Assembly (NCBI RefSeq): GCF_000817735.3
Contig: NZ_JTJC03000001.1
Span: forward strand, 877,710-941,709
Direction: 5' to 3'
Origin: Scytonema millei VB511283
GTDB lineage: Bacteria > Cyanobacteriota > Cyanobacteriia > Cyanobacteriales > Chroococcidiopsidaceae
DNA length: 64,000 nucleotides
Shown here in pieces: positions 1-64,000 of this stretch; within the stretch, counting starts at the first letter, position 1, and each line of letters starts with the position of its first letter. The notes under the pieces were generated by a model that ran no database searches, had not been told where the DNA came from, and saw nothing but the letters and a program-made list of their open reading frames with translations. The position numbers and the translations under genes are program-made.

Positions 1-339
1 CAACCTCAACATCCAGACTAAAGGCATTCCATCAGGAGTCACAAGGTCTGCATTCTTCAAAACTGTGGCAAACTCTGGATGCCAGTAAGCTTCTACTAGC
101 ATATGAGTGTTAGCCACGCAAACGAATTTACTAACTTTACTCGTTGCCCACTCTAAGATTAAGTTAATTTGGGATTCAAACGGTAAAGCACTAACAGGTG
201 AATCGATCACGTCAAGCTTTTTATAAACTTTTAATACTCTAAATTCTAAATCTAGAGTCTCAAAGGATTGATTTTGAATTTGATGTTGTTCGCTAAATAA
301 ATCTCTATTATTTAGCGTGAATTGTCGTGTATTTTTCAT
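1..339 (-). CDS. WecG/TagA/CpsF-family glycosyltransferase, N-terminal part (cut by window edge)
   Basis: An open frame runs from an ATG at 339 to the first base of the window with no stop, giving 113 residues. The C-terminal end of this piece reads VANTHMLVEAYWHPEF, then a segment ending in VTPDGMPLVWMLRL. The 'DlvTPDGmPlvW' block is the hallmark of the WecG/TagA/CpsF family (GT26), which transfers N-acetylmannosaminuronic acid, ManNAc or a related sugar onto a lipid-linked acceptor. It lies downstream of the Wzc-like gene on the same strand, 438 bp away, fitting a role in the same surface polysaccharide. The catalytic C-terminal half is outside the window, so sugar specificity cannot be judged. 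Confidence 0.85.
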   Translation of the reverse strand, partial: MKNTRQFTLNNRDLFSEQHQIQNQSFETLDLEFRVLKVYKKLDVIDSPVSALPFESQINLILEWATSKVSKFVCVANTHMLVEAYWHPEFATVLKNADLVTPDGMPLVWMLRL

Positions 340-777
340 TCTTTCTCTATTGCCAGCAATGTGGAACCTCAGTTAACAATCCTGGCTGTGCGTAATGTAT
401 AAAGCCATCTCCGCACGCACAAAAAATAGTCGAAATCGGCTGTTAATCTCTGACATAGTTGGCAGAAGCAGGTTGAATGCCTCTGGCAAACTGATAGTAG
501 CTTACCGATTCATTTAAAACTTGCTCGATCTATTACTTAGCCGAAACCTTAGCAGCAATGCTTTAATTTAAATACTCAAAGTCTTTTACAACTTATACTT
601 ATTAAAGTATCACTAAAACTCTCTATTTTTACTCATTCATAGCTTAATTTAAGCGTGTCTTAAGAAAATTAAATTAGATGCAAGCTTGCCATTTATTATG
701 ATTATTTTGCAAGCGTAACTTATGGCGCTTACAAAGAAAAGATTGGTGAGTCCAATCTAGATACAATTATTTAAGAT
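340..777. other. 438-bp spacer between Wzc-like gene and TagA-like gene
   Basis: No convincing gene is seen. The stretch is AT-rich and probably holds the promoter of the minus-strand TagA-like gene. A weak inverted pair, GCTTGCC and GCAAGC near 680-716, could form part of a terminator for the Wzc-like gene, but it lacks a clear T-run. Confidence 0.4.
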
Positions 778-3051
778 TCAGGTGCGATCGAGCGCGAACA
801 AGCGAACGCCATACTGACGCTTTGATAGAAAACTTAGTTTATTCGGCTGTCTTTGAATACCGCTAGCAACTGCACCTAAAACTGGTGTGGCAGAGAAGTT
901 TAACTGCTCTAATGCCTTCGCTAGAGCAGAACAGTTTGTTTTGCCCATGTTTACAGTCAAAATACTAGCATCCACATGCCTAGCTAAAAGATTTGCATCA
1001 GCAAAGCCAATTAAGTGAGATGTATCGTATATCACTAAATCGAAAGCTTGTTCTAGTTGCTCTGCCAAGCTTTGCATTTGCGGTGATGACAGCAGGATCG
1101 ATGGATTGGGGGGGATTGAACCAGCAGTTAAGATAAACAAATTATCCTTAGATATTTCTCTGCCCTGTGCGGTAGCCTCTTGAAAAGCTTCGCGATCCTC
1201 AGCTTCCTCAGAGTCATTACGCACCTGTTGGATCGCATACTGAAAGTTTAAACCTTCGGCGATCGCATTGCTCAGTCCTTGCGAGTTGGATAAGTTTAAC
1301 ATTTTATGAATGGCAGGAGTACGCAAATTTGCGTCTACCAATAAAACTCTTTTACCCATTGCTGCTGCTGTCTGGGCTAAATACAATGCAATTGTCGATT
1401 TACCATCTTCGGGAGCGGCTGAGACGATTGCTAGAGAACGAATCGTCCCATTAATATCGAGAAAAGAAACGTTCGTGTAAAGAGATCGGAAAGCCTCCCA
1501 GAACTCAGATAACTCAGTTTTTTGCCCCAGATTGCCATTTCGCTCGAACTTTACGCTAGGAATTTCACCTAAAATTAATAATTTAGTTTTATCTTTAATT
1601 TCTTCTGAGTTATAAAAAACGTTATTGAGTTTATCTACAAGCAGAGCAACTCCAAAACTGACTAATAAACCTAAAGCTGTGCCTAGAACTAAATTACGCT
1701 GAACGGTAGGTGCGGTATTTTGAGGTTCGTTAGGAGGAGTGAGTATTTGCCAAGGCACTTGTTTTTGAGCGGCATCAATTCGTAGTGCTTCGCGCTTGGT
1801 TAAAAAGTGGTTTAAGTTATCGGAAGCAATTCTTAACTGCCGCTCTAAGTCATCTTTCTGGCGAATAATTATTGGAAATTGTTTAGCTTGTTGTCTTAAT
1901 AAGTTCTCGGACTTGCTGAGCGTGTAGTCTTGCGCTTTTAAAGACTGAATTTGTTTAGCAGCATTAGTCAATTTCTGAATTTCTCTTAAACGAGCCGAAC
2001 CGGGAGAGGCTGTATCTATTAAGTCTGCCGTTCCATTTGGCAATCGATCTCCCACGATGCGCCGTTCCTCTTTTCTAACAGCTTGCAGCAACTGCTGCTG
2101 TTGAGCTAACAGAGATTGAAATTCAGGACTATCTTCTTTGTAGCGTGACGATTTCGCCGCAATTTTAGTTTCTACATCTTGGAGTAAGTTGAACAGCTTC
2201 AGATAGTGAGACGATTCGCTCAGTTCGGTAATTGCTGCCGCTGTATCCGGTTGCAATCGCAGTTTCTCGTACAGATTATTGTAAAAAGTTGTGCTGCTAG
2301 ATAACTGAGTCTGGATCTCCAGTCGCTTCTGTTCAATTCGATCGAGCTGATAAGAGAGCTGTTGACCTTGAGTGTCGGAATTAACAATACCATGTCGTTG
2401 CCGAAAACCCTGAAGGCGCTGTTGTAAAATTTCCACTTGCCTCTGCAACTGTGGCAGTTGAGATTCGACAAACTGAATTCCTAAATTAACGTCTGTCTGA
2501 CGTTCCTCTAGGCTGTATTTTAAGTAAGCCTCAGCTACTGTGTCCAAGACAAATTGAACTTTTTCAAAATTAGGATCTTTATAGCTAACTTCTAAAATAT
2601 TTGTGTTGGGCAACAGCTTGATGTTCAATTGAGGTGTGCTGCTGCCAGGGTAATATAATTGTAGTTTTTGAGTAATGGGAGACATCAACTTCGGACTTTG
2701 TAAAACCTTCAAAGTTGTCTCATCTAACCCCGGAGAATCCTTTTCTTCTTTCTCTTCCTCTTTAGAAGATACAACTTTATCTTCAGCGGTTACGGGTTCA
2801 GTTAACAGCTCGAACTTAGCAACATAAGTTGGAGTTCCGATCGCAGCTAGTAATACAGATACACTGGCAACTGCGGTTGTGCCAATAATAATTGTTAGTA
2901 TTCTGCGCCGAATTGCTCCTAGCAACCAACTGACATTCAATCCACCTTCATTGGTGTCATCAGGTTGAGTTGTGTAGAGCTGAGGTTGAGGCTGAAGTTG
3001 CTGGCTGTAGATCTGAGCGGGCGACTGATGAGAGGAGCTAACATTTCTCAT
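778..3051 (-). CDS. Wzc-like polysaccharide copolymerase / BY-kinase
   Basis: A 757-residue inner-membrane protein that would control chain length and export of a surface polysaccharide. Order of parts: Gln/Pro-rich start; TM1 at about 52-75 (ILTIIIGTTAVASVSVLLAA); Wzz domain with a Glu/Lys-rich insert near 95-106; a long coiled-coil periplasmic region with a GNVR-type segment ending in PPNEPQNTAPT; TM2 at about 452-475; and a cytoplasmic CpsD/CapB-type P-loop domain. Walker A is APEDGKST (near 550), the second Walker motif is LLVDANLRTP, and Walker B is LVIYDTSHL rather than the usual DTPP. The usual C-terminal tyrosine cluster is absent: only one Tyr lies in the last 30 residues. It is divergent from the plus-strand polysaccharide operon, with which it likely works. 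Confidence 0.92.
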   Translation of the reverse strand: MRNVSSSHQSPAQIYSQQLQPQPQLYTTQPDDTNEGGLNVSWLLGAIRRRILTIIIGTTAVASVSVLLAAIGTPTYVAKFELLTEPVTAEDKVVSSKEEEKEEKDSPGLDETTLKVLQSPKLMSPITQKLQLYYPGSSTPQLNIKLLPNTNILEVSYKDPNFEKVQFVLDTVAEAYLKYSLEERQTDVNLGIQFVESQLPQLQRQVEILQQRLQGFRQRHGIVNSDTQGQQLSYQLDRIEQKRLEIQTQLSSSTTFYNNLYEKLRLQPDTAAAITELSESSHYLKLFNLLQDVETKIAAKSSRYKEDSPEFQSLLAQQQQLLQAVRKEERRIVGDRLPNGTADLIDTASPGSARLREIQKLTNAAKQIQSLKAQDYTLSKSENLLRQQAKQFPIIIRQKDDLERQLRIASDNLNHFLTKREALRIDAAQKQVPWQILTPPNEPQNTAPTVQRNLVLGTALGLLVSFGVALLVDKLNNVFYNSEEIKDKTKLLILGEIPSVKFERNGNLGQKTELSEFWEAFRSLYTNVSFLDINGTIRSLAIVSAAPEDGKSTIALYLAQTAAAMGKRVLLVDANLRTPAIHKMLNLSNSQGLSNAIAEGLNFQYAIQQVRNDSEEAEDREAFQEATAQGREISKDNLFILTAGSIPPNPSILLSSPQMQSLAEQLEQAFDLVIYDTSHLIGFADANLLARHVDASILTVNMGKTNCSALAKALEQLNFSATPVLGAVASGIQRQPNKLSFLSKRQYGVRLFALDRT

Positions 3052-4290
3052 AATAGACTCTGTTTATTTTTTAATAACGGGTCTTAGAAACTTACTCAAG
3101 TTTGAAATCAGCCTGATACTCAACTGAATACACAGTTCGCTTGCTACTTCTTTCCCTCTTTAGGGAGTTGAGTGCGTATACGGCTAAAAACAAGTCCTTG
3201 CTACTCTCGATTGGGAGGGCATGTACAAATCTACCACTTAGTCCATAAAATTATCAATCTGTTTTAAACAAGATTTCGGTTTTTGGGTCCCTTGTAAAGT
3301 ACTTCACAGGAAATTTACATTATCTTTATTATTTCTTTATTGTATATCTATCACTAGAGTGATTGAATGAACTTATACACAAATCTCTGCAATCCTTGCT
3401 ACGAGATTTTGATGCAACCTACCAAAATGTCTACTCTATCTATTAGTTTTTGTGACTATTGCAATATCTAGTTGGGGGAAACTGTTATCTGCTGACGTAG
3501 CGGTAGCTTCTGCTGGTATCAAATCTAAATCGATGCGATACCAAACTAGGTAATGGGATCTGAGTCGACCGATTCTTTGCGATCCAGTCAGACAAGGCTC
3601 TTGCAGTTCGTTAAAAATCGTGGGTGAGAGAGCTACTTAAAAAACATGTACGTAACAACTCGAAATTTATTTATAGAATTTGATCGTCCGATCGGTCAGT
3701 TCTGGCAGAACTTACGGTGCTATCGGAGCCGGATGTCCCCTAGATGGCAACTGCAATCTTTGCTTGCATTACCAGTACGTACAAGCAAATGTTCGGGGAT
3801 AGGTTCAACTTTACTGGTTAGACGATAGAAACAGCATTTAAATTTAGAATAGCCGCTTGGCGATCGCAAACCGTTTTGGCATGTTATGGCAGTTGCCTGG
3901 CGATCGTAAACTGTCTTTACACGACCTTTTCAATTGCAGCTCGACTGCCTCATTTGCAGAATTAAGCCGTACAGTTATTGTTGTATTAGCTACATCAGTG
4001 CCGTAGGATTAACCAATCTGTAAAGGTGGCAAACGTGCAAATGGTATAGCGCATGTCTGCAACCATCTGACTCAAGGTGAGGGAATTGGCATGGCGACTT
4101 TCTACATAAGCTGAGCTGGGATCGACGTGCTGGCAGACAGTGAATGGTCGTTCGCCAAATCCAACTTCATCCATATAAAGTCAAACAGAAATATATAAGC
4201 AGTGCCACTGGAAAAAATTTTTATTTTCAGAAAAATTTAATAAATCGATTGGCATTTTTCAGGTTTAATTATAATTACGAGCTAGAAAAA
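3052..4290. promoter_or_regulatory. 1.2-kb divergent spacer between Wzc-like gene and polysaccharide operon
   Basis: No convincing gene is visible; the short open frame at 3646-3828 has unremarkable composition and no recognisable motif. The position between two divergent polysaccharide transcription units implies promoters for both. Two near-identical 17-mers, TGGCGATCGCAAACCGT at 3858-3874 and TGGCGATCGTAAACTGT at 3898-3914, lie 40 bp apart in the same orientation. They could be an operator pair, though each contains a HIP1-like core that is common genome-wide. Confidence 0.4.
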
Positions 4291-4827
4291 ATGGCAATAA
4301 ATCATGATGTAGAACTAGGCGATCGCGTGAGTATTTTTCATCCACAGTTAGTCAATCTTTACGGTTGCAAAATTGGGGATGAAACCAAAATCGGAACTTT
4401 TGTAGAAATTCAAAAAAATGCTGTTATTGGTACTAGATGTAAAGTATCGTCGCATACTTTTATCTGCGAGGGTGTGGTTATAGAAGACGAAGTATTTATC
4501 GGTCATGGAGTCATGTTCACCAACGACCTTTACCCTCGCGCCACCAACGAAGATAGCAGCCTGCAAACCGAAGCTGACTGGTCTGTCATTAAAACTAGAG
4601 TCAAGCGCCGTGCTTCTATTGGCAGCAATGCCACCATCCTGCCAGGAGTCACAATTGGAGAAAGTGCCATAGTTGGTGCTGGAGCAGTTGTGACTTGCGA
4701 TGTTCCCGATCGCGCAACTGTAGTTGGAGTTCCCGCTCGGGTGGTCGGCAGTGCTACGAATGGACGCAAATTAATCGATAACGGCTCAAAAACAAATATT
4801 CGATTACGATCGAACAATTCAATTTAG
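4291..4827 (+). CDS. Left-handed beta-helix sugar N-acyltransferase (WbpD/WxcM-N like)
   Basis: A hexapeptide-repeat acyltransferase of 178 residues when started at the ATG at 4291 (MAINHDVELGD). The frame stays open to 4144, but the added 49 residues (MVVRQIQLHPYK...) resemble nothing and precede the domain. Isoleucine-patch hexapeptides run through the protein ([43 protein letters not shown]), with the typical loop IGHGVMFTNDLYPRA and end VVGVPARVVG. This loop is typical of the WxcM-N/WbpD group, which acetylates the amino group of UDP- or dTDP-amino sugars using acetyl-CoA. The following WbpB- and WbpE-like genes would supply such a 3-amino sugar. The substrate is inferred from neighbours only. 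Confidence 0.85.
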   Translation: MAINHDVELGDRVSIFHPQLVNLYGCKIGDETKIGTFVEIQKNAVIGTRCKVSSHTFICEGVVIEDEVFIGHGVMFTNDLYPRATNEDSSLQTEADWSVIKTRVKRRASIGSNATILPGVTIGESAIVGAGAVVTCDVPDRATVVGVPARVVGSATNGRKLIDNGSKTNIRLRSNNSI

Positions 4828-5001
4828 ATGAATTTCTTATAACTCAAGCTCAGCCCGAGTAGACATTATTTACAACACAAACACGCAATATTCAAAATCT
4901 TAGAGATACAGTTTTTCAGAAAACTTGCAGTTAGCAAGACTACTTGTAGTAAGGTCTAGAAACTGGAAGTTGTGTAAATTTACTTCTGCCGATCTAATCC
5001 T

Positions 5002-6129
5002 ATGACAAATACTCGCGATCGCTTGACACAAAATGTCGATTTAAGTACTTACCCCGAGCGGGGAAATATTTGTTCGGATGAGCAAAATTCTGCAATTCAT
5101 ACAATTAATATTGGTGTCATAGGCTATGGCTATTGGGGTCCCAATTTAGTTCGTACCTTTGCCGATCTCCCAGGAGCAAAGGTCGTAGCCGTGAGCGATT
5201 TTAAAATAGAAAGGCTGGCTAAAGTACAATCGCGTTATCCAGCCGTGAAAGTGACGACAGATAGCCAAGACTTATTGGCAGATCCAAAAATCGATGCGAT
5301 CGCGATCGCGACCCCAGTTTCGACTCATTACGATTTAGCTTTGGCAGCTTTGCAGGCTGGCAAACACGTACTCGTCGAAAAACCAATGACTGTTAGCTCC
5401 GAACAAGCCATCAGACTAATTGAGGAAGCTCAACGGCGAAATTTGGTACTGATGGTAGATCACACCTTTGTTTACACGGGTGCAGTCCGTAAGATGCAGG
5501 AACTCGTTGCCAGTAAAGCAATAGGCGACGTTTATTACTACGATTCTGTCCGGGTCAACTTGGGGCTATTCCAGCACGATGTAAATGTGATTTGGGATTT
5601 GGCAGTCCACGACCTCTCGATTATGGACTACGTGTTGCAAGCTAAGCCAACCGCTGTCTCGGCGACAGGAATGAGTCACATTCCTGGCGAACCAGAAAAC
5701 ATTGCCTACCTAACATTATTTTTCGATAACAGCGCGATCGCCCACATCCACGTAAATTGGCTAGCGCCAGTTAAAGTTCGTCGTACCCTGCTTGGGGGTA
5801 GTCAAAAAATGATCTGTTATGACGACCTGGAACCAAGTGAAAAGATTAAGGTGTACGACAAAGGAATTACAGTCAATGGCAGTCCTGAGAACGTTTACCA
5901 AATGTTAGTTGGCTATCGCACCGGAGATATGTGGTCGCCAAAGTTAGATATGACTGAAGCGTTGCAAACCGAGGCATTACACTTTGTTGATTGCATCCAG
6001 CAAGGCAAACGTCCAATTACCGATGGGGAAGCAGGACTGCGGGTTGTCAGAATTCTAGAGGCTGCTACCCAGTCCATCAAGCAGCAAGGTCAATTAGTTG
6101 AACTAAGCGGAGCGGAGGTAGCAGTATGA
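5002..6129 (+). CDS. Gfo/Idh/MocA sugar-nucleotide dehydrogenase (WbpB/WlbA-like)
   Basis: A 375-residue NAD-dependent oxidoreductase. The Rossmann motif GYGYWG is at 41-46, behind an N-terminal extension of about 34 residues. The family EKP motif (VEKPMTV) is at 126-128, with Lys127 the expected catalytic residue. The substrate domain carries HTFVYTGAVRKM and WDLAVHDLSIMDYVL. WbpB/WlbA oxidises the C3 hydroxyl of UDP-GlcNAcA, giving the keto sugar aminated by WbpE. The next gene is a WbpE-like aminotransferase overlapping by 4 bp (ATGA), and the preceding gene is a WbpD-like acetyltransferase, so this triad would install a 3-acylamino group. No UDP-GlcNAc 6-dehydrogenase is in the window. 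Lead: the start at 5002 has no clear Shine-Dalgarno; the extension may be shorter in reality. Confidence 0.88.
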   Translation: MTNTRDRLTQNVDLSTYPERGNICSDEQNSAIHTINIGVIGYGYWGPNLVRTFADLPGAKVVAVSDFKIERLAKVQSRYPAVKVTTDSQDLLADPKIDAIAIATPVSTHYDLALAALQAGKHVLVEKPMTVSSEQAIRLIEEAQRRNLVLMVDHTFVYTGAVRKMQELVASKAIGDVYYYDSVRVNLGLFQHDVNVIWDLAVHDLSIMDYVLQAKPTAVSATGMSHIPGEPENIAYLTLFFDNSAIAHIHVNWLAPVKVRRTLLGGSQKMICYDDLEPSEKIKVYDKGITVNGSPENVYQMLVGYRTGDMWSPKLDMTEALQTEALHFVDCIQQGKRPITDGEAGLRVVRILEAATQSIKQQGQLVELSGAEVAV

Positions 6130-7247
6130 TCCCATTCGTAGACCTAAAAGCGCAGTATTTGAGTATCAAAGACGAAATTGATTCTGCCGTTTTCAAAGCT
6201 TTAGAAAGTACGCAATTTGTGCTAGGCAGCGAAGTTGTTGCTTTAGAAGAAGAGTTCGCTCATTACTGTAATGCCGATTATGGCATTGCTGTCAATACAG
6301 GAACTAGCGCTCTCCACTTAGCATTATTAGCCGTTGGAATTGGTGCGGGTGACGAAGTGATTACCGTTCCTTTCACTTTTGTTGCCACCACAGCCGCAAT
6401 TTGTTACACCGGAGCCACTCCGGTTTTTGTCGATATCGATCCAGTGTCATATACGATTGACGTGACGCAGATTGAGGCAGCAATTACCGAGCGGACAAAA
6501 GCAATCCTGCCAGTGCATCTGTACGGTCAAGCAGCCGACATGGAACCGATTCTCGACATCGCTCGCCGTCACGGTCTCGTGGTGATTGAAGATGCGGCAC
6601 AGGCACACAGAGCCGAGTACAAAGGACGGCGAGTTGGTAGTCTTGGCGACATTGGTTGTTTCAGCTTTTATCCCGGCAAGAACTTAGGGGCGTGTGGTGA
6701 AGGTGGTATGGTCGTCACCAATAATCCCGAGTACGAGCGCAAAATGCGGATGCTGCGCGATTGGGGACAAGAACAGAAATACCATCACCTGCTCAAAGGC
6801 TATAACTACCGGATGGATGGCATCCAAGGAGCAATCTTACGGGTGAAGTTACGCCATTTAGACCAATGGACTGAGGCAAGAAGAACACATGCCACACAGT
6901 ATGACAAGTTACTGACAAGTTCGGAGGTGACAACTCCTACTGTTATGCCCTACAGCTATCATGTTTACCATGTCTACGCCGTGCGATCGCCCCGACGAGA
7001 TTGGTTGCAACAGATACTACACAGGCAGGGGATTCAAACAGGCATTCACTACCCCATTCCCGTACACCTGCAACCAGCTTACGCCGAATTAGGATATCAG
7101 TCGGGAGATTTTCCCCACGCCGAACGAGCAGCAAGGGAAGTCCTTTCTTTACCTATGTATGCCGAACTTTCTCTCAACCAATTAGAAGTTGTAAGTGCTG
7201 TAGTACGCGAGAATCTTCCATGTATGAATTGGCAAAAAGTAGGGTAG
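6126..7247 (+). CDS. DegT/DnrJ/EryC1/StrS aminotransferase (WbpE-like)
   Basis: A PLP-dependent sugar aminotransferase of 373 residues. It starts with the family signature [18 protein letters not shown]. The PLP-binding lysine is K185 in [15 protein letters not shown], and the cofactor aspartate region is [15 protein letters not shown]. It would convert a 3- (or 4-) keto nucleotide sugar to the amino sugar with glutamate as donor. Its start overlaps the end of the dehydrogenase gene by 4 bp, which suggests translational coupling. Its 3' end overlaps the next acyltransferase if that gene begins at 7220. The exact carbon aminated is inferred from the WbpB/WbpD neighbours. Confidence 0.9.
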
Positions 7248-7915
7248 TCACAGCTACACACGGCTCCCAAGAGCTGAAACCAGACCCAGAGTTTGAAGTG
7301 GGGATGGCAAAACATTTGCGCCATCAGTACAGCAATGACCAATTACTTGAATTGTACAATCGCTTCACGATTGGCGAGGGTGATTTTGACTTGTTAATGC
7401 GGCGAATTATTTGGCGTACAATGGCACGTCGATTCGGTCATGGCGTTCGGATTGGTAGTGGTGTTGGCTTCAAACATTTAGAAACATTTGAGATTGGCGA
7501 TCGCGTTTTCATTGGTTCGCAGAGCTACATTCAAGGACGCTTTGATGGCAGGTGCGCGATCGGTAACTACGTTTGGATCGGTCCGCAGAGTTACTTCGAT
7601 GCGCGTGATTTGATCGTTGAGGATTATGTGGGATGGGGACCAGGAGCAAAAGTACTTGGTTCAACACATACCGCATTTCCAGTAGATGTTCCGATTATTC
7701 AAACCGACCTGGAAATTAAATCGGTAAAAGTAGAATCAGGAGCTGATATAGGGATGAATGCCGTCATTCTTCCTGGGGTAACGATTGGTAAAGGTAGTAT
7801 TGTTGGTGCTGGAGCCGTTGTCACCAAAGATGTACCACCATTTGCCGTCGTTGCTGGCGTTCCTGCTCGGTTTTTACGCTGGCGAGAAGGATATGAGCCA
7901 TCACAGAGCAATTAA
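7220..7915 (+). CDS. Left-handed beta-helix acyltransferase (WcaF/maltose O-acetyltransferase superfamily)
   Basis: A 231-residue hexapeptide acyltransferase if started at ATG 7220. ATG 7304 (MAKHLRHQ, preceded by GAAGTGGGG) is an equally good choice that avoids overlapping the aminotransferase. The frame is open further back to 7001, but that part lies inside the aminotransferase and is a shadow. The N-terminal helical part ([21 protein letters not shown]) is followed by hexapeptide coils from VRIGSGVGF to [17 protein letters not shown] and the closing [11 protein letters not shown]. The family moves acetyl or similar groups from CoA to sugars. It differs from the first acyltransferase of the locus, so a second position is probably modified. 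Confidence 0.85.
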
Positions 7916-7920
7916 AGCAT

Positions 7921-8895
7921 ATGCAAAATAAACGTGTATTAATTACGGGTGGTGCTGGGTTAGTTGGCTCCCACATTGCCGATTTGTTAGTTAAAGAAGA
8001 AGTTGCTGAAATTATAGTTTTGGATGACTTTACCCGTGGACAGCGCCAAAACTTAGCTCTAGCACAAGAACGCGGACATTTAGTCATTGTCGAAGGTGAC
8101 ATCCGCGATCGCCAACTCCTCGCCGATATCATGCAAGGTGTGGATATCGTCTTCCACCAAGCAGCGATCCGCATCACTCAATGCGCTCAAGAACCCCGCC
8201 TAGCAATGGAAGTTCTAGCTAATGGGACTTTCAACGTCTTAGAGGCGGCGGTGAATGCTGGGGTGAAAAAGGTAGTCGCCGCCTCCTCCGCCTCAATCTA
8301 CGGCATGGCAGAGGAGTTCCCTACCACAGAATCGCACCATCCCTACAACAACCGCACGATTTACGGTGCAGCTAAGACATTTAACGAAGGACTGTTACGC
8401 AGCTTCTATGACATGTACGGGTTGGACTACGTAGCCTTACGCTACTTCAACGTTTACGGTCCGCGCATGGATATTTATGGCGTTTACACCGAAGTCCTGA
8501 TCCGCTGGATGGATCGCATAGCCGCAGGTCAACCGCCACTGATTTTCGGTGATGGCAAGCAAACAATGGATTTCGTCTATATCGAAGATATCGCCAGGGC
8601 AAACATTCTCGCCGCTCAAGCCGACGTGACGGACGAAGTGTTTAACATTGCTAGTGGTGTAGAAAGCAGTTTGAACGACCTAGCCTACAGTTTGGCTAGG
8701 GTGATGGGGTCAGATTTGCAGCCAGAGTATGGTGCAGAACGCAAAGTTAACCCCGTGCAGCGGCGACTAGCAGATCCGAGCAAAGCCAGAGAATTGCTGG
8801 GTTTTGAGGCACAGGTTTCACTAGAAGAGGGGTTGTGTCAGCTTGTCAAATGGTGGCGCGAACAAAAGCTGGCAAAGGAAACAAGCAATGTCTGA
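7921..8895 (+). CDS. SDR-family NAD-dependent sugar-nucleotide epimerase/dehydratase
   Basis: An extended short-chain dehydrogenase of 324 residues. The nucleotide motif is TGGAGLVGSH near the N-terminus, and the acidic residue after strand 2 is in VLDDFTRG. The catalytic pair is Y148/K152 (YGAAK), with Ser in SSASIYG upstream. The substrate region NVYGPRMDIYG, then IFGDGKQTMDFVYIEDIARA, is that of UDP-glucose 4-epimerase / WbpP-like enzymes. It begins 5 bp after the previous stop and overlaps the next gene by 8 bp, so it is part of the operon. Whether it is a C4 epimerase or a related enzyme cannot be decided from sequence alone. Confidence 0.88.
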   Translation: MQNKRVLITGGAGLVGSHIADLLVKEEVAEIIVLDDFTRGQRQNLALAQERGHLVIVEGDIRDRQLLADIMQGVDIVFHQAAIRITQCAQEPRLAMEVLANGTFNVLEAAVNAGVKKVVAASSASIYGMAEEFPTTESHHPYNNRTIYGAAKTFNEGLLRSFYDMYGLDYVALRYFNVYGPRMDIYGVYTEVLIRWMDRIAAGQPPLIFGDGKQTMDFVYIEDIARANILAAQADVTDEVFNIASGVESSLNDLAYSLARVMGSDLQPEYGAERKVNPVQRRLADPSKARELLGFEAQVSLEEGLCQLVKWWREQKLAKETSNV

Positions 8896-10093
8896 ACAGA
8901 GGCACATCCCGATCTCCAAACCTTGGATGGGTGAAGCCGAGGCAGATGCCGCTAAGCGAGCAATCATGTCCGGCTGGGTAACGCAAGGACCCGAAGTCAC
9001 CGCCTTCGAGCAGGAGTTTGCCGCTTACGTAGGAGCAAACTATGCTTGTGCAGTGTCTAATTGCACCACGGCGTTGCATTTAGCTTTATTAGCTGTTGGC
9101 GTAAAACCTGGGGATGAGGTAATTACCGTCAGTCACTCCTATATTGCCACTGCCAATAGTATTCGCTATTGCGGTGCGATCCCCGTATTTGTGGATATCG
9201 AACCGCACACTTACAATATCAATCCCACTTTGATTGAAGCCGCGATCGGCAATCGCACCCGCGCGATTCTCGTCGTCCACCAAATGGGAATGCCTTGCGA
9301 CCTCAAAGCGATTTTGGACGTTGCCCGTCGCTACAATTTGCCAGTCATCGAAGATGCGGCTTGTGCAATTGGCAGTGAAATTCTCTGGGATGGGGAGTGG
9401 GAAAAGATCGGCAAACCCCACGGCGATATTGCCTGCTTTTCCTTCCATCCCCGTAAGGTAATTACGACTGGTGATGGTGGAATGCTAACCACCAGCAATC
9501 CTGAATGGGATCGGCAGTTTCGTCTGTGGCGACAACACGGGATGAGCGTCCCCGATACTGTACGCCACGGTGCGAAACAAGTGATTTTCGAGTCCTACCC
9601 GATGTTGGGCTACAACTACCGAATGACTGATATCCAAGCGGCAGTGGGACGGGAACAACTCAAACGCCTACTAGAAATTGTGGCACGTCGCCGTTTATTA
9701 GCAGAGCGATACCAAGACCAGCTCTCAGACGTGCCTGGATTAAAATTGCCCACCGAGCCAAATTGGGCAAAAAGTAACTGGCAGAGCTATTGCGTCCGCT
9801 TACCGGAGCAGTGCGACCAGGTGCAGGTCATGCAGGCGATGTTGGATGCGGGTATTTCCACGCGACGCGGGATCATGTGCGCCCATCGCGAAGAGGCATA
9901 TCAAATTGAGGCTTGGTCATGTGGAATTGCTCTGGCAGAGTGTCAGCATGAACTCGGAAGGTGCGATCGATTGCCTGAGAGCGAACTAGCACAAGAACGG
10001 TCTATTTTATTACCCCTCTTTCACCAAATCACTGAAAAAGAACAAGATTACGTCAGCAAGATTTTTGCAGCCAATGTGAAATTAATCGCATGA
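8888..10093 (+). CDS. DegT/DnrJ/EryC1/StrS aminotransferase, second copy
   Basis: A 401-residue sugar aminotransferase. The start ATG at 8888 (MSEQRHIPISKPWMG) has GGAAAC upstream, and the conserved IPISKPWMGEAEADA lies directly after it. The frame is open to 8843, but those 15 residues are inside the epimerase gene. The PLP lysine is K190 in SFHPRKVITTGDGG, the form seen in 4-amino-4,6-dideoxy sugar transaminases (GDP-perosamine synthase and PglE/PseC-like proteins). Other motifs are IEDAACAIGSE and GYNYRMTDIQAAVG. It diverges clearly from the first aminotransferase, so two different amino sugars, or a diamino sugar, are likely. Confidence 0.9.
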   Translation: MSEQRHIPISKPWMGEAEADAAKRAIMSGWVTQGPEVTAFEQEFAAYVGANYACAVSNCTTALHLALLAVGVKPGDEVITVSHSYIATANSIRYCGAIPVFVDIEPHTYNINPTLIEAAIGNRTRAILVVHQMGMPCDLKAILDVARRYNLPVIEDAACAIGSEILWDGEWEKIGKPHGDIACFSFHPRKVITTGDGGMLTTSNPEWDRQFRLWRQHGMSVPDTVRHGAKQVIFESYPMLGYNYRMTDIQAAVGREQLKRLLEIVARRRLLAERYQDQLSDVPGLKLPTEPNWAKSNWQSYCVRLPEQCDQVQVMQAMLDAGISTRRGIMCAHREEAYQIEAWSCGIALAECQHELGRCDRLPESELAQERSILLPLFHQITEKEQDYVSKIFAANVKLIA

Positions 10094-12120
10094 CAAGTCA
10101 AGTGTTCGATATGCGTAAAGATTATGGCAAGAATGTCCGACAATTTACTCAGCCGCTTGCACAAGAAGATACTTATCTGATTTTTCTTAGAGGTAGTGCT
10201 ACAGTCGGTCATACCTTAGTTGCAAGTATTTTTAACAATGCTAGTTTGAGTGTAGCAGGAGTGACTATTAACTACCAATGGCAACAGTTACTAGACGGTC
10301 ATTGGATTGATATTGTTGGCGAAACAGGGCGATCGCTAACATTACATAATTTTTTACTGGAACAGCAGGTGCGGATGTTGGCAAGCTGGGTTGATTCATG
10401 GGGTTGCAGTAAATCCATTGCTAGTTCAGCGGTGGCTGTTGCGGCTCAAAATGCGATCGTCTTGGAAAATCGAAAGGTTGGAACAACCGCCTGGAAAATT
10501 ATCAATCTGGCTATGAACGATGAGATTGCTGGCTATGGGGATGCGACCAGTATCAACAAAGGGCAAGCGTTAAATCTGAAAATCTCTCTGGCTCAAGCCG
10601 GAGAATACAGACTGGATGTCTACCGCTTGGGATATTACGGTGGTAAGGGTGGTAGACTGATCGCCAGCGTGACGGGTCTCAATGGGGTGACTCAAGCGGC
10701 TCCGATCGTGACGAACGCCAGTACCAAACTGGTCGAGTATAAATGGAATACCTCTTATACTCTTCAAACAGGCATAGACTGGACTACAGGTCTCTACCTG
10801 GCAAAATTGACCGATGGTAAAACGGGTAAACAAACATATGTTCCGTTTGTGGTACGGGATGATAATCGCCCATCCGATCTAGGTTTCCAGGATGCCGTGA
10901 CCACAGCTCAAGCTTACAACAATTATGGCGGTTACAGCGTATATGACGCTAATAGTACTGGGGGTCAACCAGCTTATCAAGTATCCTTCGATCGCCCGTA
11001 TGCAGCAACTAATTTAGGGCTGACAAACACCGATGGGTACAATTGCAATAATATGCTGGCATGGGAGTACAACATGACTCGCTGGCTAGAATCCCAGGGT
11101 TATGATGTTTCCTACTATACAAATATAGATGTGAGTACTAATCCTTGGCAATTATATTCTCAGAAGATCTTCCTCTCGGTTGGTCACGATGAGTATTGGT
11201 CGATGGATGAGCGCAATAACGTTCAAAAAGCTAGGGACAATGGCATCAACCTAGCCTTCTTCTCAGCAAACACTGCCTACTGGCAAGTTCGGTTCGATCC
11301 TTCTAGTTGTGGACAAGCGAATCGCGTGATGACCGTCTACAAAGATACTTCTAAAATCGGTGTTGGTAAGTCAATTGACCCTATTGCTAAAACAAACCCC
11401 ATAGCCGCAACTACGCTTTTTCGCAGCTCTGAGGTCAATCGACCGGAGAATACTCTGTTGGGAATTGGGTACGTATCAGATCGCGGTGATGTCTATCGCG
11501 GGCATGATTTTATAATCAGTAATGCTTCCGATCCTTACTATGCCAATACCAATCTCAAGAATGGGGACAGACTCAAGGGTTTGGTGGGTTATGAGTGGGA
11601 TGCACTTTTAAATAATGGCTTGGCTCCACCTGGACTGGTTGTTCTGTCCCACTCACCCGTCCAAGCTAACAGCATACTGCCACCACTTCCACCTGGAACG
11701 AATCCCAACATTTCTAACGCCGTGCGTTACACGGCAGCGAGTGGTGCCAAAGTCTTTTCAACCGGCTCTATCCAGTGGGTATGGGGTTTAGATAGTGCCT
11801 GGGTTACAACGCCTCGTGTTGAAGGTAGTTGGCTTAGAAGAATGAAAACTTGGCTTAGAAGAATGAAACAATTTTGGAGTAATGGCATAGATAGCCCCAG
11901 AGTTACGACTCCTCGTGTTGATTTTCGAGCGCAGCAAATCGCAGTCAATGTGTTTGCTGATATGGGAGCTAAACCTCAAACCCCGTCTGCTGGTATTGTT
12001 GTGCAGGAATTTCTAGCGTGCTACCAAAGGAACTCTGTAGAATTTGCAAGGCGAAGGCATATTTTGAATGTAGTAAAATCAACGGGATTGAGGAATATAT
12101 TCACAATAAATAGAGGTTAA
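10090..12120 (+). CDS. N,N-dimethylformamidase large-subunit-like protein with Ig-like N-terminus
   Basis: A 676-residue protein whose ATG overlaps the previous stop (ATGA). The first 110 residues look like an Ig-like repeat (INYQWQQLLDGHWIDIVG). From about 140 the sequence matches the DMFase beta-subunit-like C-terminal domain: YRLGYYGGKGGRL, TYVPFVVRDD, SYYTNIDVS, and the signature VGHDEYWSMDERNNV. No signal peptide is seen. In the family this fold belongs to amidohydrolases; a role on acylamino sugars is inference from context. Near the C-terminus a 33-codon segment is duplicated (VTTPRV appears twice), with a WLRRMK tandem between the copies. The C-terminal tail beyond FADMGAKPQTP is unlike family members. 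Confidence 0.7.
   Translation: MTSQVFDMRKDYGKNVRQFTQPLAQEDTYLIFLRGSATVGHTLVASIFNNASLSVAGVTINYQWQQLLDGHWIDIVGETGRSLTLHNFLLEQQVRMLASWVDSWGCSKSIASSAVAVAAQNAIVLENRKVGTTAWKIINLAMNDEIAGYGDATSINKGQALNLKISLAQAGEYRLDVYRLGYYGGKGGRLIASVTGLNGVTQAAPIVTNASTKLVEYKWNTSYTLQTGIDWTTGLYLAKLTDGKTGKQTYVPFVVRDDNRPSDLGFQDAVTTAQAYNNYGGYSVYDANSTGGQPAYQVSFDRPYAATNLGLTNTDGYNCNNMLAWEYNMTRWLESQGYDVSYYTNIDVSTNPWQLYSQKIFLSVGHDEYWSMDERNNVQKARDNGINLAFFSANTAYWQVRFDPSSCGQANRVMTVYKDTSKIGVGKSIDPIAKTNPIAATTLFRSSEVNRPENTLLGIGYVSDRGDVYRGHDFIISNASDPYYANTNLKNGDRLKGLVGYEWDALLNNGLAPPGLVVLSHSPVQANSILPPLPPGTNPNISNAVRYTAASGAKVFSTGSIQWVWGLDSAWVTTPRVEGSWLRRMKTWLRRMKQFWSNGIDSPRVTTPRVDFRAQQIAVNVFADMGAKPQTPSAGIVVQEFLACYQRNSVEFARRRHILNVVKSTGLRNIFTINRG
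11791..11921 (+). repeat. 99-nt segmental duplication with internal 21-nt tandem inside DMFase-like gene
   Basis: The 32-nt stretch at 11791-11822 recurs at 11890-11921, offset exactly 99 nt (33 codons), encoding DSAWVTTPRV and DSPRVTTPRV. Between the copies a 21-nt unit, TTGGCTTAGAAGAATGAAA plus two bases, is present twice in tandem at 11829-11849 and 11850-11870, encoding WLRRMK twice. The reading frame is kept. Confidence 0.9.
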
Positions 12121-12178
12121 TTAAGCAGTCAAGATATTGTTAAATACGTAATTACGAGCAGTAAACGGAGAGAAAAAC

Positions 12179-12958
12179 ATGAATTTAAAAAGTATAACAA
12201 AGCAGTTAGTAGAGCAAATAATCAGTACCCAAATATACCATACATATCTCCATCGTTCTTCATTACCTCATGGGGTCGATCCTTTTCAAGACATTGCCAC
12301 CTCGTTGCCAAGGTATCGCGCTGACATTGTTTTTGACATAGGTGCAAATATAGGACAGTCTTCAAAAGTCTATTTGGACAAGTTCCCAAATTCTCACATT
12401 TATTGCTTTGAGCCAGTGAGCGATACATTTCGTCAGCTGCAAAATAATTTAAAAGATAATAAGCAAGTTGATTGTTACCAACTAGCTTTTGGTTCTGCAA
12501 AGGGCAGGGGCAAGATGGTTCTCCAAGGCGATTACTCTGATATGTTTTTTCTATTAAATCAGTCGAAGGAACCATCCATAGATAGTACTGTGCTGACTGA
12601 ATCAGTAGATGTCGTTACGCTAGATGAATTCTGTCAAACGGAAGGAATTGACCGCGTTAGTTACCTCAAAATCGATACAGAGGGAGGAGATCTTGAAGTT
12701 TTGAAAGGTGCTGTGAATATGTTAACGGAACAGAGAATAGACTGCTTACAAGTGGAAGCTAGTATGAACCCTAGCAATCAACGACACGTACCACTTGAAC
12801 TTATAAAAGAATTTCTTGAGTCTCATAAATATTTTCTCTTTGGAATTTACGAACAGGTGAGCGAAGAATGGCTGAATGGAAAACCCAATTTGCGTTGGGC
12901 AAATCTCTTGTTCATTTCTCATCATATAATACAGATGAATAAAGTAGAGGTTAATTAG
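12179..12958 (+). CDS. FkbM-family methyltransferase
   Basis: A 259-residue SAM-dependent O-methyltransferase. Motif I is VFDIGANIGQSSKVY at about 51-65, followed by IYCFEPVSDTFRQL. The FkbM block YLKIDTEGGDLEVLKGA lies near 163-179, and LLFISHH is at the end. FkbM enzymes methylate hydroxyls of sugars or polyketides. In a polysaccharide locus the likely target is a sugar hydroxyl of the growing chain. GGAGAG precedes the start. It is one of two FkbM proteins here (the other is at 28103). Confidence 0.9.
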   Translation: MNLKSITKQLVEQIISTQIYHTYLHRSSLPHGVDPFQDIATSLPRYRADIVFDIGANIGQSSKVYLDKFPNSHIYCFEPVSDTFRQLQNNLKDNKQVDCYQLAFGSAKGRGKMVLQGDYSDMFFLLNQSKEPSIDSTVLTESVDVVTLDEFCQTEGIDRVSYLKIDTEGGDLEVLKGAVNMLTEQRIDCLQVEASMNPSNQRHVPLELIKEFLESHKYFLFGIYEQVSEEWLNGKPNLRWANLLFISHHIIQMNKVEVN

Positions 12959-13192
12959 GCTATCAACATAGCCTAACGCATAATACAGATTCCGAAAAAT
13001 TAGACTCTGAAAAACTTTCATCAATAGTATTATCTTGTAGAAAAGCTGCTCTTAAACTCTCATTCTAATTCTAGTTTAAGAATTGCCTATCTTTTTCGAC
13101 CGCCCTGGCTTCACATTCAGATTCCAGGTTCGCCATACTAAACTATTCACTCTTGTAATGTTCCGAGATAAATTATCAAAATAAATTATTTT

Positions 13193-14056
13193 ATGTCTCT
13201 TGTCTCTGTTGTAATTCCTACTTACAAGCGCGATCGCGTAATCGGGAAAGTGATACGAAGTGTTCTGAAGCAAACCCATCAGAATTTTGAAATTTTGGTT
13301 GTTGACGACGGTTCTAAAGATAACACGGAAACAGTTGTTGCTTCTCTGATTGAAGAAGACCCCAGGATTCGCTACTTCTGTCATGACACCAATCGAGGTG
13401 CTCAAGCCGCTCGAAATACAGGTGCTAGGAAAGCCCGAGGAGAATGGATTGCCTTCTTAGATTCTGATGACTATTTCACTCCAAAGAGTCTCGAAGCACG
13501 ACTGATAGTTGCTCAAAGTGAAAGCGTAAAAGTTGTACATTCCAAATGCTTAATTCTGAAAGAAGATGAAAGCATGACTGCTTATGGAATTCCAGAATTA
13601 GATGGCTACATTTATCACGAGTTATTGACTCATTACGGACCACTATTTTCAGGACTCTTAGTTGCAAAGGAAGCACTTGAGAGCGTTGGTTATTTGGATG
13701 AACAAATCATTTCTTATCAAGATTGGGATACCGTTATCCGGCTAGCAAAACATTATCCTTTTGGTTTCGTGGCAGAGCCTACGTTTATTTATGATTGTCG
13801 TGGCAATGACACTATTTCTCAAGATTTGGTACGTGAAGCCGAAGGTTATAGGCAAGTGTTTAACAAACACTTTTTTGAAATTGTCAAGCATTTAGGTCCA
13901 CGTATTGTTGCTCACCATTACAGACACATTGCTAACCGTTATCGATCGGCTGGAAATCAGAACGCTGCCCGATACTATCACATCTTATCTTTTCTATGGT
14001 GGCCTTTTCGTCTCAAAACTATTTATCGTAATGTTCAAAACCTCGTCCAAGCATAG
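13193..14056 (+). CDS. Family 2 glycosyltransferase
   Basis: A 287-residue GT-A fold glycosyltransferase. It opens with SLVSVVIPTYKRDRVIGKVI, followed by the nucleotide-binding FEILVVDDGSKDNTE and the metal-binding DxD motif in WIAFLDSDDYFTP. SYQDWDTVIRLAKHYPF corresponds to the ED/catalytic-base region of GT2 enzymes. It is cytoplasmic, with no membrane segment, and would add one sugar to the lipid-linked repeat unit. The acceptor and donor are unknown. A 234-bp spacer precedes it with no gene seen. Confidence 0.9.
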   Translation: MSLVSVVIPTYKRDRVIGKVIRSVLKQTHQNFEILVVDDGSKDNTETVVASLIEEDPRIRYFCHDTNRGAQAARNTGARKARGEWIAFLDSDDYFTPKSLEARLIVAQSESVKVVHSKCLILKEDESMTAYGIPELDGYIYHELLTHYGPLFSGLLVAKEALESVGYLDEQIISYQDWDTVIRLAKHYPFGFVAEPTFIYDCRGNDTISQDLVREAEGYRQVFNKHFFEIVKHLGPRIVAHHYRHIANRYRSAGNQNAARYYHILSFLWWPFRLKTIYRNVQNLVQA

Positions 14057-14097
14057 CTGAGTCGGTAACGATCGCTTACAACATAGGAGATATACAC

Positions 14098-15051
14098 ATG
14101 AACGTAATTACAAGCTGTTCGACACGACGTACTCGTCAAGAGCTTATGGATATTTGGCGACGCTGTCTTACCGGCGATCGCTTTACCGATCCGTACGAAG
14201 GAGTCATCGACGAACTCAGTAGGTACTTTGAAATTCCTCCTGAAAAGGTTTGCTGGATCTGCGAGCACTCCGCAGAAATGGTTGCGGAGGAGTGGCACAA
14301 GACAGGGAAATCGACGATACCTGATGAGATTCACCGCTTCTATCAAGCTCAACCACTCTGGCTGTTTGGCACGCTGCGGTATCACACAAACCAGACTCAG
14401 CCTCATGGTGTCGTGATCGCGGATGCCCTCCAGCATGTACCCCCTGGGCATCACCTGGATTTCGGCTGCGGTGCTGCAACTGCCAGCCTCTTTTTCAATG
14501 CGCTTGGCTGGCAGACCTCTTTAGGTGATGTCTCAGAATCAGCTGTAAACTTTGCGCGTTGGCGGTTCGAGCAGCGGGGAATACAGGGTACATTTTACAA
14601 TCTTGAAACCGACGAACTTCCGCTAAACACATACGATCTGATCACTGCATTCGATGTTATGACCTGTGTGGTCGATGTTCCTAAGGCTCTGCGTCGATTA
14701 CATCAGAGTCTCAAACCTGGTGGATATCTATTGTTCAACGTCGATAGTCGAAAGCCAACCCCCATGACGATATGGCACCTCTATGATGCTCACTATCCAG
14801 TGATACGTCATGTCCGACGGATCGGTTTCCGCAGTCTGCCAAAGCTCCCCCCCTATCCTCTATACTGCTATCAAAAAACCGATCGTTCACCGCTTAACGC
14901 AGCTGCTGTAGGGTTGCTCGATCGGATGCAACACAATCGATTTGAAACTACAGTTCGCGAGCAAGCACATTCCATTGCTTTCCACGTCAAAAGACTGCTA
15001 CGCCCGTACAAAGAAGACATCAACAAATTTCGCACATGGCTTTCACGGTAG
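14098..15051 (+). CDS. Class I SAM-dependent methyltransferase
   Basis: A 317-residue protein with an N-terminal domain of about 110 residues of unknown type, followed by a Rossmann methyltransferase domain. Motif I is LDFGCGAATASLF at about 120-132. The post-I acidic block is LGDVSESAVNFAR, and the later motif LKPGGYLLFNVDSRKP ends the core. The C-terminal 90 residues are basic (KRLLRPYKEDINKF). GGAGAT precedes the ATG. The coding sequence is visibly more G+C-rich than the AT-rich genes on either side, hinting at separate acquisition. The substrate is unknown; a lipid-linked sugar is plausible from context. Confidence 0.85.
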   Translation: MNVITSCSTRRTRQELMDIWRRCLTGDRFTDPYEGVIDELSRYFEIPPEKVCWICEHSAEMVAEEWHKTGKSTIPDEIHRFYQAQPLWLFGTLRYHTNQTQPHGVVIADALQHVPPGHHLDFGCGAATASLFFNALGWQTSLGDVSESAVNFARWRFEQRGIQGTFYNLETDELPLNTYDLITAFDVMTCVVDVPKALRRLHQSLKPGGYLLFNVDSRKPTPMTIWHLYDAHYPVIRHVRRIGFRSLPKLPPYPLYCYQKTDRSPLNAAAVGLLDRMQHNRFETTVREQAHSIAFHVKRLLRPYKEDINKFRTWLSR

Positions 15052-15106
15052 GCTTCTGCGAGTGAGTCATCACGTTGGTACAATCTAGTACTCTGTGCAA
15101 AAAAAC

Positions 15107-16258
15107 ATGAGTGTATTCAAAAAGCTTTCTCAAACTAGCAGCCCAGGTTATATGATTCAGCTAGACTCTCTAAGAGCACTGGCTGTGTTTGGTGTAGTGC
15201 TTGAGCATTATATACCAGGTAGTGTTTATGGTTCTCTTCTAGCTGCTTGGGAACCAGCATTTCCTTTGGAATGGGGATCGGGAGTTACGCTCTTTTACGT
15301 ACTTAGTGGGTTTTTGATCGCTGGTATACTCTTACGATGTCGAGATATCATTAGCTCAAATAAGCAAAGTATCGGATTTACACTTCAAAGATTTTACATA
15401 CGTCGTTTTCTAAGAATTTTTCCGATTTACTACATGACTCTTGCCGTCGCTGCAATTCTATTTAAGAAGGTTAGAAGCGACTTTCTTTGGCACTTAACAT
15501 ACACGACCAATATCATGGTTTTTGCTCAAAATTCGTGGGATATTTATGCATCCCACTTTTGGTCGTTAGCGATGGAGGAGCAATTTTATCTAATTTGGCC
15601 ACTTGTGATACTTTTATTACCCCAAAAACAATTGTTAAGAGCCATCTTAATAACGATTGCTCTAGCACCTATATTTAGATTTATAGGCTACTACGGTTTA
15701 GGTTTAAGTTCAATTCAAATCAGTGTCTTTCCTCTTGGATCTTTAGATGCATTTGGACTGGGTTCATTGTTAGCATTCTATACACATAACCGTAATCAAT
15801 TTAAGGATATCAAGCAAAATTTATGTAATTGTGGTCTATGGATTTGCCTACCATTACTAGTTTTTTTTACAATCGTTTCTTTCGGTTTTGGCGGAACAGT
15901 GCTACTTAATGCCTTGATTCGACCCACCGTTTTAGCCGTTTTCTTTGTATGGTTAATCAACGGTGCGGCAAAAGGTTTTGGTGGTATTTTAGGAAAATTT
16001 TTAGAACTGAAACCTCTCGTGTTTATTGGCAAAATAAGTTATGGAATCTATGTCTATCATTATTTTATGAATCCTATCTTTGACCATATATTTTGGTACT
16101 TTAATTTAGCTAATTCAATTCCACTATTGTTTGTATTTGTTTTGAAGGTTATAGCTACACTCGCTATTGCCATCCCTTCCTGGTTCTTGGTCGAAAAGCC
16201 GATTAATAATTTCAAAAAACATTTTGGCTATGAAAAAGCATTACTGAAGCCAAGCTAA
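15107..16258 (+). CDS. Membrane acyltransferase 3 (OafA/YrhL type)
   Basis: A polytopic O-acyltransferase, 383 residues from ATG 15107 (MSVFKKLSQ). An upstream in-frame GTG at 15095 would add four residues. The family signature IQLDSLRALAVFGVVLEHYIP carries the catalytic-type histidine in LEH, and FYVLSGFLIAGIL follows. RRFLRIFPIYYM and SLAMEEQFYLIWPL are further acyltransferase-3 motifs. About ten hydrophobic segments are visible. Such proteins carry acetyl groups across the inner membrane onto periplasmic polysaccharide. The gene is AT-rich, unlike its upstream neighbour. Confidence 0.9.
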   Translation: MSVFKKLSQTSSPGYMIQLDSLRALAVFGVVLEHYIPGSVYGSLLAAWEPAFPLEWGSGVTLFYVLSGFLIAGILLRCRDIISSNKQSIGFTLQRFYIRRFLRIFPIYYMTLAVAAILFKKVRSDFLWHLTYTTNIMVFAQNSWDIYASHFWSLAMEEQFYLIWPLVILLLPQKQLLRAILITIALAPIFRFIGYYGLGLSSIQISVFPLGSLDAFGLGSLLAFYTHNRNQFKDIKQNLCNCGLWICLPLLVFFTIVSFGFGGTVLLNALIRPTVLAVFFVWLINGAAKGFGGILGKFLELKPLVFIGKISYGIYVYHYFMNPIFDHIFWYFNLANSIPLLFVFVLKVIATLAIAIPSWFLVEKPINNFKKHFGYEKALLKPS

Positions 16259-16472
16259 TAATTGAGTGACGAGGAAAAGTCAAGCTCGATCGCAAAAAGG
16301 TATTACAAAAATGTAAAAGATAGTAAGCTAGACAAATACGCTCATTTATTTTTTTATAGTTTTATGCCAACTATAGCAAGGTTTTAAACCTCTTCAAGAG
16401 TGATTGACTTATTAGCTAACTGCTACGCCAATCATAGCAGCTCTATAAAATACCGTTATTTTTCAAAAAAAC

Positions 16473-18866
16473 ATGGAAAATATTACTAAACCTAAGCTAG
16501 TATTCTTTCAGCCCAAGCACGACCAAAATTTACCTAATTTTACTCTGTTACATAGGCAGCAACACATCAAATGTTTGTCAGAGTTCTTTGAAGTCATTTT
16601 AATCCATGAGGATTGCGATTACCAGCAAATCTGCGATAAATATCAGCCCGACTTGACTCTTTTTGAAAATGCTGGCAATATTTTAGATTGCCATAGGCTA
16701 ACAATAAAAAATACTCATACTCATCCGCAAGTACCCAAACTAGGTTTACTGAATGCGGATGCATGGTGCAACAGCCGTGCAGTTTTCTTATCTGACATGG
16801 AACGTTGGGGGATAGGAACCTTCTTTTCTATTAGCATTACTGCGGCTGAACACACACCAGAAATTGCTGAAAACTTATTTGTTTGGCCGAATTTTATAGA
16901 TGCTGAAATATATAGAGATTATGGCGAGTCAAAAATTGTACCAGTACTTTTTACTGGAGCTAACTATGCTCTCTATCCTTGGCGACAAAAGATATTTAAA
17001 TGTGTTTCACAATATTATCCTTCCCTTGTGTGTCCACATCTAGGCTATGGTGGCAAGCAAGCGACTGCTCGCATGATCTATGGCGAACGATATGCTCGCA
17101 CTATTAACGCTTCTTGGTTTGTTCCAGCGTGTGGCACTGTAGCAAAGGAAATGGTGCGGAAACATCTTGAGATTCCAGCTTCCAGAGCTTGTTTGATTAC
17201 GGAACAATCTTCAGCTCTGGAAGCTGCGGGCTTCGTTGATATGCAGAATTGTGTTTTTGCTGACGAACATAATGTATTAGATAAGTTAGATTATTTATTT
17301 CAGAATCAAGAGGAGCTTGAAAGTATTATTAATGCTGGTTATCAGCTAGCTCACTCTCGTCACACATTGAAACAGCGAGACCAAATTTTTCAGTGGTTTA
17401 ATTTACATAAGAATCTCAAGCCTCATCAAAAAGTGATTCAAACCAGTCCTTTTGAGCCACTTATTGTTGTAGAAAAAGCATCTAGAGCGATCAACTCTCA
17501 TATTAAATGTGATGGGTTGAACTCAATGCTGATTCACCAAGGTGACAAAGAACTAGAGGCACATCAATACGATAAAGCCGAAGCTTTATACTTTAGATGC
17601 CTTTATCATGTCGGGATAATGCATGAGCCTAAATTAAGATTAGCAATTTGCAGTCTTTACAAAGGCAATGCCGAAAAAGCACTCGAATGGATTATTCCAT
17701 CGATCAAATGTATTCTCGAAGTATACAAAGCTTTCGATCCCGATCCTGTTGAATGGGCTTACTTTATTGTTGCTCTGCTTTGCTTAGGGAAGTTAGAGGA
17801 AGCGAAGAAACGATGTGACGAATTTCCTAACTTAAGTCATACTGAACTCGATCGCGTGCGGTGGATTGTTAACTTACTAACAAAGACAAACAAACAACAT
17901 GTTGCATCATCTGATTGGCGGGTATATCGAGCTAGCGTTCATCATTTGCCAGACCGAAATTTGAGTGAATGGACTAAGAATATTTGTCTAATGCTTAGAG
18001 CGTGTAGTCAATTAAGCCTTGCTAGTAACTTGGAAGTTATCTCATTAGATAATCAGTTATTAAAGTTAAGCGATCGAAACTCGAACAGTTCTGCCAGAGA
18101 GGTTCTGAAATCATCCGAGATTCAAATTATTTCATCAGAAGTAATGCCTAAGAATGCTAAACTAAGAAATAACAGAGTTTTCATTCGTTCGGAACTTAGA
18201 AAAAAATTTTTGAAGAAAATTCAGCAAACAAGTCATAAACTGATATCACCTCTAAATCTTTTAGAAGCTAAATATGGATATTTTTTGCCTTTTCCTATCT
18301 CAGAAATAAGAAATGACGAATTATTGAGTACCATTAAAAGGTTAATAAAGGAAGAAAATGCTAAAAATCTTTTACTAATTGGAGTGTCCTTAGACAAAGG
18401 AATGGCTGAGTTGCTTCTCAATACCTGTCAAGAAATAGCTCAAGGTATTACAGTATTTTGTATAAATCAATCATCTCCTCAATTTACTAAATTGCAAAGG
18501 CGTTACAAAAATCATTCCACTGCTAAATTCTATCAGTTACCAATAAACTGTACTAATAGTTTTACCATCGATATTGAAAACTGTATTGGTCAGATTAAGT
18601 TAGAAAATGAAATAGATTGTTTCGATATGGTACTAATGGGTACTTCCGATGTGGTTTCCAATATAGAATTAAGCGATCGCAACTTTTATATGTCAAAGTT
18701 CTTCATCTTAGAAGGTATAAACACTTTACAAGGCTATAAAGAATATCAGTATCTATCTTCGACCTCTACCTATATTTTGGAATCTCAAAATCCTTGCCTA
18801 CGCAACGGGTATGCGATTTTTAAGAGGATTGATAGATGTAGCTATTTTTTAACTAAGAATTTATAA
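16473..18866 (+). CDS. Three-part protein: CgeB-like glycosyltransferase, TPR-like helices, methyltransferase-like C-terminus
   Basis: A 797-residue protein. Residues 1 to about 320 look like a glycosyltransferase of the CgeB/Glyco_trans_1_2 kind: LFENAGNILDC, VLFTGANYALYPWRQKIF, then SWFVPACGTVAKEMVRKHLEIPA and the acceptor-side LITEQSSALEAAGF. Residues of about 345-460 are helical and TPR-like (GDKELEAHQYDKAEALYFRC, GNAEKALEW, CLGKLEEAKKRCDEF). The C-terminal 200 residues have a Rossmann-like core (NLLLIGVSLDKGMAELLL, DCFDMVLMGTSDVV) that resembles a degenerate methyltransferase without the glycine-rich DxGxGxG. Functions of the last two parts are not recognisable. It is AT-rich and in the operon orientation. 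Confidence 0.65.
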   Translation: MENITKPKLVFFQPKHDQNLPNFTLLHRQQHIKCLSEFFEVILIHEDCDYQQICDKYQPDLTLFENAGNILDCHRLTIKNTHTHPQVPKLGLLNADAWCNSRAVFLSDMERWGIGTFFSISITAAEHTPEIAENLFVWPNFIDAEIYRDYGESKIVPVLFTGANYALYPWRQKIFKCVSQYYPSLVCPHLGYGGKQATARMIYGERYARTINASWFVPACGTVAKEMVRKHLEIPASRACLITEQSSALEAAGFVDMQNCVFADEHNVLDKLDYLFQNQEELESIINAGYQLAHSRHTLKQRDQIFQWFNLHKNLKPHQKVIQTSPFEPLIVVEKASRAINSHIKCDGLNSMLIHQGDKELEAHQYDKAEALYFRCLYHVGIMHEPKLRLAICSLYKGNAEKALEWIIPSIKCILEVYKAFDPDPVEWAYFIVALLCLGKLEEAKKRCDEFPNLSHTELDRVRWIVNLLTKTNKQHVASSDWRVYRASVHHLPDRNLSEWTKNICLMLRACSQLSLASNLEVISLDNQLLKLSDRNSNSSAREVLKSSEIQIISSEVMPKNAKLRNNRVFIRSELRKKFLKKIQQTSHKLISPLNLLEAKYGYFLPFPISEIRNDELLSTIKRLIKEENAKNLLLIGVSLDKGMAELLLNTCQEIAQGITVFCINQSSPQFTKLQRRYKNHSTAKFYQLPINCTNSFTIDIENCIGQIKLENEIDCFDMVLMGTSDVVSNIELSDRNFYMSKFFILEGINTLQGYKEYQYLSSTSTYILESQNPCLRNGYAIFKRIDRCSYFLTKNL

Positions 18867-18915
18867 CGAGAATAGAAGTCGTTTAGCTAATATTTTCATC
18901 TCGATCGCAATATTT

Positions 18916-20706
18916 ATGCCACAATTCATATCTAAGCTTCTATACCTCACCAAGGGACATCATAAATCACTTCTAGTAATAGCATTTCTCCTCCTCATCA
19001 TCTCAGGTTTAGAAGTGGTTGGAACTGCCATGATTGGTCCATTTATTACTGTCGCTACTAATCCAAATATAATTAAGACTAATTACTGGCTGGGCTTAAT
19101 CCACAACCAATTAAATTTTGTCTCCGAACAGTATTTTTTGATTGTTTTAGGTGCAGTGGTTCTGATTGCTTTTTACATAAAAGCATTTTTGAGTTTTGAA
19201 GCTCAAAAAGCAGTATTTCAATTTAGTCATACCTTACGAGGGGATCTATGCCATAGGCTTTTAAAGACCTACCTTGAAGCTCCCTACAGCTTCCACTTAC
19301 GAATGAACTCTGCAACAATAATTCAGAATGTTATTACGACTACTGAAATCGTTTGTATCAATGTAGTGATGTCTCTTTTAACAGCTGTCTCTAATGGCTT
19401 TATCATTGTAGCCTTAACTTTACTTCTAATTAAAACTAGTGCCTTGGCAATGCTTCAGATTGCCCTATTATTACCTGTCCTCGTCGGACTAGTTAAGTTA
19501 CTAAAAAGTCGCTTAGCTTTCTGGGCGCAAGAAGGATGGTCGGCATCTAAAGAGATTATCCGTATCCTAAATCATGGCTTAGGAGGGTTGAAAGAAAGCC
19601 GCGTGATTGGGTGCGAATCTTATTTCGTGCAACAGATGGAGCAACAGACAAACAGGCTCGCTAAAAATTTTTCATTGAATGCTAGTTATGGTAATCTTCC
19701 ACGCTTTGTCATTGAAGCATTTATGATTACATTTCTAGTCAGTTTTACACTTTTATATGTTAATTTAAATCAAGGACAAGGACAAAATTTAACAGCTGTT
19801 TTGGGAATTTTCGGTCTTGCCTCAATCCGCCTTCTGCCAGCGATAAGTAATTTAATTGGTAATATCAATACTTTTAGACCGAATGCCTTTGCCATTGATA
19901 AATTATTTTTTGATTTTCAGGAGATAGAAAAATCAAAAAGTCTATCTACTGGCGTTAGTTACCGCGTCAATAATTTGTTATCAAGTTCCGAGCCATTACC
20001 CTTTTCAGCGTGGAAGCAGATAGTTTTGGACAAGATCTCTTTTCAGTATCCTGATACTGAAAGGAAAGTATTAGACGAAATTTCCTTGACCATTCAAAAA
20101 GGTCAATCTATTGGTCTAATTGGTAAGTCCGGTTCTGGGAAAACTACTTTAGTCGACGTTGTTTTGGGTCTTTTTCTTCCTCAATCTGGTGATATTAAAG
20201 TGGACGGAGTTTCGGTTTATGAAGATTTGCGCGCTTGGCAAAATCTGCTTGGCTATGTTCCCCAGTCCATATTTTTAATTGATGATACCGTGGAGCGAAA
20301 TATTGCCTTCGGTGTTCCTGATTGTTTAATCGACCTCGATCGATTAAGAAGGGCAATTGAGATCGCTCAACTCAGCGAAGTAGTCGAGCAACTTCCAGAC
20401 GGTATCAAAACTGTTGTTGGCGAGCGGGGAGTTCTCTTATCTGGAGGGCAACGCCAGAGAATAGGTATTGCACGTGCGCTTTATCATGGAAGAGACATTT
20501 TGGTATTTGATGAGGCAACTGCTGCTCTAGATACTGAAACCGAGCAGCTTGTAACAGAAGTAACTAAAGGCTTGAGTGGCAACAAGACAATCGTCATCAT
20601 TGCCCATCGTCTCAAGACGATCGAACATTGCGATCGTATTTATCAGCTCGATCGGGGCAGAATTCTCAAATCAGGCACTTATCAGGAAGTTGTTTTAGGT
20701 CAATGA
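18916..20706 (+). CDS. MsbA/PglK-like ABC exporter (half-transporter, TMD-NBD fusion)
   Basis: A 596-residue half-transporter expected to act as a homodimer flipping a lipid-linked saccharide. The N-terminal membrane domain has about six TM segments (SLLVIAFLLLIISGL, YFLIVLGAVVLIAFYI and so on). The nucleotide-binding domain carries Walker A GKSGSGKTT near 402, signature LLSGGQRQRIGIARAL near 505, Walker B ILVFDEATAALD and the switch histidine in IIAHRLKTIEHCD. PglK flips whole lipid-linked oligosaccharide, while MsbA moves lipid A. A Wzx flippase is the next gene, so the locus holds two different flippase types. Confidence 0.88.
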   Translation: MPQFISKLLYLTKGHHKSLLVIAFLLLIISGLEVVGTAMIGPFITVATNPNIIKTNYWLGLIHNQLNFVSEQYFLIVLGAVVLIAFYIKAFLSFEAQKAVFQFSHTLRGDLCHRLLKTYLEAPYSFHLRMNSATIIQNVITTTEIVCINVVMSLLTAVSNGFIIVALTLLLIKTSALAMLQIALLLPVLVGLVKLLKSRLAFWAQEGWSASKEIIRILNHGLGGLKESRVIGCESYFVQQMEQQTNRLAKNFSLNASYGNLPRFVIEAFMITFLVSFTLLYVNLNQGQGQNLTAVLGIFGLASIRLLPAISNLIGNINTFRPNAFAIDKLFFDFQEIEKSKSLSTGVSYRVNNLLSSSEPLPFSAWKQIVLDKISFQYPDTERKVLDEISLTIQKGQSIGLIGKSGSGKTTLVDVVLGLFLPQSGDIKVDGVSVYEDLRAWQNLLGYVPQSIFLIDDTVERNIAFGVPDCLIDLDRLRRAIEIAQLSEVVEQLPDGIKTVVGERGVLLSGGQRQRIGIARALYHGRDILVFDEATAALDTETEQLVTEVTKGLSGNKTIVIIAHRLKTIEHCDRIYQLDRGRILKSGTYQEVVLGQ

Positions 20707-21028
20707 CAAGATAGCACTCGATCGCTTTTATAAATTTGAAGCAGAGGACTTATGAAATTGATTTTGTTTACTTGTGAATATTGTTATCTAAAAACTAGAA
20801 TTCTATTAGTTAAAAAAGGTAATTAATGAAATACTATTCTCTACTTATTAACGCTAATAACGATAATGGCAAGTTGTTTTTACTAAAGATATTTAATAGT
20901 AGTTTAAGACATTCTTCTCTTTTGCTTCTTCTAAAATGCTATTTTTTAAATTCGCATACAGTCAACATCGTAGAAACATTTTTGCATAGTAAAAATGATT
21001 TAATGATTTTCCCATTGGAGGTAGTATC
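20707..21028. other. 322-bp spacer upstream of Wzx-like gene
   Basis: No convincing gene. A 24-codon frame at 20751-20825 (MKLILFTCEY...) resembles the first strand of a glycosyltransferase and could be a remnant. A 72-codon frame at 20826-21044 has an AAGG upstream but no recognisable feature and overlaps the next gene. The stretch is strongly AT-rich and may hold an internal promoter. Confidence 0.35.
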
Positions 21029-22552
21029 TTGCCAAAGTTTTTAAAAGAAGATCCTCCAACTAAAGATCCTGACAAATTCTTGCAAGTTGAACATTTACAA
21101 ACCGATCTGAAAAAACGTTCTATTCGTGGCGGCGCAGTTGTTGTTTTGACCGAAGCATTCAAATTTTGCCTTCAGATGGGATCGATAGTCGTACTGGCAA
21201 GATTGCTCTCGCCTGAAGACTACGGTCTAGTTGGTATGGTAAATGTAGTTATGGTATTTCTGGGCTTATTTAAAGATTTCGGTCTTTCTGCCGCAACAAT
21301 CCAGAAAACTGATATTAACCACAAACAAGTCAGCACTTTATTTTGGATCAACGTGGCGATGGGGTGCATTCTTGCCCTCATAGTCGCTGCATTAGCGCCT
21401 GTCGTCGCTTTATTCTATAAGGAACCGCGTTTAACTTGGATTACGGTTGCCTTGGCGAGTGGTTTTATCTTTAGCGGTTTAACTGCTCAGTGCGAGGCTC
21501 TGCTATGGAGACAGATGCGCTTTTCTAGCCTTGCTCAAATCCAAATTATTTCGCTAACAGCTGGCTTAGTTACTGCTATCATCTCTGCCTTGTATGGTGC
21601 GGGTTATTGGGCATTGGTCTTCATGCAATTAATCACTATATTTGTCAATGCCATTGGAGTATGGGTTATTAGTGACTGGCGACCGGGCTTGCCAATCAGA
21701 AATTCTGGCGTTCGCTCAATGTTAGCCTTTGGTGGTAACCTCACTGGTTTCTATTTTGTTGAATATTTCTCGCGTAACTTAGACAATATTTTGATTGGTT
21801 ACTTTTGGGGTCCACAACAGTTAGGACTTTACTCTAAAGCTTATCAATTGTTATATTTACCAATTCGACAGATTACGACTCCGGTAGGGCACGTAGCTCT
21901 CCCAACTCTCAGTCGTTTGCAAAACGAACCCGAGAAGTACAATGCCTACTTGTATAAAACTCTGTTGGCTATGGCTGCGCTTGGAATGCCGATTGTTGCA
22001 TTTACATTTGCTGCTGCTGATAAGATAGTTCTGGCATTTTTAGGACCGCAATGGTTAGATTCTGTACCGATCTTTCGGTTATTGGCACCAGCTGCTTTAG
22101 TCGGGATTCTGTGGACTGGATGGATTTATCAATCATTAGGTAGAACCGCTCGAATGTTCCGCTGGGGAGCGATCGCAGCTATTGTGGATGTAAGTGCCTT
22201 TCTCATCGGTATTCACTGGAATGCTATTGGAGTAGCAGCAGCTTTTAGTTTATCTCAAGTGATTCTCCTAGTTCCTGCGTTTGCTTATTGTATTCGAGGG
22301 ACATCGTTGAAATTAACTGAGTTAGCAATTACTCTTTCTCGACCAGTATTGATTTCAACAGTTGCTGCTGTTGCAATTATTGGCATAGATCGGCTATTGC
22401 CAAAGAGTATGAATATAGGACTTAGTTTATTTATCAGTTCTATCTTGTACTGCATACTTTATATAGCAATGTGGATGTTTACTCCTGCTGGTAGAAATAC
22501 TTTGGTTGAAATGCTGTCCGCAATTAAAGAACTTAAATTTCCCTCTCAATAA
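21029..22552 (+). CDS. Wzx/WzxC-type polysaccharide flippase (MOP superfamily), TTG start
   Basis: A 507-residue polytopic protein with about 12-14 TM segments. The conserved start region IRGGAVVVLTEAFKFCLQ is followed by VLARLLSPEDYGLVGM, the typical MOP flippase opening, and YFSRNLDNILIGYFWGPQQLGLYSKAYQLLYLP is the WzxC-like loop. It would flip undecaprenyl-linked repeat units to the periplasm. The start is TTG at 21029: a strong GGAGGT at 21017-21022 lies six bases upstream, and no ATG sits before the conserved region. It pairs functionally with the Wzy-like polymerase at 31464 and the Wzc-like protein at 778. Confidence 0.92.
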   Translation: MPKFLKEDPPTKDPDKFLQVEHLQTDLKKRSIRGGAVVVLTEAFKFCLQMGSIVVLARLLSPEDYGLVGMVNVVMVFLGLFKDFGLSAATIQKTDINHKQVSTLFWINVAMGCILALIVAALAPVVALFYKEPRLTWITVALASGFIFSGLTAQCEALLWRQMRFSSLAQIQIISLTAGLVTAIISALYGAGYWALVFMQLITIFVNAIGVWVISDWRPGLPIRNSGVRSMLAFGGNLTGFYFVEYFSRNLDNILIGYFWGPQQLGLYSKAYQLLYLPIRQITTPVGHVALPTLSRLQNEPEKYNAYLYKTLLAMAALGMPIVAFTFAAADKIVLAFLGPQWLDSVPIFRLLAPAALVGILWTGWIYQSLGRTARMFRWGAIAAIVDVSAFLIGIHWNAIGVAAAFSLSQVILLVPAFAYCIRGTSLKLTELAITLSRPVLISTVAAVAIIGIDRLLPKSMNIGLSLFISSILYCILYIAMWMFTPAGRNTLVEMLSAIKELKFPSQ

Positions 22553-22655
22553 ACTCGAACGAGCCAGTTTTAGTCCTAGCTTATGACATAGTTTCAGCCT
22601 TCAAAATATCAAGAATCATGAGTGCCGAAAAATTTTGATACAGAAAACCAACACC

Positions 22656-23819
22656 ATGAAATTAGCTTACACAACTACGTATAATGCCCAGGACTTAGGC
22701 GCAGTTAGTATCAATGAATGGTCAGGTACGGGCTATTACATTGCTCAATCGCTTAAACAACAATCTGTATCTATCGAGTATTTTGGTCCTTTAAAAAATA
22801 GTTTCTCGTTGCAAGTTTTACAAAAGAGCAAGCGCCATTACTACGACGCTTTCCAAAAAAGATACATAAAAAATATAGAACCTTTGACAATTCGTAGTTT
22901 TGCCAATCAGATTTCTAAAAAACTGTCTGAAACTAGAGTAGATGCTGTGTTTAGTGCGACGATTAATCCAATTGCATATCTTGAGTGCCAGCAGCCAATT
23001 GTTTTCTGGGCAGATGCTACATTTGCTAATATCATAGATTTTTACCCCCAATATAGTAATCTCTGCCATGAGTCAGTCGAAAACGGACATCTAATGGAGA
23101 GAGCAGCTATTCATAATTCTAAGCTGGCAATTTATTCATCTGAATGGGCAGCTCAAAAGGCTATTGAATTTTACCAAGCCGATCCAGCAAAAGTGAAGGT
23201 TGTACCTTTTGGTGCAAACATTGAAAATAGCAAAACCCTTTACGAAATTAAAGATTTAATTGATTCTAGACCCTTAACTCGATGCAAGTTGTTATTTATT
23301 GGAGTTGATTGGTTTCGTAAGGGAGGAGACGTTGCACTGAAGGTAGCTTATCAGTTAAATAATCTAGGTTTGAATACAGAACTAACTGTGATTGGTTCTC
23401 AACCTGTGGCGGAAGGTTCTTTACCTAGTTTTGTTAAGCCTTTAGGTTTTATTAGTAAATCGACTCGCGAAGGAAAAGAGAGAATTCAGCAACTCATTGG
23501 CGAGTCTCACTTTCTAATTTTGCCCTCACTAGCTGATTGTTCGCCAATTGTTTTGTGCGAAGCTAATTCACTAGGTGTACCTTGCTTGTCTACTAAAGTA
23601 GGTGGAATTCCGACAATTATTAAAACAGGATTAAATGGTGAGTTGTTTGACAAAGAAGCTGAGGTTTTAGAGTACTGTAAATATATAGTTCATCTATTTA
23701 CTAACTATAAAGAGTATAAAGCTTTGGCGCTCTCTGCTTTTAACGAATATCAGACACGACTTAATTGGGAGGTGGCTGGGCAGACAGTCAAGCAATTACT
23801 GAGAGAGAAAATATTTTAA
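22656..23819 (+). CDS. Family 4 (GT-B) glycosyltransferase
   Basis: A 387-residue glycosyltransferase from ATG 22656 (MKLAYTTTYNAQD); a TTG at 22635 would add seven residues. The C-terminal donor domain shows KLLFIGVDWFRKGGDVALKV, then HFLILPSLADCSPIVLCEANSLGVPCL, the ExxxxxxxE-type donor-binding region of GT4, and TKVGGIPTIIKTGLNG. The N-terminal acceptor domain includes FWADATFANIIDFYP. The typical retaining mechanism uses a nucleotide sugar. Sugar and linkage are not predictable. Confidence 0.88.
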   Translation: MKLAYTTTYNAQDLGAVSINEWSGTGYYIAQSLKQQSVSIEYFGPLKNSFSLQVLQKSKRHYYDAFQKRYIKNIEPLTIRSFANQISKKLSETRVDAVFSATINPIAYLECQQPIVFWADATFANIIDFYPQYSNLCHESVENGHLMERAAIHNSKLAIYSSEWAAQKAIEFYQADPAKVKVVPFGANIENSKTLYEIKDLIDSRPLTRCKLLFIGVDWFRKGGDVALKVAYQLNNLGLNTELTVIGSQPVAEGSLPSFVKPLGFISKSTREGKERIQQLIGESHFLILPSLADCSPIVLCEANSLGVPCLSTKVGGIPTIIKTGLNGELFDKEAEVLEYCKYIVHLFTNYKEYKALALSAFNEYQTRLNWEVAGQTVKQLLREKIF

Positions 23820-23861
23820 AATTTGATATTTGAGAAATGAAGATATTTTCTATTAAGTATT

Positions 23862-24947
23862 ATGTTTATGAAAACTGAAATACTAGTTAGCATTATCATT
23901 AACAACTATAATTACGATCGCTTTTTAACCGAAGCAGTTGATAGTGCCTTGAGCCAATCTTATCCTCATACAGAAGTTATTGTGGTCGATGATGGTTCGA
24001 CAGATAATTCCCGTAATATTATTGCTAGTTACGGTAACAAAATTATTCCCATACTGCAAGAAAATGGTAAACAAGCAGCAGCTTTCAATAGTGGGTTTGC
24101 CATCAGCAAAGGCGAGATTATTATCTTTCTCGACTCTGACGATTATCTTTTCCCTCACGCCGTCGAACGTATAGCTGCAATCTGGAAACCACAATTAGCT
24201 AAAGTCCATTACCGCTTAAATGTAGTCGATACCTTCAGCCAACCTCTCGGATATTCCTGTCCGCAAGGTACATCACTATCTAGTGGCGACGTATGGCGTA
24301 ATTTACTAGAAGTTGGTGGTTATGCTAGCACGCCTACTAGTGGCAATGCACTCAATCGCAAAGCACTAGAACAAGTCTTTCCAATTCCTGATGAATATAA
24401 ACTAACAGCTGACGATTACTTATCGATCTCAATTCCTTTTTATGGAGAAGTGGCAGCAATTGAAGAACCTTTGGGTGTTTACCGAATTCATAATAGCAAT
24501 CAGTGGGCTTTAACTACGGTAACAGGCGATCGCTTTCAGAGATTTGTTCGGCACGATTTACAAAACTATTCTCTTCTATCAGAAAAAGCAAATGGACTGG
24601 GATATAAATTACCAAAAGATTTAGAACAAAGAGCTATAGGACGGTTGTGGTCGCGCATTATTTCCTTACGGTTAGATCCTCAAAATCATCCGATTCCCTC
24701 AGATCGTTCCCTCTCACTTGTTTATAAGGGAATTCGTTCGCTCTGGAAATATTCTCACTTTAATTGGCAAAAACAAACTATCTATAGTTTCTGGTTTGTC
24801 TGGGTGGGATTCATGCCTGTAGCCTTAGCAAAACCGGCTATTACTTGGCTATACGCACCGCATTTTCGCCCTAAAGCGATCGCTTGGATAATTACAAAAA
24901 TTCAGTCGCGGGTAAGTCCAGCAACAGTTTTCGGTAGCAAACTATAA
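23862..24947 (+). CDS. Family 2 glycosyltransferase
   Basis: A 361-residue GT-A enzyme: VSIIINNYNYDRFLTEAVDSAL, nucleotide motif VIVVDDGSTDNS, DxD-type motif IIIFLDSDDYLF, and DDYLSISIPFYGEV as the ED-type base region. A hydrophobic stretch near 300-320 (IYSFWFVWVGFMPVALAKPA) suggests membrane association at the C-terminus. It lies between two GT4 genes and is probably co-transcribed with them. Confidence 0.9.
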   Translation: MFMKTEILVSIIINNYNYDRFLTEAVDSALSQSYPHTEVIVVDDGSTDNSRNIIASYGNKIIPILQENGKQAAAFNSGFAISKGEIIIFLDSDDYLFPHAVERIAAIWKPQLAKVHYRLNVVDTFSQPLGYSCPQGTSLSSGDVWRNLLEVGGYASTPTSGNALNRKALEQVFPIPDEYKLTADDYLSISIPFYGEVAAIEEPLGVYRIHNSNQWALTTVTGDRFQRFVRHDLQNYSLLSEKANGLGYKLPKDLEQRAIGRLWSRIISLRLDPQNHPIPSDRSLSLVYKGIRSLWKYSHFNWQKQTIYSFWFVWVGFMPVALAKPAITWLYAPHFRPKAIAWIITKIQSRVSPATVFGSKL

Positions 24948-24966
24948 TTTTTAAACATATAAATCG

Positions 24967-26211
24967 ATGAAAATACTAGATGATTTTATTAACAGCAAAA
25001 AACAAGAAGGTAAAAATCACTCTCGCCTGCGCGTTCTTTTTGTCAGCCATGCCTATGTCGTAGGCGTAAATCAGGGAAAACTTCAAGCGATCGCGGAAAT
25101 TGAAGGAATTGATGTTGGCTTACTAGCTCCTACTAATTGGAGAGCATTGGAATGGAATCGACGACTGCAATTAGAGCGACCGTACTCCAAAATTCAGATT
25201 TATGGCGCACCCGTATTGTTTGCAGGTCGTGGCGGTGCTTACTTCTACACACCTTGGCGAGTTTGGCAAGTCCTCAATGATTTTCAACCCGATATCGTAC
25301 AAGTCGAAGCAGAAGTCTTCTCCCTTTGTGCGCTTGAGCTAGCAATTTGGGCGCGACTGACAGGCAAGAAATTGATTATATTCGGTTGGGAAAATATGGA
25401 TCGCCACCTACCAAAATTACGGCGTTGGGTGCGACAGTTTGTGATGAATACAGCTAGCGCAATCATAGCTGGCAACCATGAAGGAGCCAATTTATTACAT
25501 CAGTGGGGGTACAATGGAGCGATCGCAATTATGCCCCAAATGGGAGTAGATACTCAATTATTTGCGCCTCAACCAACCGAACGCAATAATCGCACCAATC
25601 AAGAGTTCCAGATTGGTTTTCTGGGGCGACTGGTAGCAGGAAAAGGAATAGACATTTTGTTTGCCGCAGTCCGCCAACTGCGGCAACGTGGTTTCAATTG
25701 CCGCCTCATTCTCTGCGGCTCTGGTTCTAGTGAAGCAGATCTCCGTCAGGAAGCAGAGAAGCAGCAGATTGCCGATTTCGTGACTTGGAGAGGAGCAGTA
25801 CGCCATGAAGCAGCACCAATGGCGATCGCTCAATTTGACGTACTTGTACTTCCCTCACGCACGACTCCCACCTGGAAAGAACAGTTCGGTCACGTCTTAA
25901 TTGAAGCAATGGCAATGGGGGTTCCTGTTATCGGCTCTACCTCTGGCGAAATTCCGCACGCGATCGGGCGATCTGATTTGGTATTTCCAGAAGAAGACGC
26001 ACATGGACTAGCAGCAATTTTAGAGCGCTTAATTTGCGAACCAAGTTGGCGACAAGAAGTAGAAAGTTACTGTTTGAATAGAGTTCAGCAACACTACTCG
26101 CACGAACAAATTGCACGAAGATCGTTTCAACTTTGGCAGACAATTCTGAAGCAGCAAGTAGAGAGTGGAGAAAATTCAATTTGCAAGTCGCAAGTCGCAA
26201 GTCGTAATTAA
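24967..26211 (+). CDS. Family 4 glycosyltransferase with heptamer-derived C-terminus
   Basis: A 414-residue GT-B protein. It starts with RLRVLFVSHAYVVGVNQGKL, has a VQVEAEVFSLCALEL loop in the acceptor domain, and a donor domain with GFLGRLVAGKGIDILFAA and DVLVLPSRTTPTWKEQFGHVLIEAMAMGVPVIGS, containing the EX7E motif. The usual GT4 fold ends near FQLWQTILKQQ. The last residues, CKSQVASRN, are read from three GCAAGTC heptamers followed by the stop, so the C-terminus is repeat-derived and probably not functional. Confidence 0.9.
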   Translation: MKILDDFINSKKQEGKNHSRLRVLFVSHAYVVGVNQGKLQAIAEIEGIDVGLLAPTNWRALEWNRRLQLERPYSKIQIYGAPVLFAGRGGAYFYTPWRVWQVLNDFQPDIVQVEAEVFSLCALELAIWARLTGKKLIIFGWENMDRHLPKLRRWVRQFVMNTASAIIAGNHEGANLLHQWGYNGAIAIMPQMGVDTQLFAPQPTERNNRTNQEFQIGFLGRLVAGKGIDILFAAVRQLRQRGFNCRLILCGSGSSEADLRQEAEKQQIADFVTWRGAVRHEAAPMAIAQFDVLVLPSRTTPTWKEQFGHVLIEAMAMGVPVIGSTSGEIPHAIGRSDLVFPEEDAHGLAAILERLICEPSWRQEVESYCLNRVQQHYSHEQIARRSFQLWQTILKQQVESGENSICKSQVASRN

Positions 26212-26274
26212 ATGAACTCACGACTCACTCGCCACTAACAATTAATACCTGATACCTGATACCTGATAACTGAT
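26183..26274. repeat. Heptamer arrays (GCAAGTC)x3 and (TACCTGA)x3-4 at end of a GT4 gene
   Basis: Three perfect GCAAGTC copies at 26183-26203 lie within the last codons of the glycosyltransferase. A second array, TACCTGA with variation, runs at 26246-26274 in the spacer before the next gene. These are short tandemly repeated repetitive (STRR) elements as described in cyanobacteria. They are the only clear ones in the polysaccharide locus. Confidence 0.85.
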
Positions 26275-26286
26275 AGAGGTTGAACA

Positions 26287-27402
26287 ATGCGTGTAGCGAT
26301 CGCGCGAACAATGGCTGAATTTAGCATTGATGTTTATACAAACGGTCTAATTTCAGGACTTAGAGCTGTCCGTCCAGATTGGGAAATTATTGAATTAGCA
26401 CCGCGTTCTTTCGATCGCAGTAGTTCGTCTTTTTCGCTCAGGGTGCGGAAGTACTACGAACGTTTCTGGTGCTATCCTCGTAAAGTTAAACAACAAACAG
26501 CAGATATTTTTCATATTATCGAACCTTGCGACGCTCATCTTGTCTATTGGTTAAAGCAAACTGGTCAACCCGCGATCGTCACTTGTCACGATCTGATTAA
26601 CTTTTTCCACCGGGATAATCTTCAAGGTTCCGTACAATTACCGCTCATTAGTAGAAGTGCTTGGCTCTATGCTGTCAAAGGCATGAAATATGCCGATCGC
26701 GTGATTGCTGTTTCTCATGCAACTGCTAAAGATACAACCCGAATATTAGATATTGAGCCAGCCCGGATTAGTGTTATTCCTAATGCGGTTGAAGCGATAT
26801 TCAGACCTTTACCCAAAGTGGAAGTTGAGTCGTTTCGCGATCGACAGGAAATTCGAGCTGAGACATTTTGTCTGTTAAATGTTGGCGTAAATCATCCCCG
26901 AAAAAATATTTCTACTATTTTACAAGCAGTAGCTATTTTAGTTCAAAAAGGTTTGCCAATACAATTTTGGAAAGTAGGAGCAGATTTTACCAACGAGCAA
27001 AAAGATTTTATTCAAACTCATAACTTAAGTCAATGGATTAAATATTTTGGCAAACCAAAAAAATCTACCCTAATACAGTTATATAATGCTGCTGATGTCC
27101 TAGTTGCACCTTCACTACATGAAGGGTTCGGTATCACTATCTTAGAGGCAATGGCTTGCGGTACTCCAGTCATTACTTCAAACATCTCTGCTATGCCTGA
27201 AGTCGTTGGTGATGCAGGGATTTTAGTTAATCCGAATAGTGCTACGGAAATTGCAGATGCAGTGATGCATTTGCACAAAGATTCTATTTACTACAAAGAA
27301 TTGATTGACAAAAGTTTGAATCGAGTCAAATTATTTACCTGGAAAAAAACAGCAGAGCAAGTTGCTCAAGTTTACGAACAATTATTGACAAGGAGAAAAT
27401 AG
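26287..27402 (+). CDS. Family 4 glycosyltransferase (mannosyltransferase-like)
   Basis: A 371-residue GT-B enzyme: AIVTCHDLINFFHRD, DRVIAVSHATAKDTTRIL and VIPNAVEAIFRPL in the acceptor/hinge region, LLNVGVNHPRKNISTIL as the donor-domain start, and VAPSLHEGFGITILEAMACGTPVI with the EX7E pair. The HDLINF and SHATAKD motifs are typical of the WbaZ/mannosyltransferase-like subgroup. GAGGT precedes the ATG. The methyltransferase gene follows after 2 bp, so the two are likely translated together. Confidence 0.9.
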   Translation: MRVAIARTMAEFSIDVYTNGLISGLRAVRPDWEIIELAPRSFDRSSSSFSLRVRKYYERFWCYPRKVKQQTADIFHIIEPCDAHLVYWLKQTGQPAIVTCHDLINFFHRDNLQGSVQLPLISRSAWLYAVKGMKYADRVIAVSHATAKDTTRILDIEPARISVIPNAVEAIFRPLPKVEVESFRDRQEIRAETFCLLNVGVNHPRKNISTILQAVAILVQKGLPIQFWKVGADFTNEQKDFIQTHNLSQWIKYFGKPKKSTLIQLYNAADVLVAPSLHEGFGITILEAMACGTPVITSNISAMPEVVGDAGILVNPNSATEIADAVMHLHKDSIYYKELIDKSLNRVKLFTWKKTAEQVAQVYEQLLTRRK

Positions 27403-27404
27403 CT

Positions 27405-28046
27405 ATGATTGATTCAAATACCAAAAGCTACGAGGAACTTAATCAGGAGCAGGAGTTTCATGAAACTGATACTTTTACCATAGATCGATACAAGCAGTTT
27501 TTTCGTCACCTATCTATTCATACTAAAACTGTATTAGATGTTGGCTGCAACACAGGAAGAGGTGGAAAAGTTCTAAAAGAATTAAATAGCGAATTACAGC
27601 TCTTCGGCTTAGACTGCCTAAAAAGTAGTTTGAAAAAAATACCTTCTGGAATATACAAACAAAAGATTTGTTCGTACTCGACTGATATAAAAATGGAAAG
27701 CTCATCTGTTGATGGAATAGTTGCTGGTGAGTTTATCGAACACTTATATGATGAAGATATAGAGCGAACTCTTCAGGAGTTTTACCGTTTGCTGAAACCA
27801 AAAGGTAAATTATTACTCACAACACCAAACCCAAATTATCTACTGTTAAAATTGTCCGGCGGTAGCGTGATAGGAGGTGCTCATGTCTCAGAACATTATT
27901 CATTTGAGCTGAAACAGAAATTAAAGCAAATTGGTTTTTTAAAAGTGCAAGTTTTTGGCAGCGGCAAGGTATCTCGTTTACTAAGTGAAAATTTTCCGAT
28001 TCTGGCACTGTATGGGAGTTACTTAATAACGGCAGAGAAATCATAA
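27405..28046 (+). CDS. Class I SAM-dependent methyltransferase
   Basis: A 213-residue methyltransferase, type 11/23. Motif I is VLDVGCNTGRGGKVL, the acidic post-I residue is in LFGLDCLKSSL, and the catalytic-side block is VDGIVAGEFIEHLYDED, with LKPKGKLLLTTPNPNYL. The GEFIEH and TTPN motifs are common in UbiG-like and sugar methyltransferases of polysaccharide loci. GGAG precedes the ATG two bases after the upstream stop. The substrate is likely a saccharide and the position is unknown. Confidence 0.88.
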   Translation: MIDSNTKSYEELNQEQEFHETDTFTIDRYKQFFRHLSIHTKTVLDVGCNTGRGGKVLKELNSELQLFGLDCLKSSLKKIPSGIYKQKICSYSTDIKMESSSVDGIVAGEFIEHLYDEDIERTLQEFYRLLKPKGKLLLTTPNPNYLLLKLSGGSVIGGAHVSEHYSFELKQKLKQIGFLKVQVFGSGKVSRLLSENFPILALYGSYLITAEKS

Positions 28047-28102
28047 ATGCAAGCTTAGATGTATAAACGTACGGAATTGTAAGAGTTGGAGAGAGTAGCT
28101 AA

Positions 28103-28861
28103 ATGATTGCAATGTCTACAAAAGACTTAGTTAGAAAAGCATTGCCTCCCTCGGCTGTCATTCACTTAATGGCGGCGATGCACTATCGTAAAGGTGAGCC
28201 TGAGTTAAAATTTCTGAAATCGCTGGTCGATCGCCAGAAAAATAGTATCGATATTGGGGCAAATAAAGGTATTTACACTTATTTTCTAGCTCGGCTCTCA
28301 CGTCATGTTTTTGCCTACGAACCCAATCCAGAATTAGCAGAATTTATTACTAAATCGGCTCGCTCAAATACAAGTGTTTACGCGATCGCTCTTTCCGATC
28401 GAGAAGGACAAGCAAATCTATCCATACCACTTGTCGATAACTTTTTATACGACCAACTTGGAAGCCTGGAAGCAAAAGCTACTCCTCAAGGGAGTAAAAC
28501 ATATCAAGTTCCATTAAAAAGACTTGACGAACAAGGTCATACAAACGTTGGTTTTATCAAAATTGACGTAGAGGGACATGAAGCAGCCACAATTGACGGA
28601 GCTAAAAATTTACTGTTAACTCAACGCCCAAATCTTCTGATTGAAATCGAGCAGAAACATCATCCCGATCGCGATATTTTCGAGATATTCGCTCAAGTTT
28701 TGAATTTAGGCTATCAAGGTTTCTTCCTGCTAGATGGTAAGCTGAAGAGTTTGGATGAGTTCTCTCCTAAAGAACACCAAAACATCGAAAATTATGCGGG
28801 TTTAGCTTCTTTAGGAAAAACATATATCTGCAATTTTATTTTTCAGCCTTCTCATTGCTAA
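28103..28861 (+). CDS. FkbM-family methyltransferase, second copy
   Basis: A 252-residue FkbM enzyme: SIDIGANKGIYTYFLARLS as motif I, VFAYEPNPELAEF, and VGFIKIDVEGHEAATIDGAKNL as the family block. It ends with IFQPSHC. It differs from the first FkbM protein (12179), with KIDVEGHE here against KIDTEGGD there, so the two probably methylate different positions. GGAGAG lies 12 bases before the ATG. The neighbours are another methyltransferase and a glycosyltransferase. Confidence 0.9.
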   Translation: MIAMSTKDLVRKALPPSAVIHLMAAMHYRKGEPELKFLKSLVDRQKNSIDIGANKGIYTYFLARLSRHVFAYEPNPELAEFITKSARSNTSVYAIALSDREGQANLSIPLVDNFLYDQLGSLEAKATPQGSKTYQVPLKRLDEQGHTNVGFIKIDVEGHEAATIDGAKNLLLTQRPNLLIEIEQKHHPDRDIFEIFAQVLNLGYQGFFLLDGKLKSLDEFSPKEHQNIENYAGLASLGKTYICNFIFQPSHC

Positions 28862-28901
28862 CGTGCAAAAACTTTAACTCCTTTATTTTCAATTCCCGAC
28901 C

Positions 28902-30134
28902 ATGAAAATTTTAATATCTGCATACTCCTGCGAACCAGGTATGGGTTCCGAACCTGGTGTTGGTTGGAATATTGTTCGAGAGGCTGCCAAGTATCATGAA
29001 GTCTGGGTACTCACACGACCGGATGAGAGCCGGGACGCGATCGAGGCAGAACTAGCACGCAACCCTATCCCCAATCTTCACTTCATTTATTTCACCCTCC
29101 CCTTTTGGCACGATAGTCGTCGATGGGGACAATCTGGGGGAATACAACTGCATTATTATCTGTGGCAAATTCAAGCCTATTTTGTTGCTCGTCGCCTGCA
29201 TCAGGAAATTGAGTTTGACCTGAGCCACCACGTTACTTTTGTAAAATACTCCAATCCTTGCTTTCTGTCCCTACTACCAATTCCTCTCGTATGGGGACCA
29301 GTGGGGGGTGGAGAGTCTGCACCAATCACTTTCTGGCAAGATTTTAGCTTCAAAGCCAAAATTTATGAAATTATCCGTAGCTTAGTGCGCAAGTTGGGAG
29401 AAATAGATCCATTTGTACATCTTACTGTTAAGAACACTACTGTCGTCCGAGCAACAACTCAAGATACAGCCGCGCGACTTTACAAACTGGGTGCAAGACA
29501 AGTGCAGATTCTACCTGAATCAGGATTATCTGAGGAAGACATAGCACATCTCGGTCAATATGAAATGTCTGACGAACCAACAGTCAAGTTTATCAGTATC
29601 GGTAGACTCCTACACTGGAAAGGCTTTCATTTGGGACTGCGTGCCTTCGCTCAGGCAAATCTACCCAATACAGAGTACTGGATTGTTGGAGAAGGACCGG
29701 AATGCGATCGCCTGCAAATTTTGGCACAAGATTTAGGCATCGATCGTAAAGTCAAATTTTGGGGCAAATTACCGCGAGAAAAAGCTTTAGACCTCTTAGG
29801 AGATTGCCACGTACTAGTTCATCCCAGTCTACACGATTCTGGAGGATGGGTATGCATGGAAGCAATGGCAGCAGGTCGTCCCGTTCTCTGTCTGGATTTA
29901 GGAGGACCAGCAATTCAAGTTACAGATGAAACTGGTTTTAAAGTTCCAGCTCTCGAACCATACCAAGCAGTACGGGACTTAGCAGCAAGCATGATTCACT
30001 TAGCTCAAGATCCGGAATTGAGAATGAGTATGGGTTTTGCCGGACGAAATCGAGTCAGTAAAAACTATAGCTGGAATATTGTCGGCAAAGATTTGAATCA
30101 GTTATATAGGAATGTTTTGTCGCAGACAAACTGA
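28902..30134 (+). CDS. Family 4 glycosyltransferase
   Basis: A 410-residue GT-B enzyme. The N-terminal motif ILISAYSCEPGMGSEPGVGWN is the conserved glycine-rich opening of this GT4 subgroup. FDLSHHVTFVKYSNPCFL and LVWGPVGGGESAP follow in the acceptor domain. The donor domain has FISIGRLLHWKGFHLGLRAF and VLVHPSLHDSGGWVCMEAMAAGRPVLCLDLGGPA. Here the usual first Glu of EX7E is a Ser/Gly-rich HDSGGW, as in other members of this subgroup. A sugar donor cannot be assigned. Confidence 0.9.
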   Translation: MKILISAYSCEPGMGSEPGVGWNIVREAAKYHEVWVLTRPDESRDAIEAELARNPIPNLHFIYFTLPFWHDSRRWGQSGGIQLHYYLWQIQAYFVARRLHQEIEFDLSHHVTFVKYSNPCFLSLLPIPLVWGPVGGGESAPITFWQDFSFKAKIYEIIRSLVRKLGEIDPFVHLTVKNTTVVRATTQDTAARLYKLGARQVQILPESGLSEEDIAHLGQYEMSDEPTVKFISIGRLLHWKGFHLGLRAFAQANLPNTEYWIVGEGPECDRLQILAQDLGIDRKVKFWGKLPREKALDLLGDCHVLVHPSLHDSGGWVCMEAMAAGRPVLCLDLGGPAIQVTDETGFKVPALEPYQAVRDLAASMIHLAQDPELRMSMGFAGRNRVSKNYSWNIVGKDLNQLYRNVLSQTN

Positions 30135-30202
30135 TTAATGGTCGATCTGCAACAAACCGATCGATCTTATTCTCAATACACATTTCATAGGGACATCTCG
30201 AT

Positions 30203-31429
30203 ATGCACATTCTCATTGCTGCCTTACACAGACCTGCAAAACCAACTGGTGTTTGCAGACACGCCGCAAATCTAGCTCAATGCCTAGCGGATACAAAAGA
30301 AGTAACTCAAGTGAGTTTGATTGTAGGAACATGGCAAAAGCATTATTTTGAAACATTTTTTAGCTCAAAAAAAATTGATTTAATTGACGTAGATCTTGAC
30401 AATACTGCATTGGCGAGAAACATGTGGTTTTTGTTTGGTTTACCGAAACTAGCTAATCGTCTCTCGCCTGACTTAGTTTACATGTCATTTCCTTTGCCCT
30501 TTCTGCGATCGCTGTTTTCATCTCCTGTAGTTTCTACAATTCACGATCTATATCCTTACGAAAATCCTGAAGTTTTTGGGTATCCAAATGCAATTTTTAA
30601 CCGTTTGTTTCTGAAACAATGCATCACAAATAGCGACGGTCTTGCTTGCGTATCTAAATCTACTTTGAACAGTTTAAAATCGTATTTCCCAAATCTGCAC
30701 TCTCGCCAGCTTGTCACTGTGATTTATAACTACGTAAGCTTAGGGCGAGCGCCCGAGCGTTTGTCAAACCAATTACCGATCGACGAGCGCGATTCTTTTT
30801 TACTGTGTGTTGCTCAGCATCGCAAAAATAAAAATATCGACATAGCAATTCAAGCATTTTCATTTTTAATTAATAACAAAGATTTAAACAATACAACCAA
30901 ATTAGTTATTGTTGGTAACAATGGTCCTGAAACCGAAAAACTTCATCAGTTAATCGATCGGCTATCCCTGCAAGAGAGAGTCTTACTACTTGACTCTATT
31001 AGAGATAGTGAATTATGTTGGTTATATCAACACTGTAAAATGTTTGTTGCTCCTTCGTCGCAGGAGGGTTTTTGTTTACCTCTAGCAGAAGCTCTCCATT
31101 TTTCCTGTAGGATAGTTTGTTCGGATATACCGATATTTAGAGAAATTGGTTCTTCTCGTTGTATTTACTTCGAGCTGCAAGGCGATCCAGCGATCAATCT
31201 CTCTCAAGCCATAATTCATGCTTTAGAAAAACCGCTGAACAAAGCATCGAAAGACATTCGTTTTTCTAAATCAGATGTAGCTGCTCGTTATCTAGATTTT
31301 TACTCGGCGATCGCGCAAAATAGTCAATCGCAGGTAGGTATCTTACCACAAGTACAATCTAGTTTTGAGAAATTAGGAGACAAACGCCAAGAACGCTCTA
31401 CATCTAAAGTGAAAAGCTTCAATCGATAA
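30203..31429 (+). CDS. Family 4 glycosyltransferase
   Basis: A 408-residue GT-B enzyme: HILIAALHRPAKPTGVCRHA opening, VSTIHDLYPYENPEVFGYP, LACVSKSTLNSLKSYFP and VIYNYVSLGRAPE in the first domain, then FLLCVAQHRKNKNIDIAIQA and CKMFVAPSSQEGFCLPLAEALHFSCRIVCSD with the EX7E motif in the second. The C-terminal 40 residues are polar and low in structure. GGGACA lies upstream of the ATG. It is the last glycosyltransferase before the polymerase. Confidence 0.9.
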   Translation: MHILIAALHRPAKPTGVCRHAANLAQCLADTKEVTQVSLIVGTWQKHYFETFFSSKKIDLIDVDLDNTALARNMWFLFGLPKLANRLSPDLVYMSFPLPFLRSLFSSPVVSTIHDLYPYENPEVFGYPNAIFNRLFLKQCITNSDGLACVSKSTLNSLKSYFPNLHSRQLVTVIYNYVSLGRAPERLSNQLPIDERDSFLLCVAQHRKNKNIDIAIQAFSFLINNKDLNNTTKLVIVGNNGPETEKLHQLIDRLSLQERVLLLDSIRDSELCWLYQHCKMFVAPSSQEGFCLPLAEALHFSCRIVCSDIPIFREIGSSRCIYFELQGDPAINLSQAIIHALEKPLNKASKDIRFSKSDVAARYLDFYSAIAQNSQSQVGILPQVQSSFEKLGDKRQERSTSKVKSFNR

Positions 31430-31463
31430 CTCTAGATATTTAGCGATGCAGGGAGATGAATAG

Positions 31464-32888
31464 ATGCCACCTTTGCCTCAAAACATGGATTTAGCAATCG
31501 GCACTACAACCGTAACAAAAAAGAAGCGAATTATTAAGAGTTCGTTTCTCATATTTTTTGCCTTTGCTACTGCTTTTTACTCTCGAATTTTCTGTACCTT
31601 AACTCGCGCTCCTTCAGTTCTTAATTTTTTGCACTTTGCCACAGTTGGATTTGCTGTTGTCGTGGCATTAGTGTCTAGCCGCAGTCGCGATCGCAAGCAA
31701 ATCGCGATCGTCAGAGCGCTTTTAATCGGCATTCTCACTCTATTCGGATCTATGCTCGTCAGCGCTCTCGTTAATAATGCAGGGTTAGTCAATGTCATTT
31801 TTAATTTTTTAATTCTTGGCGAACCTTTCATATTTTTGTTGGCAATGGTTGCCATACCTGTATCATCAGCAACCCTGCAACAATGGAAAAAATGGTTTGT
31901 CATCTCTGCCTGCATTAATCTAGTTTTAGCCATTGCTCAGAAGTTTCTCTTAAGTGCGGGGCTTCTAGCTGCGGTTGCTGACTCCTCTTTACGCAGTGTC
32001 GATCGAGGACAACAAGATGCTACAGATGGGGTTCAAGGAGTCTTTTTTATGACAGGGGCTGGTGCTTACGTGTCAGCCGCAGTGTCAGTTAGCTTTGCTT
32101 TATATATTTTTTTCTATGTCAAATCTTTACCATTGTGGCTGAGATTGTTAGGGTTGGTTGGCGCAGTTTATCAGATATTACTTTCTGACACAAAACAGGT
32201 AGTGTTAACTTCAGTATTAGCATGGATGCTGTTAGGTCTAAGTCAAACTCAGAATGTGAAAAAGTTTTTGATGTATGCGACCTGTATCATTCTGGCGCTC
32301 GCTACTTTTGTCTGGGCTGCATATAATCTAGAAGCTTTTGAAGTGTATAAATATTGGTTTTCCCGCTCGGATGTATATGAGACTTCTGATACTGGCGGAC
32401 TTGCCGTTAAAATGCAAGGAATTCATATGGTACTCGCCCACTGGCGATCGCCCTTAAATTGGTTATTTGGTCTGGGACCAGGGCATACACTCGGTAGATT
32501 AGGCGGGTGGTCAATTAAAGAATATTGGAGCCTATTAAGCCCATTAGGAGCGACAGATCCTCCTTTTTATGACGAGATTTGGAAGTTTATCCGTGGCAAT
32601 TGGATTGCTATGACCACAACTTTGTACGTTCCTTTATTCAGTTGGGCGGGTATTTGGGGAGATTTAGGTTGGTTTGGACTAGGAACTTATTTGTATCTTG
32701 GCTTCATTGTGTGGCGCAACCTTTGTTTAGACGATTTAAGTAGATTTCTCGTACTGACTGTAGCGGTTTATGGTTTTTTTCTAACTCAAATGGAGGAACC
32801 AGGTTTTATGCTATCCATCGCTGCTTTAATCGGTTTGCGATGGCATGAGAAAAGGCAACTATCACAGATGACAAGAAAAATTATCTAG
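31464..32888 (+). CDS. Wzy/O-antigen ligase-like polymerase
   Basis: A 474-residue polytopic membrane protein with about 10-12 hydrophobic segments. A large periplasmic loop lies between NLEAFEVYKYWFSRSDVYE and WIAMTTTLYVPLFSW, containing LNWLFGLGPGHTLGRLGGW, the type of loop found in the Wzy/WaaL superfamily. LLSDTKQVVLTS is the conserved segment before it. It would polymerise flipped repeat units in the periplasm. Ligase versus polymerase cannot be separated by sequence; the presence of Wzx and Wzc-like genes favours polymerase. Its stop is 6 bp from the end of the convergent beta-helix gene. Confidence 0.8.
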   Translation: MPPLPQNMDLAIGTTTVTKKKRIIKSSFLIFFAFATAFYSRIFCTLTRAPSVLNFLHFATVGFAVVVALVSSRSRDRKQIAIVRALLIGILTLFGSMLVSALVNNAGLVNVIFNFLILGEPFIFLLAMVAIPVSSATLQQWKKWFVISACINLVLAIAQKFLLSAGLLAAVADSSLRSVDRGQQDATDGVQGVFFMTGAGAYVSAAVSVSFALYIFFYVKSLPLWLRLLGLVGAVYQILLSDTKQVVLTSVLAWMLLGLSQTQNVKKFLMYATCIILALATFVWAAYNLEAFEVYKYWFSRSDVYETSDTGGLAVKMQGIHMVLAHWRSPLNWLFGLGPGHTLGRLGGWSIKEYWSLLSPLGATDPPFYDEIWKFIRGNWIAMTTTLYVPLFSWAGIWGDLGWFGLGTYLYLGFIVWRNLCLDDLSRFLVLTVAVYGFFLTQMEEPGFMLSIAALIGLRWHEKRQLSQMTRKII

Positions 32889-32894
32889 CCATTT

Positions 32895-34841
32895 TTACCG
32901 TTGCACTCTAGAGCCAGCTTTCCAAACTTTTGCGTCCCGTTCGTATGCCCCGATATCGGGGGCGCTACCCACGAACCCATCTGTCACCCCAGTAATTGCC
33001 ATGCCTGCATCGATCGCAGGCGAACCAGATTGCAAAGTGAAATCTGGGAGAGATTTTGAATCTGTTGTTGTAGTTTTGGTGAACTTTGGATCGGTTGACT
33101 GGAATAAATTGTGAGACTGTTGGCTGGCAGTTATACTCGTCGAACTCCGAAAAATATTGTTGCGAGCTTCAACAGTGTTATCTGTATATATTGAACCGAG
33201 AAACGTATTGTTGAAAATCCGATTGTATCCGCGCGGACTACCTGCGACTAGATAAAAGCTATCTTTGCCCCCTGTAATGTTCCATACAACATTATGGTGA
33301 ATTGTACTGTTGTAGCTTTCAATATCTAAATAGATGCCTCGCGTTCCCCAAAACGGACTGAATGCTTGAGTATCTCGAATCCAATTGTGATGAATCGCTC
33401 CACCTGCAAGATTAACGTAGCAACAGATATAGATTGCTCCCAAGTCGGTACTCAACATGCCAAAGCGAGAGATATCGTTGTAAGCAATATCGATTTTGTT
33501 ACCATCAAAACCTGCAGTATGCCAATCAAAACTGATGGCATCGCGTCCAGCTGCTTCGATTGTATTGTAAGTAATCCGGTGACCAGTACCATTAATGCGG
33601 ATTGGGGCGGCGTAAGATGCCATGTAATTGCTGTTAGCAATAATATTATTCGTCACTCTGTGTCCCGTGCCTTCTAACAATACGCCATTGCCAGAACTCC
33701 ATTCCACGATTGAGTTTTTCAGCGTATGCTTGCTACCCCGCAATTGAATCCCAGTGTCGTGTGCGTGAGATGCAACGATTAAACCATCATCAGAGTTAGG
33801 CGCTTGTTCGGACTTCGGTAATGGTGGTAGGGTCATGTGGTGCGATACGTACTTGGCGCGGATGCCGTCCATCACGATACCTTGGCTTGCATCACTGGTA
33901 GTCACTGTACTGGCAAAAAGCTTCAAATTACGCAGTACGATATAAGAGCGATCGCCCAGATCGAAAGCAAAATTACGCTGCTTGACCTCTACTGAGTTAG
34001 GGTTTGTACCACCTAAAGTCCAAAGATAGAGGGTGCGATCGCTACCATCATAAAACCATTCGCCTTCGCTATCGAGCAGCCCCAGCTTGCCAACTAGATA
34101 GAACCAATATCCACCTCGATCCCAAGGGGCAGTCATTTGTGCCGTCAGCTTTCCTGCCGTACCACCTGTTATCGTCCCCGTGCGGGTAACATACCAATCA
34201 TTCGTCCATACCGTAGCACCAGCCCAACCTTCTGCTAAATTGGGAATTTCAGCGTTTTCTACGATCGCCGCATTACCACCCTGGCTTTTCACGCCACCAC
34301 CCGCCAGTTTCGGACGCAACGGATCTCTTCCCGTGTTGGGCCACCGCGCTTCCGGCATCATCTCCCCATTGACAAACACTTGATTGGCAAAAAAGCCCGT
34401 ATCGTTATATCTATTTGTGGGTAAAGACGCATTCGCACGGAAAATAGAACCGCGAAACACCTGCCATCCCTCAACCGGATTCGCACCGGAGATCGTTACG
34501 TCCTCTTTGTTGTACGCTGCAAATGTTATCGGTGTCGTCGATGATGTCCCTGAATTTGCGGGGCGAACTGTTTCGCGATAAATTCCAGCTCTTAATAAGC
34601 AGGAGTCACCAGGCTGAGCGACATTAGCACACTTTTGCACTGTTTGAAATGGCTGCTCCAGCGTACCGGGATTATTATCTGAACCTGTTGGGGCGACGAA
34701 ATACTCAAGAGTAATATTCGCAGCATCGAGTGGCGAACTACTGAGTAAATATCCATGCGGATTATGAGAGCGATCCGAGGCAGATATACTGAAGCTGATC
34801 AGAATACCAGTGGCAAACAATAAAATTCTAAACTTATTCAT
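32895..34841 (-). CDS. Secreted right-handed parallel beta-helix protein
   Basis: A 648-residue exported protein when started at ATG 34841, where a clean signal peptide begins (MNKFRILLFATGILISFSIS, cleavage near ASA/ASD). The frame is open to 34973, but the extra 44 residues would bury the signal. The mature start, YFVAPTGSDNNPGTLEQPFQTVQKC, is the typical opening of DUF1565/pectate-lyase-like right-handed beta-helix proteins. Coil repeats follow (IQLRGSKHTLKNSIVEWSSG, VLLEGTGHRVTNNIIANSN, IRINGTGHRITYNTIEAAG). A polysaccharide lyase or epimerase role on the locus product is plausible but not shown. The C-terminal SPAIDAGMAI..DIGAYERD is the family-typical end. Confidence 0.85.
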   Translation of the reverse strand: MNKFRILLFATGILISFSISASDRSHNPHGYLLSSSPLDAANITLEYFVAPTGSDNNPGTLEQPFQTVQKCANVAQPGDSCLLRAGIYRETVRPANSGTSSTTPITFAAYNKEDVTISGANPVEGWQVFRGSIFRANASLPTNRYNDTGFFANQVFVNGEMMPEARWPNTGRDPLRPKLAGGGVKSQGGNAAIVENAEIPNLAEGWAGATVWTNDWYVTRTGTITGGTAGKLTAQMTAPWDRGGYWFYLVGKLGLLDSEGEWFYDGSDRTLYLWTLGGTNPNSVEVKQRNFAFDLGDRSYIVLRNLKLFASTVTTSDASQGIVMDGIRAKYVSHHMTLPPLPKSEQAPNSDDGLIVASHAHDTGIQLRGSKHTLKNSIVEWSSGNGVLLEGTGHRVTNNIIANSNYMASYAAPIRINGTGHRITYNTIEAAGRDAISFDWHTAGFDGNKIDIAYNDISRFGMLSTDLGAIYICCYVNLAGGAIHHNWIRDTQAFSPFWGTRGIYLDIESYNSTIHHNVVWNITGGKDSFYLVAGSPRGYNRIFNNTFLGSIYTDNTVEARNNIFRSSTSITASQQSHNLFQSTDPKFTKTTTTDSKSLPDFTLQSGSPAIDAGMAITGVTDGFVGSAPDIGAYERDAKVWKAGSRVQR

Positions 34842-34994
34842 GCGATCGCCCGTGAAGCCATAGCTCGGAGTACATTTATGTTGAAATGGCTGAAAGTTAG
34901 TGCCATCGTATTCACGGAATACTTGAGTGCTGGATAAATTTTTGATTGTTTTAACTAGGTGGTGCAAATACAAGTACGGGTAAAGAGTGAGGAA

Positions 34995-35771
34995 TTATAA
35001 ACGAAAAACTTTTCCCTCGATGCTGATTACCCAAGGAGTACCATTCGGTTCGACTGCGATGCCAGTAGCAGCACCAGGGAGTGTCGTCCACTTAGAACCT
35101 TGGCGCGAAAGTATTTCAAAACCACCAGCGCCAGCTGGCTTACAGCCTAGTATCCAAGCTGAGCCATTTTCTCCGACTCCGATATCCTTTGCACAACCAG
35201 AAATTTGTTGCCAACTGTTGCCACTGCGTTTGTAAATCTGTCCGCTGGAATTGACAATCCAAGGAGTACCATTCGGTTCGACTGCTATGCGTGCAGCAGC
35301 GCCTTCAACTTGATTCCATTGTGAGTTTTGCCAAGAAAAAATTTCAAAATCCTTAGCTCCAACTTGCTTGCAACCCAGTACCCAAACAGAGTCATTTCCT
35401 ACTGCAATATCCCTCGCACAACCTGCAACTTGTTCCCATTGATTATTACCTTTACCTCTATAGATTTGTCCGCTGGAGTTAGTTATCCAAGGAGTACCAT
35501 TTGGTTCGACTGCTATGTCGCTACCAAAACCTGTCATCATATCCCACTTAGAACCGTTCCAGGTAAACAAGTAAAAATCACCAGCATCATTTGCTTTACC
35601 GCAACCTACCATCCACGCAGAAGTATTATTGCCAACTCCAAGATCTTTTGCGCACACCCCAGGAAACTGCTTCTGTACCGATGTTGCTCGATCTGCGCAT
35701 TGGGTAGTTACGGATGCTAAACATGACAAAACAATGATTTTAAAAATCGTTCGTCCCAGTTGAAAACGCAT
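34995..35771 (-). CDS. Secreted tectonin-type beta-propeller protein
   Basis: A 258-residue protein with an N-terminal signal (FKIIVLSCLASVTTQC), followed by three repeats of 76 residues. Each holds two tectonin-like blades: one with AVEPNGTPWI..SSGQIY, the other with CAKDIGVG..AWILGC. The DNA of the repeats is offset by exactly 228 bp (CCAAGGAGTACCATT at 35031, 35259 and 35487). The six blades would close one propeller. Each double blade has a Cys pair about 16-18 residues apart, a likely disulfide in an extracytoplasmic protein. Tectonins are lectin-like; sugar binding is inference. It lies 153 bp upstream of the beta-helix gene on the same strand. Confidence 0.85.
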   Translation of the reverse strand: MRFQLGRTIFKIIVLSCLASVTTQCADRATSVQKQFPGVCAKDLGVGNNTSAWMVGCGKANDAGDFYLFTWNGSKWDMMTGFGSDIAVEPNGTPWITNSSGQIYRGKGNNQWEQVAGCARDIAVGNDSVWVLGCKQVGAKDFEIFSWQNSQWNQVEGAAARIAVEPNGTPWIVNSSGQIYKRSGNSWQQISGCAKDIGVGENGSAWILGCKPAGAGGFEILSRQGSKWTTLPGAATGIAVEPNGTPWVISIEGKVFRL

Positions 35772-35995
35772 AGATGGTTAATTGAATTATATGATTTGTA
35801 TGGTGGAAAAATTTGCTATTTCGATCGCATCTTTATATATCTATCATCAGATACTTGTCCTTGCAGAAGAAAAAAAATAAGAGATATTTTATAATCGATT
35901 CCTAGTCGAGTGTTGCGATCGCCATAGCTACGATCGCAGTTGTTACAGATAAGATCGAGAGAGAAAAGCGCGATCGCACTCAACTGAGACTCAAA

Positions 35996-36844
35996 ATGGC
36001 AAATCTGCGGCAATCAAACTCTAAAATTAATCAATTTCAGGCGATCGGCAAAAAAATAACGCGCGTCTTGCGGATTAGCGCCACCTTACTCACCTCATAT
36101 TACGCTTATATGTTGGAATATCGGGCAGAGCTATTTTTATGGGCTTTGTCTGGTAGCCTACCGCTGATCTTAATGGGGGTATGGACGCAAGCAGCTCAAA
36201 GCGGACAATTCGGCTTATCGCCTATAGACTTTGCGCGTTATTTCCTCACGGTATTTCTGATCCGACAGTTTACTGTGGTGTGGGTCATTTGGGAATTTGA
36301 GAAAGAAGTCGTCGAAGGACGGCTATCTCCTCGCTTGCTTCAACCTTTAGATCCAGTATGGCATCATGTATTTTCTCATATTTCTGAAAGATTTGCTCGC
36401 TTACCATTTGCGATCGCCCTTGTCGGTTTGTTTTTCTTCCTCTATCCGCAAGCCTTTTGGATACCGAGTTTGGGTAGTTCGATCTTATTTATAATTGCCG
36501 TTCTGCTGGCTTTTACTCTGCGGTTTCTGATCCAATATACTTTTGCTTTGTTTGCTTTTTGGACGGAAAGAGCAAATGCAATTGAAAATTTCTGGTTTCT
36601 GTTTTACTTGTTTTTCTCGGGTCTAATTGCACCTTTGGAGACGTTTCCGTCAATTGTGCGCGATATCGTTCTATGGACTCCTTTTCCCTATCTGATTCAT
36701 TTTCCTACGTCTTTAATCGTGGGTTTACCAGAAAATGTAGGGCGGGGTTTTTTAATTACAGTAGGTTGGTGCGCGCTATTTTTCGGCTTAAATCGTTGGC
36801 TGTGGCGACGGGGATTAAAGCAGTATTCTGGGATGGGGGCTTAA
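35996..36844 (+). CDS. ABC-2 family transporter permease (PF06182-like)
   Basis: A 282-residue membrane protein with six hydrophobic segments. After MLEYRAELFLWALSGSLPLILMG come WIWEFEKEVVEGRLSPRLLQPLDP and FLFYLFFSGLIAPLETFPS, the conserved pieces of the ABC2_membrane_6 family (DUF990-type permeases, normally encoded with a second permease and an ATPase). Neither partner is in the window, so they must be encoded elsewhere. The transported substrate is unknown. The gene is separated from the polysaccharide operon by two minus-strand genes. Confidence 0.85.
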   Translation: MANLRQSNSKINQFQAIGKKITRVLRISATLLTSYYAYMLEYRAELFLWALSGSLPLILMGVWTQAAQSGQFGLSPIDFARYFLTVFLIRQFTVVWVIWEFEKEVVEGRLSPRLLQPLDPVWHHVFSHISERFARLPFAIALVGLFFFLYPQAFWIPSLGSSILFIIAVLLAFTLRFLIQYTFALFAFWTERANAIENFWFLFYLFFSGLIAPLETFPSIVRDIVLWTPFPYLIHFPTSLIVGLPENVGRGFLITVGWCALFFGLNRWLWRRGLKQYSGMGA

Positions 36845-36853
36845 GAGATGATG

Positions 36854-36911
36854 TCTCGCAAAGATGCGAAGGCGCAAAGCAATCTTGGCAACTTTGCGTC
36901 TTTGCATGAGA
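36854..36911. repeat. GCAAAGA-type inverted repeat after ABC permease gene
   Basis: A left arm TCTCGCAAAGATGCGAAGG then CGCAAAG, and a right arm CTTTGCGTCTTTGCATGAGA, can fold into a long imperfect hairpin ten bases after the permease stop. It resembles the GCAAAGACGCAAAGA repeat common in cyanobacterial spacers. It may act as a terminator, but there is no T-run. Confidence 0.6.
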
Positions 36912-36982
36912 TGAATTAAAAGACTTGCTTTTCATGCGGAACTACTCGAAGATGTAGGACGGCGATCGCATTTATCCAATTT

Positions 36983-37459
36983 ATGACCGATATCCCTCAA
37001 CCAGGGCAAATATCACCAAATTTTACTGCTATCAACCAAGATGGTAACTTGGTCAGCTTAGTTGATTTTGCCGGACAATGGCTGGTACTTTACTTTTACC
37101 CTAAAGATGATACGCCTGGATGTACGACGGAAGCAAAGGACTTTAGCGATTATACGCAGGAGTTTAGCAACCTGGGGGCGAAGGTTGTCGGCGTGAGTGT
37201 CGATTCTCAACAGTCTCACTGTAAGTTCATTGCCAAACATAATTTGTCAATTATACTTCTGAGCGACCCCGAACATCAGGTTGCTGAAGCCTATGGAGCG
37301 TGGCGATTGAAAAAGTTTATGGGTAGGGAGTATATGGGTGTCGAACGTTCTACTTTTGCGATCGCACCTGATGGAACTATCGCTCATACTTGGGCAAAAG
37401 TCAAAGCCAAAGGTCACGCGATCGCCGTTCTCAATCGTTTGCGAGAATTAACGATGTAA
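36983..37459 (+). CDS. Peroxiredoxin, PrxQ/BCP type
   Basis: A 158-residue thiol peroxidase reducing H2O2 and organic peroxides with thioredoxin. The peroxidatic Cys47 sits in YPKDDTPGCTTEAKDF. The position five residues on, which is the resolving Cys in E. coli BCP, is Lys52. A second Cys at 80 (SQQSHCKFIAKH) matches the alternative PrxQ subtype whose resolving Cys lies in helix alpha-3 (as in Xanthomonas PrxQ). Later motifs VAEAYGAW and RSTFAIAPDGTI are standard. No transit signal is present, so it is cytosolic. Confidence 0.92.
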   Translation: MTDIPQPGQISPNFTAINQDGNLVSLVDFAGQWLVLYFYPKDDTPGCTTEAKDFSDYTQEFSNLGAKVVGVSVDSQQSHCKFIAKHNLSIILLSDPEHQVAEAYGAWRLKKFMGREYMGVERSTFAIAPDGTIAHTWAKVKAKGHAIAVLNRLRELTM

Positions 37460-37525
37460 GAGAACGCACACTCATTCCAATTAAGATATGTTAAGCTTGG
37501 CTCGAACCCTCAGCCTTCCCGGACG

Positions 37526-38182
37526 ATGACCATGCTAGCAGCGATTCTTTACGATCTCGATGGCACAATTGTCAATACCGATCCGCTACACTTCCGTGTA
37601 TGGCAAGCACTTTTGCAAGAGCATGGTATAGAGATCGATGAAGAGTTCTATAAAAATCGCATGAGTGGCAGGCTGAATCCATTTATCGTGCAAGAATTGT
37701 TTCCAGAATTCTCTTCAGAAGAGGTGATAAAATTTAGCGATCGCAAAGAAGCAGAGTTTCGGGAACTAGCGGCAGAATTGAAACCAATACCAGGACTACT
37801 AGAAGTGATTGCTTGGGCTGATGAAAGGGGAATCAAACAAGCCGTAGTCACAAATGCTCCTTCAGAAAACGCTAAGCACATGTTGAGCGTTTTGAACTTA
37901 GAACACAGATTCGAGCGAGTGTTTGTCTCGCAAGAAATCGGCATGGCAAAACCCGATCCTGGTCCTTATCTCTACGCACTGGCTTATTTTGGCTTCAATG
38001 CTCAACAAGCGCTTGTATTTGAAGATTCTCCCTCGGGAATTCGTGCAGCTGTGGGTGCAGGAATACCCACAGTAGGCATCACCTCTTCCCAAACAGCAGA
38101 CGAGCTTGACGATCTAGGCGCAATGCTAGCTATTCCTGATTTTACCGACTCCCAACTTTGGGGACTATTAGGCAGCAGATAA
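37526..38182 (+). CDS. HAD-superfamily hydrolase, beta-phosphoglucomutase-like subfamily
   Basis: A 218-residue HAD phosphatase/mutase. Motif I is LYDLDGTIVNTD, with nucleophile D10 and acid D12; motif II is AVVTNAPSENAKHML; the motif III lysine is in GMAKPDPGPYLYAL; and motif IV is ALVFEDSPSGIRAAVGAG. The N-terminal cap (LQEHGIEIDEEFYKNRMSG) is of the C1 type. The substrate is unknown; phosphoglycolate, sugar phosphate or a mutase reaction are all possible. A second in-frame ATG two codons on (37532) is an alternative start. Confidence 0.88.
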   Translation: MTMLAAILYDLDGTIVNTDPLHFRVWQALLQEHGIEIDEEFYKNRMSGRLNPFIVQELFPEFSSEEVIKFSDRKEAEFRELAAELKPIPGLLEVIAWADERGIKQAVVTNAPSENAKHMLSVLNLEHRFERVFVSQEIGMAKPDPGPYLYALAYFGFNAQQALVFEDSPSGIRAAVGAGIPTVGITSSQTADELDDLGAMLAIPDFTDSQLWGLLGSR

Positions 38183-38278
38183 TACAAATAACTATCTTTG
38201 TGTAATAAGTTGTTTCACATGTAATTTGCCTGCAAATAGCAGCCAAAAGCCTGAATAGAAATACATTTTCCCCTTTCT

Positions 38279-38303
38279 ACTTTTAACTTTTAACTTTTGA
38301 CTT
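38279..38303. repeat. Heptamer array (ACTTTTA/G)x3
   Basis: Three tandem heptamers ACTTTTA, ACTTTTA, ACTTTTG in the spacer between the HAD gene and the substrate-binding protein. They are of the same family as the arrays at 42421-42455, 56242-56273 and 59207-59241. The rest of this 278-bp spacer shows no gene. Confidence 0.8.
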
Positions 38304-38460
38304 GCTTGACAGGGACTTGCTCGAATCGGCTTGCTGGTAGTAATATGCTTGACTGTATTTCTACATCCGAACAACTCAAGCATCTTTACATTTGTCTTTC
38401 AGAACGACCAAACGACCGTAGCAATCGATCGCAGCTTGTTGTTAGTTACAATCTACAACT

Positions 38461-39504
38461 ATGTCAAAGATGAATCAGTATTGGTCTCGCCGTCATGCAC
38501 TGTGGATGATGGCAGGGACGGCGGGAAGTTTCGTTTTACATGAGGGTTTATCTGGGAGTGACACGGTGGCTCAAACATCCTCTCCAAAAACCGTCTCAGC
38601 CACGATTGGCATTCTGAACTGGATTGGATTAACACCACTACATATCGCACTCGAAAAAGGTTTTTTTAAACAAGCAGGTCTTGACTTGCAGCCAAAAATC
38701 TTCGGCTCTAACCCCGATTCTAACGCTGCTTTTATCGCTGGACGGCTTGATGCTCTCGCTCCCGTAACTTCAGAAGCAATTTTGATTGCGAGTAAAGGCA
38801 AAGACTTTCGAGTGGTTTTAGTTGAAGATATTTCGGTAGGTGGGGATGGAATTTTGGCGCGAAACAGCGTCACAGACATCAAGGCATTTAAAGGTAAAAA
38901 AGTGGCAGTGGAAAGAGCCTCTGTCAGCCATTTCTTCCTCTTGCAAGTCCTAGCTGAAGCAGGTTTGAGCGAGAAGGATATTACAATTGTCAGCACAACG
39001 CCAGATGCAGCAGCGGCAGCTTATCAAACTGGACAGATTGAGATTGCTGTATCTTACGCACCTTTTTTACAAACAGCAAATCAAGCGCAGAAAGACGGAC
39101 GAATTATTTACGATTCTGCAAAGATGCCAACTGCAATTAGCGATCTATACGTGTTTGACGCGAAGTTTATTCAAGCTAATCCTCAAGCAGTACAGGCATT
39201 TGTTAACGGTATACTTCAGGGGTTAGACTTCCTCAATAAAAACCCAAAAGAAGGGTTAGCGATCGCAGCTAAGCGTTTGGAGACAACACCTGATAGTCTT
39301 GCCGCCGATTTGAAAGGAATTAAACTTCCCGATGCTGCTATGAATATCGAAATGTTTACTAACTCGCAAAGCGAGTTTTACATATTAAACTCAATGAAGT
39401 CTATGGCTAAATTTTTATCCAGCCAGAACCAGATTGAAAAAGTTCCTGATATGTCAAAGTTTATCGAACCAAAGTTTGTCAAGACAGCACAGAATCCGAA
39501 TTAA
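38461..39504 (+). CDS. ABC-type substrate-binding protein (SsuA/TauA/NMT1 family), Tat-exported
   Basis: A 347-residue periplasmic binding protein. The N-terminus YWSRRHALWMMAGTAGSFVL is a twin-arginine signal (SRRxAL variant). The mature part has IGILNWIGLTPLHIALEKGFF and VAVERASVSHFFLLQVLAEAGL, typical of the nitrate/sulfonate/taurine-binding NMT1 superfamily. No permease or ATPase gene is adjacent. Its stop codon shares the TTAA tetranucleotide 39501-39504 with the stop of the convergent gene, which also contains an NMT1-type domain, suggesting related ligands. The ligand itself cannot be told. Confidence 0.88.
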   Translation: MSKMNQYWSRRHALWMMAGTAGSFVLHEGLSGSDTVAQTSSPKTVSATIGILNWIGLTPLHIALEKGFFKQAGLDLQPKIFGSNPDSNAAFIAGRLDALAPVTSEAILIASKGKDFRVVLVEDISVGGDGILARNSVTDIKAFKGKKVAVERASVSHFFLLQVLAEAGLSEKDITIVSTTPDAAAAAYQTGQIEIAVSYAPFLQTANQAQKDGRIIYDSAKMPTAISDLYVFDAKFIQANPQAVQAFVNGILQGLDFLNKNPKEGLAIAAKRLETTPDSLAADLKGIKLPDAAMNIEMFTNSQSEFYILNSMKSMAKFLSSQNQIEKVPDMSKFIEPKFVKTAQNPN

Positions 39505-41207
39505 GTCCCAACGCGCACGAGGCGAATTTCTGTCCTTTGATTGCGCGGATCTTGGGGTGAAATTCCAGATAGGGGTTGGCGAAAGCCTTTACCCTCAGCA
39601 ACGATCTGAAGCTTCAAGCGCGATTTGAGATAATTGGCGACGACTTGCGATCGCTGTTGGCTGAGTTTTTGGTTGAGTGCGGCTAAGCCAGTTCTGGATG
39701 TATGACCGATGACGCGCACGGCGACGGTGCGATCGTTGAAATCAGACATTTCTGCTGCTAGGCGATCTAATGTTTGCTTGCCTTCAGGTGTGAGTGTTGC
39801 CGAATCGTAGGCGAATTTCACGTTCCCGTTCACCTGCAAGTTGCCAATGTTAGGCGCGGTTGTCAATGAATTTCGATCGAATTTACGAGGGGTAAGTGCT
39901 ATTTCTTGACCTGCCAGTTTACTAGCTAGTGTTGGGTTATCTGCGCGGATCAAATCGATCAGTGTTTGGGTGTTATTTGCGGCTTGAGTGACGAACTGGG
40001 GAGTAAATAGGTTTTTAGGATTGGTAGGAACTTGCTCCATTTTGCCTGCTAGTGTCAAGATTGCAGCTGTAGAGTTGATGCGTTTTTCAAAAGTGCCATC
40101 AGTCAGCCAGGATTGAGCTTCAGTTGCGGTAAAAAACTTAATTCCCTGGATGACGGCGATCGCATCTTCTGCTGATAGTTGTCCATCTTGAGCTATTTGT
40201 TGTTTCAACCGGGAAGCATCGCGCATGTCAGCATCAACACGGCGATAGTATGCAGCTAAGAAGTCGGAAAGTTTGTCGGGTTGAGATTGGATCAGGCGAT
40301 TGGAAGCTATAATTACGTCTACGATCGCCCCTTGAGCGTCGCCACTCGATAAAACTACTGTATATCCCTGATTTTGCGCTTGAGTAACGTATGGTTCCCA
40401 GACAACAGCTACCGCTACATTTTGTCGCGGATCTTGGATGAGTTTCCACGCATCGGCAGCATCTTCTACTCGCCGGATTTGGAAATCGCTTAACTGAAAT
40501 TCTTCAAATTTGGCACTCAGTAATAAGGCGAGATACTCGCTCGGACTGTTGCCAGTAAAAGCAATATCTAACAGTTTACCTTGCGATCGCTGCTGTTGAA
40601 CGAGTTGGGTTAAATCTTGTAGCGATCGCAATTTTGGATATTTTTTGGTATTGAGAATAACTGCATCTCCCCCCATCGTGCGATCGATCAATCCAACGAC
40701 TTTACCATTAACTTTTTGCAGCAGAAATTCATCGAGCGTCGAAAATGCCAAGTCAGTTTTTCCCTGATTTAACTGCTCGATTTGTTTGGAGAAATGCATT
40801 TCATCCATACCGAGTTGATAGCGCCAGTCAATGCCCAATTTTTTCAGTGCTTGTCGCAGTTCTGGACTCCGAAAAGTGCTGTAACCGCTGAAGGAGTTGC
40901 CGCTAGCTAGCAATGGCGTATATTCTTGTTTCAAAGTATTTTCCGAGCCAGTGGAAATAGAATTAGTGTTGGTAGCTTTTTGTACAGGCAAGCTACGAGT
41001 TTTCCAGACCAAATAGAGTATTCCCGCCAGCGCTAATATTCCAATTAATGGTACAACCGACCAATTCATCGTAAACGATCGAGTAGGAGTTTTTTTATTG
41101 CGATTGAGAGGAGCGTGACAATTTTGACAGTGAGTTAAGGCGATCGAATTAATATGACCGCAGTTCTGACAGTTGATAGAATGATATTGTTTTGGAGTAG
41201 ATTTCAT
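39501..41207 (-). CDS. Zinc ribbon-TM-substrate-binding-OmpA fusion protein
   Basis: A 568-residue membrane protein of four parts. (1) A cytoplasmic zinc ribbon with C13, C16, C27, C30. (2) One TM helix at about 49-68 (VVPLIGILALAGILYLVW). (3) A periplasmic NMT1/phosphonate-type binding domain (FSTLDEFLLQKVNGKVVGLI, IAFTGNSPSEYLALLLSAKF, VWEPYVTQAQNQGY). (4) A C-terminal OmpA peptidoglycan-binding domain at about 455-565 (VKFAYDSATLTPEGKQTLDR, VRVIGHTSRTGLAALNQKLS). It would link a ligand sensor to the cell wall. The fusion order is certain from sequence; the job is not known. It is convergent with the SBP gene at 38461. Confidence 0.82.
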   Translation of the reverse strand: MKSTPKQYHSINCQNCGHINSIALTHCQNCHAPLNRNKKTPTRSFTMNWSVVPLIGILALAGILYLVWKTRSLPVQKATNTNSISTGSENTLKQEYTPLLASGNSFSGYSTFRSPELRQALKKLGIDWRYQLGMDEMHFSKQIEQLNQGKTDLAFSTLDEFLLQKVNGKVVGLIDRTMGGDAVILNTKKYPKLRSLQDLTQLVQQQRSQGKLLDIAFTGNSPSEYLALLLSAKFEEFQLSDFQIRRVEDAADAWKLIQDPRQNVAVAVVWEPYVTQAQNQGYTVVLSSGDAQGAIVDVIIASNRLIQSQPDKLSDFLAAYYRRVDADMRDASRLKQQIAQDGQLSAEDAIAVIQGIKFFTATEAQSWLTDGTFEKRINSTAAILTLAGKMEQVPTNPKNLFTPQFVTQAANNTQTLIDLIRADNPTLASKLAGQEIALTPRKFDRNSLTTAPNIGNLQVNGNVKFAYDSATLTPEGKQTLDRLAAEMSDFNDRTVAVRVIGHTSRTGLAALNQKLSQQRSQVVANYLKSRLKLQIVAEGKGFRQPLSGISPQDPRNQRTEIRLVRVGT

Positions 41208-41361
41208 TTTTCATAACAGGAAAATATAGCAATAAAGAATTAAAGCTTAAGGATGAAATTTATGCAATCAATCCTCTAACAATCTTTATTTTTTCCTTTT
41301 GATACATATGTTACAAATAATATTTTAAATGTAGCGTTTCCCATGCAGGTGTAATACATGG

Positions 41362-41384
41362 GTAGGGGCGCACAGCGCCCCTAC
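41362..41384. repeat. Perfect hairpin GTAGGGGCGC-ACA-GCGCCCCTAC
   Basis: A 10-bp perfect stem with a 3-nt loop in the 236-bp spacer between the S66 peptidase gene and the SBP-OmpA gene. It is a recurring cyanobacterial spacer palindrome. Its GTAGGGGCG ends match those of the longer elements inserted in recN. No gene is seen in the remainder of the spacer. Confidence 0.85.
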
Positions 41385-41443
41385 AGACATACGTAGCTCA
41401 TTCAACTGAGAATGGCTATAAATGATTTTTGGTAATGTAAAGC

Positions 41444-42559
41444 TTATACAACCGCAGGTTCCAGCATCCGAATTATTCCTTTTGCGGCATCAATTTCAAC
41501 TTCTAGACCGATTGGTAGTGTCACAATAGTGTCGATGTGTCCGATCGCCGCACCGTACCAAGCGGGAATTTTTAATGGTTGAATGTGGTTCCAAATCACT
41601 TCCTCTAAAGTTAAAGAACCGTAATCGGCATCTGGAGTACAATTAGGACATTGCCCAAATATAAAACCTGCTAGTCTATCGAAGATTCCAGCTAATTTTA
41701 ATTGTGTCATCATGCGATCGAGCCGATAAATATTTTCGCCAATATCTTCTAAAAATAAAATCGCTCCATCGAGATTTGGCAAGTATGGCGAACCGACAAT
41801 TGCCGATAGCACAGATAGATTTCCTCCCAACAACCTCCCTCTAGCACGACCGGAATTAATCGTTTGAATTCGATATTTGACTTGCATCAAACGATCTGTA
41901 TCGCTGCCATCTTTTAAGTTTTGAAACTCTAAAGATTCGCCTGCAAATAATATGCGGCGGAAATAATCTGTTTGCTCTGCATTCCAAGAAGAGAAGCCAT
42001 TTGGTCCATGAAAAGTGACTAAATTAGTTCGAGCTGTAATCCCTAAAATTAGAGCAGTAATATCGCTAAATCCAACAATAATTTTGGGATTTTTCCGAAT
42101 TAATTCGTAATCTAAATATGGTAAAATTCTGCTAGAACCCCACCCACCTGTAATCGGCAAAAGAGCAGCAACTTTAGGGTCGGCAAAAAACTGATTTACA
42201 TCAGCAGCGCGATCGCGGTCTTGTCCAGCTAAGTAACCGTAGCGATCCAAGACATGAGGTGCAAGTTTCGGTTCTAACCCCAATCCTCTCACAGCATCGC
42301 GGACAATATCTAAATTTTCCCGCACAAATGTCGCCCCAGCAGGGCTAATAATTCCGACTACGGAGCCGGGTTTGAGTCTGGCTGGCTTGATGGGAGAATT
42401 CGGAATTCGGAATTCGGAATTTTTGACTTTTGACTTTTGACTTTTGACTTTTGAATTGTTCCCTTGTCCGAATACAGGTGAACCAACTATAGTACCAATA
42501 CCAGCAGTAGCGATCGCAGTTTTGAGAACTTGACTGAAAAATTGACGGCGTGGGAACAT
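41444..42559 (-). CDS. S66-family LD-carboxypeptidase with repeat-derived insertion
   Basis: A 371-residue peptidase of the LdcA/MccF family, which removes terminal D-Ala from murein tetrapeptides in recycling. The N-terminus FPRRQFFSQVLKTAIATAGIG is a Tat-like signal. The mature domain begins at RLKPGSVVGIISPAG; the nucleophile block is ITGGWGSSRILPYLDY, followed by IVGFSDITALIL and FHGPNGFSSW, and VLFLEDIGE-like LFLEDIGENIYRLDRM. Between signal and domain, residues of about 35-54 (SKVKSQKSKVKNSEFRIPNS) are read through heptamer arrays. It starts 5 bp after the thioesterase stop, so the two are co-transcribed. Confidence 0.9.
   Translation of the reverse strand: MFPRRQFFSQVLKTAIATAGIGTIVGSPVFGQGNNSKVKSQKSKVKNSEFRIPNSPIKPARLKPGSVVGIISPAGATFVRENLDIVRDAVRGLGLEPKLAPHVLDRYGYLAGQDRDRAADVNQFFADPKVAALLPITGGWGSSRILPYLDYELIRKNPKIIVGFSDITALILGITARTNLVTFHGPNGFSSWNAEQTDYFRRILFAGESLEFQNLKDGSDTDRLMQVKYRIQTINSGRARGRLLGGNLSVLSAIVGSPYLPNLDGAILFLEDIGENIYRLDRMMTQLKLAGIFDRLAGFIFGQCPNCTPDADYGSLTLEEVIWNHIQPLKIPAWYGAAIGHIDTIVTLPIGLEVEIDAAKGIIRMLEPAVV
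42396..42455 (-). repeat. In-frame heptamer arrays inside S66 peptidase gene
   Basis: (GAATTCG)x3 plus GAAT at 42396-42419 is followed directly by (TTTTGAC)x4 plus TTTTGAA at 42421-42455. The same heptamers are found in non-coding spacers (38279, 56242, 59207). Here they lie within the coding frame just after the export signal, adding about 20 residues. Confidence 0.9.
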
Positions 42560-42564
42560 TGAGC

Positions 42565-43041
42565 TTAGCGATTTGGCGTACCAGCTAGCCGAGTGAAAGC
42601 ATTCTCGACATCTGGGGGTAATTGACGCATAATTTTACCCTTTTCGCGATCGACTGCTACTAATATGACTCTTGCCGTTACATACAATTCTTGGCTGTCG
42701 GGAGATTGGATTTGATAGTCCCAATTGATCCGCACGCCTTCCATATCCGCCATACGGGTTCTGACTATGGCATCCATTCCCATTTTGATCGGACGATGGT
42801 AGCGTACTGCGAGTTCTACCACGGGTAGGTCGCAACCCAAAGCGACTAAGTCAGCAAAATTAATCCCAATCGATCGCAAGCATTCTACCCGCGCTTCTTC
42901 CATCCAGGCTATGTACGAACCATGCCAAACAACACCAGCATAATCTGTATGATGGGGTTGGACTCGGACTGGATATTCAAACCAATCTGTAAAGGCTACA
43001 TTAGGTAGGTTGGTTGGGGACTGTTCTCGTGCTTGACTCAC
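42565..43041 (-). CDS. YbgC/4-hydroxybenzoyl-CoA-type thioesterase
   Basis: A hotdog-fold acyl-CoA thioesterase, 158 residues from a GTG at 43041 (VSQAREQSPTN). The longer frame from 43119 begins inside a heptamer array (the THYLLPITHY segment) and is unlikely to be a real start. The core VRVQPHHTDYAGVVWHGSYI, with the catalytic Asp in TDYAGVV, then WMEEARVECLRSIGI, is the family hallmark. Substrates in the family include 4-hydroxybenzoyl- and DHNA-CoA; a phylloquinone-pathway role is possible but not shown. It lies just before the S66 peptidase gene. Confidence 0.8.
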   Translation of the reverse strand: MSQAREQSPTNLPNVAFTDWFEYPVRVQPHHTDYAGVVWHGSYIAWMEEARVECLRSIGINFADLVALGCDLPVVELAVRYHRPIKMGMDAIVRTRMADMEGVRINWDYQIQSPDSQELYVTARVILVAVDREKGKIMRQLPPDVENAFTRLAGTPNR

Positions 43042-43047
43042 TGTGCA

Positions 43048-43082
43048 GTAATGGGTAATAGGTAATAGGTAATGGGTAATGT
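43048..43082. repeat. Heptamer array (GTAATRG)x5 upstream of thioesterase
   Basis: Five tandem copies of GTAATGG/GTAATAG just upstream of the chosen thioesterase start. A second short array of CTACCAA-like units lies at 43108-43122. Both are in the gap to the DUF3891 gene. Confidence 0.8.
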
Positions 43083-43146
43083 GCGTAGTTAGCAGTTGAT
43101 GGCAGCTACCAACTACCAACTACCGACGACCAATTACCATATGCAA

Positions 43147-43875
43147 TCATACTTTAACAAATGTCCACTCCAAACTTTTCATCGGCGCAGTTTGTAATTG
43201 CTCTGTCAGTTCGGCATTACTACCAAATTGTAGTTGGGAAAGGTATGAGGCTTCTACGTTGACAGTAAACTCCTTCTCTTCAAAGCACCAAGGGGTAACA
43301 GTAACTTTGCCATCCTTCAACTGAATAATATCGTAGCGATCGCCATCTGGTCCTTTACCAATTTCTAAGGCGCGTTCGTCTACTGGTAATTGACGATTAC
43401 AGAGAATCAACGAGAGGCGATCGCACCACTGAAAAAATGCATAAGCTTCTTCAGCATCTTTCTGGCTAATTTTAAGTTCTTTCCTATATTGCTTTTGTAG
43501 CTCTAATTGTTCGTCGAGAAACTCATCCAGCTCCGATGACTCTCCCCGTTTTCCTTCATTCAAAAAGCTAGTATGCATAGAAGTTAGCATTGTCACCCAC
43601 CGTCCCCGATAGCGTGCGTTGGAGATATGCTGTTTCAGCTTGGGTAGATGGGTACTAGTGTCGAGAGTAAAGTCTAACGGCGCACCAGCTGGTGTGAGGC
43701 TATTTTCTTCCCATTCCTTTTCTAAATCGTCGTGGTGGGAAATTGCCGCTATAGTTTCGTAGATCCGTGGCGGAAAATCTTTACGTCGCCAGTGTCCGGC
43801 GATTTGTGCTGCCAGTAGCGCATGAGCGCGATGGTAAATAACTTCCCAACCTGTTTCAGTTTGATTAGCAATCAT
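43147..43875 (-). CDS. DUF3891 family protein
   Basis: A 242-residue protein of unknown function. The start MIANQTETGWEVIYHRAHAL is followed by a His/Asp-rich helical part, ETIAAISHHDDLEKEW, in which HHDD resembles a metal-binding set, and by FFQWCDRLSLILCNRQLP. The family is widespread in cyanobacteria and has no established activity. An HD-like metal-dependent hydrolase fold would fit the motif spacing, but this is inference. It lies downstream of mysC on the same strand, separated by a 121-bp spacer of heptamer arrays, so a mycosporine role is not implied. Confidence 0.8.
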   Translation of the reverse strand: MIANQTETGWEVIYHRAHALLAAQIAGHWRRKDFPPRIYETIAAISHHDDLEKEWEENSLTPAGAPLDFTLDTSTHLPKLKQHISNARYRGRWVTMLTSMHTSFLNEGKRGESSELDEFLDEQLELQKQYRKELKISQKDAEEAYAFFQWCDRLSLILCNRQLPVDERALEIGKGPDGDRYDIIQLKDGKVTVTPWCFEEKEFTVNVEASYLSQLQFGSNAELTEQLQTAPMKSLEWTFVKV

Positions 43876-43876
43876 A

Positions 43877-43983
43877 TATCAGTTATCAGTTATCAGTAAA
43901 GAAAGGGTGTAGTGAGTGGTGCGTGAAGAAAGGGTGTGGAGTGCAGGTGTAGTAGATTGGTCACTAGCCACTAGCCACTAGCC
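43877..43983. repeat. Heptamer arrays (TATCAGT)x3 and (ACTAGCC)x3
   Basis: TATCAGT in three copies at 43877-43897 directly abuts the DUF3891 start, and ACTAGCC in three copies at 43963-43983 lies just downstream of the mysC stop. They fill most of the 121-bp spacer. Confidence 0.85.
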
Positions 43984-43996
43984 ACTATTCACTGGT

Positions 43997-45445
43997 TTAA
44001 TCTCCACCTAATTCGACAATCTTGCCAATATTGAAATCTATCCTGATCCAGCCTTTGAGTCGGCGGAGATTGTCTAAAAGCAAGAGGGGAATTTGCCAGT
44101 GGTGTACCATTAAAAATGGCAAAGGATCGTCCATCGCAAAAATTGCATCCTGCCCACGCCAGATGTTTTGAAACCAGGTCTGTAATTGTTGAAAAGAGCG
44201 AATTCCAGTTAGCCGCCAGAGTTCGTGATAAGTCCAATATGTAGGCTTGCTGGTTGGTAGGGGTTGCAACGGATATATTGTAGAGGCGGGTTTACCCGAA
44301 ATATTGTCGATCGACGAAGAATTCAATAAACCCGCCCTAGACGTAGAGGTATTACATGTAGCGTCTTCAGATAAAAAAGCATCGGCTACGCCTGGATGAT
44401 TATAAAACATTGTAATTGCTGAGTGGGTGCGGGGGTTGCACTCGATCGCGTAAATGTTTCCATCCTCAGCTTGAATAAAGTCAAAAGAAGCTTGTCCGGT
44501 AATTCCTAATTCTTTGACAAAATGACGCACCCATGCAAGTATCTCTGGCTTGTCAACGTTTTCGTAATTGACTTGAAAAGCCGAAGACTCGCAACAGCAG
44601 TGCATTCTTAATTCCCCATTGCGGACGGTGCTGTGAGTGCAATATTCCTGTCCTGGGATAAATTCCTGCATAATCCAGGGCTTTTCAGGACTAATCGGCA
44701 GGCTGTTGACAAAAGCTGCTGTTTGTGATGGTGTAGCGCAGGGTAGCTTAGTTAAGTTTAAACGACGTACCGAGTCGTAGGGAATGCTTTTGAGGATATA
44801 CGGACGTTCTGCATCGGAAAAGTCGAAATTAACAACTTGTTCTGGATTGGTAATCTTGAAAGATTTGGGGACGGATAGACCGAGCGATCGCGCTTTCTCG
44901 GCAAAATCATACTTATCGTCTAACATCTGCGTCACCTCTGCATCGAAGTGAAACACCTCGCAGCAGCCAGATAGGACTGATTTAGCCAAAGAGTCATAGT
45001 AGCTAGCGACGGGACTACAGACGGGAACGTAGACATCGATATTTTCTTGTTTGGCGATCGCCAGCAATGCTTGTGAATAGCCTTCCGGGTCTTTTTCCGG
45101 TGCGGGAACGGTATAAAAGCGATCGACGGCGTTAGAAAACCGATGTCCGGTTAACCAATATTTATGCGTTTCTACCAATACCACCCGATGCCCGACCAGA
45201 TGAAACGAACGGGCGAGTTGCAGGGCTTTGGTCATCTTCCCCCCCGTCAGCATAATGTTTTTGGGTTGCGATACAGGCAAGATGCCCCTGTCACGAAACG
45301 GCTGGCTGACGAGATTCCACAATAACGCTGTCAAGACAACGATACAGTTGAAAGGAAAGGCGATCGCGAGTAGAAGTAACGTTCCCAGATTTTGGAATAC
45401 TGCAAATATCTGCATGGTAGGGGTAATAGATTGTGGTAGAAGCAA
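43997..45445 (-). CDS. mysC: MysC: ATP-grasp ligase making mycosporine-glycine
   Basis: A 482-residue ATP-grasp protein. The N-terminus is hydrophobic (LGTLLLLAIAFPFNCIVVLTALLW), typical of cyanobacterial MysC. Then come KNIMLTGGKMTKALQLARSF, RPYILKSIPYDSVRRL and WIMQEFIPGQEYCTHST (ATP-grasp), and the metal-binding IYAIECNPRTHSAITMF. MysC activates 4-deoxygadusol by phosphorylation and joins glycine, giving mycosporine-glycine. It is downstream of mysB by 23 bp. Between HPGVADAFL and KPTYWTYHEL about 30 residues are read from two palindromic repeat elements (44280-44340 and 44343-44368). It is probably still functional, as the insert lies after the catalytic core. Confidence 0.92.
   Translation of the reverse strand: MLLPQSITPTMQIFAVFQNLGTLLLLAIAFPFNCIVVLTALLWNLVSQPFRDRGILPVSQPKNIMLTGGKMTKALQLARSFHLVGHRVVLVETHKYWLTGHRFSNAVDRFYTVPAPEKDPEGYSQALLAIAKQENIDVYVPVCSPVASYYDSLAKSVLSGCCEVFHFDAEVTQMLDDKYDFAEKARSLGLSVPKSFKITNPEQVVNFDFSDAERPYILKSIPYDSVRRLNLTKLPCATPSQTAAFVNSLPISPEKPWIMQEFIPGQEYCTHSTVRNGELRMHCCCESSAFQVNYENVDKPEILAWVRHFVKELGITGQASFDFIQAEDGNIYAIECNPRTHSAITMFYNHPGVADAFLSEDATCNTSTSRAGLLNSSSIDNISGKPASTIYPLQPLPTSKPTYWTYHELWRLTGIRSFQQLQTWFQNIWRGQDAIFAMDDPLPFLMVHHWQIPLLLLDNLRRLKGWIRIDFNIGKIVELGGD
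44280..44368 (-). repeat. Two palindromic repeat elements inside mysC coding sequence
   Basis: 44280-44340 begins GTAGAGGCGGGTTTA and ends TAAACCCGCCCTAG, an inverted pair matching the ends of the two elements in recN. It is followed at 44343-44368 by GTAGAGGTATTACATGTAGC and a GTCTT end, a diverged copy of the ACATGT-centred palindrome found at 52211-52240 and 53398-53435. Both are translated in frame. Confidence 0.85.
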
Positions 45446-45468
45446 GGCAACGCCTTGCTTTTACCGAT

Positions 45469-46305
45469 TTATATACGCCGGATAACGGTCAAACCATCGC
45501 GTAGCGGTAGCAAAACCTGTTCCACGCGGGGGTCAGCAGCTACGATGCGGTTAAATTGGGCGATCGCTTCTCCGTTCGGGGTGCGCTGGTCGGGTGGTAG
45601 GTATGGTTGTCCTTGCAACAAGGTATTATCAACGCAGATAAATCCTCCAGAAGGTACTAAATCTGCATCTAGCAAGAGGTGGAAATAATCTACGTACTCC
45701 TTCTTATCGGCATCGATAAATACCAAGTCAAAAGACTCTTTGGCTGCTGCCAATTTCTGCAATGTTTCCAAAGCTGGGGCAACTTCCACAAAAATTTTAC
45801 TTCCGTGGGGAGATGCATGAAAGCAGTCAATTGCAAAATCTGCCACGTATCGATCCACTTCGCAAGCCACTAAGCGTCCCTCTTCTGGTAAAGCCTCTGC
45901 CATTGCTAAGGCAGAGTAACCCGTGAACATCCCAACTTCCAAAACATTTTTGGCTTTGGTCATGTGGACGAACATTTTTAATGTTTGTCCTTCCAAATGT
46001 CCAGACAGCATCTCTTGTTCTAACTGGCGGACTGTTTCCTGGTCAGAAAATCGTTTTTCCCAAGGTTCAGCACAGGTCTTTTTTGCTAGTGCGGCGAGGG
46101 CAGCAGACTCTTCGGTGGAAACGGCTTCGATATACGGGTCGATGCCTGCGGCGAGTTGCCATACTTGCTGAATTTTGGCAGCTACCTCTAAAGAAATGTT
46201 TTGTTCTTGCGCCACTAACTCTAGGATTTGTTGCAATTGCTGCACCAGAATCCCCAAGGGCGTAACTGGTCTTGCCGTGTTTTCTTTCTGAGGTGCGATC
46301 GTCAT
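45469..46305 (-). CDS. mysB: MysB: O-methyltransferase of 4-deoxygadusol synthesis
   Basis: A 278-residue caffeoyl-CoA-OMT-type methyltransferase. SAM motif I is VLEVGMFTGYSALAMAEALP, the acidic post-I residue is in ACEVDRYVADFA, and FDLVFIDADKKEYVDYFHLL is the metal-binding block typical of the family. MysB methylates demethyl-4-deoxygadusol to 4-deoxygadusol. It starts 2 bp after the mysA stop and precedes mysC, which is the expected gene order. The N-terminal 90 residues are helical, with AAGIDPYIEAVSTEES typical of cyanobacterial MysB. Confidence 0.93.
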   Translation of the reverse strand: MTIAPQKENTARPVTPLGILVQQLQQILELVAQEQNISLEVAAKIQQVWQLAAGIDPYIEAVSTEESAALAALAKKTCAEPWEKRFSDQETVRQLEQEMLSGHLEGQTLKMFVHMTKAKNVLEVGMFTGYSALAMAEALPEEGRLVACEVDRYVADFAIDCFHASPHGSKIFVEVAPALETLQKLAAAKESFDLVFIDADKKEYVDYFHLLLDADLVPSGGFICVDNTLLQGQPYLPPDQRTPNGEAIAQFNRIVAADPRVEQVLLPLRDGLTVIRRI

Positions 46306-46307
46306 GG

Positions 46308-47537
46308 TTATACGCTCCCTACAAGTTCGGGTTCTTGTACCATGTAAGCATCAACACCGTCACCACCGCGAGGATAGGTCGCGCACAGTTGCTTGTGTTC
46401 GGCTAAAGCGGCGTTCAGTTCTTCCCGCGTCAGGTCGTTGACGAAGAAGCAAGTACCGATAGGTTTGGGCATTGCGGCGCGTAGTTTGCTGTCTCTGGTT
46501 TGCATAATCGACTCAGTTGCCTGCCAGAGTAAATCGCCTTCTAGTAAAGGATGGTCGAGGGCTAAGCCGATCCGACTCATTAAGCCAAGGATGCGATCGC
46601 GGTCTTGGGTAGAGATGTAGCCGCGTCTTGCTGCGAGAGTGGCTGAGAATGCCATGTCAATATTCACAGCGTGACCGTGGAAGATCGGTACGTTGGGGGC
46701 GAGTTCTAAAGTCGGACTCCAGGTATGACCGTAGGCAATGACGCGATCGAGGTCAATTTCATGCAAGTTGGGAGTTTCCAACTCGATCATCGTCTTAATC
46801 GATTCGTAATTGACTTTGTAGGCAATTTCCTGAAGTTCGGGAGTTGCATCTACATAACCGAAGTGAGTTTGCAGAAGTTGTTCGCCATACTTCTCCAGTA
46901 AATTGAAGACTTCAGCGTTGGCAACTACGGCAATTTTTACGAGTTCTGCCATACCGTTACGCACTTGGGCTGTAGGTAGGGTGCGCAAGAAAGAAAAATC
47001 AAGGATGACCTGTTTGGGTGCGTGGTAAGCGCCTAAGCGATTTTTCAGTTTCTTATGGTTCACTGCAACCTTAATTGCAACCCCAGCATCGATCAGACCG
47101 ATCAAGGTCGTCGGGACGCGGATGAAGTTAGAGTTACGACGATAAGCAGCACAGGCAAAACCAGCTACGTCTGTGACTAATCCCCCACCAACCACTAAGA
47201 CTGGTTCTTTGCGGACTAAGCCGAACTCGGCAAATGCATCGATAATTGTTTCGAAGGTCGCGATCGTCTTATTTGGTTCGGTGATGGTGATAGGAAATAC
47301 GGTCAGATCGATGTTGTAATGCTGAAAGTAAGCTTCAATTTGTTCGCCATACAATCGATATACATTGGCATCGATAACGGTCAAACAGCGTCCGTATTTT
47401 TGATATTGGTCGGCAATTTCACGGTTGCTAATGTCAAAAGCACCATTAATACAGAGGAGGCTGAATTCAATCTTTTCGTAACCCTCAACGTGAAAAGCTG
47501 TTTCAGTCGCCGTGAACTTTGCTTGTACTTCGCTCAT
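46308..47537 (-). CDS. mysA: MysA: demethyl-4-deoxygadusol synthase (sugar-phosphate cyclase)
   Basis: A 409-residue member of the dehydroquinate synthase-like sugar-phosphate cyclases. It cyclises sedoheptulose 7-phosphate to demethyl-4-deoxygadusol using NAD and a metal. Key blocks are [20 protein letters not shown] (NAD/substrate loop), [36 protein letters not shown], and the metal histidines in [14 protein letters not shown] and [10 protein letters not shown]. The length and the GHTWSP form separate it from AroB. It is first in mysABC; the 1.5-kb spacer upstream would hold the promoter, possibly UV-responsive. Confidence 0.95.
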
Positions 47538-48757
47538 GAATTTTACCTGTGTGAATTAGTCCAACAAAAATTAGCGACTTGCATGTAGCGCCGCAAGACC
47601 AAGTAGATGCAAAAGAAATTCAGCAAAAGTACATCGGATACAGTAGTAAATACTTACCCAATTTTTGACTTCACTTTTTTCTGTTGCCTCTAGCCACTCG
47701 CCACCGTGTTTGGGGATGCGATGACAGAAAGCCTAATAAGTTCGCGTCAATGATGATGGCGATAACTCCATTAAGTTAAACGCTACGCTACACTACTCCT
47801 TCGGAGAAGCAAGCTACGTGAACGCTAACGCAATTTCTGTTCGCCCCTTTACTCTCAGCTACACTTTCATAGCTGGTACTACTCTTATTAGGTCAAAAAA
47901 TACATTACTAAAGCCAGGTTAACTATCCCCTATTATGTTTCCCACTCTGAATACAGAGGGCAGAAAAGGAGGAGAAAGACTAACATCGGCAGATTTTTAT
48001 TGCGCTTTGAGAGTCAAATGACTCTGACAATACATTAGCAGCAAGTAAAGATTATTTGCAATCCTTGACAAAAACAAATCTTTATAGAAGACAAAAAATT
48101 TGCTGCAATGTGGCGATTAAACATTGCTTAAACTGCCGATTGGAATTGCTTATTTTACTGCTGTTACCCTATTTTTTGCCGAATCTGCGATCGCGGTTGA
48201 CAATCTGTACAAAATACTGAAATCCCCGAGCTTTGGCAAGCCTAAATGCTTGGTTTTGAAGTAGTTTTACTAATAAGAATAGCGGCTATGGCTATCAAAC
48301 CACCTCTTCGATCTCCAGGTTTCCATTTGAGATTGCAACCGTAATTAACTCCCTGCTCTGGATTTAGAGGAGATCGATTCAGTTCAACATTGGGCTTGTA
48401 TTGCAAGTTTTGCTCCCTTATGGACTTTGCCACACTTAACGCGATCGCAGCTATGCCAAGGCACTCGCGCGCGTGAGTCTATTCACGTTACATCACAAAA
48501 ATAAACTGAAGCCGAAATTTCTGTCCTCAGTCCAAAGTAGGAGTTGTATTTACTGTCAGAAAATTGACGATAATTACCATAATTATCTATACAACCCTAT
48601 TCATAAATTCTATCAAACTCAGCAGTTATTTACAAGAGTTTACATAAAATTGAGGAGCGATCGCCAAATATTTTCCCAAAATTTTATTGACTAGTTTCAA
48701 CACACAATTTATTACTTTTATAACTATAGATAGATGTAATCAGTTGTCAGTAGAGAG

Positions 48758-48785
48758 TGGCTAGTGGCTGGTGGCTAGTGGCTAG
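48758..48785. repeat. Heptamer array (TGGCTAG)x4
   Basis: Four tandem heptamers, the second being TGGCTGG. Its reverse complement, CTAGCCA, is the same unit as the ACTAGCC array at 43963-43983. Confidence 0.85.
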
Positions 48786-48895
48786 TAGTAAATAGGATGT
48801 GTGGGGGGTGTAGGGTGACAGTGACCAGTGACCAGTTAGTTATTTTATCTCCCCCATCCTCCTCAGCTCAAGAGCAGCTCTCTTCTCCCCCTTGT

Positions 48896-48930
48896 CTCCC
48901 TACTCCCTGCTCCCTGCTCCCTGCTCCCTA
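48896..48930. repeat. Heptamer array (CTCCCTR)x5
   Basis: Five tandem copies of CTCCCTA/CTCCCTG, about 120 bp upstream of the psaC start. The reverse complement, AGGGAGC/AGGGAGT, recurs in the spacer after psaC (49441-49465). Confidence 0.85.
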
Positions 48931-48995
48931 CTATTACAGAATTTAAAGTTATGTAGCCTTTTACTGAAGTGGATTCAGACTCTACGGTAAACTAA

Positions 48996-49295
<300 letters not shown>

Positions 49296-49404
49296 AGTTT
49301 GAATTAAATCCTCTAGAAGCTAGAAATAAAAAAACAACATTTTGATAGCCAGTAGCATTAGACGATTGCCTTTTTTAGCTGCGTGTAACAATCCAGCTGC
49401 ATAC

Positions 49405-49438
49405 AGAGGGGGGAGAACACAAGCCACCCTCTTTTTTT
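49405..49438 (+). terminator. Likely intrinsic terminator of psaC
   Basis: AGAGGG (49405-49410) pairs with CCCTCT (49427-49432), followed by a run of seven T. The loop is long at 16 nt and the site is 110 bp beyond the stop, so confidence is moderate. Confidence 0.55.
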
Positions 49439-49482
49439 GATGAGGGAGTAGGGAGCAGGGAGTAGGGGGACAAGGGGGAGAA

Positions 49483-49533
49483 GAGAGCTGAGGGAGCTGA
49501 GGGAGCTGAGGGAGCTGAGGGAGCTGAGGGAGC
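49483..49533. repeat. 9-bp tandem array (GGGAGCTGA)x5
   Basis: About five copies of GGGAGCTGA, one partial at each end. The unit is nine bases, not the usual seven, so the minus strand reads as an LPQ tripeptide repeat in one open frame. That frame is judged not to be a gene. Confidence 0.9.
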
Positions 49534-49541
49534 AACTCAAA

Positions 49542-49570
49542 ATTCACGCATTCACGCATTCACGCATTCA
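49542..49570. repeat. 8-bp tandem array (ATTCACGC)x3.6
   Basis: Three full and one partial copy of ATTCACGC. With the preceding 9-bp array it fills much of the 455-bp psaC-glmS spacer, in which no gene is seen. Confidence 0.85.
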
Positions 49571-49750
49571 AAATTCCCCCACACCCCACACCCTTTCTTC
49601 ACCGATAACTGATAACTGTCAACCAGTTGTTACTGCTTAATTCGTACAGAAGCGACATTCATATGGCATAAATATAGAGAAATTATTTGTGAATTTTAAA
49701 TAAACCCGATTGATTAACTCATAAACTTTAAAGAATATAAGGAGTCATAT

Positions 49751-51652
49751 ATGTGCGGAATTGTAGGCTATATCGGCACTCAAGCAGCAACCGGAATTTT
49801 GCTGGCGGGTTTAGAAAAACTAGAGTATCGGGGCTACGATTCTGCTGGAATCGCTACGGTGTGGGAAGGCGAGGTTCACCGCGTCCGTGCTAAAGGGAAG
49901 TTACGCAACCTCCAATCGAAACTTAACGGACAAGAAATTCCTGGTTTAGTCGGAATCGGACATACACGCTGGGCAACCCACGGAAAACCGGAGGAACACA
50001 ACGCTCACCCACACCTAGATGCTTCAAAACGGGTAGCTGTAGTGCAAAACGGTATTATCGAAAATTATCGAGAGTTACGAGAAGAATTAAAACAGCTGAA
50101 CTATGAGTTTGTAACTGAAACCGATACTGAAGTTATTCCCAATTTGGTAGCGGAATGTCTGAACCAAATGCGGCAGAGTGGCGAGACTGAAAAATTCTAC
50201 TCCCCTTTGACCGAAGCAGTGCGGCGAGTCGTGAATCGGTTGGAAGGAGCCTTTGCGATCGTGCTTTTGTGTGCCGATTATCCCGATGAAATTGTGGTGG
50301 CGCGACAACAAGCTCCGTTGGTGCTTGGTTTTGGACAAGGGGAGTTTTTCTGTGCTTCAGATATCCCGGCGATCTTGCCTTACACTCACGCGATCGTCCC
50401 GTTGGAAAACGGAGAAATGGCGACTCTTACACCCCTGGGAATTGAAATTTACAATTTTGCGGGCGATCGCCTGAAAAAACATCCCCATTTGCTCAGCGGT
50501 ACTGCCGTCACGATGGAGAAACAAGGCTTCCGTCACTTCATGCTCAAAGAAATTTACGAGCAGTCGAGTGTCGTGCGGATGGCTTTAGAAACATACATTA
50601 GCAATGATTGGACTGCTGCATCTACCACCAGTCCGATTAATCTGAGCTTACCAGCAGAGTTCTACACCGACTTGGAGCAAGTTCAGATTGTAGCGTGCGG
50701 CACGAGTTGGCACGCTAGCTTAGTGGGTAAGTATTTGCTGGAGCAGTTAGCACAAATTCCCACACAGGTACACTATGCCTCAGAGTTTCGTTACGCGCCG
50801 CCACCTCTGATGCCGAATACATTGATTGTGGGCGTGACGCAATCTGGTGAAACGGCTGATACACTATCGGCGATCGCGATGGATAAGCAGCGCCGTGCCG
50901 AAAAAACGCCACAATTTCGTCCTCGCCTGCTGGGAATTACCAACCGAATGCAAAGTTCGTTGGCTCGACTAGTAGACTACACAATTGACATTCAGGCTGG
51001 AATTGAAATTGGCGTAGCTGCCACAAAAACCTTTATTGCCCAACTGGTTGCTTTTTACTGTCTGACTCTCGATCTGGCGTATCGCCGACAAACTCTATCG
51101 GCGACTCAACTAGAGCAAATTATCGGGCAACTGCGGCAACTCCCAGCCCAGATCGAGTCAATTTTAGAACAGCAAGAGCAACAAATCGAAGAACTCGCCC
51201 ATGAGTTTACTGAGACGCAAGATTTTATTTTCATCGGACGGGGAATTAATTATCCGATCGCGCTGGAAGGGGCGCTGAAATTGAAGGAAATTAGTTATAT
51301 TCATGCAGAAGGCTATCCTGCGGGAGAGATGAAACACGGACCGATCGCTTTGTTGGATGCCAAAGTCCCTGTTGTGGCGATCGCTATGCCTGGTAGCGTT
51401 TATGAAAAAGTTCTTTCTAACGTACAGGAAGCGAAAGCCCGCGACTCTCGCTTAATTGGTGTTGCTCCCATGCACGACGAACACGCCAAGGAAATATTTG
51501 ACGATACGCTCCCCGTCCCAGTTGTGGATGAAATTCTGTCCCCCATTCTGTCCGTGATTCCGTTACAGCTACTTGCCTATCACATCGCTGCAAGACGCGG
51601 CTTGGATGTGGATCAGCCCCGTAATTTAGCTAAATCGGTCACGGTAGAATAG
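49751..51652 (+). CDS. glmS: GlmS: glucosamine-6-phosphate synthase
   Basis: A 633-residue isomerising glutamine:fructose-6-phosphate amidotransferase, the first step to UDP-GlcNAc for murein and surface sugars. The N-terminal glutaminase starts MCGIVGYIG, with catalytic Cys exposed after Met removal; LEYRGYDSAGIA and GIGHTRWATHG follow. Two SIS isomerase domains come next (IVACGTSWHASLVGKYLLEQ; FIFIGRGINYPIALEGALKL), ending in the usual PRNLAKSVTVE. AAGGAG lies at the right distance before the ATG. No ribozyme-like element is seen upstream. It could supply precursor to the polysaccharide locus. Confidence 0.98.
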   Translation: MCGIVGYIGTQAATGILLAGLEKLEYRGYDSAGIATVWEGEVHRVRAKGKLRNLQSKLNGQEIPGLVGIGHTRWATHGKPEEHNAHPHLDASKRVAVVQNGIIENYRELREELKQLNYEFVTETDTEVIPNLVAECLNQMRQSGETEKFYSPLTEAVRRVVNRLEGAFAIVLLCADYPDEIVVARQQAPLVLGFGQGEFFCASDIPAILPYTHAIVPLENGEMATLTPLGIEIYNFAGDRLKKHPHLLSGTAVTMEKQGFRHFMLKEIYEQSSVVRMALETYISNDWTAASTTSPINLSLPAEFYTDLEQVQIVACGTSWHASLVGKYLLEQLAQIPTQVHYASEFRYAPPPLMPNTLIVGVTQSGETADTLSAIAMDKQRRAEKTPQFRPRLLGITNRMQSSLARLVDYTIDIQAGIEIGVAATKTFIAQLVAFYCLTLDLAYRRQTLSATQLEQIIGQLRQLPAQIESILEQQEQQIEELAHEFTETQDFIFIGRGINYPIALEGALKLKEISYIHAEGYPAGEMKHGPIALLDAKVPVVAIAMPGSVYEKVLSNVQEAKARDSRLIGVAPMHDEHAKEIFDDTLPVPVVDEILSPILSVIPLQLLAYHIAARRGLDVDQPRNLAKSVTVE

Positions 51653-51694
51653 AATTTCGCCTGCTAGCCGTTCTCAACTGCACAAAATCTCAGA

Positions 51695-51719
51695 CAGGGG
51701 CGTACATCTGTGCGCCCTG
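51695..51719 (+). terminator. Hairpin after glmS, possible terminator
   Basis: CAGGGGCGTACA and TGTGCGCCCTG pair with one bulge around a short loop, 43 bp after the glmS stop. It is a diverged relative of the GTAGGGGCG palindromes. There is no strong T-run, so termination is only plausible. Confidence 0.45.
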
Positions 51720-51815
51720 AAGAATTTCTGACTGGAACGCGATCGCTGACAAATGACTAATGACAAATGACTAATGACAATCTCTATCAGCATTTGTCAC
51801 CCAAGTTTGAAATAC

Positions 51816-52166
51816 TTAAGAAATTAATTCTCGTTCCAAAGTTTGCTCGATCGCTTGTAAAGATTGCTGATTGACCTGTAAACACTTCCACCCTCTATTT
51901 GCACTGATAGTAAATGTTAAACCTCCCTCTCTCAAAGCACTGAGGACTTGCCGCGCTGTATTTTTGTTAATGGCAACTTTCTGAGCGATAGTTTCTACCG
52001 TCATCGGTTCTTCACCGCTACAACAGTCAAGTATTTCTAAAGCTAATTGATAAGGTTGAGCTAAATATGGTCGCACAACCTGTTGAAATGGTTGAGGTAA
52101 ACAGTGGCGAAACCACAGAATAAATTTTGTTGCTGTTTGAATTTTTTCTACACTTTTTTGATTCAC
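51816..52166 (-). CDS. Small winged-helix DNA-binding protein
   Basis: A 116-residue protein. Residues of about 40-95 form a winged helix: LALEILDCCSGEEPMTVETI, then AQKVAINKNTARQVLSALRE as the helix-turn-helix with recognition helix NKNTARQVLSAL, and the wing GGLTFTISANRGWKCLQV. The helical N-terminus (KFILWFRHCLPQPFQQVV) may dimerise. It is MarR/GntR-like in pattern, but the exact family is not certain. It is convergent with glmS; a heptamer array abuts its 5' end. Confidence 0.7.
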   Translation of the reverse strand: MNQKSVEKIQTATKFILWFRHCLPQPFQQVVRPYLAQPYQLALEILDCCSGEEPMTVETIAQKVAINKNTARQVLSALREGGLTFTISANRGWKCLQVNQQSLQAIEQTLERELIS

Positions 52167-52173
52167 TTGCTCT

Positions 52174-52439
52174 AGTTATCAGTTATCAGTTATCAGTTAT
52201 CAGTTATCAGTGTAGAGACATTACATGTAGTGTCTGTACAAAGTTGTCAATTATCAGCGAGCGCTAGTGAGAAGTCTAGAATCCTCTCACCTCTTGCCTC
52301 TCATCAGTTATCAGTTATCAGTTATCAGTTAGTATTTACAACTAGACCATCTCCAAGCAGCAATGCTTTTGTTGCCCAGAAACCGTTTCAATAGCTAGCC
52401 ACTGGTCACTGGTCACTGGTCACTGGTCACTGGTCACTG
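52174..52439. repeat. Cluster of heptamer arrays upstream of response regulator
   Basis: (AGTTATC)x5.4 at 52174-52211, CAGTTAT x4 at 52303-52331, and (CACTGGT)x5.7 at 52400-52439. Between them, 52211-52240 is an imperfect 30-nt palindrome (13 of 15 pairs) centred on ACATGT, of the same family as 53398-53435. The 516-bp spacer otherwise shows no gene and must hold the promoters of the two divergent genes. Confidence 0.85.
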
Positions 52440-52682
52440 AATTGCTCCCTTTTAGGGACAACTTCATCCCTTAGAGGGATAGAAGAATTGTATGACTGAT
52501 GCGAATATCAGTGTATCTACCGAAGGGCGGGTAATTGACTCATTGCGTCTCACCCGATTTCAGTAAATGTTCAATAGACTTTCTGATTGAAATTGAATTG
52601 ACTGCAACAATAAAAACTGTTTTTCAGGTAATTGTCTAAACTATTGTCTAAACTGTTGAGAGCGAATTGATTGAGGTTGAAT

Positions 52683-53381
52683 ATGAGTCTAATTCAAGTT
52701 GCATTGGTTGAAGACCACACTCTTACCCGCTTAGGAATGCGGACTGCTCTAGAACAGACTCAGAAAGTGAAAGTGGTTGGCGATGCTGCTAATGCCCATG
52801 ATGGTTTGCAATTGCTACAAATGACTAAGCCAGACGTGGCGATCGTCGATGTAGGTTTACCAGATATGGATGGGATTGAATTAACTCGCAGATTCCGCGA
52901 GTTTCAAACCCAAACACCAGACTGCAAGACTAGAGTTTTGATTCTGACTTTAAACGATCGCGAAGATACTGTTTTAGCTGCTTTTACGGCTGGAGCAGAC
53001 TCTTACTGTATGAAAGATACCAGTATAGATCAATTAGTCGAAGCAATAGAAGCGACCTACGCAGGTGAAAACTGGATTGATTCGTCAATTGCCCGGATTG
53101 TGTTGAAAGAAGTTCGTCCGGTTGGTGCTAAGCCAACGGTGGCGATCGATGCCATAGAGCCAGAATACACTCAAATGCTGGCAGCGACTCCCCTAACCGA
53201 TCGCGAACTTGATGTATTAGCGCTAATTGTGGCAGGGCATAGTAATTATGACATTGCCGATAAACTCTACATTACAGTTGGCACTGTCAAAACTCACGTC
53301 CGTAATATTCTCAATAAGTTATGCGTCAACGATCGGACGCAGGCGGCTGTACGCGCCCTCAGAGCTGGTCTGGTAGCATAG
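52683..53381 (+). CDS. NarL/FixJ-family response regulator
   Basis: A 232-residue two-component regulator from ATG 52683 (MSLIQVALVEDH), with GAGG nine bases upstream; a TTG at 52671 would add four residues. The receiver domain has the acidic pair E10/D11, phospho-acceptor D56 in AIVDVGLPDMDG, and the conserved Lys in YCMKDTS. The LuxR-type helix-turn-helix is LTDRELDVLALIVAGHSNYD, with VGTVKTHVRNILNKL as recognition helix. No histidine kinase is adjacent. A 38-bp palindrome follows its stop. Confidence 0.93.
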   Translation: MSLIQVALVEDHTLTRLGMRTALEQTQKVKVVGDAANAHDGLQLLQMTKPDVAIVDVGLPDMDGIELTRRFREFQTQTPDCKTRVLILTLNDREDTVLAAFTAGADSYCMKDTSIDQLVEAIEATYAGENWIDSSIARIVLKEVRPVGAKPTVAIDAIEPEYTQMLAATPLTDRELDVLALIVAGHSNYDIADKLYITVGTVKTHVRNILNKLCVNDRTQAAVRALRAGLVA

Positions 53382-53397
53382 TTTTTATACAAATGTC

Positions 53398-53435
53398 TAC
53401 GTGTAGAGACGTTACATGTAACGTCTCTACACGTA
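53398..53435. terminator. Perfect 38-bp palindrome between convergent genes
   Basis: A perfect inverted repeat centred on ACATGT, with inner arms GAGACGTTACATGTAACGTC and outer TACGTGTA/TACACGTA. It lies between the response regulator stop (53381) and the GNAT stop (53442), so it could terminate both. Diverged copies are at 52211-52240 and, in coding sequence, 44343-44368, so it is a mobile or dispersed family. Confidence 0.7.
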
Positions 53436-53441
53436 TTGTCT

Positions 53442-53954
53442 CTAAATATAATAAGTTTCTTGCTTAAAAGGTCTAAAGCCGCGATTGAGGTAGTTGGGTA
53501 TGGCGGCTGGATGGTCTAAAGTGCAGGTATGCAACCAAATATAATTTTCGGTTAAATCCCAAGCTCGTTCGATCGCTACCGTGAGTAGGTGTTTGCCGAA
53601 TCCCCGCCCTAAAAATTCGTCGAGAATACCAAAATAAGCAATTTCTACCGATTTATCTTCGTGTTGTTTTAATTCAAAAAATCCGGCTGGCGCACCAATT
53701 GAGTAGAGAACCCACACAGAAACATTGGCTCGATTGAGGTGAGTCCGAATTTCTTCATCTGTCCATGTGAGGCGATCGCCCCAATGGTATTTACGTCCAA
53801 CTTCCGTGTAGAGATAGCGATAAAAAGAAGCCGGACATTCAACGACCTGATGAATTTGCAGGCGATCGCTTTCCATTTTGGCAGGGTTTAGCTCATCTGC
53901 CGTTGTCATTTTTAAATAGGTGCGGGTGACTTCAATTTTTGTGTTATTGGTCAT
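53442..53954 (-). CDS. GNAT-family N-acetyltransferase
   Basis: A 170-residue acetyltransferase. The acetyl-CoA-binding motif A is in YFGILDEFLGRGFGKHLLTV (GRGFGKH), motif B ends with NYLNRGFRPFKQE, and the start region EVTRTYLKMTTADELNPAK is like other cyanobacterial members. The ATG at 53954 belongs to an ATGACCA heptamer, so the start codon is repeat-supplied; a second Met at 53909 is an alternative. The substrate is unknown. It is convergent with the response regulator and follows recN on the same strand. Confidence 0.85.
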   Translation of the reverse strand: MTNNTKIEVTRTYLKMTTADELNPAKMESDRLQIHQVVECPASFYRYLYTEVGRKYHWGDRLTWTDEEIRTHLNRANVSVWVLYSIGAPAGFFELKQHEDKSVEIAYFGILDEFLGRGFGKHLLTVAIERAWDLTENYIWLHTCTLDHPAAIPNYLNRGFRPFKQETYYI

Positions 53955-54056
53955 TGGTCATTAGTCATTGGTAATGGGTGGTTGACAGTAAACGCTACGC
54001 TACACTCCGTGAAGGCAGTTGACTGATAACTGATAACTGATAACTGATAACTGATA
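53946..54056. repeat. Heptamer arrays between GNAT and recN genes
   Basis: ATTGGTC-type units x4 at 53946-53973 overlap the GNAT start codon. The 17-mer AAACGCTACGCTACACT is at 53990-54006 (second copy at 47778-47794). (ACTGATA)x5 is at 54022-54056, ending five bases before the recN stop. Confidence 0.85.
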
Positions 54057-54061
54057 ACCGA

Positions 54062-55969
54062 TTATCGTTTTTTTGCCGATTTAACCGATCGCGATTTTGT
54101 TGCTGCACCGTTTTGTGGAGTTTGGCGCTGATTGGCGGCTTGGGTGAGGAGAGATTCAGCAAAGGCGATCGCATCTTGGGCAGATTTACCACCAGCAAGA
54201 TTTGCTAATTCCTCCCGCCGCGTATCAAAATTATCTAGGGCTGTGACTCTGACGACTGTTCTGATTTCTCTCTCGGCTCCCGGTACGGGCGGGTTTGTCG
54301 GGATTGTTGGTTGATTTCCAGACGTGTCTGATAAACCCGCCCCTACGACTCCCGATTGGGGTACGGGCGGGTTTGTTGGGATTGTTTGTGCGTCTCCGGG
54401 TGTGTCTGATAAACCCGCCCCTACGATAACTTGCTTATCTACCCGAAAATGACGATCTGCCATAGCTGCAACTAAGGGTTGGTGGGTGACGCACAAAACT
54501 TGGTGGCGATGGCTCAGGTGGTGGAGTTTATCGGCGATCGCTTGGGCGACTCTTCCCGATACGCCAACATCAATTTCATCAAATATCAGCGTTCCAGATG
54601 CTTCGGCTTGGGAAAAACAAGCTTTCAGGGCGAGTAGAAATCGACTCATTTCACCCCCAGAGGCGATCGCAATTAAGGGTTGTAATGGTTCGCCAGGATT
54701 GGGACTAAACAGAAAAGAAATTTGGTCGTTTCCGGTGGCTGTAGGAACTGTAGAGGCTATTTCTACTTGAAATTGGACTTTTTCCATCGCCAAGGGTTTG
54801 AGTTCTGCGAGAATCTGTGCTTCGAGTTTGGCGGCGGCTTGTTGGCGGAGTTGGGTGAGTCGATCGCATTCCTGCAATAGTCGGTCTAGATATTTTCGTT
54901 CCTGCTGTTCCAAGGCTTCAATCGATTGTTCGCTGTCGTTGAGTTCGGCGAGTTCTGCCTGGATTTTTTGGTAGTAGGCGATCGCTTCTGGGAGAGTACC
55001 GTATTTGCGACACACCAGTTTCAATTCGCGAATGCGGGATTCAACGATTTCTAGCCGTTGCGGATCGGATTCTAAACTTTCTCCATAAGCGCCGATCTGC
55101 CGTCCTGCTTCCGTAACTGCTGCTAGTGCTTCACCAACTAAATCGAGGATTGGTTGTAGCTGGGTATCATATTGCACCATATCTGTGAGCGTCACTTCTG
55201 CTTCTGCTAGCAAGTCGGCGCTGGCTTGCCCGTCATTCTCATTTTGATAGAGGACTTGGTAGACTTTATAACTCGACTGTTGCAGTTCTACGACATGGCT
55301 GAGGCGTTGACGTTCCTGTTCTAGCTGTTCTAGTTCGTCTGGTTCGGTTAAATTGGCTGTTTCTAGTTCTTTGACTTGATAAGTTAATAAGTCAATTTGT
55401 TGTAACCGTTGGCGATCGGACTGTCGCCGTTTTTCTAAATTATTTTTGATCTGTTGATATTCAGTGTAAGCAGTTGCGACAACTTCTCGCTGTTGAAAAT
55501 GACTTGTACCGCCATAGAGATCTAACCATTCTCGTACTTGGGCTGCTTGTCCTACCTGTACGGCTTGCCCTTGGGCAGTAATTTCTACTAAGCGATCGCG
55601 TAGTTGTGCCATTTGCTGGCGATTGACGAGTACTCCATTGACTCGCGATCGGCTGCGGAGGCTATTTTGAGCTAAAGTTAATTCGCGACTGCATATTAAG
55701 GAATTATCGTCAAGTAGTTCGATTTCTTCTGTAATTAGCCAGTCAGCCACATCTTTATCCAATCGAAACGTCGCTTCAATCAAGGCGCGATTTGTTCCCG
55801 TGCGAATGGCGCGACTATTGGCTTTACCACCCAAAGCTGCATCGATCGCATCTAAAATAATCGATTTACCAGCACCAGTTTCGCCTGTGAGGACATTCAG
55901 ACCTGAGCCGAATTCTAACTCCAGCTGGTCAATTAAAGCAAAATTTTCAATCTGGAGAGAGATTAACAT
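54062..55969 (-). CDS. recN: RecN: DNA repair SMC-like ATPase with repeat insertion
   Basis: A 635-residue SMC-like protein acting in double-strand break repair. Walker A is GETGAGKS at 29-36. Long coiled-coil arms occupy about 170-370. The ABC signature is IASGGEMSRFLLAL, Walker B is GTLIFDEIDVGVSGR, and the switch His region is VLCVTHQPLVAAMADRHFRV. Usual RecN is about 550-580 residues; the excess here is explained by residues of about 514-563, read from two tandem 64-bp palindromic elements (NPPVP and VGAGLSD appear twice), plus a polar tail. The insert lies between the HFRV segment and the final ELANLAGG helix, a surface-exposed region, so activity may be kept. Confidence 0.95.
   Translation of the reverse strand: MLISLQIENFALIDQLELEFGSGLNVLTGETGAGKSIILDAIDAALGGKANSRAIRTGTNRALIEATFRLDKDVADWLITEEIELLDDNSLICSRELTLAQNSLRSRSRVNGVLVNRQQMAQLRDRLVEITAQGQAVQVGQAAQVREWLDLYGGTSHFQQREVVATAYTEYQQIKNNLEKRRQSDRQRLQQIDLLTYQVKELETANLTEPDELEQLEQERQRLSHVVELQQSSYKVYQVLYQNENDGQASADLLAEAEVTLTDMVQYDTQLQPILDLVGEALAAVTEAGRQIGAYGESLESDPQRLEIVESRIRELKLVCRKYGTLPEAIAYYQKIQAELAELNDSEQSIEALEQQERKYLDRLLQECDRLTQLRQQAAAKLEAQILAELKPLAMEKVQFQVEIASTVPTATGNDQISFLFSPNPGEPLQPLIAIASGGEMSRFLLALKACFSQAEASGTLIFDEIDVGVSGRVAQAIADKLHHLSHRHQVLCVTHQPLVAAMADRHFRVDKQVIVGAGLSDTPGDAQTIPTNPPVPQSGVVGAGLSDTSGNQPTIPTNPPVPGAEREIRTVVRVTALDNFDTRREELANLAGGKSAQDAIAFAESLLTQAANQRQTPQNGAATKSRSVKSAKKR
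54283..54424 (-). repeat. Two 64-bp palindromic elements in frame inside recN
   Basis: 54283-54346 and 54361-54424 both begin GTACGGGCGGGTTTGT and end GTGTCTGATAAACCCGCCCC then TAC, with 14 bp between, giving a 78-bp (26-codon) period. The ends are inverted repeats of each other (GGCGGGTTT/AAACCCGCC). The centres differ by several substitutions. A related element lies in mysC at 44280-44340. Confidence 0.93.
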
Positions 55970-56280
55970 GAAGGGCTATATCGTGAGGGCGATCGCATAC
56001 TTGCCACCTCATGAATTTTAGCCAACATTGGTAGGGGATTAATAGTCTCGCTGGTAATTGGTAGTTGGTAGTTGGTAGTTGAAAGTTGGTTGCTGACTTC
56101 TGTTACGATAGGTCGCAAGTTGGACTTTCAGCTCAGGAGTCTAGGATGCCACCTAGAGATCGCCTTGTACAAGCCAATGATAAATATGGCTGTAGGCGTA
56201 AGCCAACGCAAACGAGTAAGTGGATAAATAGCAGGTTTACCCTTTTGACTTTTCACTTTTAACTTTTGACTTTAATTTCA
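55970..56280. other. 311-bp divergent spacer between recN and antiporter gene
   Basis: It holds the promoters of the two divergent genes and two heptamer arrays: (GGTARTT)x4 at 56053-56080 and (CTTTTRA/CTTTTCA)x4 at 56242-56273, the latter ending eight bases before the antiporter ATG. No gene is seen. Confidence 0.7.
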
Positions 56281-57843
56281 ATGGAAGTCGCTCAGTTAGT
56301 TACTGTCTTAATTATTCTATTACTCGTAGCAACTGGCGTAGCTTTACTGTCCCGTTGGTTGCGAATGCCTTATGTTGCAGGTTTAGTCTTAGCTGGTTTA
56401 GCCATTACCGAACTTCTACCTCAACGTATTGGTTTGGATGACTCTCTGATTTTGAATTTGTTTTTGCCAATTCTCCTATTTGAAGCAGCTATCAATACTG
56501 ATACTAGTCGCCTGCGTAGCACTATTAAACCAATTACCTTGCTAGCGGGACCAGGAGTTGTTATCGCCTCTGGGGTGATAACGGTAGTACTGAAATTTGG
56601 GCTGGGTTTAAGTTGGATACCAGCGTTGCTAGTTGGGGTGATTTTAGCAAATACAGATACCGTTTCCGTGATTGCTGTTTTTAAAGAAGTGCTTGTGCCT
56701 TCGCGATTATCCACGATTGTCGAGGGAGAAACGTTATTCAATGATATTTTCACTCTAGTTTTATTTAATCTAGTTTTAAATGTCAGCGTGACTGGTTCGT
56801 TCTCAATTTTGGGTGGGTTACAACAACTTTTTATAGCGATCGCAGGCAGTATTTTAGTAGGGCTAGCCTTGGGCTATTTGAGTACGGGTAGCACGGGTTT
56901 ATTGGCTCGAATGGACGATCCGCTCAGTAGTATCTTGCTAACAGTAGCAGTAGCACTAGGAACTTTTCAAATCGGACAGGCTTTGGGAGTTTCTGGTGGG
57001 GTAGCGGTGGTTGTTGCCGGGCTAATTTTTGGTACGATTGGGCTTGTTAGACAGATATCAGCTTCTAGTAAGTTGACTTTGTTGAGTTTTTGGGAATGTG
57101 CCAGTTTTGGTGTTAATAGTTTTATTTTTCTGCTTATTGGTATAGAAATTAACCTCATAACTCTCTGGCAAACCCTGCCTGCAGTACTATTAACATTTTT
57201 GGCTTGTCAGGTGGCACGAGTTGTCTCTGTTTACGGGCTATTAGTTTTAGTACGTTGGTTCGACCGTCCGATTCCGTGGCGTTGGCAGCACGTTTTATTT
57301 ATTGGTAACATCAAAGGCTCGTTATCTATGGCACTGGCGCTGAGTATTCCAACCTCAGTGGCAGGGCGAGAGCAGCTAATTGCGATAGTGTTTGGTACAG
57401 TGTTGCTATCCTTAGTTGGGCAAGGATTGAGCTTACCTTGGTTTATTAAACGTTTGCATCTGTCTGAATTTTCCCAATTTCGGCAACAGATTGAAGAATT
57501 ACAAGCACAATTAATGACTGCCAAGGCAGCACAAGATGAATTAGATAGTTTGTTAAGGTCGGGAGTATTACCAAAAGCCGTCTACGAAGAAATGAGATCG
57601 GCGTATCAGGTAAGAGTAGCAGGGGCAGAAAAAGCACTGCGGGAAATCTACAATCGCCGCCCAAATGATTTAGATGTTAGTATAGGCGATCGTACAAAAC
57701 TCGATGCTATCCGTCGTCGCTTATTATTAGCAGAAAAAGGAGCGCTGAATGAGGCAATTCGCAAGCAAATTCTTTCAGAAGAAATTGTGCGATCGCGTTT
57801 GCAAAAGCTTGACGAGCAGCTCTTAAAATTAGAAGATGATTGA
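56281..57843 (+). CDS. CPA1-family Na+/H+ antiporter with cytoplasmic helical tail
   Basis: A 520-residue membrane antiporter from ATG 56281 (MEVAQLVTVLIILL); the frame extends five codons to a TTG at 56266 that lies in a heptamer array. About 12 TM segments are visible. The conserved NhaP/NHE motifs are ILANTDTVSVIAVFKEV (with the ion-site Asp), VEGETLFNDIFTLVLFNLVL and GNIKGSLSMALALSIP. The C-terminal 125 residues after FIKRLHLSEFS form a charged coiled coil (QQIEELQAQLMTAKAAQDEL), likely regulatory. The TrkA and DUF3124 genes are convergent next door. Confidence 0.92.
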   Translation: MEVAQLVTVLIILLLVATGVALLSRWLRMPYVAGLVLAGLAITELLPQRIGLDDSLILNLFLPILLFEAAINTDTSRLRSTIKPITLLAGPGVVIASGVITVVLKFGLGLSWIPALLVGVILANTDTVSVIAVFKEVLVPSRLSTIVEGETLFNDIFTLVLFNLVLNVSVTGSFSILGGLQQLFIAIAGSILVGLALGYLSTGSTGLLARMDDPLSSILLTVAVALGTFQIGQALGVSGGVAVVVAGLIFGTIGLVRQISASSKLTLLSFWECASFGVNSFIFLLIGIEINLITLWQTLPAVLLTFLACQVARVVSVYGLLVLVRWFDRPIPWRWQHVLFIGNIKGSLSMALALSIPTSVAGREQLIAIVFGTVLLSLVGQGLSLPWFIKRLHLSEFSQFRQQIEELQAQLMTAKAAQDELDSLLRSGVLPKAVYEEMRSAYQVRVAGAEKALREIYNRRPNDLDVSIGDRTKLDAIRRRLLLAEKGALNEAIRKQILSEEIVRSRLQKLDEQLLKLEDD

Positions 57844-57844
57844 C

Positions 57845-57931
57845 AGTTATCAGTTATCAGTTATCAGTTATCAGGGAGCGCACGAGCAGTTAGTTCCGAC
57901 TTACGACTTACGACTTACGACTTACGACTTA
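57845..57931. repeat. Heptamer arrays (AGTTATC)x4 and (GACTTAC)x4.7
   Basis: 57845-57874 starts right after the antiporter stop. 57898-57931 runs into the 3' end of the DUF3124 gene and supplies its final codons and stop at 57922. Confidence 0.9.
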
Positions 57932-58452
57932 TTTTTAATGACTTTACCTGGACTAATAAAAGAAATGCCTTGATGGTAGCCGCTACCAATCATAACTGCT
58001 TCAATAATAGGTTCGGAAACTTCTGTTTGAGCTATCCATTCCACCAGAAATTTAGCTCCCGATCCTCCACTAGTATCGGTTGTATCAATGACAAAATCTG
58101 TAGAAACTAGAGCATCAATTTGAATTGGCTGCTCTAAATATTGCCTGACTAACTTTCCATTTGTATCATAGTAGCGAACAAAGGTAATGATAATAGGATT
58201 TGCTAAATCGGTATTACGAATACTGAGGGTAGCTGCTAAATTAAAAGTTTTTTTTCCATCATCGTGATAGATATGCGAGTAGACAGGAACGTAGATAGTT
58301 TGACCTGCTACTCTTTTAAAGTTTTTATCTACTACGACTTGTTGAGATGGAGTTTCCTGCGGAGAATTGGCTTGTCGCGATGGACTTGGTGACGTACAGG
58401 AAGTCAGAAAAACAACAGATACAAGCAAGCAAAATAATGGATATATTCTCAT
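57922..58452 (-). CDS. DUF3124 lipoprotein
   Basis: A 176-residue lipoprotein. The signal ends in a lipobox, VVFLTSC, with Cys19 as the lipidated residue. After a Ser/Pro/Gln-rich linker comes the DUF3124 domain, opening with GQTIYVPVYSHIYHDDGKK and continuing with LSIRNTDLANPIIITFVRYY. The family's function is unknown. The last codons (KS and stop) are read from a GTAAGTC heptamer array. It lies 9 bp downstream of the TrkA gene, so the pair is co-transcribed and a link to cation balance is plausible. Confidence 0.85.
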   Translation of the reverse strand: MRIYPLFCLLVSVVFLTSCTSPSPSRQANSPQETPSQQVVVDKNFKRVAGQTIYVPVYSHIYHDDGKKTFNLAATLSIRNTDLANPIIITFVRYYDTNGKLVRQYLEQPIQIDALVSTDFVIDTTDTSGGSGAKFLVEWIAQTEVSEPIIEAVMIGSGYHQGISFISPGKVIKNKS

Positions 58453-58461
58453 GAAAATTAG

Positions 58462-59139
58462 TTACCGACAACCTTCGATAAAATCGATGACTTGATGCAG
58501 CGAGCCTGGTTTCGTCACGATTAATACAGTTGAATCTGGTTCTAGTATTGTACTACCATTAGGTATGACTAAATCTTCATGAGGATGGGCTTGATAACCA
58601 ATAATTAAAGAGCCAGTAGGAAATCTTTTATCTTGAGCAATTTCGGCAACGCTACGACCGACAACGTAGCAATTATTAGGAAGAGCGAGTTTCAATACTT
58701 CAATTTGTCCCTGCTCGAAATGCATCATCGATTCTACTTGGGGATACTCGATCGCATTTACCATTGTAGAGACTGCCAGCTCTACAGTACTAATAATATG
58801 ATTAGCTCCGGCAAGACGTAGCGGTTCGGCAAAATCACGATGTCGCATCCGCGCCAAAATGTGAGAGACTCCGTAGTGCTTGGCAAGAGTTACCATTGCT
58901 AAATTTAAAGCATCCTGACGGAGGACAGCAGCCACAGAGTCAGCTTTGCGAATCCCTGCTTCTAATAAGACTTCTGTACTGACTGCACTCCCTTCAAACG
59001 CCATCACCCCCACTTGTTCGCGGGCATAACGACAGGCATGAGGATCGCAATCGATAATTGCAACAGTATGACCTAACTCTACAAGCTTTTGTGCCAAATT
59101 TAGCCCAACTAAGCCCGCACCGCCAATGAGTATGTACAT
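58462..59139 (-). CDS. TrkA/RCK-domain K+ channel or transporter regulator
   Basis: A 225-residue cytoplasmic regulator. The RCK-N domain begins MYILIGGAGLVGLNLAQKL, the NAD-binding GxGxxG type, with acidic residue in AIIDCDPHACR. The linker HIISTVELAVSTMVNAIEYP leads to an RCK-C domain with YVVGRSVAEIAQDKRFPTGS and DSTVLIVTKPGSLHQV. Such proteins gate Trk/Ktr or RCK-type K+ channels, or bind CPA antiporters, in response to nucleotides. The CPA1 antiporter convergent with it is a candidate partner; no channel gene is seen in the window. Confidence 0.9.
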   Translation of the reverse strand: MYILIGGAGLVGLNLAQKLVELGHTVAIIDCDPHACRYAREQVGVMAFEGSAVSTEVLLEAGIRKADSVAAVLRQDALNLAMVTLAKHYGVSHILARMRHRDFAEPLRLAGANHIISTVELAVSTMVNAIEYPQVESMMHFEQGQIEVLKLALPNNCYVVGRSVAEIAQDKRFPTGSLIIGYQAHPHEDLVIPNGSTILEPDSTVLIVTKPGSLHQVIDFIEGCR

Positions 59140-59206
59140 TGCTTCTCAGTTCAATGTTTCAATTTCTAGGCTAGCAGAAATCTCGGCTATAGCTTAATTT
59201 GTCATT

Positions 59207-59241
59207 TTTTGACTTTTAACTTTTGACTTTTAACTTTTGAC
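59207..59241. repeat. Heptamer array (TTTTRAC)x5
   Basis: Alternating TTTTGAC and TTTTAAC units that overlap the 3' end of the ABC ATPase gene and provide its stop codon at 59230. Same heptamer family as 42421-42455. Confidence 0.9.
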
Positions 59242-59958
59242 TTCTTGAACGATTTGCCCGTCAGATAAATGAATAATTCTGTTGGCATACTTTGCTACAT
59301 TAGGATCGTGGGTAGAAACTAAAATTGTTACACCAAAATTGGTATTTAATTCTCGTAAGAGTTCCAGAATTTCTTGTCCCGTTTGTCGATCTAAATTTGC
59401 GGTTGGTTCATCTGCAACAACAAGGCTAGGATTGCTAACGAGCGATCGCGCAATACTAACTCGCTGCTGTTGTCCTCCCGATAATTGGGCTGGTTTGTGA
59501 TGCAGGCGATCGCCTAATCCTACTCTTTCGAGTAGTTGCATTGCCCGCTGTCTCAATTTTTTGGAATTGACGGCTGAAAACATCAAGGGTAATTCTACAT
59601 TTTCTACCGCACTCAACGCGGGAATTAAATTATAAGACTGAAAAATAAACCCGATTTTTTCATGTCTTAGTGCCGACAAATGCGCTTCTGGCAATTGACG
59701 CAAGGAAACTCCATCAATTAAGATATCTCCTTTTGTCATCCGATCCAATCCCGCACTTAAATGTAACAATGTTGATTTACCCGAACCCGATGGACCCATT
59801 AAACAAATAAATTCTCCTGGCTGGATTGTCAAATTCACCCCTTTAAGAGCGCGAACAATTTCGCCACCTAATTTATAAATCTTCCAGCAGTCTTGTACTT
59901 GTACGACTGGAATATTAGCGATCTGTTGTTTTTGGCTGTGTAATTGTGTATCTAGCAT
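59230..59958 (-). CDS. MacB/LolD-type ABC ATPase
   Basis: A 242-residue ATPase from ATG 59958 (MLDTQLHSQKQQ). The frame is open to 60162, but that extension reads ISYQLSV repeats from a heptamer array and is not a likely protein. Walker A is GPSGSGKST, signature LSGGQQQRVSIARSLV, Walker B LVVADEPTANLDRQTG, and H-loop VSTHDPNVAKYA. It would power the two FtsX-like permeases encoded just upstream on the same strand. The final codons EVKS and stop come from a heptamer array. No membrane-fusion protein gene is nearby. Confidence 0.92.
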   Translation of the reverse strand: MLDTQLHSQKQQIANIPVVQVQDCWKIYKLGGEIVRALKGVNLTIQPGEFICLMGPSGSGKSTLLHLSAGLDRMTKGDILIDGVSLRQLPEAHLSALRHEKIGFIFQSYNLIPALSAVENVELPLMFSAVNSKKLRQRAMQLLERVGLGDRLHHKPAQLSGGQQQRVSIARSLVSNPSLVVADEPTANLDRQTGQEILELLRELNTNFGVTILVSTHDPNVAKYANRIIHLSDGQIVQEVKS

Positions 59959-59973
59959 GGTTGTTGTTGGTTG

Positions 59974-60043
59974 ACTGATAACTGATAACTGATAACTGAT
60001 AACTGATAACTGATAACTGATAACTGATAACTGATAACTGATT
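59974..60043. repeat. Heptamer array (ACTGATA)x10
   Basis: Nine perfect ACTGATA copies and one ACTGATT, the longest heptamer array in the window. It fills the gap between the ATPase start and the stop of the small permease gene at 60042. Confidence 0.95.
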
Positions 60044-60659
60044 AAAATCTGTAATAGAGGGCTTGAATTGCCGATAATCTGACGATGCGCCAAATTGGTA
60101 TCCAGGCGGTGATGACTGATACTAATACTGCTAAGCCTGCGGCAATGACTAAGTTTAACCATGCGGGTTGAATTGCTAATGCGATCGCCCTCCCATCAGT
60201 TACCAACACGATCGCGGCTACCAACCAGCCTAAAAATGCTCCTACAATGCCTCCTGCAAAGCCGTAGAGGATGGCTTCGACCACAAATAGACCAAAAACA
60301 ACCTCATCTTTGACTCCCGTGGCTTTTAGCACGCCAATTTCTTGCACCCGCGAGAGGACGCTGCGTGTCATGATAACAGCGGTTTCTAGCGCCCCTACTG
60401 CTAAGGCAATGACGGCTATTAATACGGTTGCCCGCGATAAGGCGGCGGCGGTTTCTGGGCTGAGAGTACCGCTCATTGCTGCCATCTGTGCTTGGACAAT
60501 TTCTGTTAACGTAAGGACGACGTACATTAATAACGTGCCAGTGGCGATCGTGGCAATTGGTAACAGCGATCGATTGCGGTTGGCTTGGATGTGACGGTTG
60601 GTGTATTGTACGAGACGGGGAATTAGAGACAGGGGCGATCGCATGGTTGCTGTCATCAA
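60042..60659 (-). CDS. Small FtsX-like ABC permease
   Basis: A 205-residue membrane protein with four hydrophobic segments. It matches the C-terminal half of MacB/FtsX permeases: ALETAVIMTRSVLSRVQEIGVLKATGVKDEVV, then GIVGAFLGWLVAAIVLV and WIPIWRIVRLSAIQAL. It lacks the large periplasmic domain. Its start overlaps the end of the bigger permease gene by 4 bp. Together they form an unequal permease pair for the ATPase at 59230. A heptamer array lies directly at its stop. Confidence 0.85.
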   Translation of the reverse strand: MMTATMRSPLSLIPRLVQYTNRHIQANRNRSLLPIATIATGTLLMYVVLTLTEIVQAQMAAMSGTLSPETAAALSRATVLIAVIALAVGALETAVIMTRSVLSRVQEIGVLKATGVKDEVVFGLFVVEAILYGFAGGIVGAFLGWLVAAIVLVTDGRAIALAIQPAWLNLVIAAGLAVLVSVITAWIPIWRIVRLSAIQALYYRF

Positions 60660-61987
60660 GCACTCCTAATCAGTTCGAGGGGAGATTTTTGTAATAATTT
60701 TTGGGCGGGGACAAGAGAACCAAAAATTACCATCGGTGGTAGGTAACAGATAACTAATGCTGCTGATTTGAGTACAGTTCCCCAATTAAATAGAGTTGGT
60801 ACAAGCCAGCCTAATAACCCCGTGCCTAAAATTAGACCGATCGCGGTTGCACTGAAAAAGAGTAGCAAAGACTCTAGTAAAAATAGATAAAATACATCGC
60901 TACTGACTCCTACAGCCGCAAAAATGCCAAATTCTCGTTTGCGTTCTTCGATACTGAGTAAAGCGGCTGTCAGCATGAGTACGAATCCCAAGCCGAGGGT
61001 AATTTTAGCCAGCCAGCCTAAAAGGGAAGCACCTGCTTGGTTGAAGTAAATTGCAGCTAATTTGACGTTGAAACCTACCATATCGGCGCGACTGAAGCGT
61101 TCTTCCAAAAAGTAGGCAGTGGCGTTTTTGTCGGTGGCGGTGACGGTAGGATCGGTTGTGACTTGAATATTCCTTTGGGTAAGAAATTGGCGGAGGGTAA
61201 AGGCATCTTTGGTTGGTAACATGACCCAACTGATTCTTCCTGGTTGTTCTAAAATCTGTTGGGCTGCGCTGAGGGGCATTTGCACGATCCCTACCGCACC
61301 TAAATCGGGTATGGTTCCGACTGCATCGACTGGTAAGGAGATTTGTTTGACTTTTAAAGTGTCTCCTGGTTTGAGTTGTAGGGTTTGGGCGGCTTTGCGG
61401 CTCAAAATGACTGTTCTACAGGTGGAACAGCCGTAGAGGGCGGGCGATCCCCCTAATTTCGGTTGTGAAGGAGGGCTTTGAGATCCCCCCAACCCCCCTT
61501 GAAAAGGGGGGCTTTCTGATTTCTTCCCCCCTTGTGAAGGAGGGCTTTGAGATCCCCCCAACCCCCCTTGAAAAGGGGGGCTTTCTGATTTCTTCCCCCC
61601 TTGTGAAGGGGGGCTAGGGGGGATCTTCTGCGACGTAGTCGTGACGGATGGAAACTTTGCCGTGAGTACCTTCAAACCTCGATCGCCATTTTGTTGCAAT
61701 ATCGGTGCGATCGCGCTTTCGGGTAATGTCTCTTTAGTTGTAAAAAACCCCGTCTGCTTGTCGAGTTGAAATCCTGTAGGTGGAGTAATCCAGACGTTAG
61801 CTATACCTTGGGGAGTTTGGCGAATGAAGTCGTAGACGTTGGTAGTTCCCGATTCAAAACTCAAAGCCACGGCATTGACAAATAATACTGCTGCGATCGC
61901 CAGTGCTAAACCAGCCGCCGTCAGTCCGGTTCGCATGGCGTAGCGTCCCAAATTTGCCAGCGCCATTCTGAAAAACTTGCCTACCAC
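60656..61987 (-). CDS. FtsX/MacB-like ABC permease with 69-bp tandem repeat insertion
   Basis: A 443-residue permease. TM1 is TGLTAAGLALAIAAVLFVNA, followed by a large periplasmic domain and three C-terminal TM segments (LLGWLAKITLGLGFVLMLTA, LLLFFSATAIGLILGTG, and so on), with SIEERKREFGIFAAVGVSSD as the cytoplasmic coupling loop. Residues of about 129-175 of the periplasmic domain are encoded by two identical 69-bp repeats (PPFQGGLGG twice) and are Pro/Gly-rich. The rest of the domain (CRTVILSRKAAQTLQLKPGD) looks normal. Substrate unknown. Confidence 0.88.
   Translation of the reverse strand: MVGKFFRMALANLGRYAMRTGLTAAGLALAIAAVLFVNAVALSFESGTTNVYDFIRQTPQGIANVWITPPTGFQLDKQTGFFTTKETLPESAIAPILQQNGDRGLKVLTAKFPSVTTTSQKIPPSPPSQGGKKSESPPFQGGLGGSQSPPSQGGKKSESPPFQGGLGGSQSPPSQPKLGGSPALYGCSTCRTVILSRKAAQTLQLKPGDTLKVKQISLPVDAVGTIPDLGAVGIVQMPLSAAQQILEQPGRISWVMLPTKDAFTLRQFLTQRNIQVTTDPTVTATDKNATAYFLEERFSRADMVGFNVKLAAIYFNQAGASLLGWLAKITLGLGFVLMLTAALLSIEERKREFGIFAAVGVSSDVFYLFLLESLLLFFSATAIGLILGTGLLGWLVPTLFNWGTVLKSAALVICYLPPMVIFGSLVPAQKLLQKSPLELIRSA
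61463..61600 (-). repeat. Two identical 69-bp tandem repeats inside permease gene
   Basis: 61463-61531 and 61532-61600 are identical 69-mers (23 codons) beginning TTGTGAAGGAGGGCTTTGAG and ending TTTCTTCCCCCC; a third partial copy starts at 61601. Each holds the inverted pair CCCCCCTT GAAA AGGGGGG, a palindrome well known from cyanobacterial spacers. Confidence 0.95.
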
Positions 61988-61990
61988 AAT

Positions 61991-63493
61991 TTATTTCTCC
62001 CCATCGGATTCTAAAAAGGCATATTGCGCTAGTTCGTCTTCGGTGTTGACGTGCGCGGAACGCTTGAGGCTGATAAAATAAATTGCCACACCTAGCGCGA
62101 TCGCCACTCCTGAGACAATCGCTACTTTAGGTGCCCACTCACCTACACTCAGTTCCGATACCCACGGGGAAGCAAAACAATAGTAGATCGCGATTGTATT
62201 GCCTATGGTGGCGACAATCAGCGTCAGCCAAGTGCCAACCGTCCCGCCTGGAATTTGCCAACTGACGCGCCCTGGTTCGCTGTAAAGGTGGGGATATTTA
62301 CGACGGGCGATCGCGACTGGAAAGATAAAGAAATAATTAGAAATGCACCAAACTACGGTGATCGATGCTAGCAAAACTTGCGTTGCTACTGTCAGATTGG
62401 CGTTGGAATACATGATTAACACGATCGCAGTGATAATCGCCCCTTGCAACAATATTGCGGCTACGGGGGTGCGAGTGCGAGGATCGACATAGGCAAAAAT
62501 TTTCGGTAGGTGCTTTTCTATGCCCGAAATAAATAGCAGACGGGAGTATGCATACTGATAGCAAGCGTGTTGGGCGATTGTCGTAAAGCCATATAAAAAG
62601 CCGCTTACCACTACTAGAGAACCCCAACCCACTTGACCGTAAATCAAAGATTGAGATACATAAGGATCGGCTTTACCCAAGGGTGTTGTAATTAAAACGC
62701 TGGCTGTCGTAATTAAATAAAACAACCCCAAAATCAACGATCCACCAAACACCATCCAGGGAGCAGCTTTGTTGACAGATTTAAACTCGACTCCCATATT
62801 GAAAGGCGTTTCCACTCCTAACAACAGCAAGACTGCCAAAGCAAAAATTGCCCCATTTTCTTGCAAGTTGGGCATCAATTCCCCAAACGAAGGAATCGGA
62901 GTAGCGAAATTCCCGTTGTTGATAACATAAGCGATCGCGGCGACAATACTTAAGATTGATAAACCAGCATAGACATAAAACAGTCGATTAACGATCTTTT
63001 GTGCCTGTCGCAAGCTAAATAAAGAAATAAACACCGCTGCCCAGACGATCGCAATTTGCACTCCTACCTGCTGCCACAGTTGCAGTTTCCAACCGAAAGC
63101 AGTAGATAGATAAGAAGTGGCGATCGCCGTCCAAGGGGTAATTGCGCCAAATACGGGCATCCACGACAGCCAACCGCCCATAAAACCCCAAAACTTACCC
63201 ATTGTCTTGCTTGCCCAGACGTAAACACCGCCTTCCTCTGGAAACAGATGTCCCAGTTCCAAAGAACACATTCCCGCAGGCAAAAGAAAAATCAGGTACG
63301 CCAACAGCCAAATACTAATTGCCTGCCAGCCCGCACCCGCCATCTGTCCAGAACCATAGCTGGCATAGATAATCGAAATATAAACGACAATTAAATCCCA
63401 CCGCCCCAAAACGCGGGGTAGAATGCGCGGTGGAATCAACTCCGCCAACGACAGGCGATCGCTATTACTGTTAGAAATCCGTTCTGTAGTCAT
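61991..63493 (-). CDS. APC-family amino-acid permease
   Basis: A 500-residue transporter from ATG 63493 (MTTERISNSNSD); the frame extends to 63574 through a Pro/Phe-rich part encoded by spacer repeats. About 12 TM segments. The APC features are an unwound first helix, VVYISIIYASYGSGQMAGAG, then SLELGHLFPEEGGVYVWASKTMG and WLSWMPVFGAITPWTAIA. It resembles glutamate/GABA-type permeases. The adjacent glutamine synthetase family gene on the same strand suggests a substrate such as an amino acid or polyamine. GAAG-type ribosome site only. Confidence 0.88.
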   Translation of the reverse strand: MTTERISNSNSDRLSLAELIPPRILPRVLGRWDLIVVYISIIYASYGSGQMAGAGWQAISIWLLAYLIFLLPAGMCSLELGHLFPEEGGVYVWASKTMGKFWGFMGGWLSWMPVFGAITPWTAIATSYLSTAFGWKLQLWQQVGVQIAIVWAAVFISLFSLRQAQKIVNRLFYVYAGLSILSIVAAIAYVINNGNFATPIPSFGELMPNLQENGAIFALAVLLLLGVETPFNMGVEFKSVNKAAPWMVFGGSLILGLFYLITTASVLITTPLGKADPYVSQSLIYGQVGWGSLVVVSGFLYGFTTIAQHACYQYAYSRLLFISGIEKHLPKIFAYVDPRTRTPVAAILLQGAIITAIVLIMYSNANLTVATQVLLASITVVWCISNYFFIFPVAIARRKYPHLYSEPGRVSWQIPGGTVGTWLTLIVATIGNTIAIYYCFASPWVSELSVGEWAPKVAIVSGVAIALGVAIYFISLKRSAHVNTEDELAQYAFLESDGEK

Positions 63494-63562
63494 GAAGAGG
63501 GGTAAGGGATAAGGGGTAGGGGGTAAGGGGAAGAATGAGGGGAAAAGGGAGAAAAAACAACT

Positions 63563-63597
63563 GTCAACCGTCAACCGTCAACCAACAACCAACAACC
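63563..63597. repeat. Heptamer array (GTCAACC)x3 and (AACAACC)x2
   Basis: Five tandem heptamers in the gap between the permease gene and the glutamine synthetase family gene, ending three bases before the latter's stop. Confidence 0.85.
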
Positions 63598-63599
63598 AA

Positions 63600-64000
63600 T
63601 CAATAAATTTCCATATACTCGTTCTTTTCCCAGTCTGTAACGTGGGCTTTGCAGCGGTTGAGTTCGGCTTGTTTGACGGCGGTAAAGACGCGCACGAATT
63701 CTTCTCCAAGTAATTCTGTAAGTTCTGTATTGGTTCCCATTGCGGTTAAGGCTGCATCTAGGGTTTGGGGTAATTGAGGTAAATTGCGATCGCCATACAG
63801 TCCTTTGCCTTCGATTGGTGGCTGTAACTCCATGTCATGTTGAATGCCCAACAATCCCGCCGCTACGGTAGCCGCAGCACTGAGGTAGGGATTGCTGATA
63901 CTGGAAGCTGCCCGCATTTCAATATGAGTATTTTCGTCATGGGAGGCTTTCACCCGTACCATCCCCGTGCGGTCTTGAATGCCCCAACCGCGATAAATTG
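63600..64000 (-). CDS. Glutamine synthetase family protein, C-terminal part (cut by window edge)
   Basis: The last 132 residues of a glutamine synthetase fold enzyme; the frame stays open to the window end. YRGWGIQDRTGMVRVKA and HIEMRAASSISNPYLSAAAT correspond to the Arg/Glu block of the active site. Canonical GS has ExRxPD here, while this protein has EMRAAS, as seen in GlnA-like paralogues such as gamma-glutamylpolyamine synthetases. AAGLLGIQHDM and the end EKNEYMEIY are family-typical. The main ammonium-assimilating GlnA is therefore unlikely. It neighbours an APC permease, with which it may form a uptake and gamma-glutamylation unit. Confidence 0.85.
   Translation of the reverse strand, partial: IYRGWGIQDRTGMVRVKASHDENTHIEMRAASSISNPYLSAAATVAAGLLGIQHDMELQPPIEGKGLYGDRNLPQLPQTLDAALTAMGTNTELTELLGEEFVRVFTAVKQAELNRCKAHVTDWEKNEYMEIY

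Follow-up and report, generated by a model that had tools for sequence, protein, structure and literature searches.

In-frame copies of a high-copy, probably mobile palindromic element in recN and other genes of a free-living cyanobacterial genus

Results

The recN gene of the window, by which we mean the whole 64,000-nucleotide stretch of DNA analyzed here, contains two tandem palindromic units that keep its reading frame open, and related units are found in many other genes and intergenic regions of the same genome (G000) and of its two congeners (G001 and G002). We consider it very likely that the recN units are copies of a non-autonomous mobile palindrome whose in-frame insertions are tolerated. 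According to this proposal, a palindrome of about 62-70 bp would spread at high copy number through these genomes, often landing in or beside short tandem GGGAGTC arrays. Inside genes, only frame-keeping copies would survive, mostly in linkers and loops, and these would be translated as an extra loop peptide. The recN insertion would have occurred before the divergence of the three congeners, between two strands of the C-terminal part of the protein, where the peptide would be tolerated rather than used.

The host gene (54062..55969, minus strand) is an open reading frame encoding 635 aa, which matches Pfam SMC_N and reaches 575.6 bits with the NCBIfam recN equivalog model (TIGR00634), above the cut-off of 407.85. 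On the coding strand, both units read GTAGGGGCGGGTTT-N36-AAACCCGCCCGTAC and are 64 bp long. The first in reading order (54361..54424, minus strand) encodes VGAGLSDTPGDAQTIPTNPPVP and is followed by a 14-bp spacer (54347..54360, minus strand) encoding part of QSGV, by the second unit (54283..54346, minus strand), which encodes VGAGLSDTSGNQPTIPTNPPVP, and by what by eye appears to be a heptamer-like remnant (54263..54282, minus strand). The spacer resembles two GGGAGTC heptamers, a likeness that is clearer in the congeners, and gives the start-to-start period of 78 bp (64 + 14). A 67-nt direct repeat is 87% identical between the units, their inverted ends measure 14-17 nt, and as single-stranded DNA they fold more stably than shuffled versions of themselves (z of -3.10 and -4.18). 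Both are stop-free in the recN frame and add about 50 residues to RecN. The coordinates, the repeat, and the fold all agree with the original prediction of two tandem 64-bp units with a 78-bp period and inverted ends; by the coordinates the units encode residues 516-563, compared with the 514-563 proposed there. Allowing up to 2 mismatches, the end motif GTAGGGGCGGGTTT occurs 7 times in the window against 0.26 expected, four times in the two recN units and once in mysC. No Rfam family reached its gathering score anywhere in the window.

RecN was matched in 59 of 60 genomes, one of them that of the window, and the linker was read in 30 listed loci. The insert is present in three of these, which belong to one genus (G000, G001, and G002), and in none of the other 27 linkers read, which vary in length and sequence. 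Likewise, no element was found among the 72 readable linkers (8 to 71 residues) of 80 named cyanobacterial recN loci, a set that omits the window's genome and very near ones, and so is silent on the congeners, and that shares some genomes with the 30 loci. The suggestion that the segment might be strain-specific thus holds only as a restriction to the genus among the loci read, since all three congeners carry it, and conservation in distant cyanobacteria, which had been named as evidence to the contrary, is absent from the 27 and 72 linkers. We give practically no credence to a sequencing or assembly artefact, also raised in the original prediction, as the double insert and its frame are common to the window's assembly and the two other congeneric ones and nothing was found in favor of an error.

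Two observations were made alongside these scans. Allowing up to 2 mismatches, 3 of the 80 named recN loci contain the end motif, against about 0.8 expected from the rate in the window, and judging from their positions these matches fall outside the linker. In G006, from another genus of the family, the RecN linker contains AAAACCCGCCCGCACGG, which is perhaps a decayed half element; if so, the recN insertion would predate the genus.

The recN units belong to a family that is 62-69 bp long in 41 aligned copies and up to 70 bp at places found with a covariance model. In each copy, conserved 14-nt arms flank 34-41 variable bases. The GTAG end is nearly invariant in the 41 copies, and the GTA of one end pairs with the TAC of the other, leaving a G-G mismatch. 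The middles differ much between copies, and by eye some look inverted relative to the ends. Exact pattern copies number 198 in G000, 235 in G001, and 105 in G002, with 0 for the reversed control. The model of the 41 copies recovered at least 140 distinct places in G000, which is a lower bound given that about 150 candidates were scored. The same model matches 5 of 20 genomes, namely those of the three congeners (among them the one from which it was built), G006, and G019, the last from another family. A stricter pattern has a patchy spread in the phylum, with 34 positive genomes among 386. The genome-wide count proposed earlier yields 198 pattern copies in G000, with 26 of the 140 listed places intragenic and 114 not, and supports the reading of a palindrome that entered recN in frame.

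Copies were classed as intragenic if the open frame around them was 200 aa or longer and extended 40 aa or more beyond the element in both directions, the context being read at all 140 listed places. The 26 intragenic places correspond to 21 or 22 open frames, some of which run off the sequence read. Family models identified the host at 22 of them, namely recN (2 places) and, at 20 further places, 19 proteins that all match a Pfam family; the other 4 places are in three frames. These hosts comprise two of CobN/ChlH type, NRPS (3 places), an amylase/maltokinase-type protein, glutamate synthase (gltB), valyl-tRNA synthetase (valS), hydantoinase/oxoprolinase type (3 places, one open frame by coordinates), a heavy-metal ATPase, GH31, PMT type, a TPS-domain protein, the glycogen debranching enzyme, DnaX, a response regulator, an O-antigen ligase type, and CbiD. 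Two further intragenic copies, beyond the 140, were found in a 587-aa protein (C5:305869) and in mysC. Many unrelated proteins carry near-identical elements, which are read in either orientation and in three registers. In gltB, valS, dnaX, and several others, the element falls between Pfam matches; in no fewer than five hosts (both CobN/ChlH-type proteins, the metal ATPase, GH31, and CbiD), it falls within one.

The register starting at GTA is used by 21 of the 26 intragenic copies (10 sense and 11 antisense), with 5 in others. Among the 114 non-intragenic listed copies, 78 are stop-free in this register in sense, compared with 53.1 (sd 4.6) when interiors are shuffled, and 73 in antisense, compared with 50.1 (sd 5.1). 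There is little excess in the remaining registers (55/51.1, 47/39.2, 27/24.7, and 0/3.3, observed/shuffled), the zero being due to the TAG in the element end. Because the copies are related to one another, the excess outside long frames is no more than suggestive.

Intragenic copies are associated with the heptamer. With up to 1 mismatch, GGGAGTC occurs within 21 nt to the left of 20/26 intragenic and 35/114 other listed copies (Fisher 2.9e-5), and within 21 nt to the right of 20/26 and 33/114, respectively (Fisher 9.6e-6). Random 21-mers of the same loci contain it in 63/2800 cases, a background contrast that is partly circular because the heptamer was picked after seeing the copies; the contrast between the two classes is less so. 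Heptamer arrays differ in length at many sites. As seven is one more than a multiple of three, gaining or losing heptamers could restore a frame, and such changes may have been one way in which frames were restored. A frame test on heptamer number is uninformative, because multiples of seven compensate any length.

To compare occupied and unoccupied sites, 13 intragenic genes were sought in G001 and G002 with host flanks only, and the junctions were read. Together with recN, valS, dnaX, and mysC, 16 sites were resolved in the three congeners; the debranching enzyme, for which no G001 locus was listed and which lacks the element in G002, was left out of the count. All three congeners carry the element at 5 of the 16 sites (recN, the chlH-type gene, GH31, the response regulator, and the L120 gene), and at least one lacks it at the other 11 (amylase type, oxoprolinase, second CobN type, gltB, metal ATPase, PMT, O-antigen ligase type, CbiD, dnaX, valS, and mysC). 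Empty sites in G002 contain heptamers or other simple repeats, for example in the metal ATPase, oxoprolinase, PMT, and CbiD genes. The site in the metal ATPase, a copper-ATPase, is a GGGAGTC array without the element; the empty gltB and valS sites hold another short palindrome, and the empty amylase-type site a mini-palindrome with heptamers. Several empty sites, such as those in CbiD, PMT, and mysC, show no trace of the element.

mysC, the second host in the window (43997..45445, minus strand, 482 aa), was delimited as an open reading frame and through its orthologues, and its name is that given in the original prediction. The related copy predicted there is indeed present, as a 63-bp family element in frame at 44280..44342 (no strand assigned), which is also found in G002 and is absent from G001. 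A decayed short palindrome adjoins it (44343..44368, no strand assigned, extent by eye). mysC of G001 has a complete 28-bp palindrome without the element, and G000 and G002 carry the element beside it. The valS linker was compared in 15 genomes, with an insert in 6 and a short linker in 9. The inserts are a CCCCCC-type palindrome plus a 67-bp element in G000, an element of the 63-bp type in G001 and of the 64-bp type in G006, a 28-bp palindrome in G002, a palindrome-like repeat in G005, and two tandem unrelated repeats in G019.

Other repeats were noted near these subjects. The unrelated repeat in the G019 valS linker (L223) is VRSEDFSPQGERTEVLTTN, in two tandem copies. Positions 53398-53435 of the window form a perfect intergenic palindrome, TACGTGTAGAGACGTTACATGTAACGTCTCTACACGTA, similar to the 28-bp palindromes in mysC of G001 and valS of G002. 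Repeats of the AGATCCCCCCAACCCCCCTTGAAAAGGGGGG type lie at 61481-61626 of the window, and a relative is in frame in the G000 valS linker beside the GTAG element. In four G002 orthologues (L337, L339, L341, and L356), linkers of conserved enzymes are filled by translated simple repeats, such as NYQLPTTNYQLP, NSKFKIQN, and DKGDKGDKG. In the chlH-type gene (L149), the element at G000:C2:500068 is trailed by a repeat of 21 bp of host sequence, GCGATCGCCAATGGGAAAATT, and then by a second mini-palindrome, an arrangement that could reflect either a local duplication or a trace of insertion. The L120 gene (G000:C1:359563; L342 and L343 in the congeners) contains tandem partial element copies whose numbers differ between congeners.

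These last two genes, together with the variable length of the heptamer arrays at many sites, are what one would expect if local duplication, slippage, and gene conversion of pre-existing repeats had made the alleles with no mobility involved. We regard this as improbable, as comparable elements are found both in unrelated genes and in intergenic DNA, and several empty sites (CbiD, PMT, and mysC) bear no trace of the element. From the dispersed copies and the filled and empty alleles we infer instead that mobility would be the cause of the presence/absence polymorphism. In a search for a mover, G000 was found to contain 8 Y1_Tnp loci of two types, in 3 and 5 copies, with open frames of 133 and 148 aa (RAYT or IS200 type). 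When up to 3 mismatches were allowed, the end motif turned up in the flanks of one type only, beside all 3 of its copies and with 3 mismatches; the flanks of the other 5 loci had none. Among the Y1 transposases, no autonomous partner with matching ends, that is, no parent insertion sequence, was found, and visual inspection of the filled and empty junctions revealed no constant target duplication. Because the motif beside one transposase type has 3 mismatches and because some copies lie within domains, our confidence in a mobile palindrome is slightly lower than it would otherwise be.

In 13 orthologous intragenic sets, arms differed less than interiors, with counts of 12/336 vs 40/465, 8/196 vs 39/269, and 8/168 vs 41/230 (P = 0.005, 0.0002, and 0.00008, for pairs that are not independent). 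The slow arms may reflect constraint on the ends, conversion between copies, the amino acids encoded, or ascertainment, as copies were found by their arms in G000. They would also fit elements that act as RNA or DNA hairpins (in transcript stability, pausing, or topology) inside genes as well, the peptide being a by-product. This seems unlikely to us, though somewhat less so than local duplication, as several of those copies have arm mismatches and the slow arms may come from ascertainment or amino acids.

In RecN itself, an AlphaFold2 model (33 sequences; mean pLDDT 77.3, pTM 0.57) places residues 519-565 between strands 506-516 and 569-577, with pLDDT below 50 and without regular structure, although low values are also expected where an alignment has no homologous residues, and no aligned sequence covers the insert. 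The insert is probably a floppy loop, according to this prediction. Its dN/dS is 0.73, 0.34, and 0.58 in the three pairs of congeners (48 codons with few changes), compared with 0.08, 0.06, and 0.08 elsewhere in recN. Constraint on the insert is weaker than on the remainder of the gene, and values below 1 in all pairs leave room for some constraint. The arms show zero differences in both copies of all three species; the interior changes.

A selected function for the loop, such as genus-specific regulation or partner binding, would account for its retention in all three congeners, for the identical arms with a changing interior, and for dN/dS below 1. We nonetheless find it improbable, as the ratio is several-fold above that of the rest of recN, the loop is predicted to be unstructured, and near-identical elements occur in so many unrelated proteins regardless of orientation and register. 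We infer that the loop is neutral, in keeping with a tolerated copy of a mobile palindrome.

Discussion

Rickettsia provides the best-known in-frame palindromes, and others have been listed from bacteria that carry REPs. Rickettsia palindromic elements (RPEs) enter unrelated genes in frame, and the genes survive the insertion (PMC3767692; PMC10969869), and in R. japonica and related species different RPE types occupy one locus, for which hotspots or a common origin have been discussed (PMC3767692). The likeness to RPEs drawn in the original prediction holds for the in-frame copies in genes that stay open (26/140 listed places) and for the polymorphic sites; membership in the RPE family is not claimed. 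The comparison is by description, not by sequence, and the element differs in its size (62-70 bp against 100-150 bp for RPEs; PMC3767692), in its association with heptamer arrays, and in its host, which is a free-living cyanobacterium (its recN is nearest to those of cyanobacteria) and not Rickettsia or Wolbachia.

GTAG REPs are high-copy stem-loops, some of them intragenic, including in repair genes, and the cyanobacterial groups are GTAG-12, -15, and -16 (PMC3733652). Our element shares with them GTAG at one end of a stem-loop, high copy number, and copies within genes, but REPs are 20-40 bp long with loops of 2-20 bp (PMC3733652), and the element is 62-70 bp long with 34-41 bases between its arms. 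The comparison with GTAG-12, -15, and -16 was made by description and not by family consensus sequence. Small repeats of Nostoc reported by Elhai et al. in 2008 are said to occur with heptamer tandem repeats, a setting that they would share with the element. Cyanobacterial MITEs such as Nezha are short non-coding units with inverted ends (PMC3733652; PMC10969869). The element also has inverted ends and is likened to them by description, not by sequence; it differs in that no parent insertion sequence with its ends was found among the Y1 transposases searched. RPEs are therefore nearest in behavior and GTAG REPs in anatomy, and the element misses the size of both. The best reading is that it works like RPEs without being a member of their family. 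In a literature search whose coverage mostly excluded subscription journals, we recognized no description of this element or of in-frame palindromes in the genus.

Compared with the original prediction, the insert is genus-wide, the phenomenon extends far beyond recN, and the element is associated with heptamers. It is possible, if rather doubtful, that the family is adapted to life in genes, as the excess of stop-free copies outside long frames might suggest, with heptamer arrays in enzyme linkers as landing pads and changes in their copy number restoring the frame. If true, core enzymes of a free-living bacterium would routinely house mobile palindromes in their linkers, which would keep supplying new loop peptide.

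For genome annotation, our results are a warning that a species-specific loop in a conserved enzyme can derive from a repeat. In this free-living cyanobacterial genus, some twenty open frames carry inserts, those of ValRS, DnaX, glutamate synthase, and RecN among them, and the filled and empty alleles of three close species make the origin, the frame-keeping, and the cost of such inserts directly testable.
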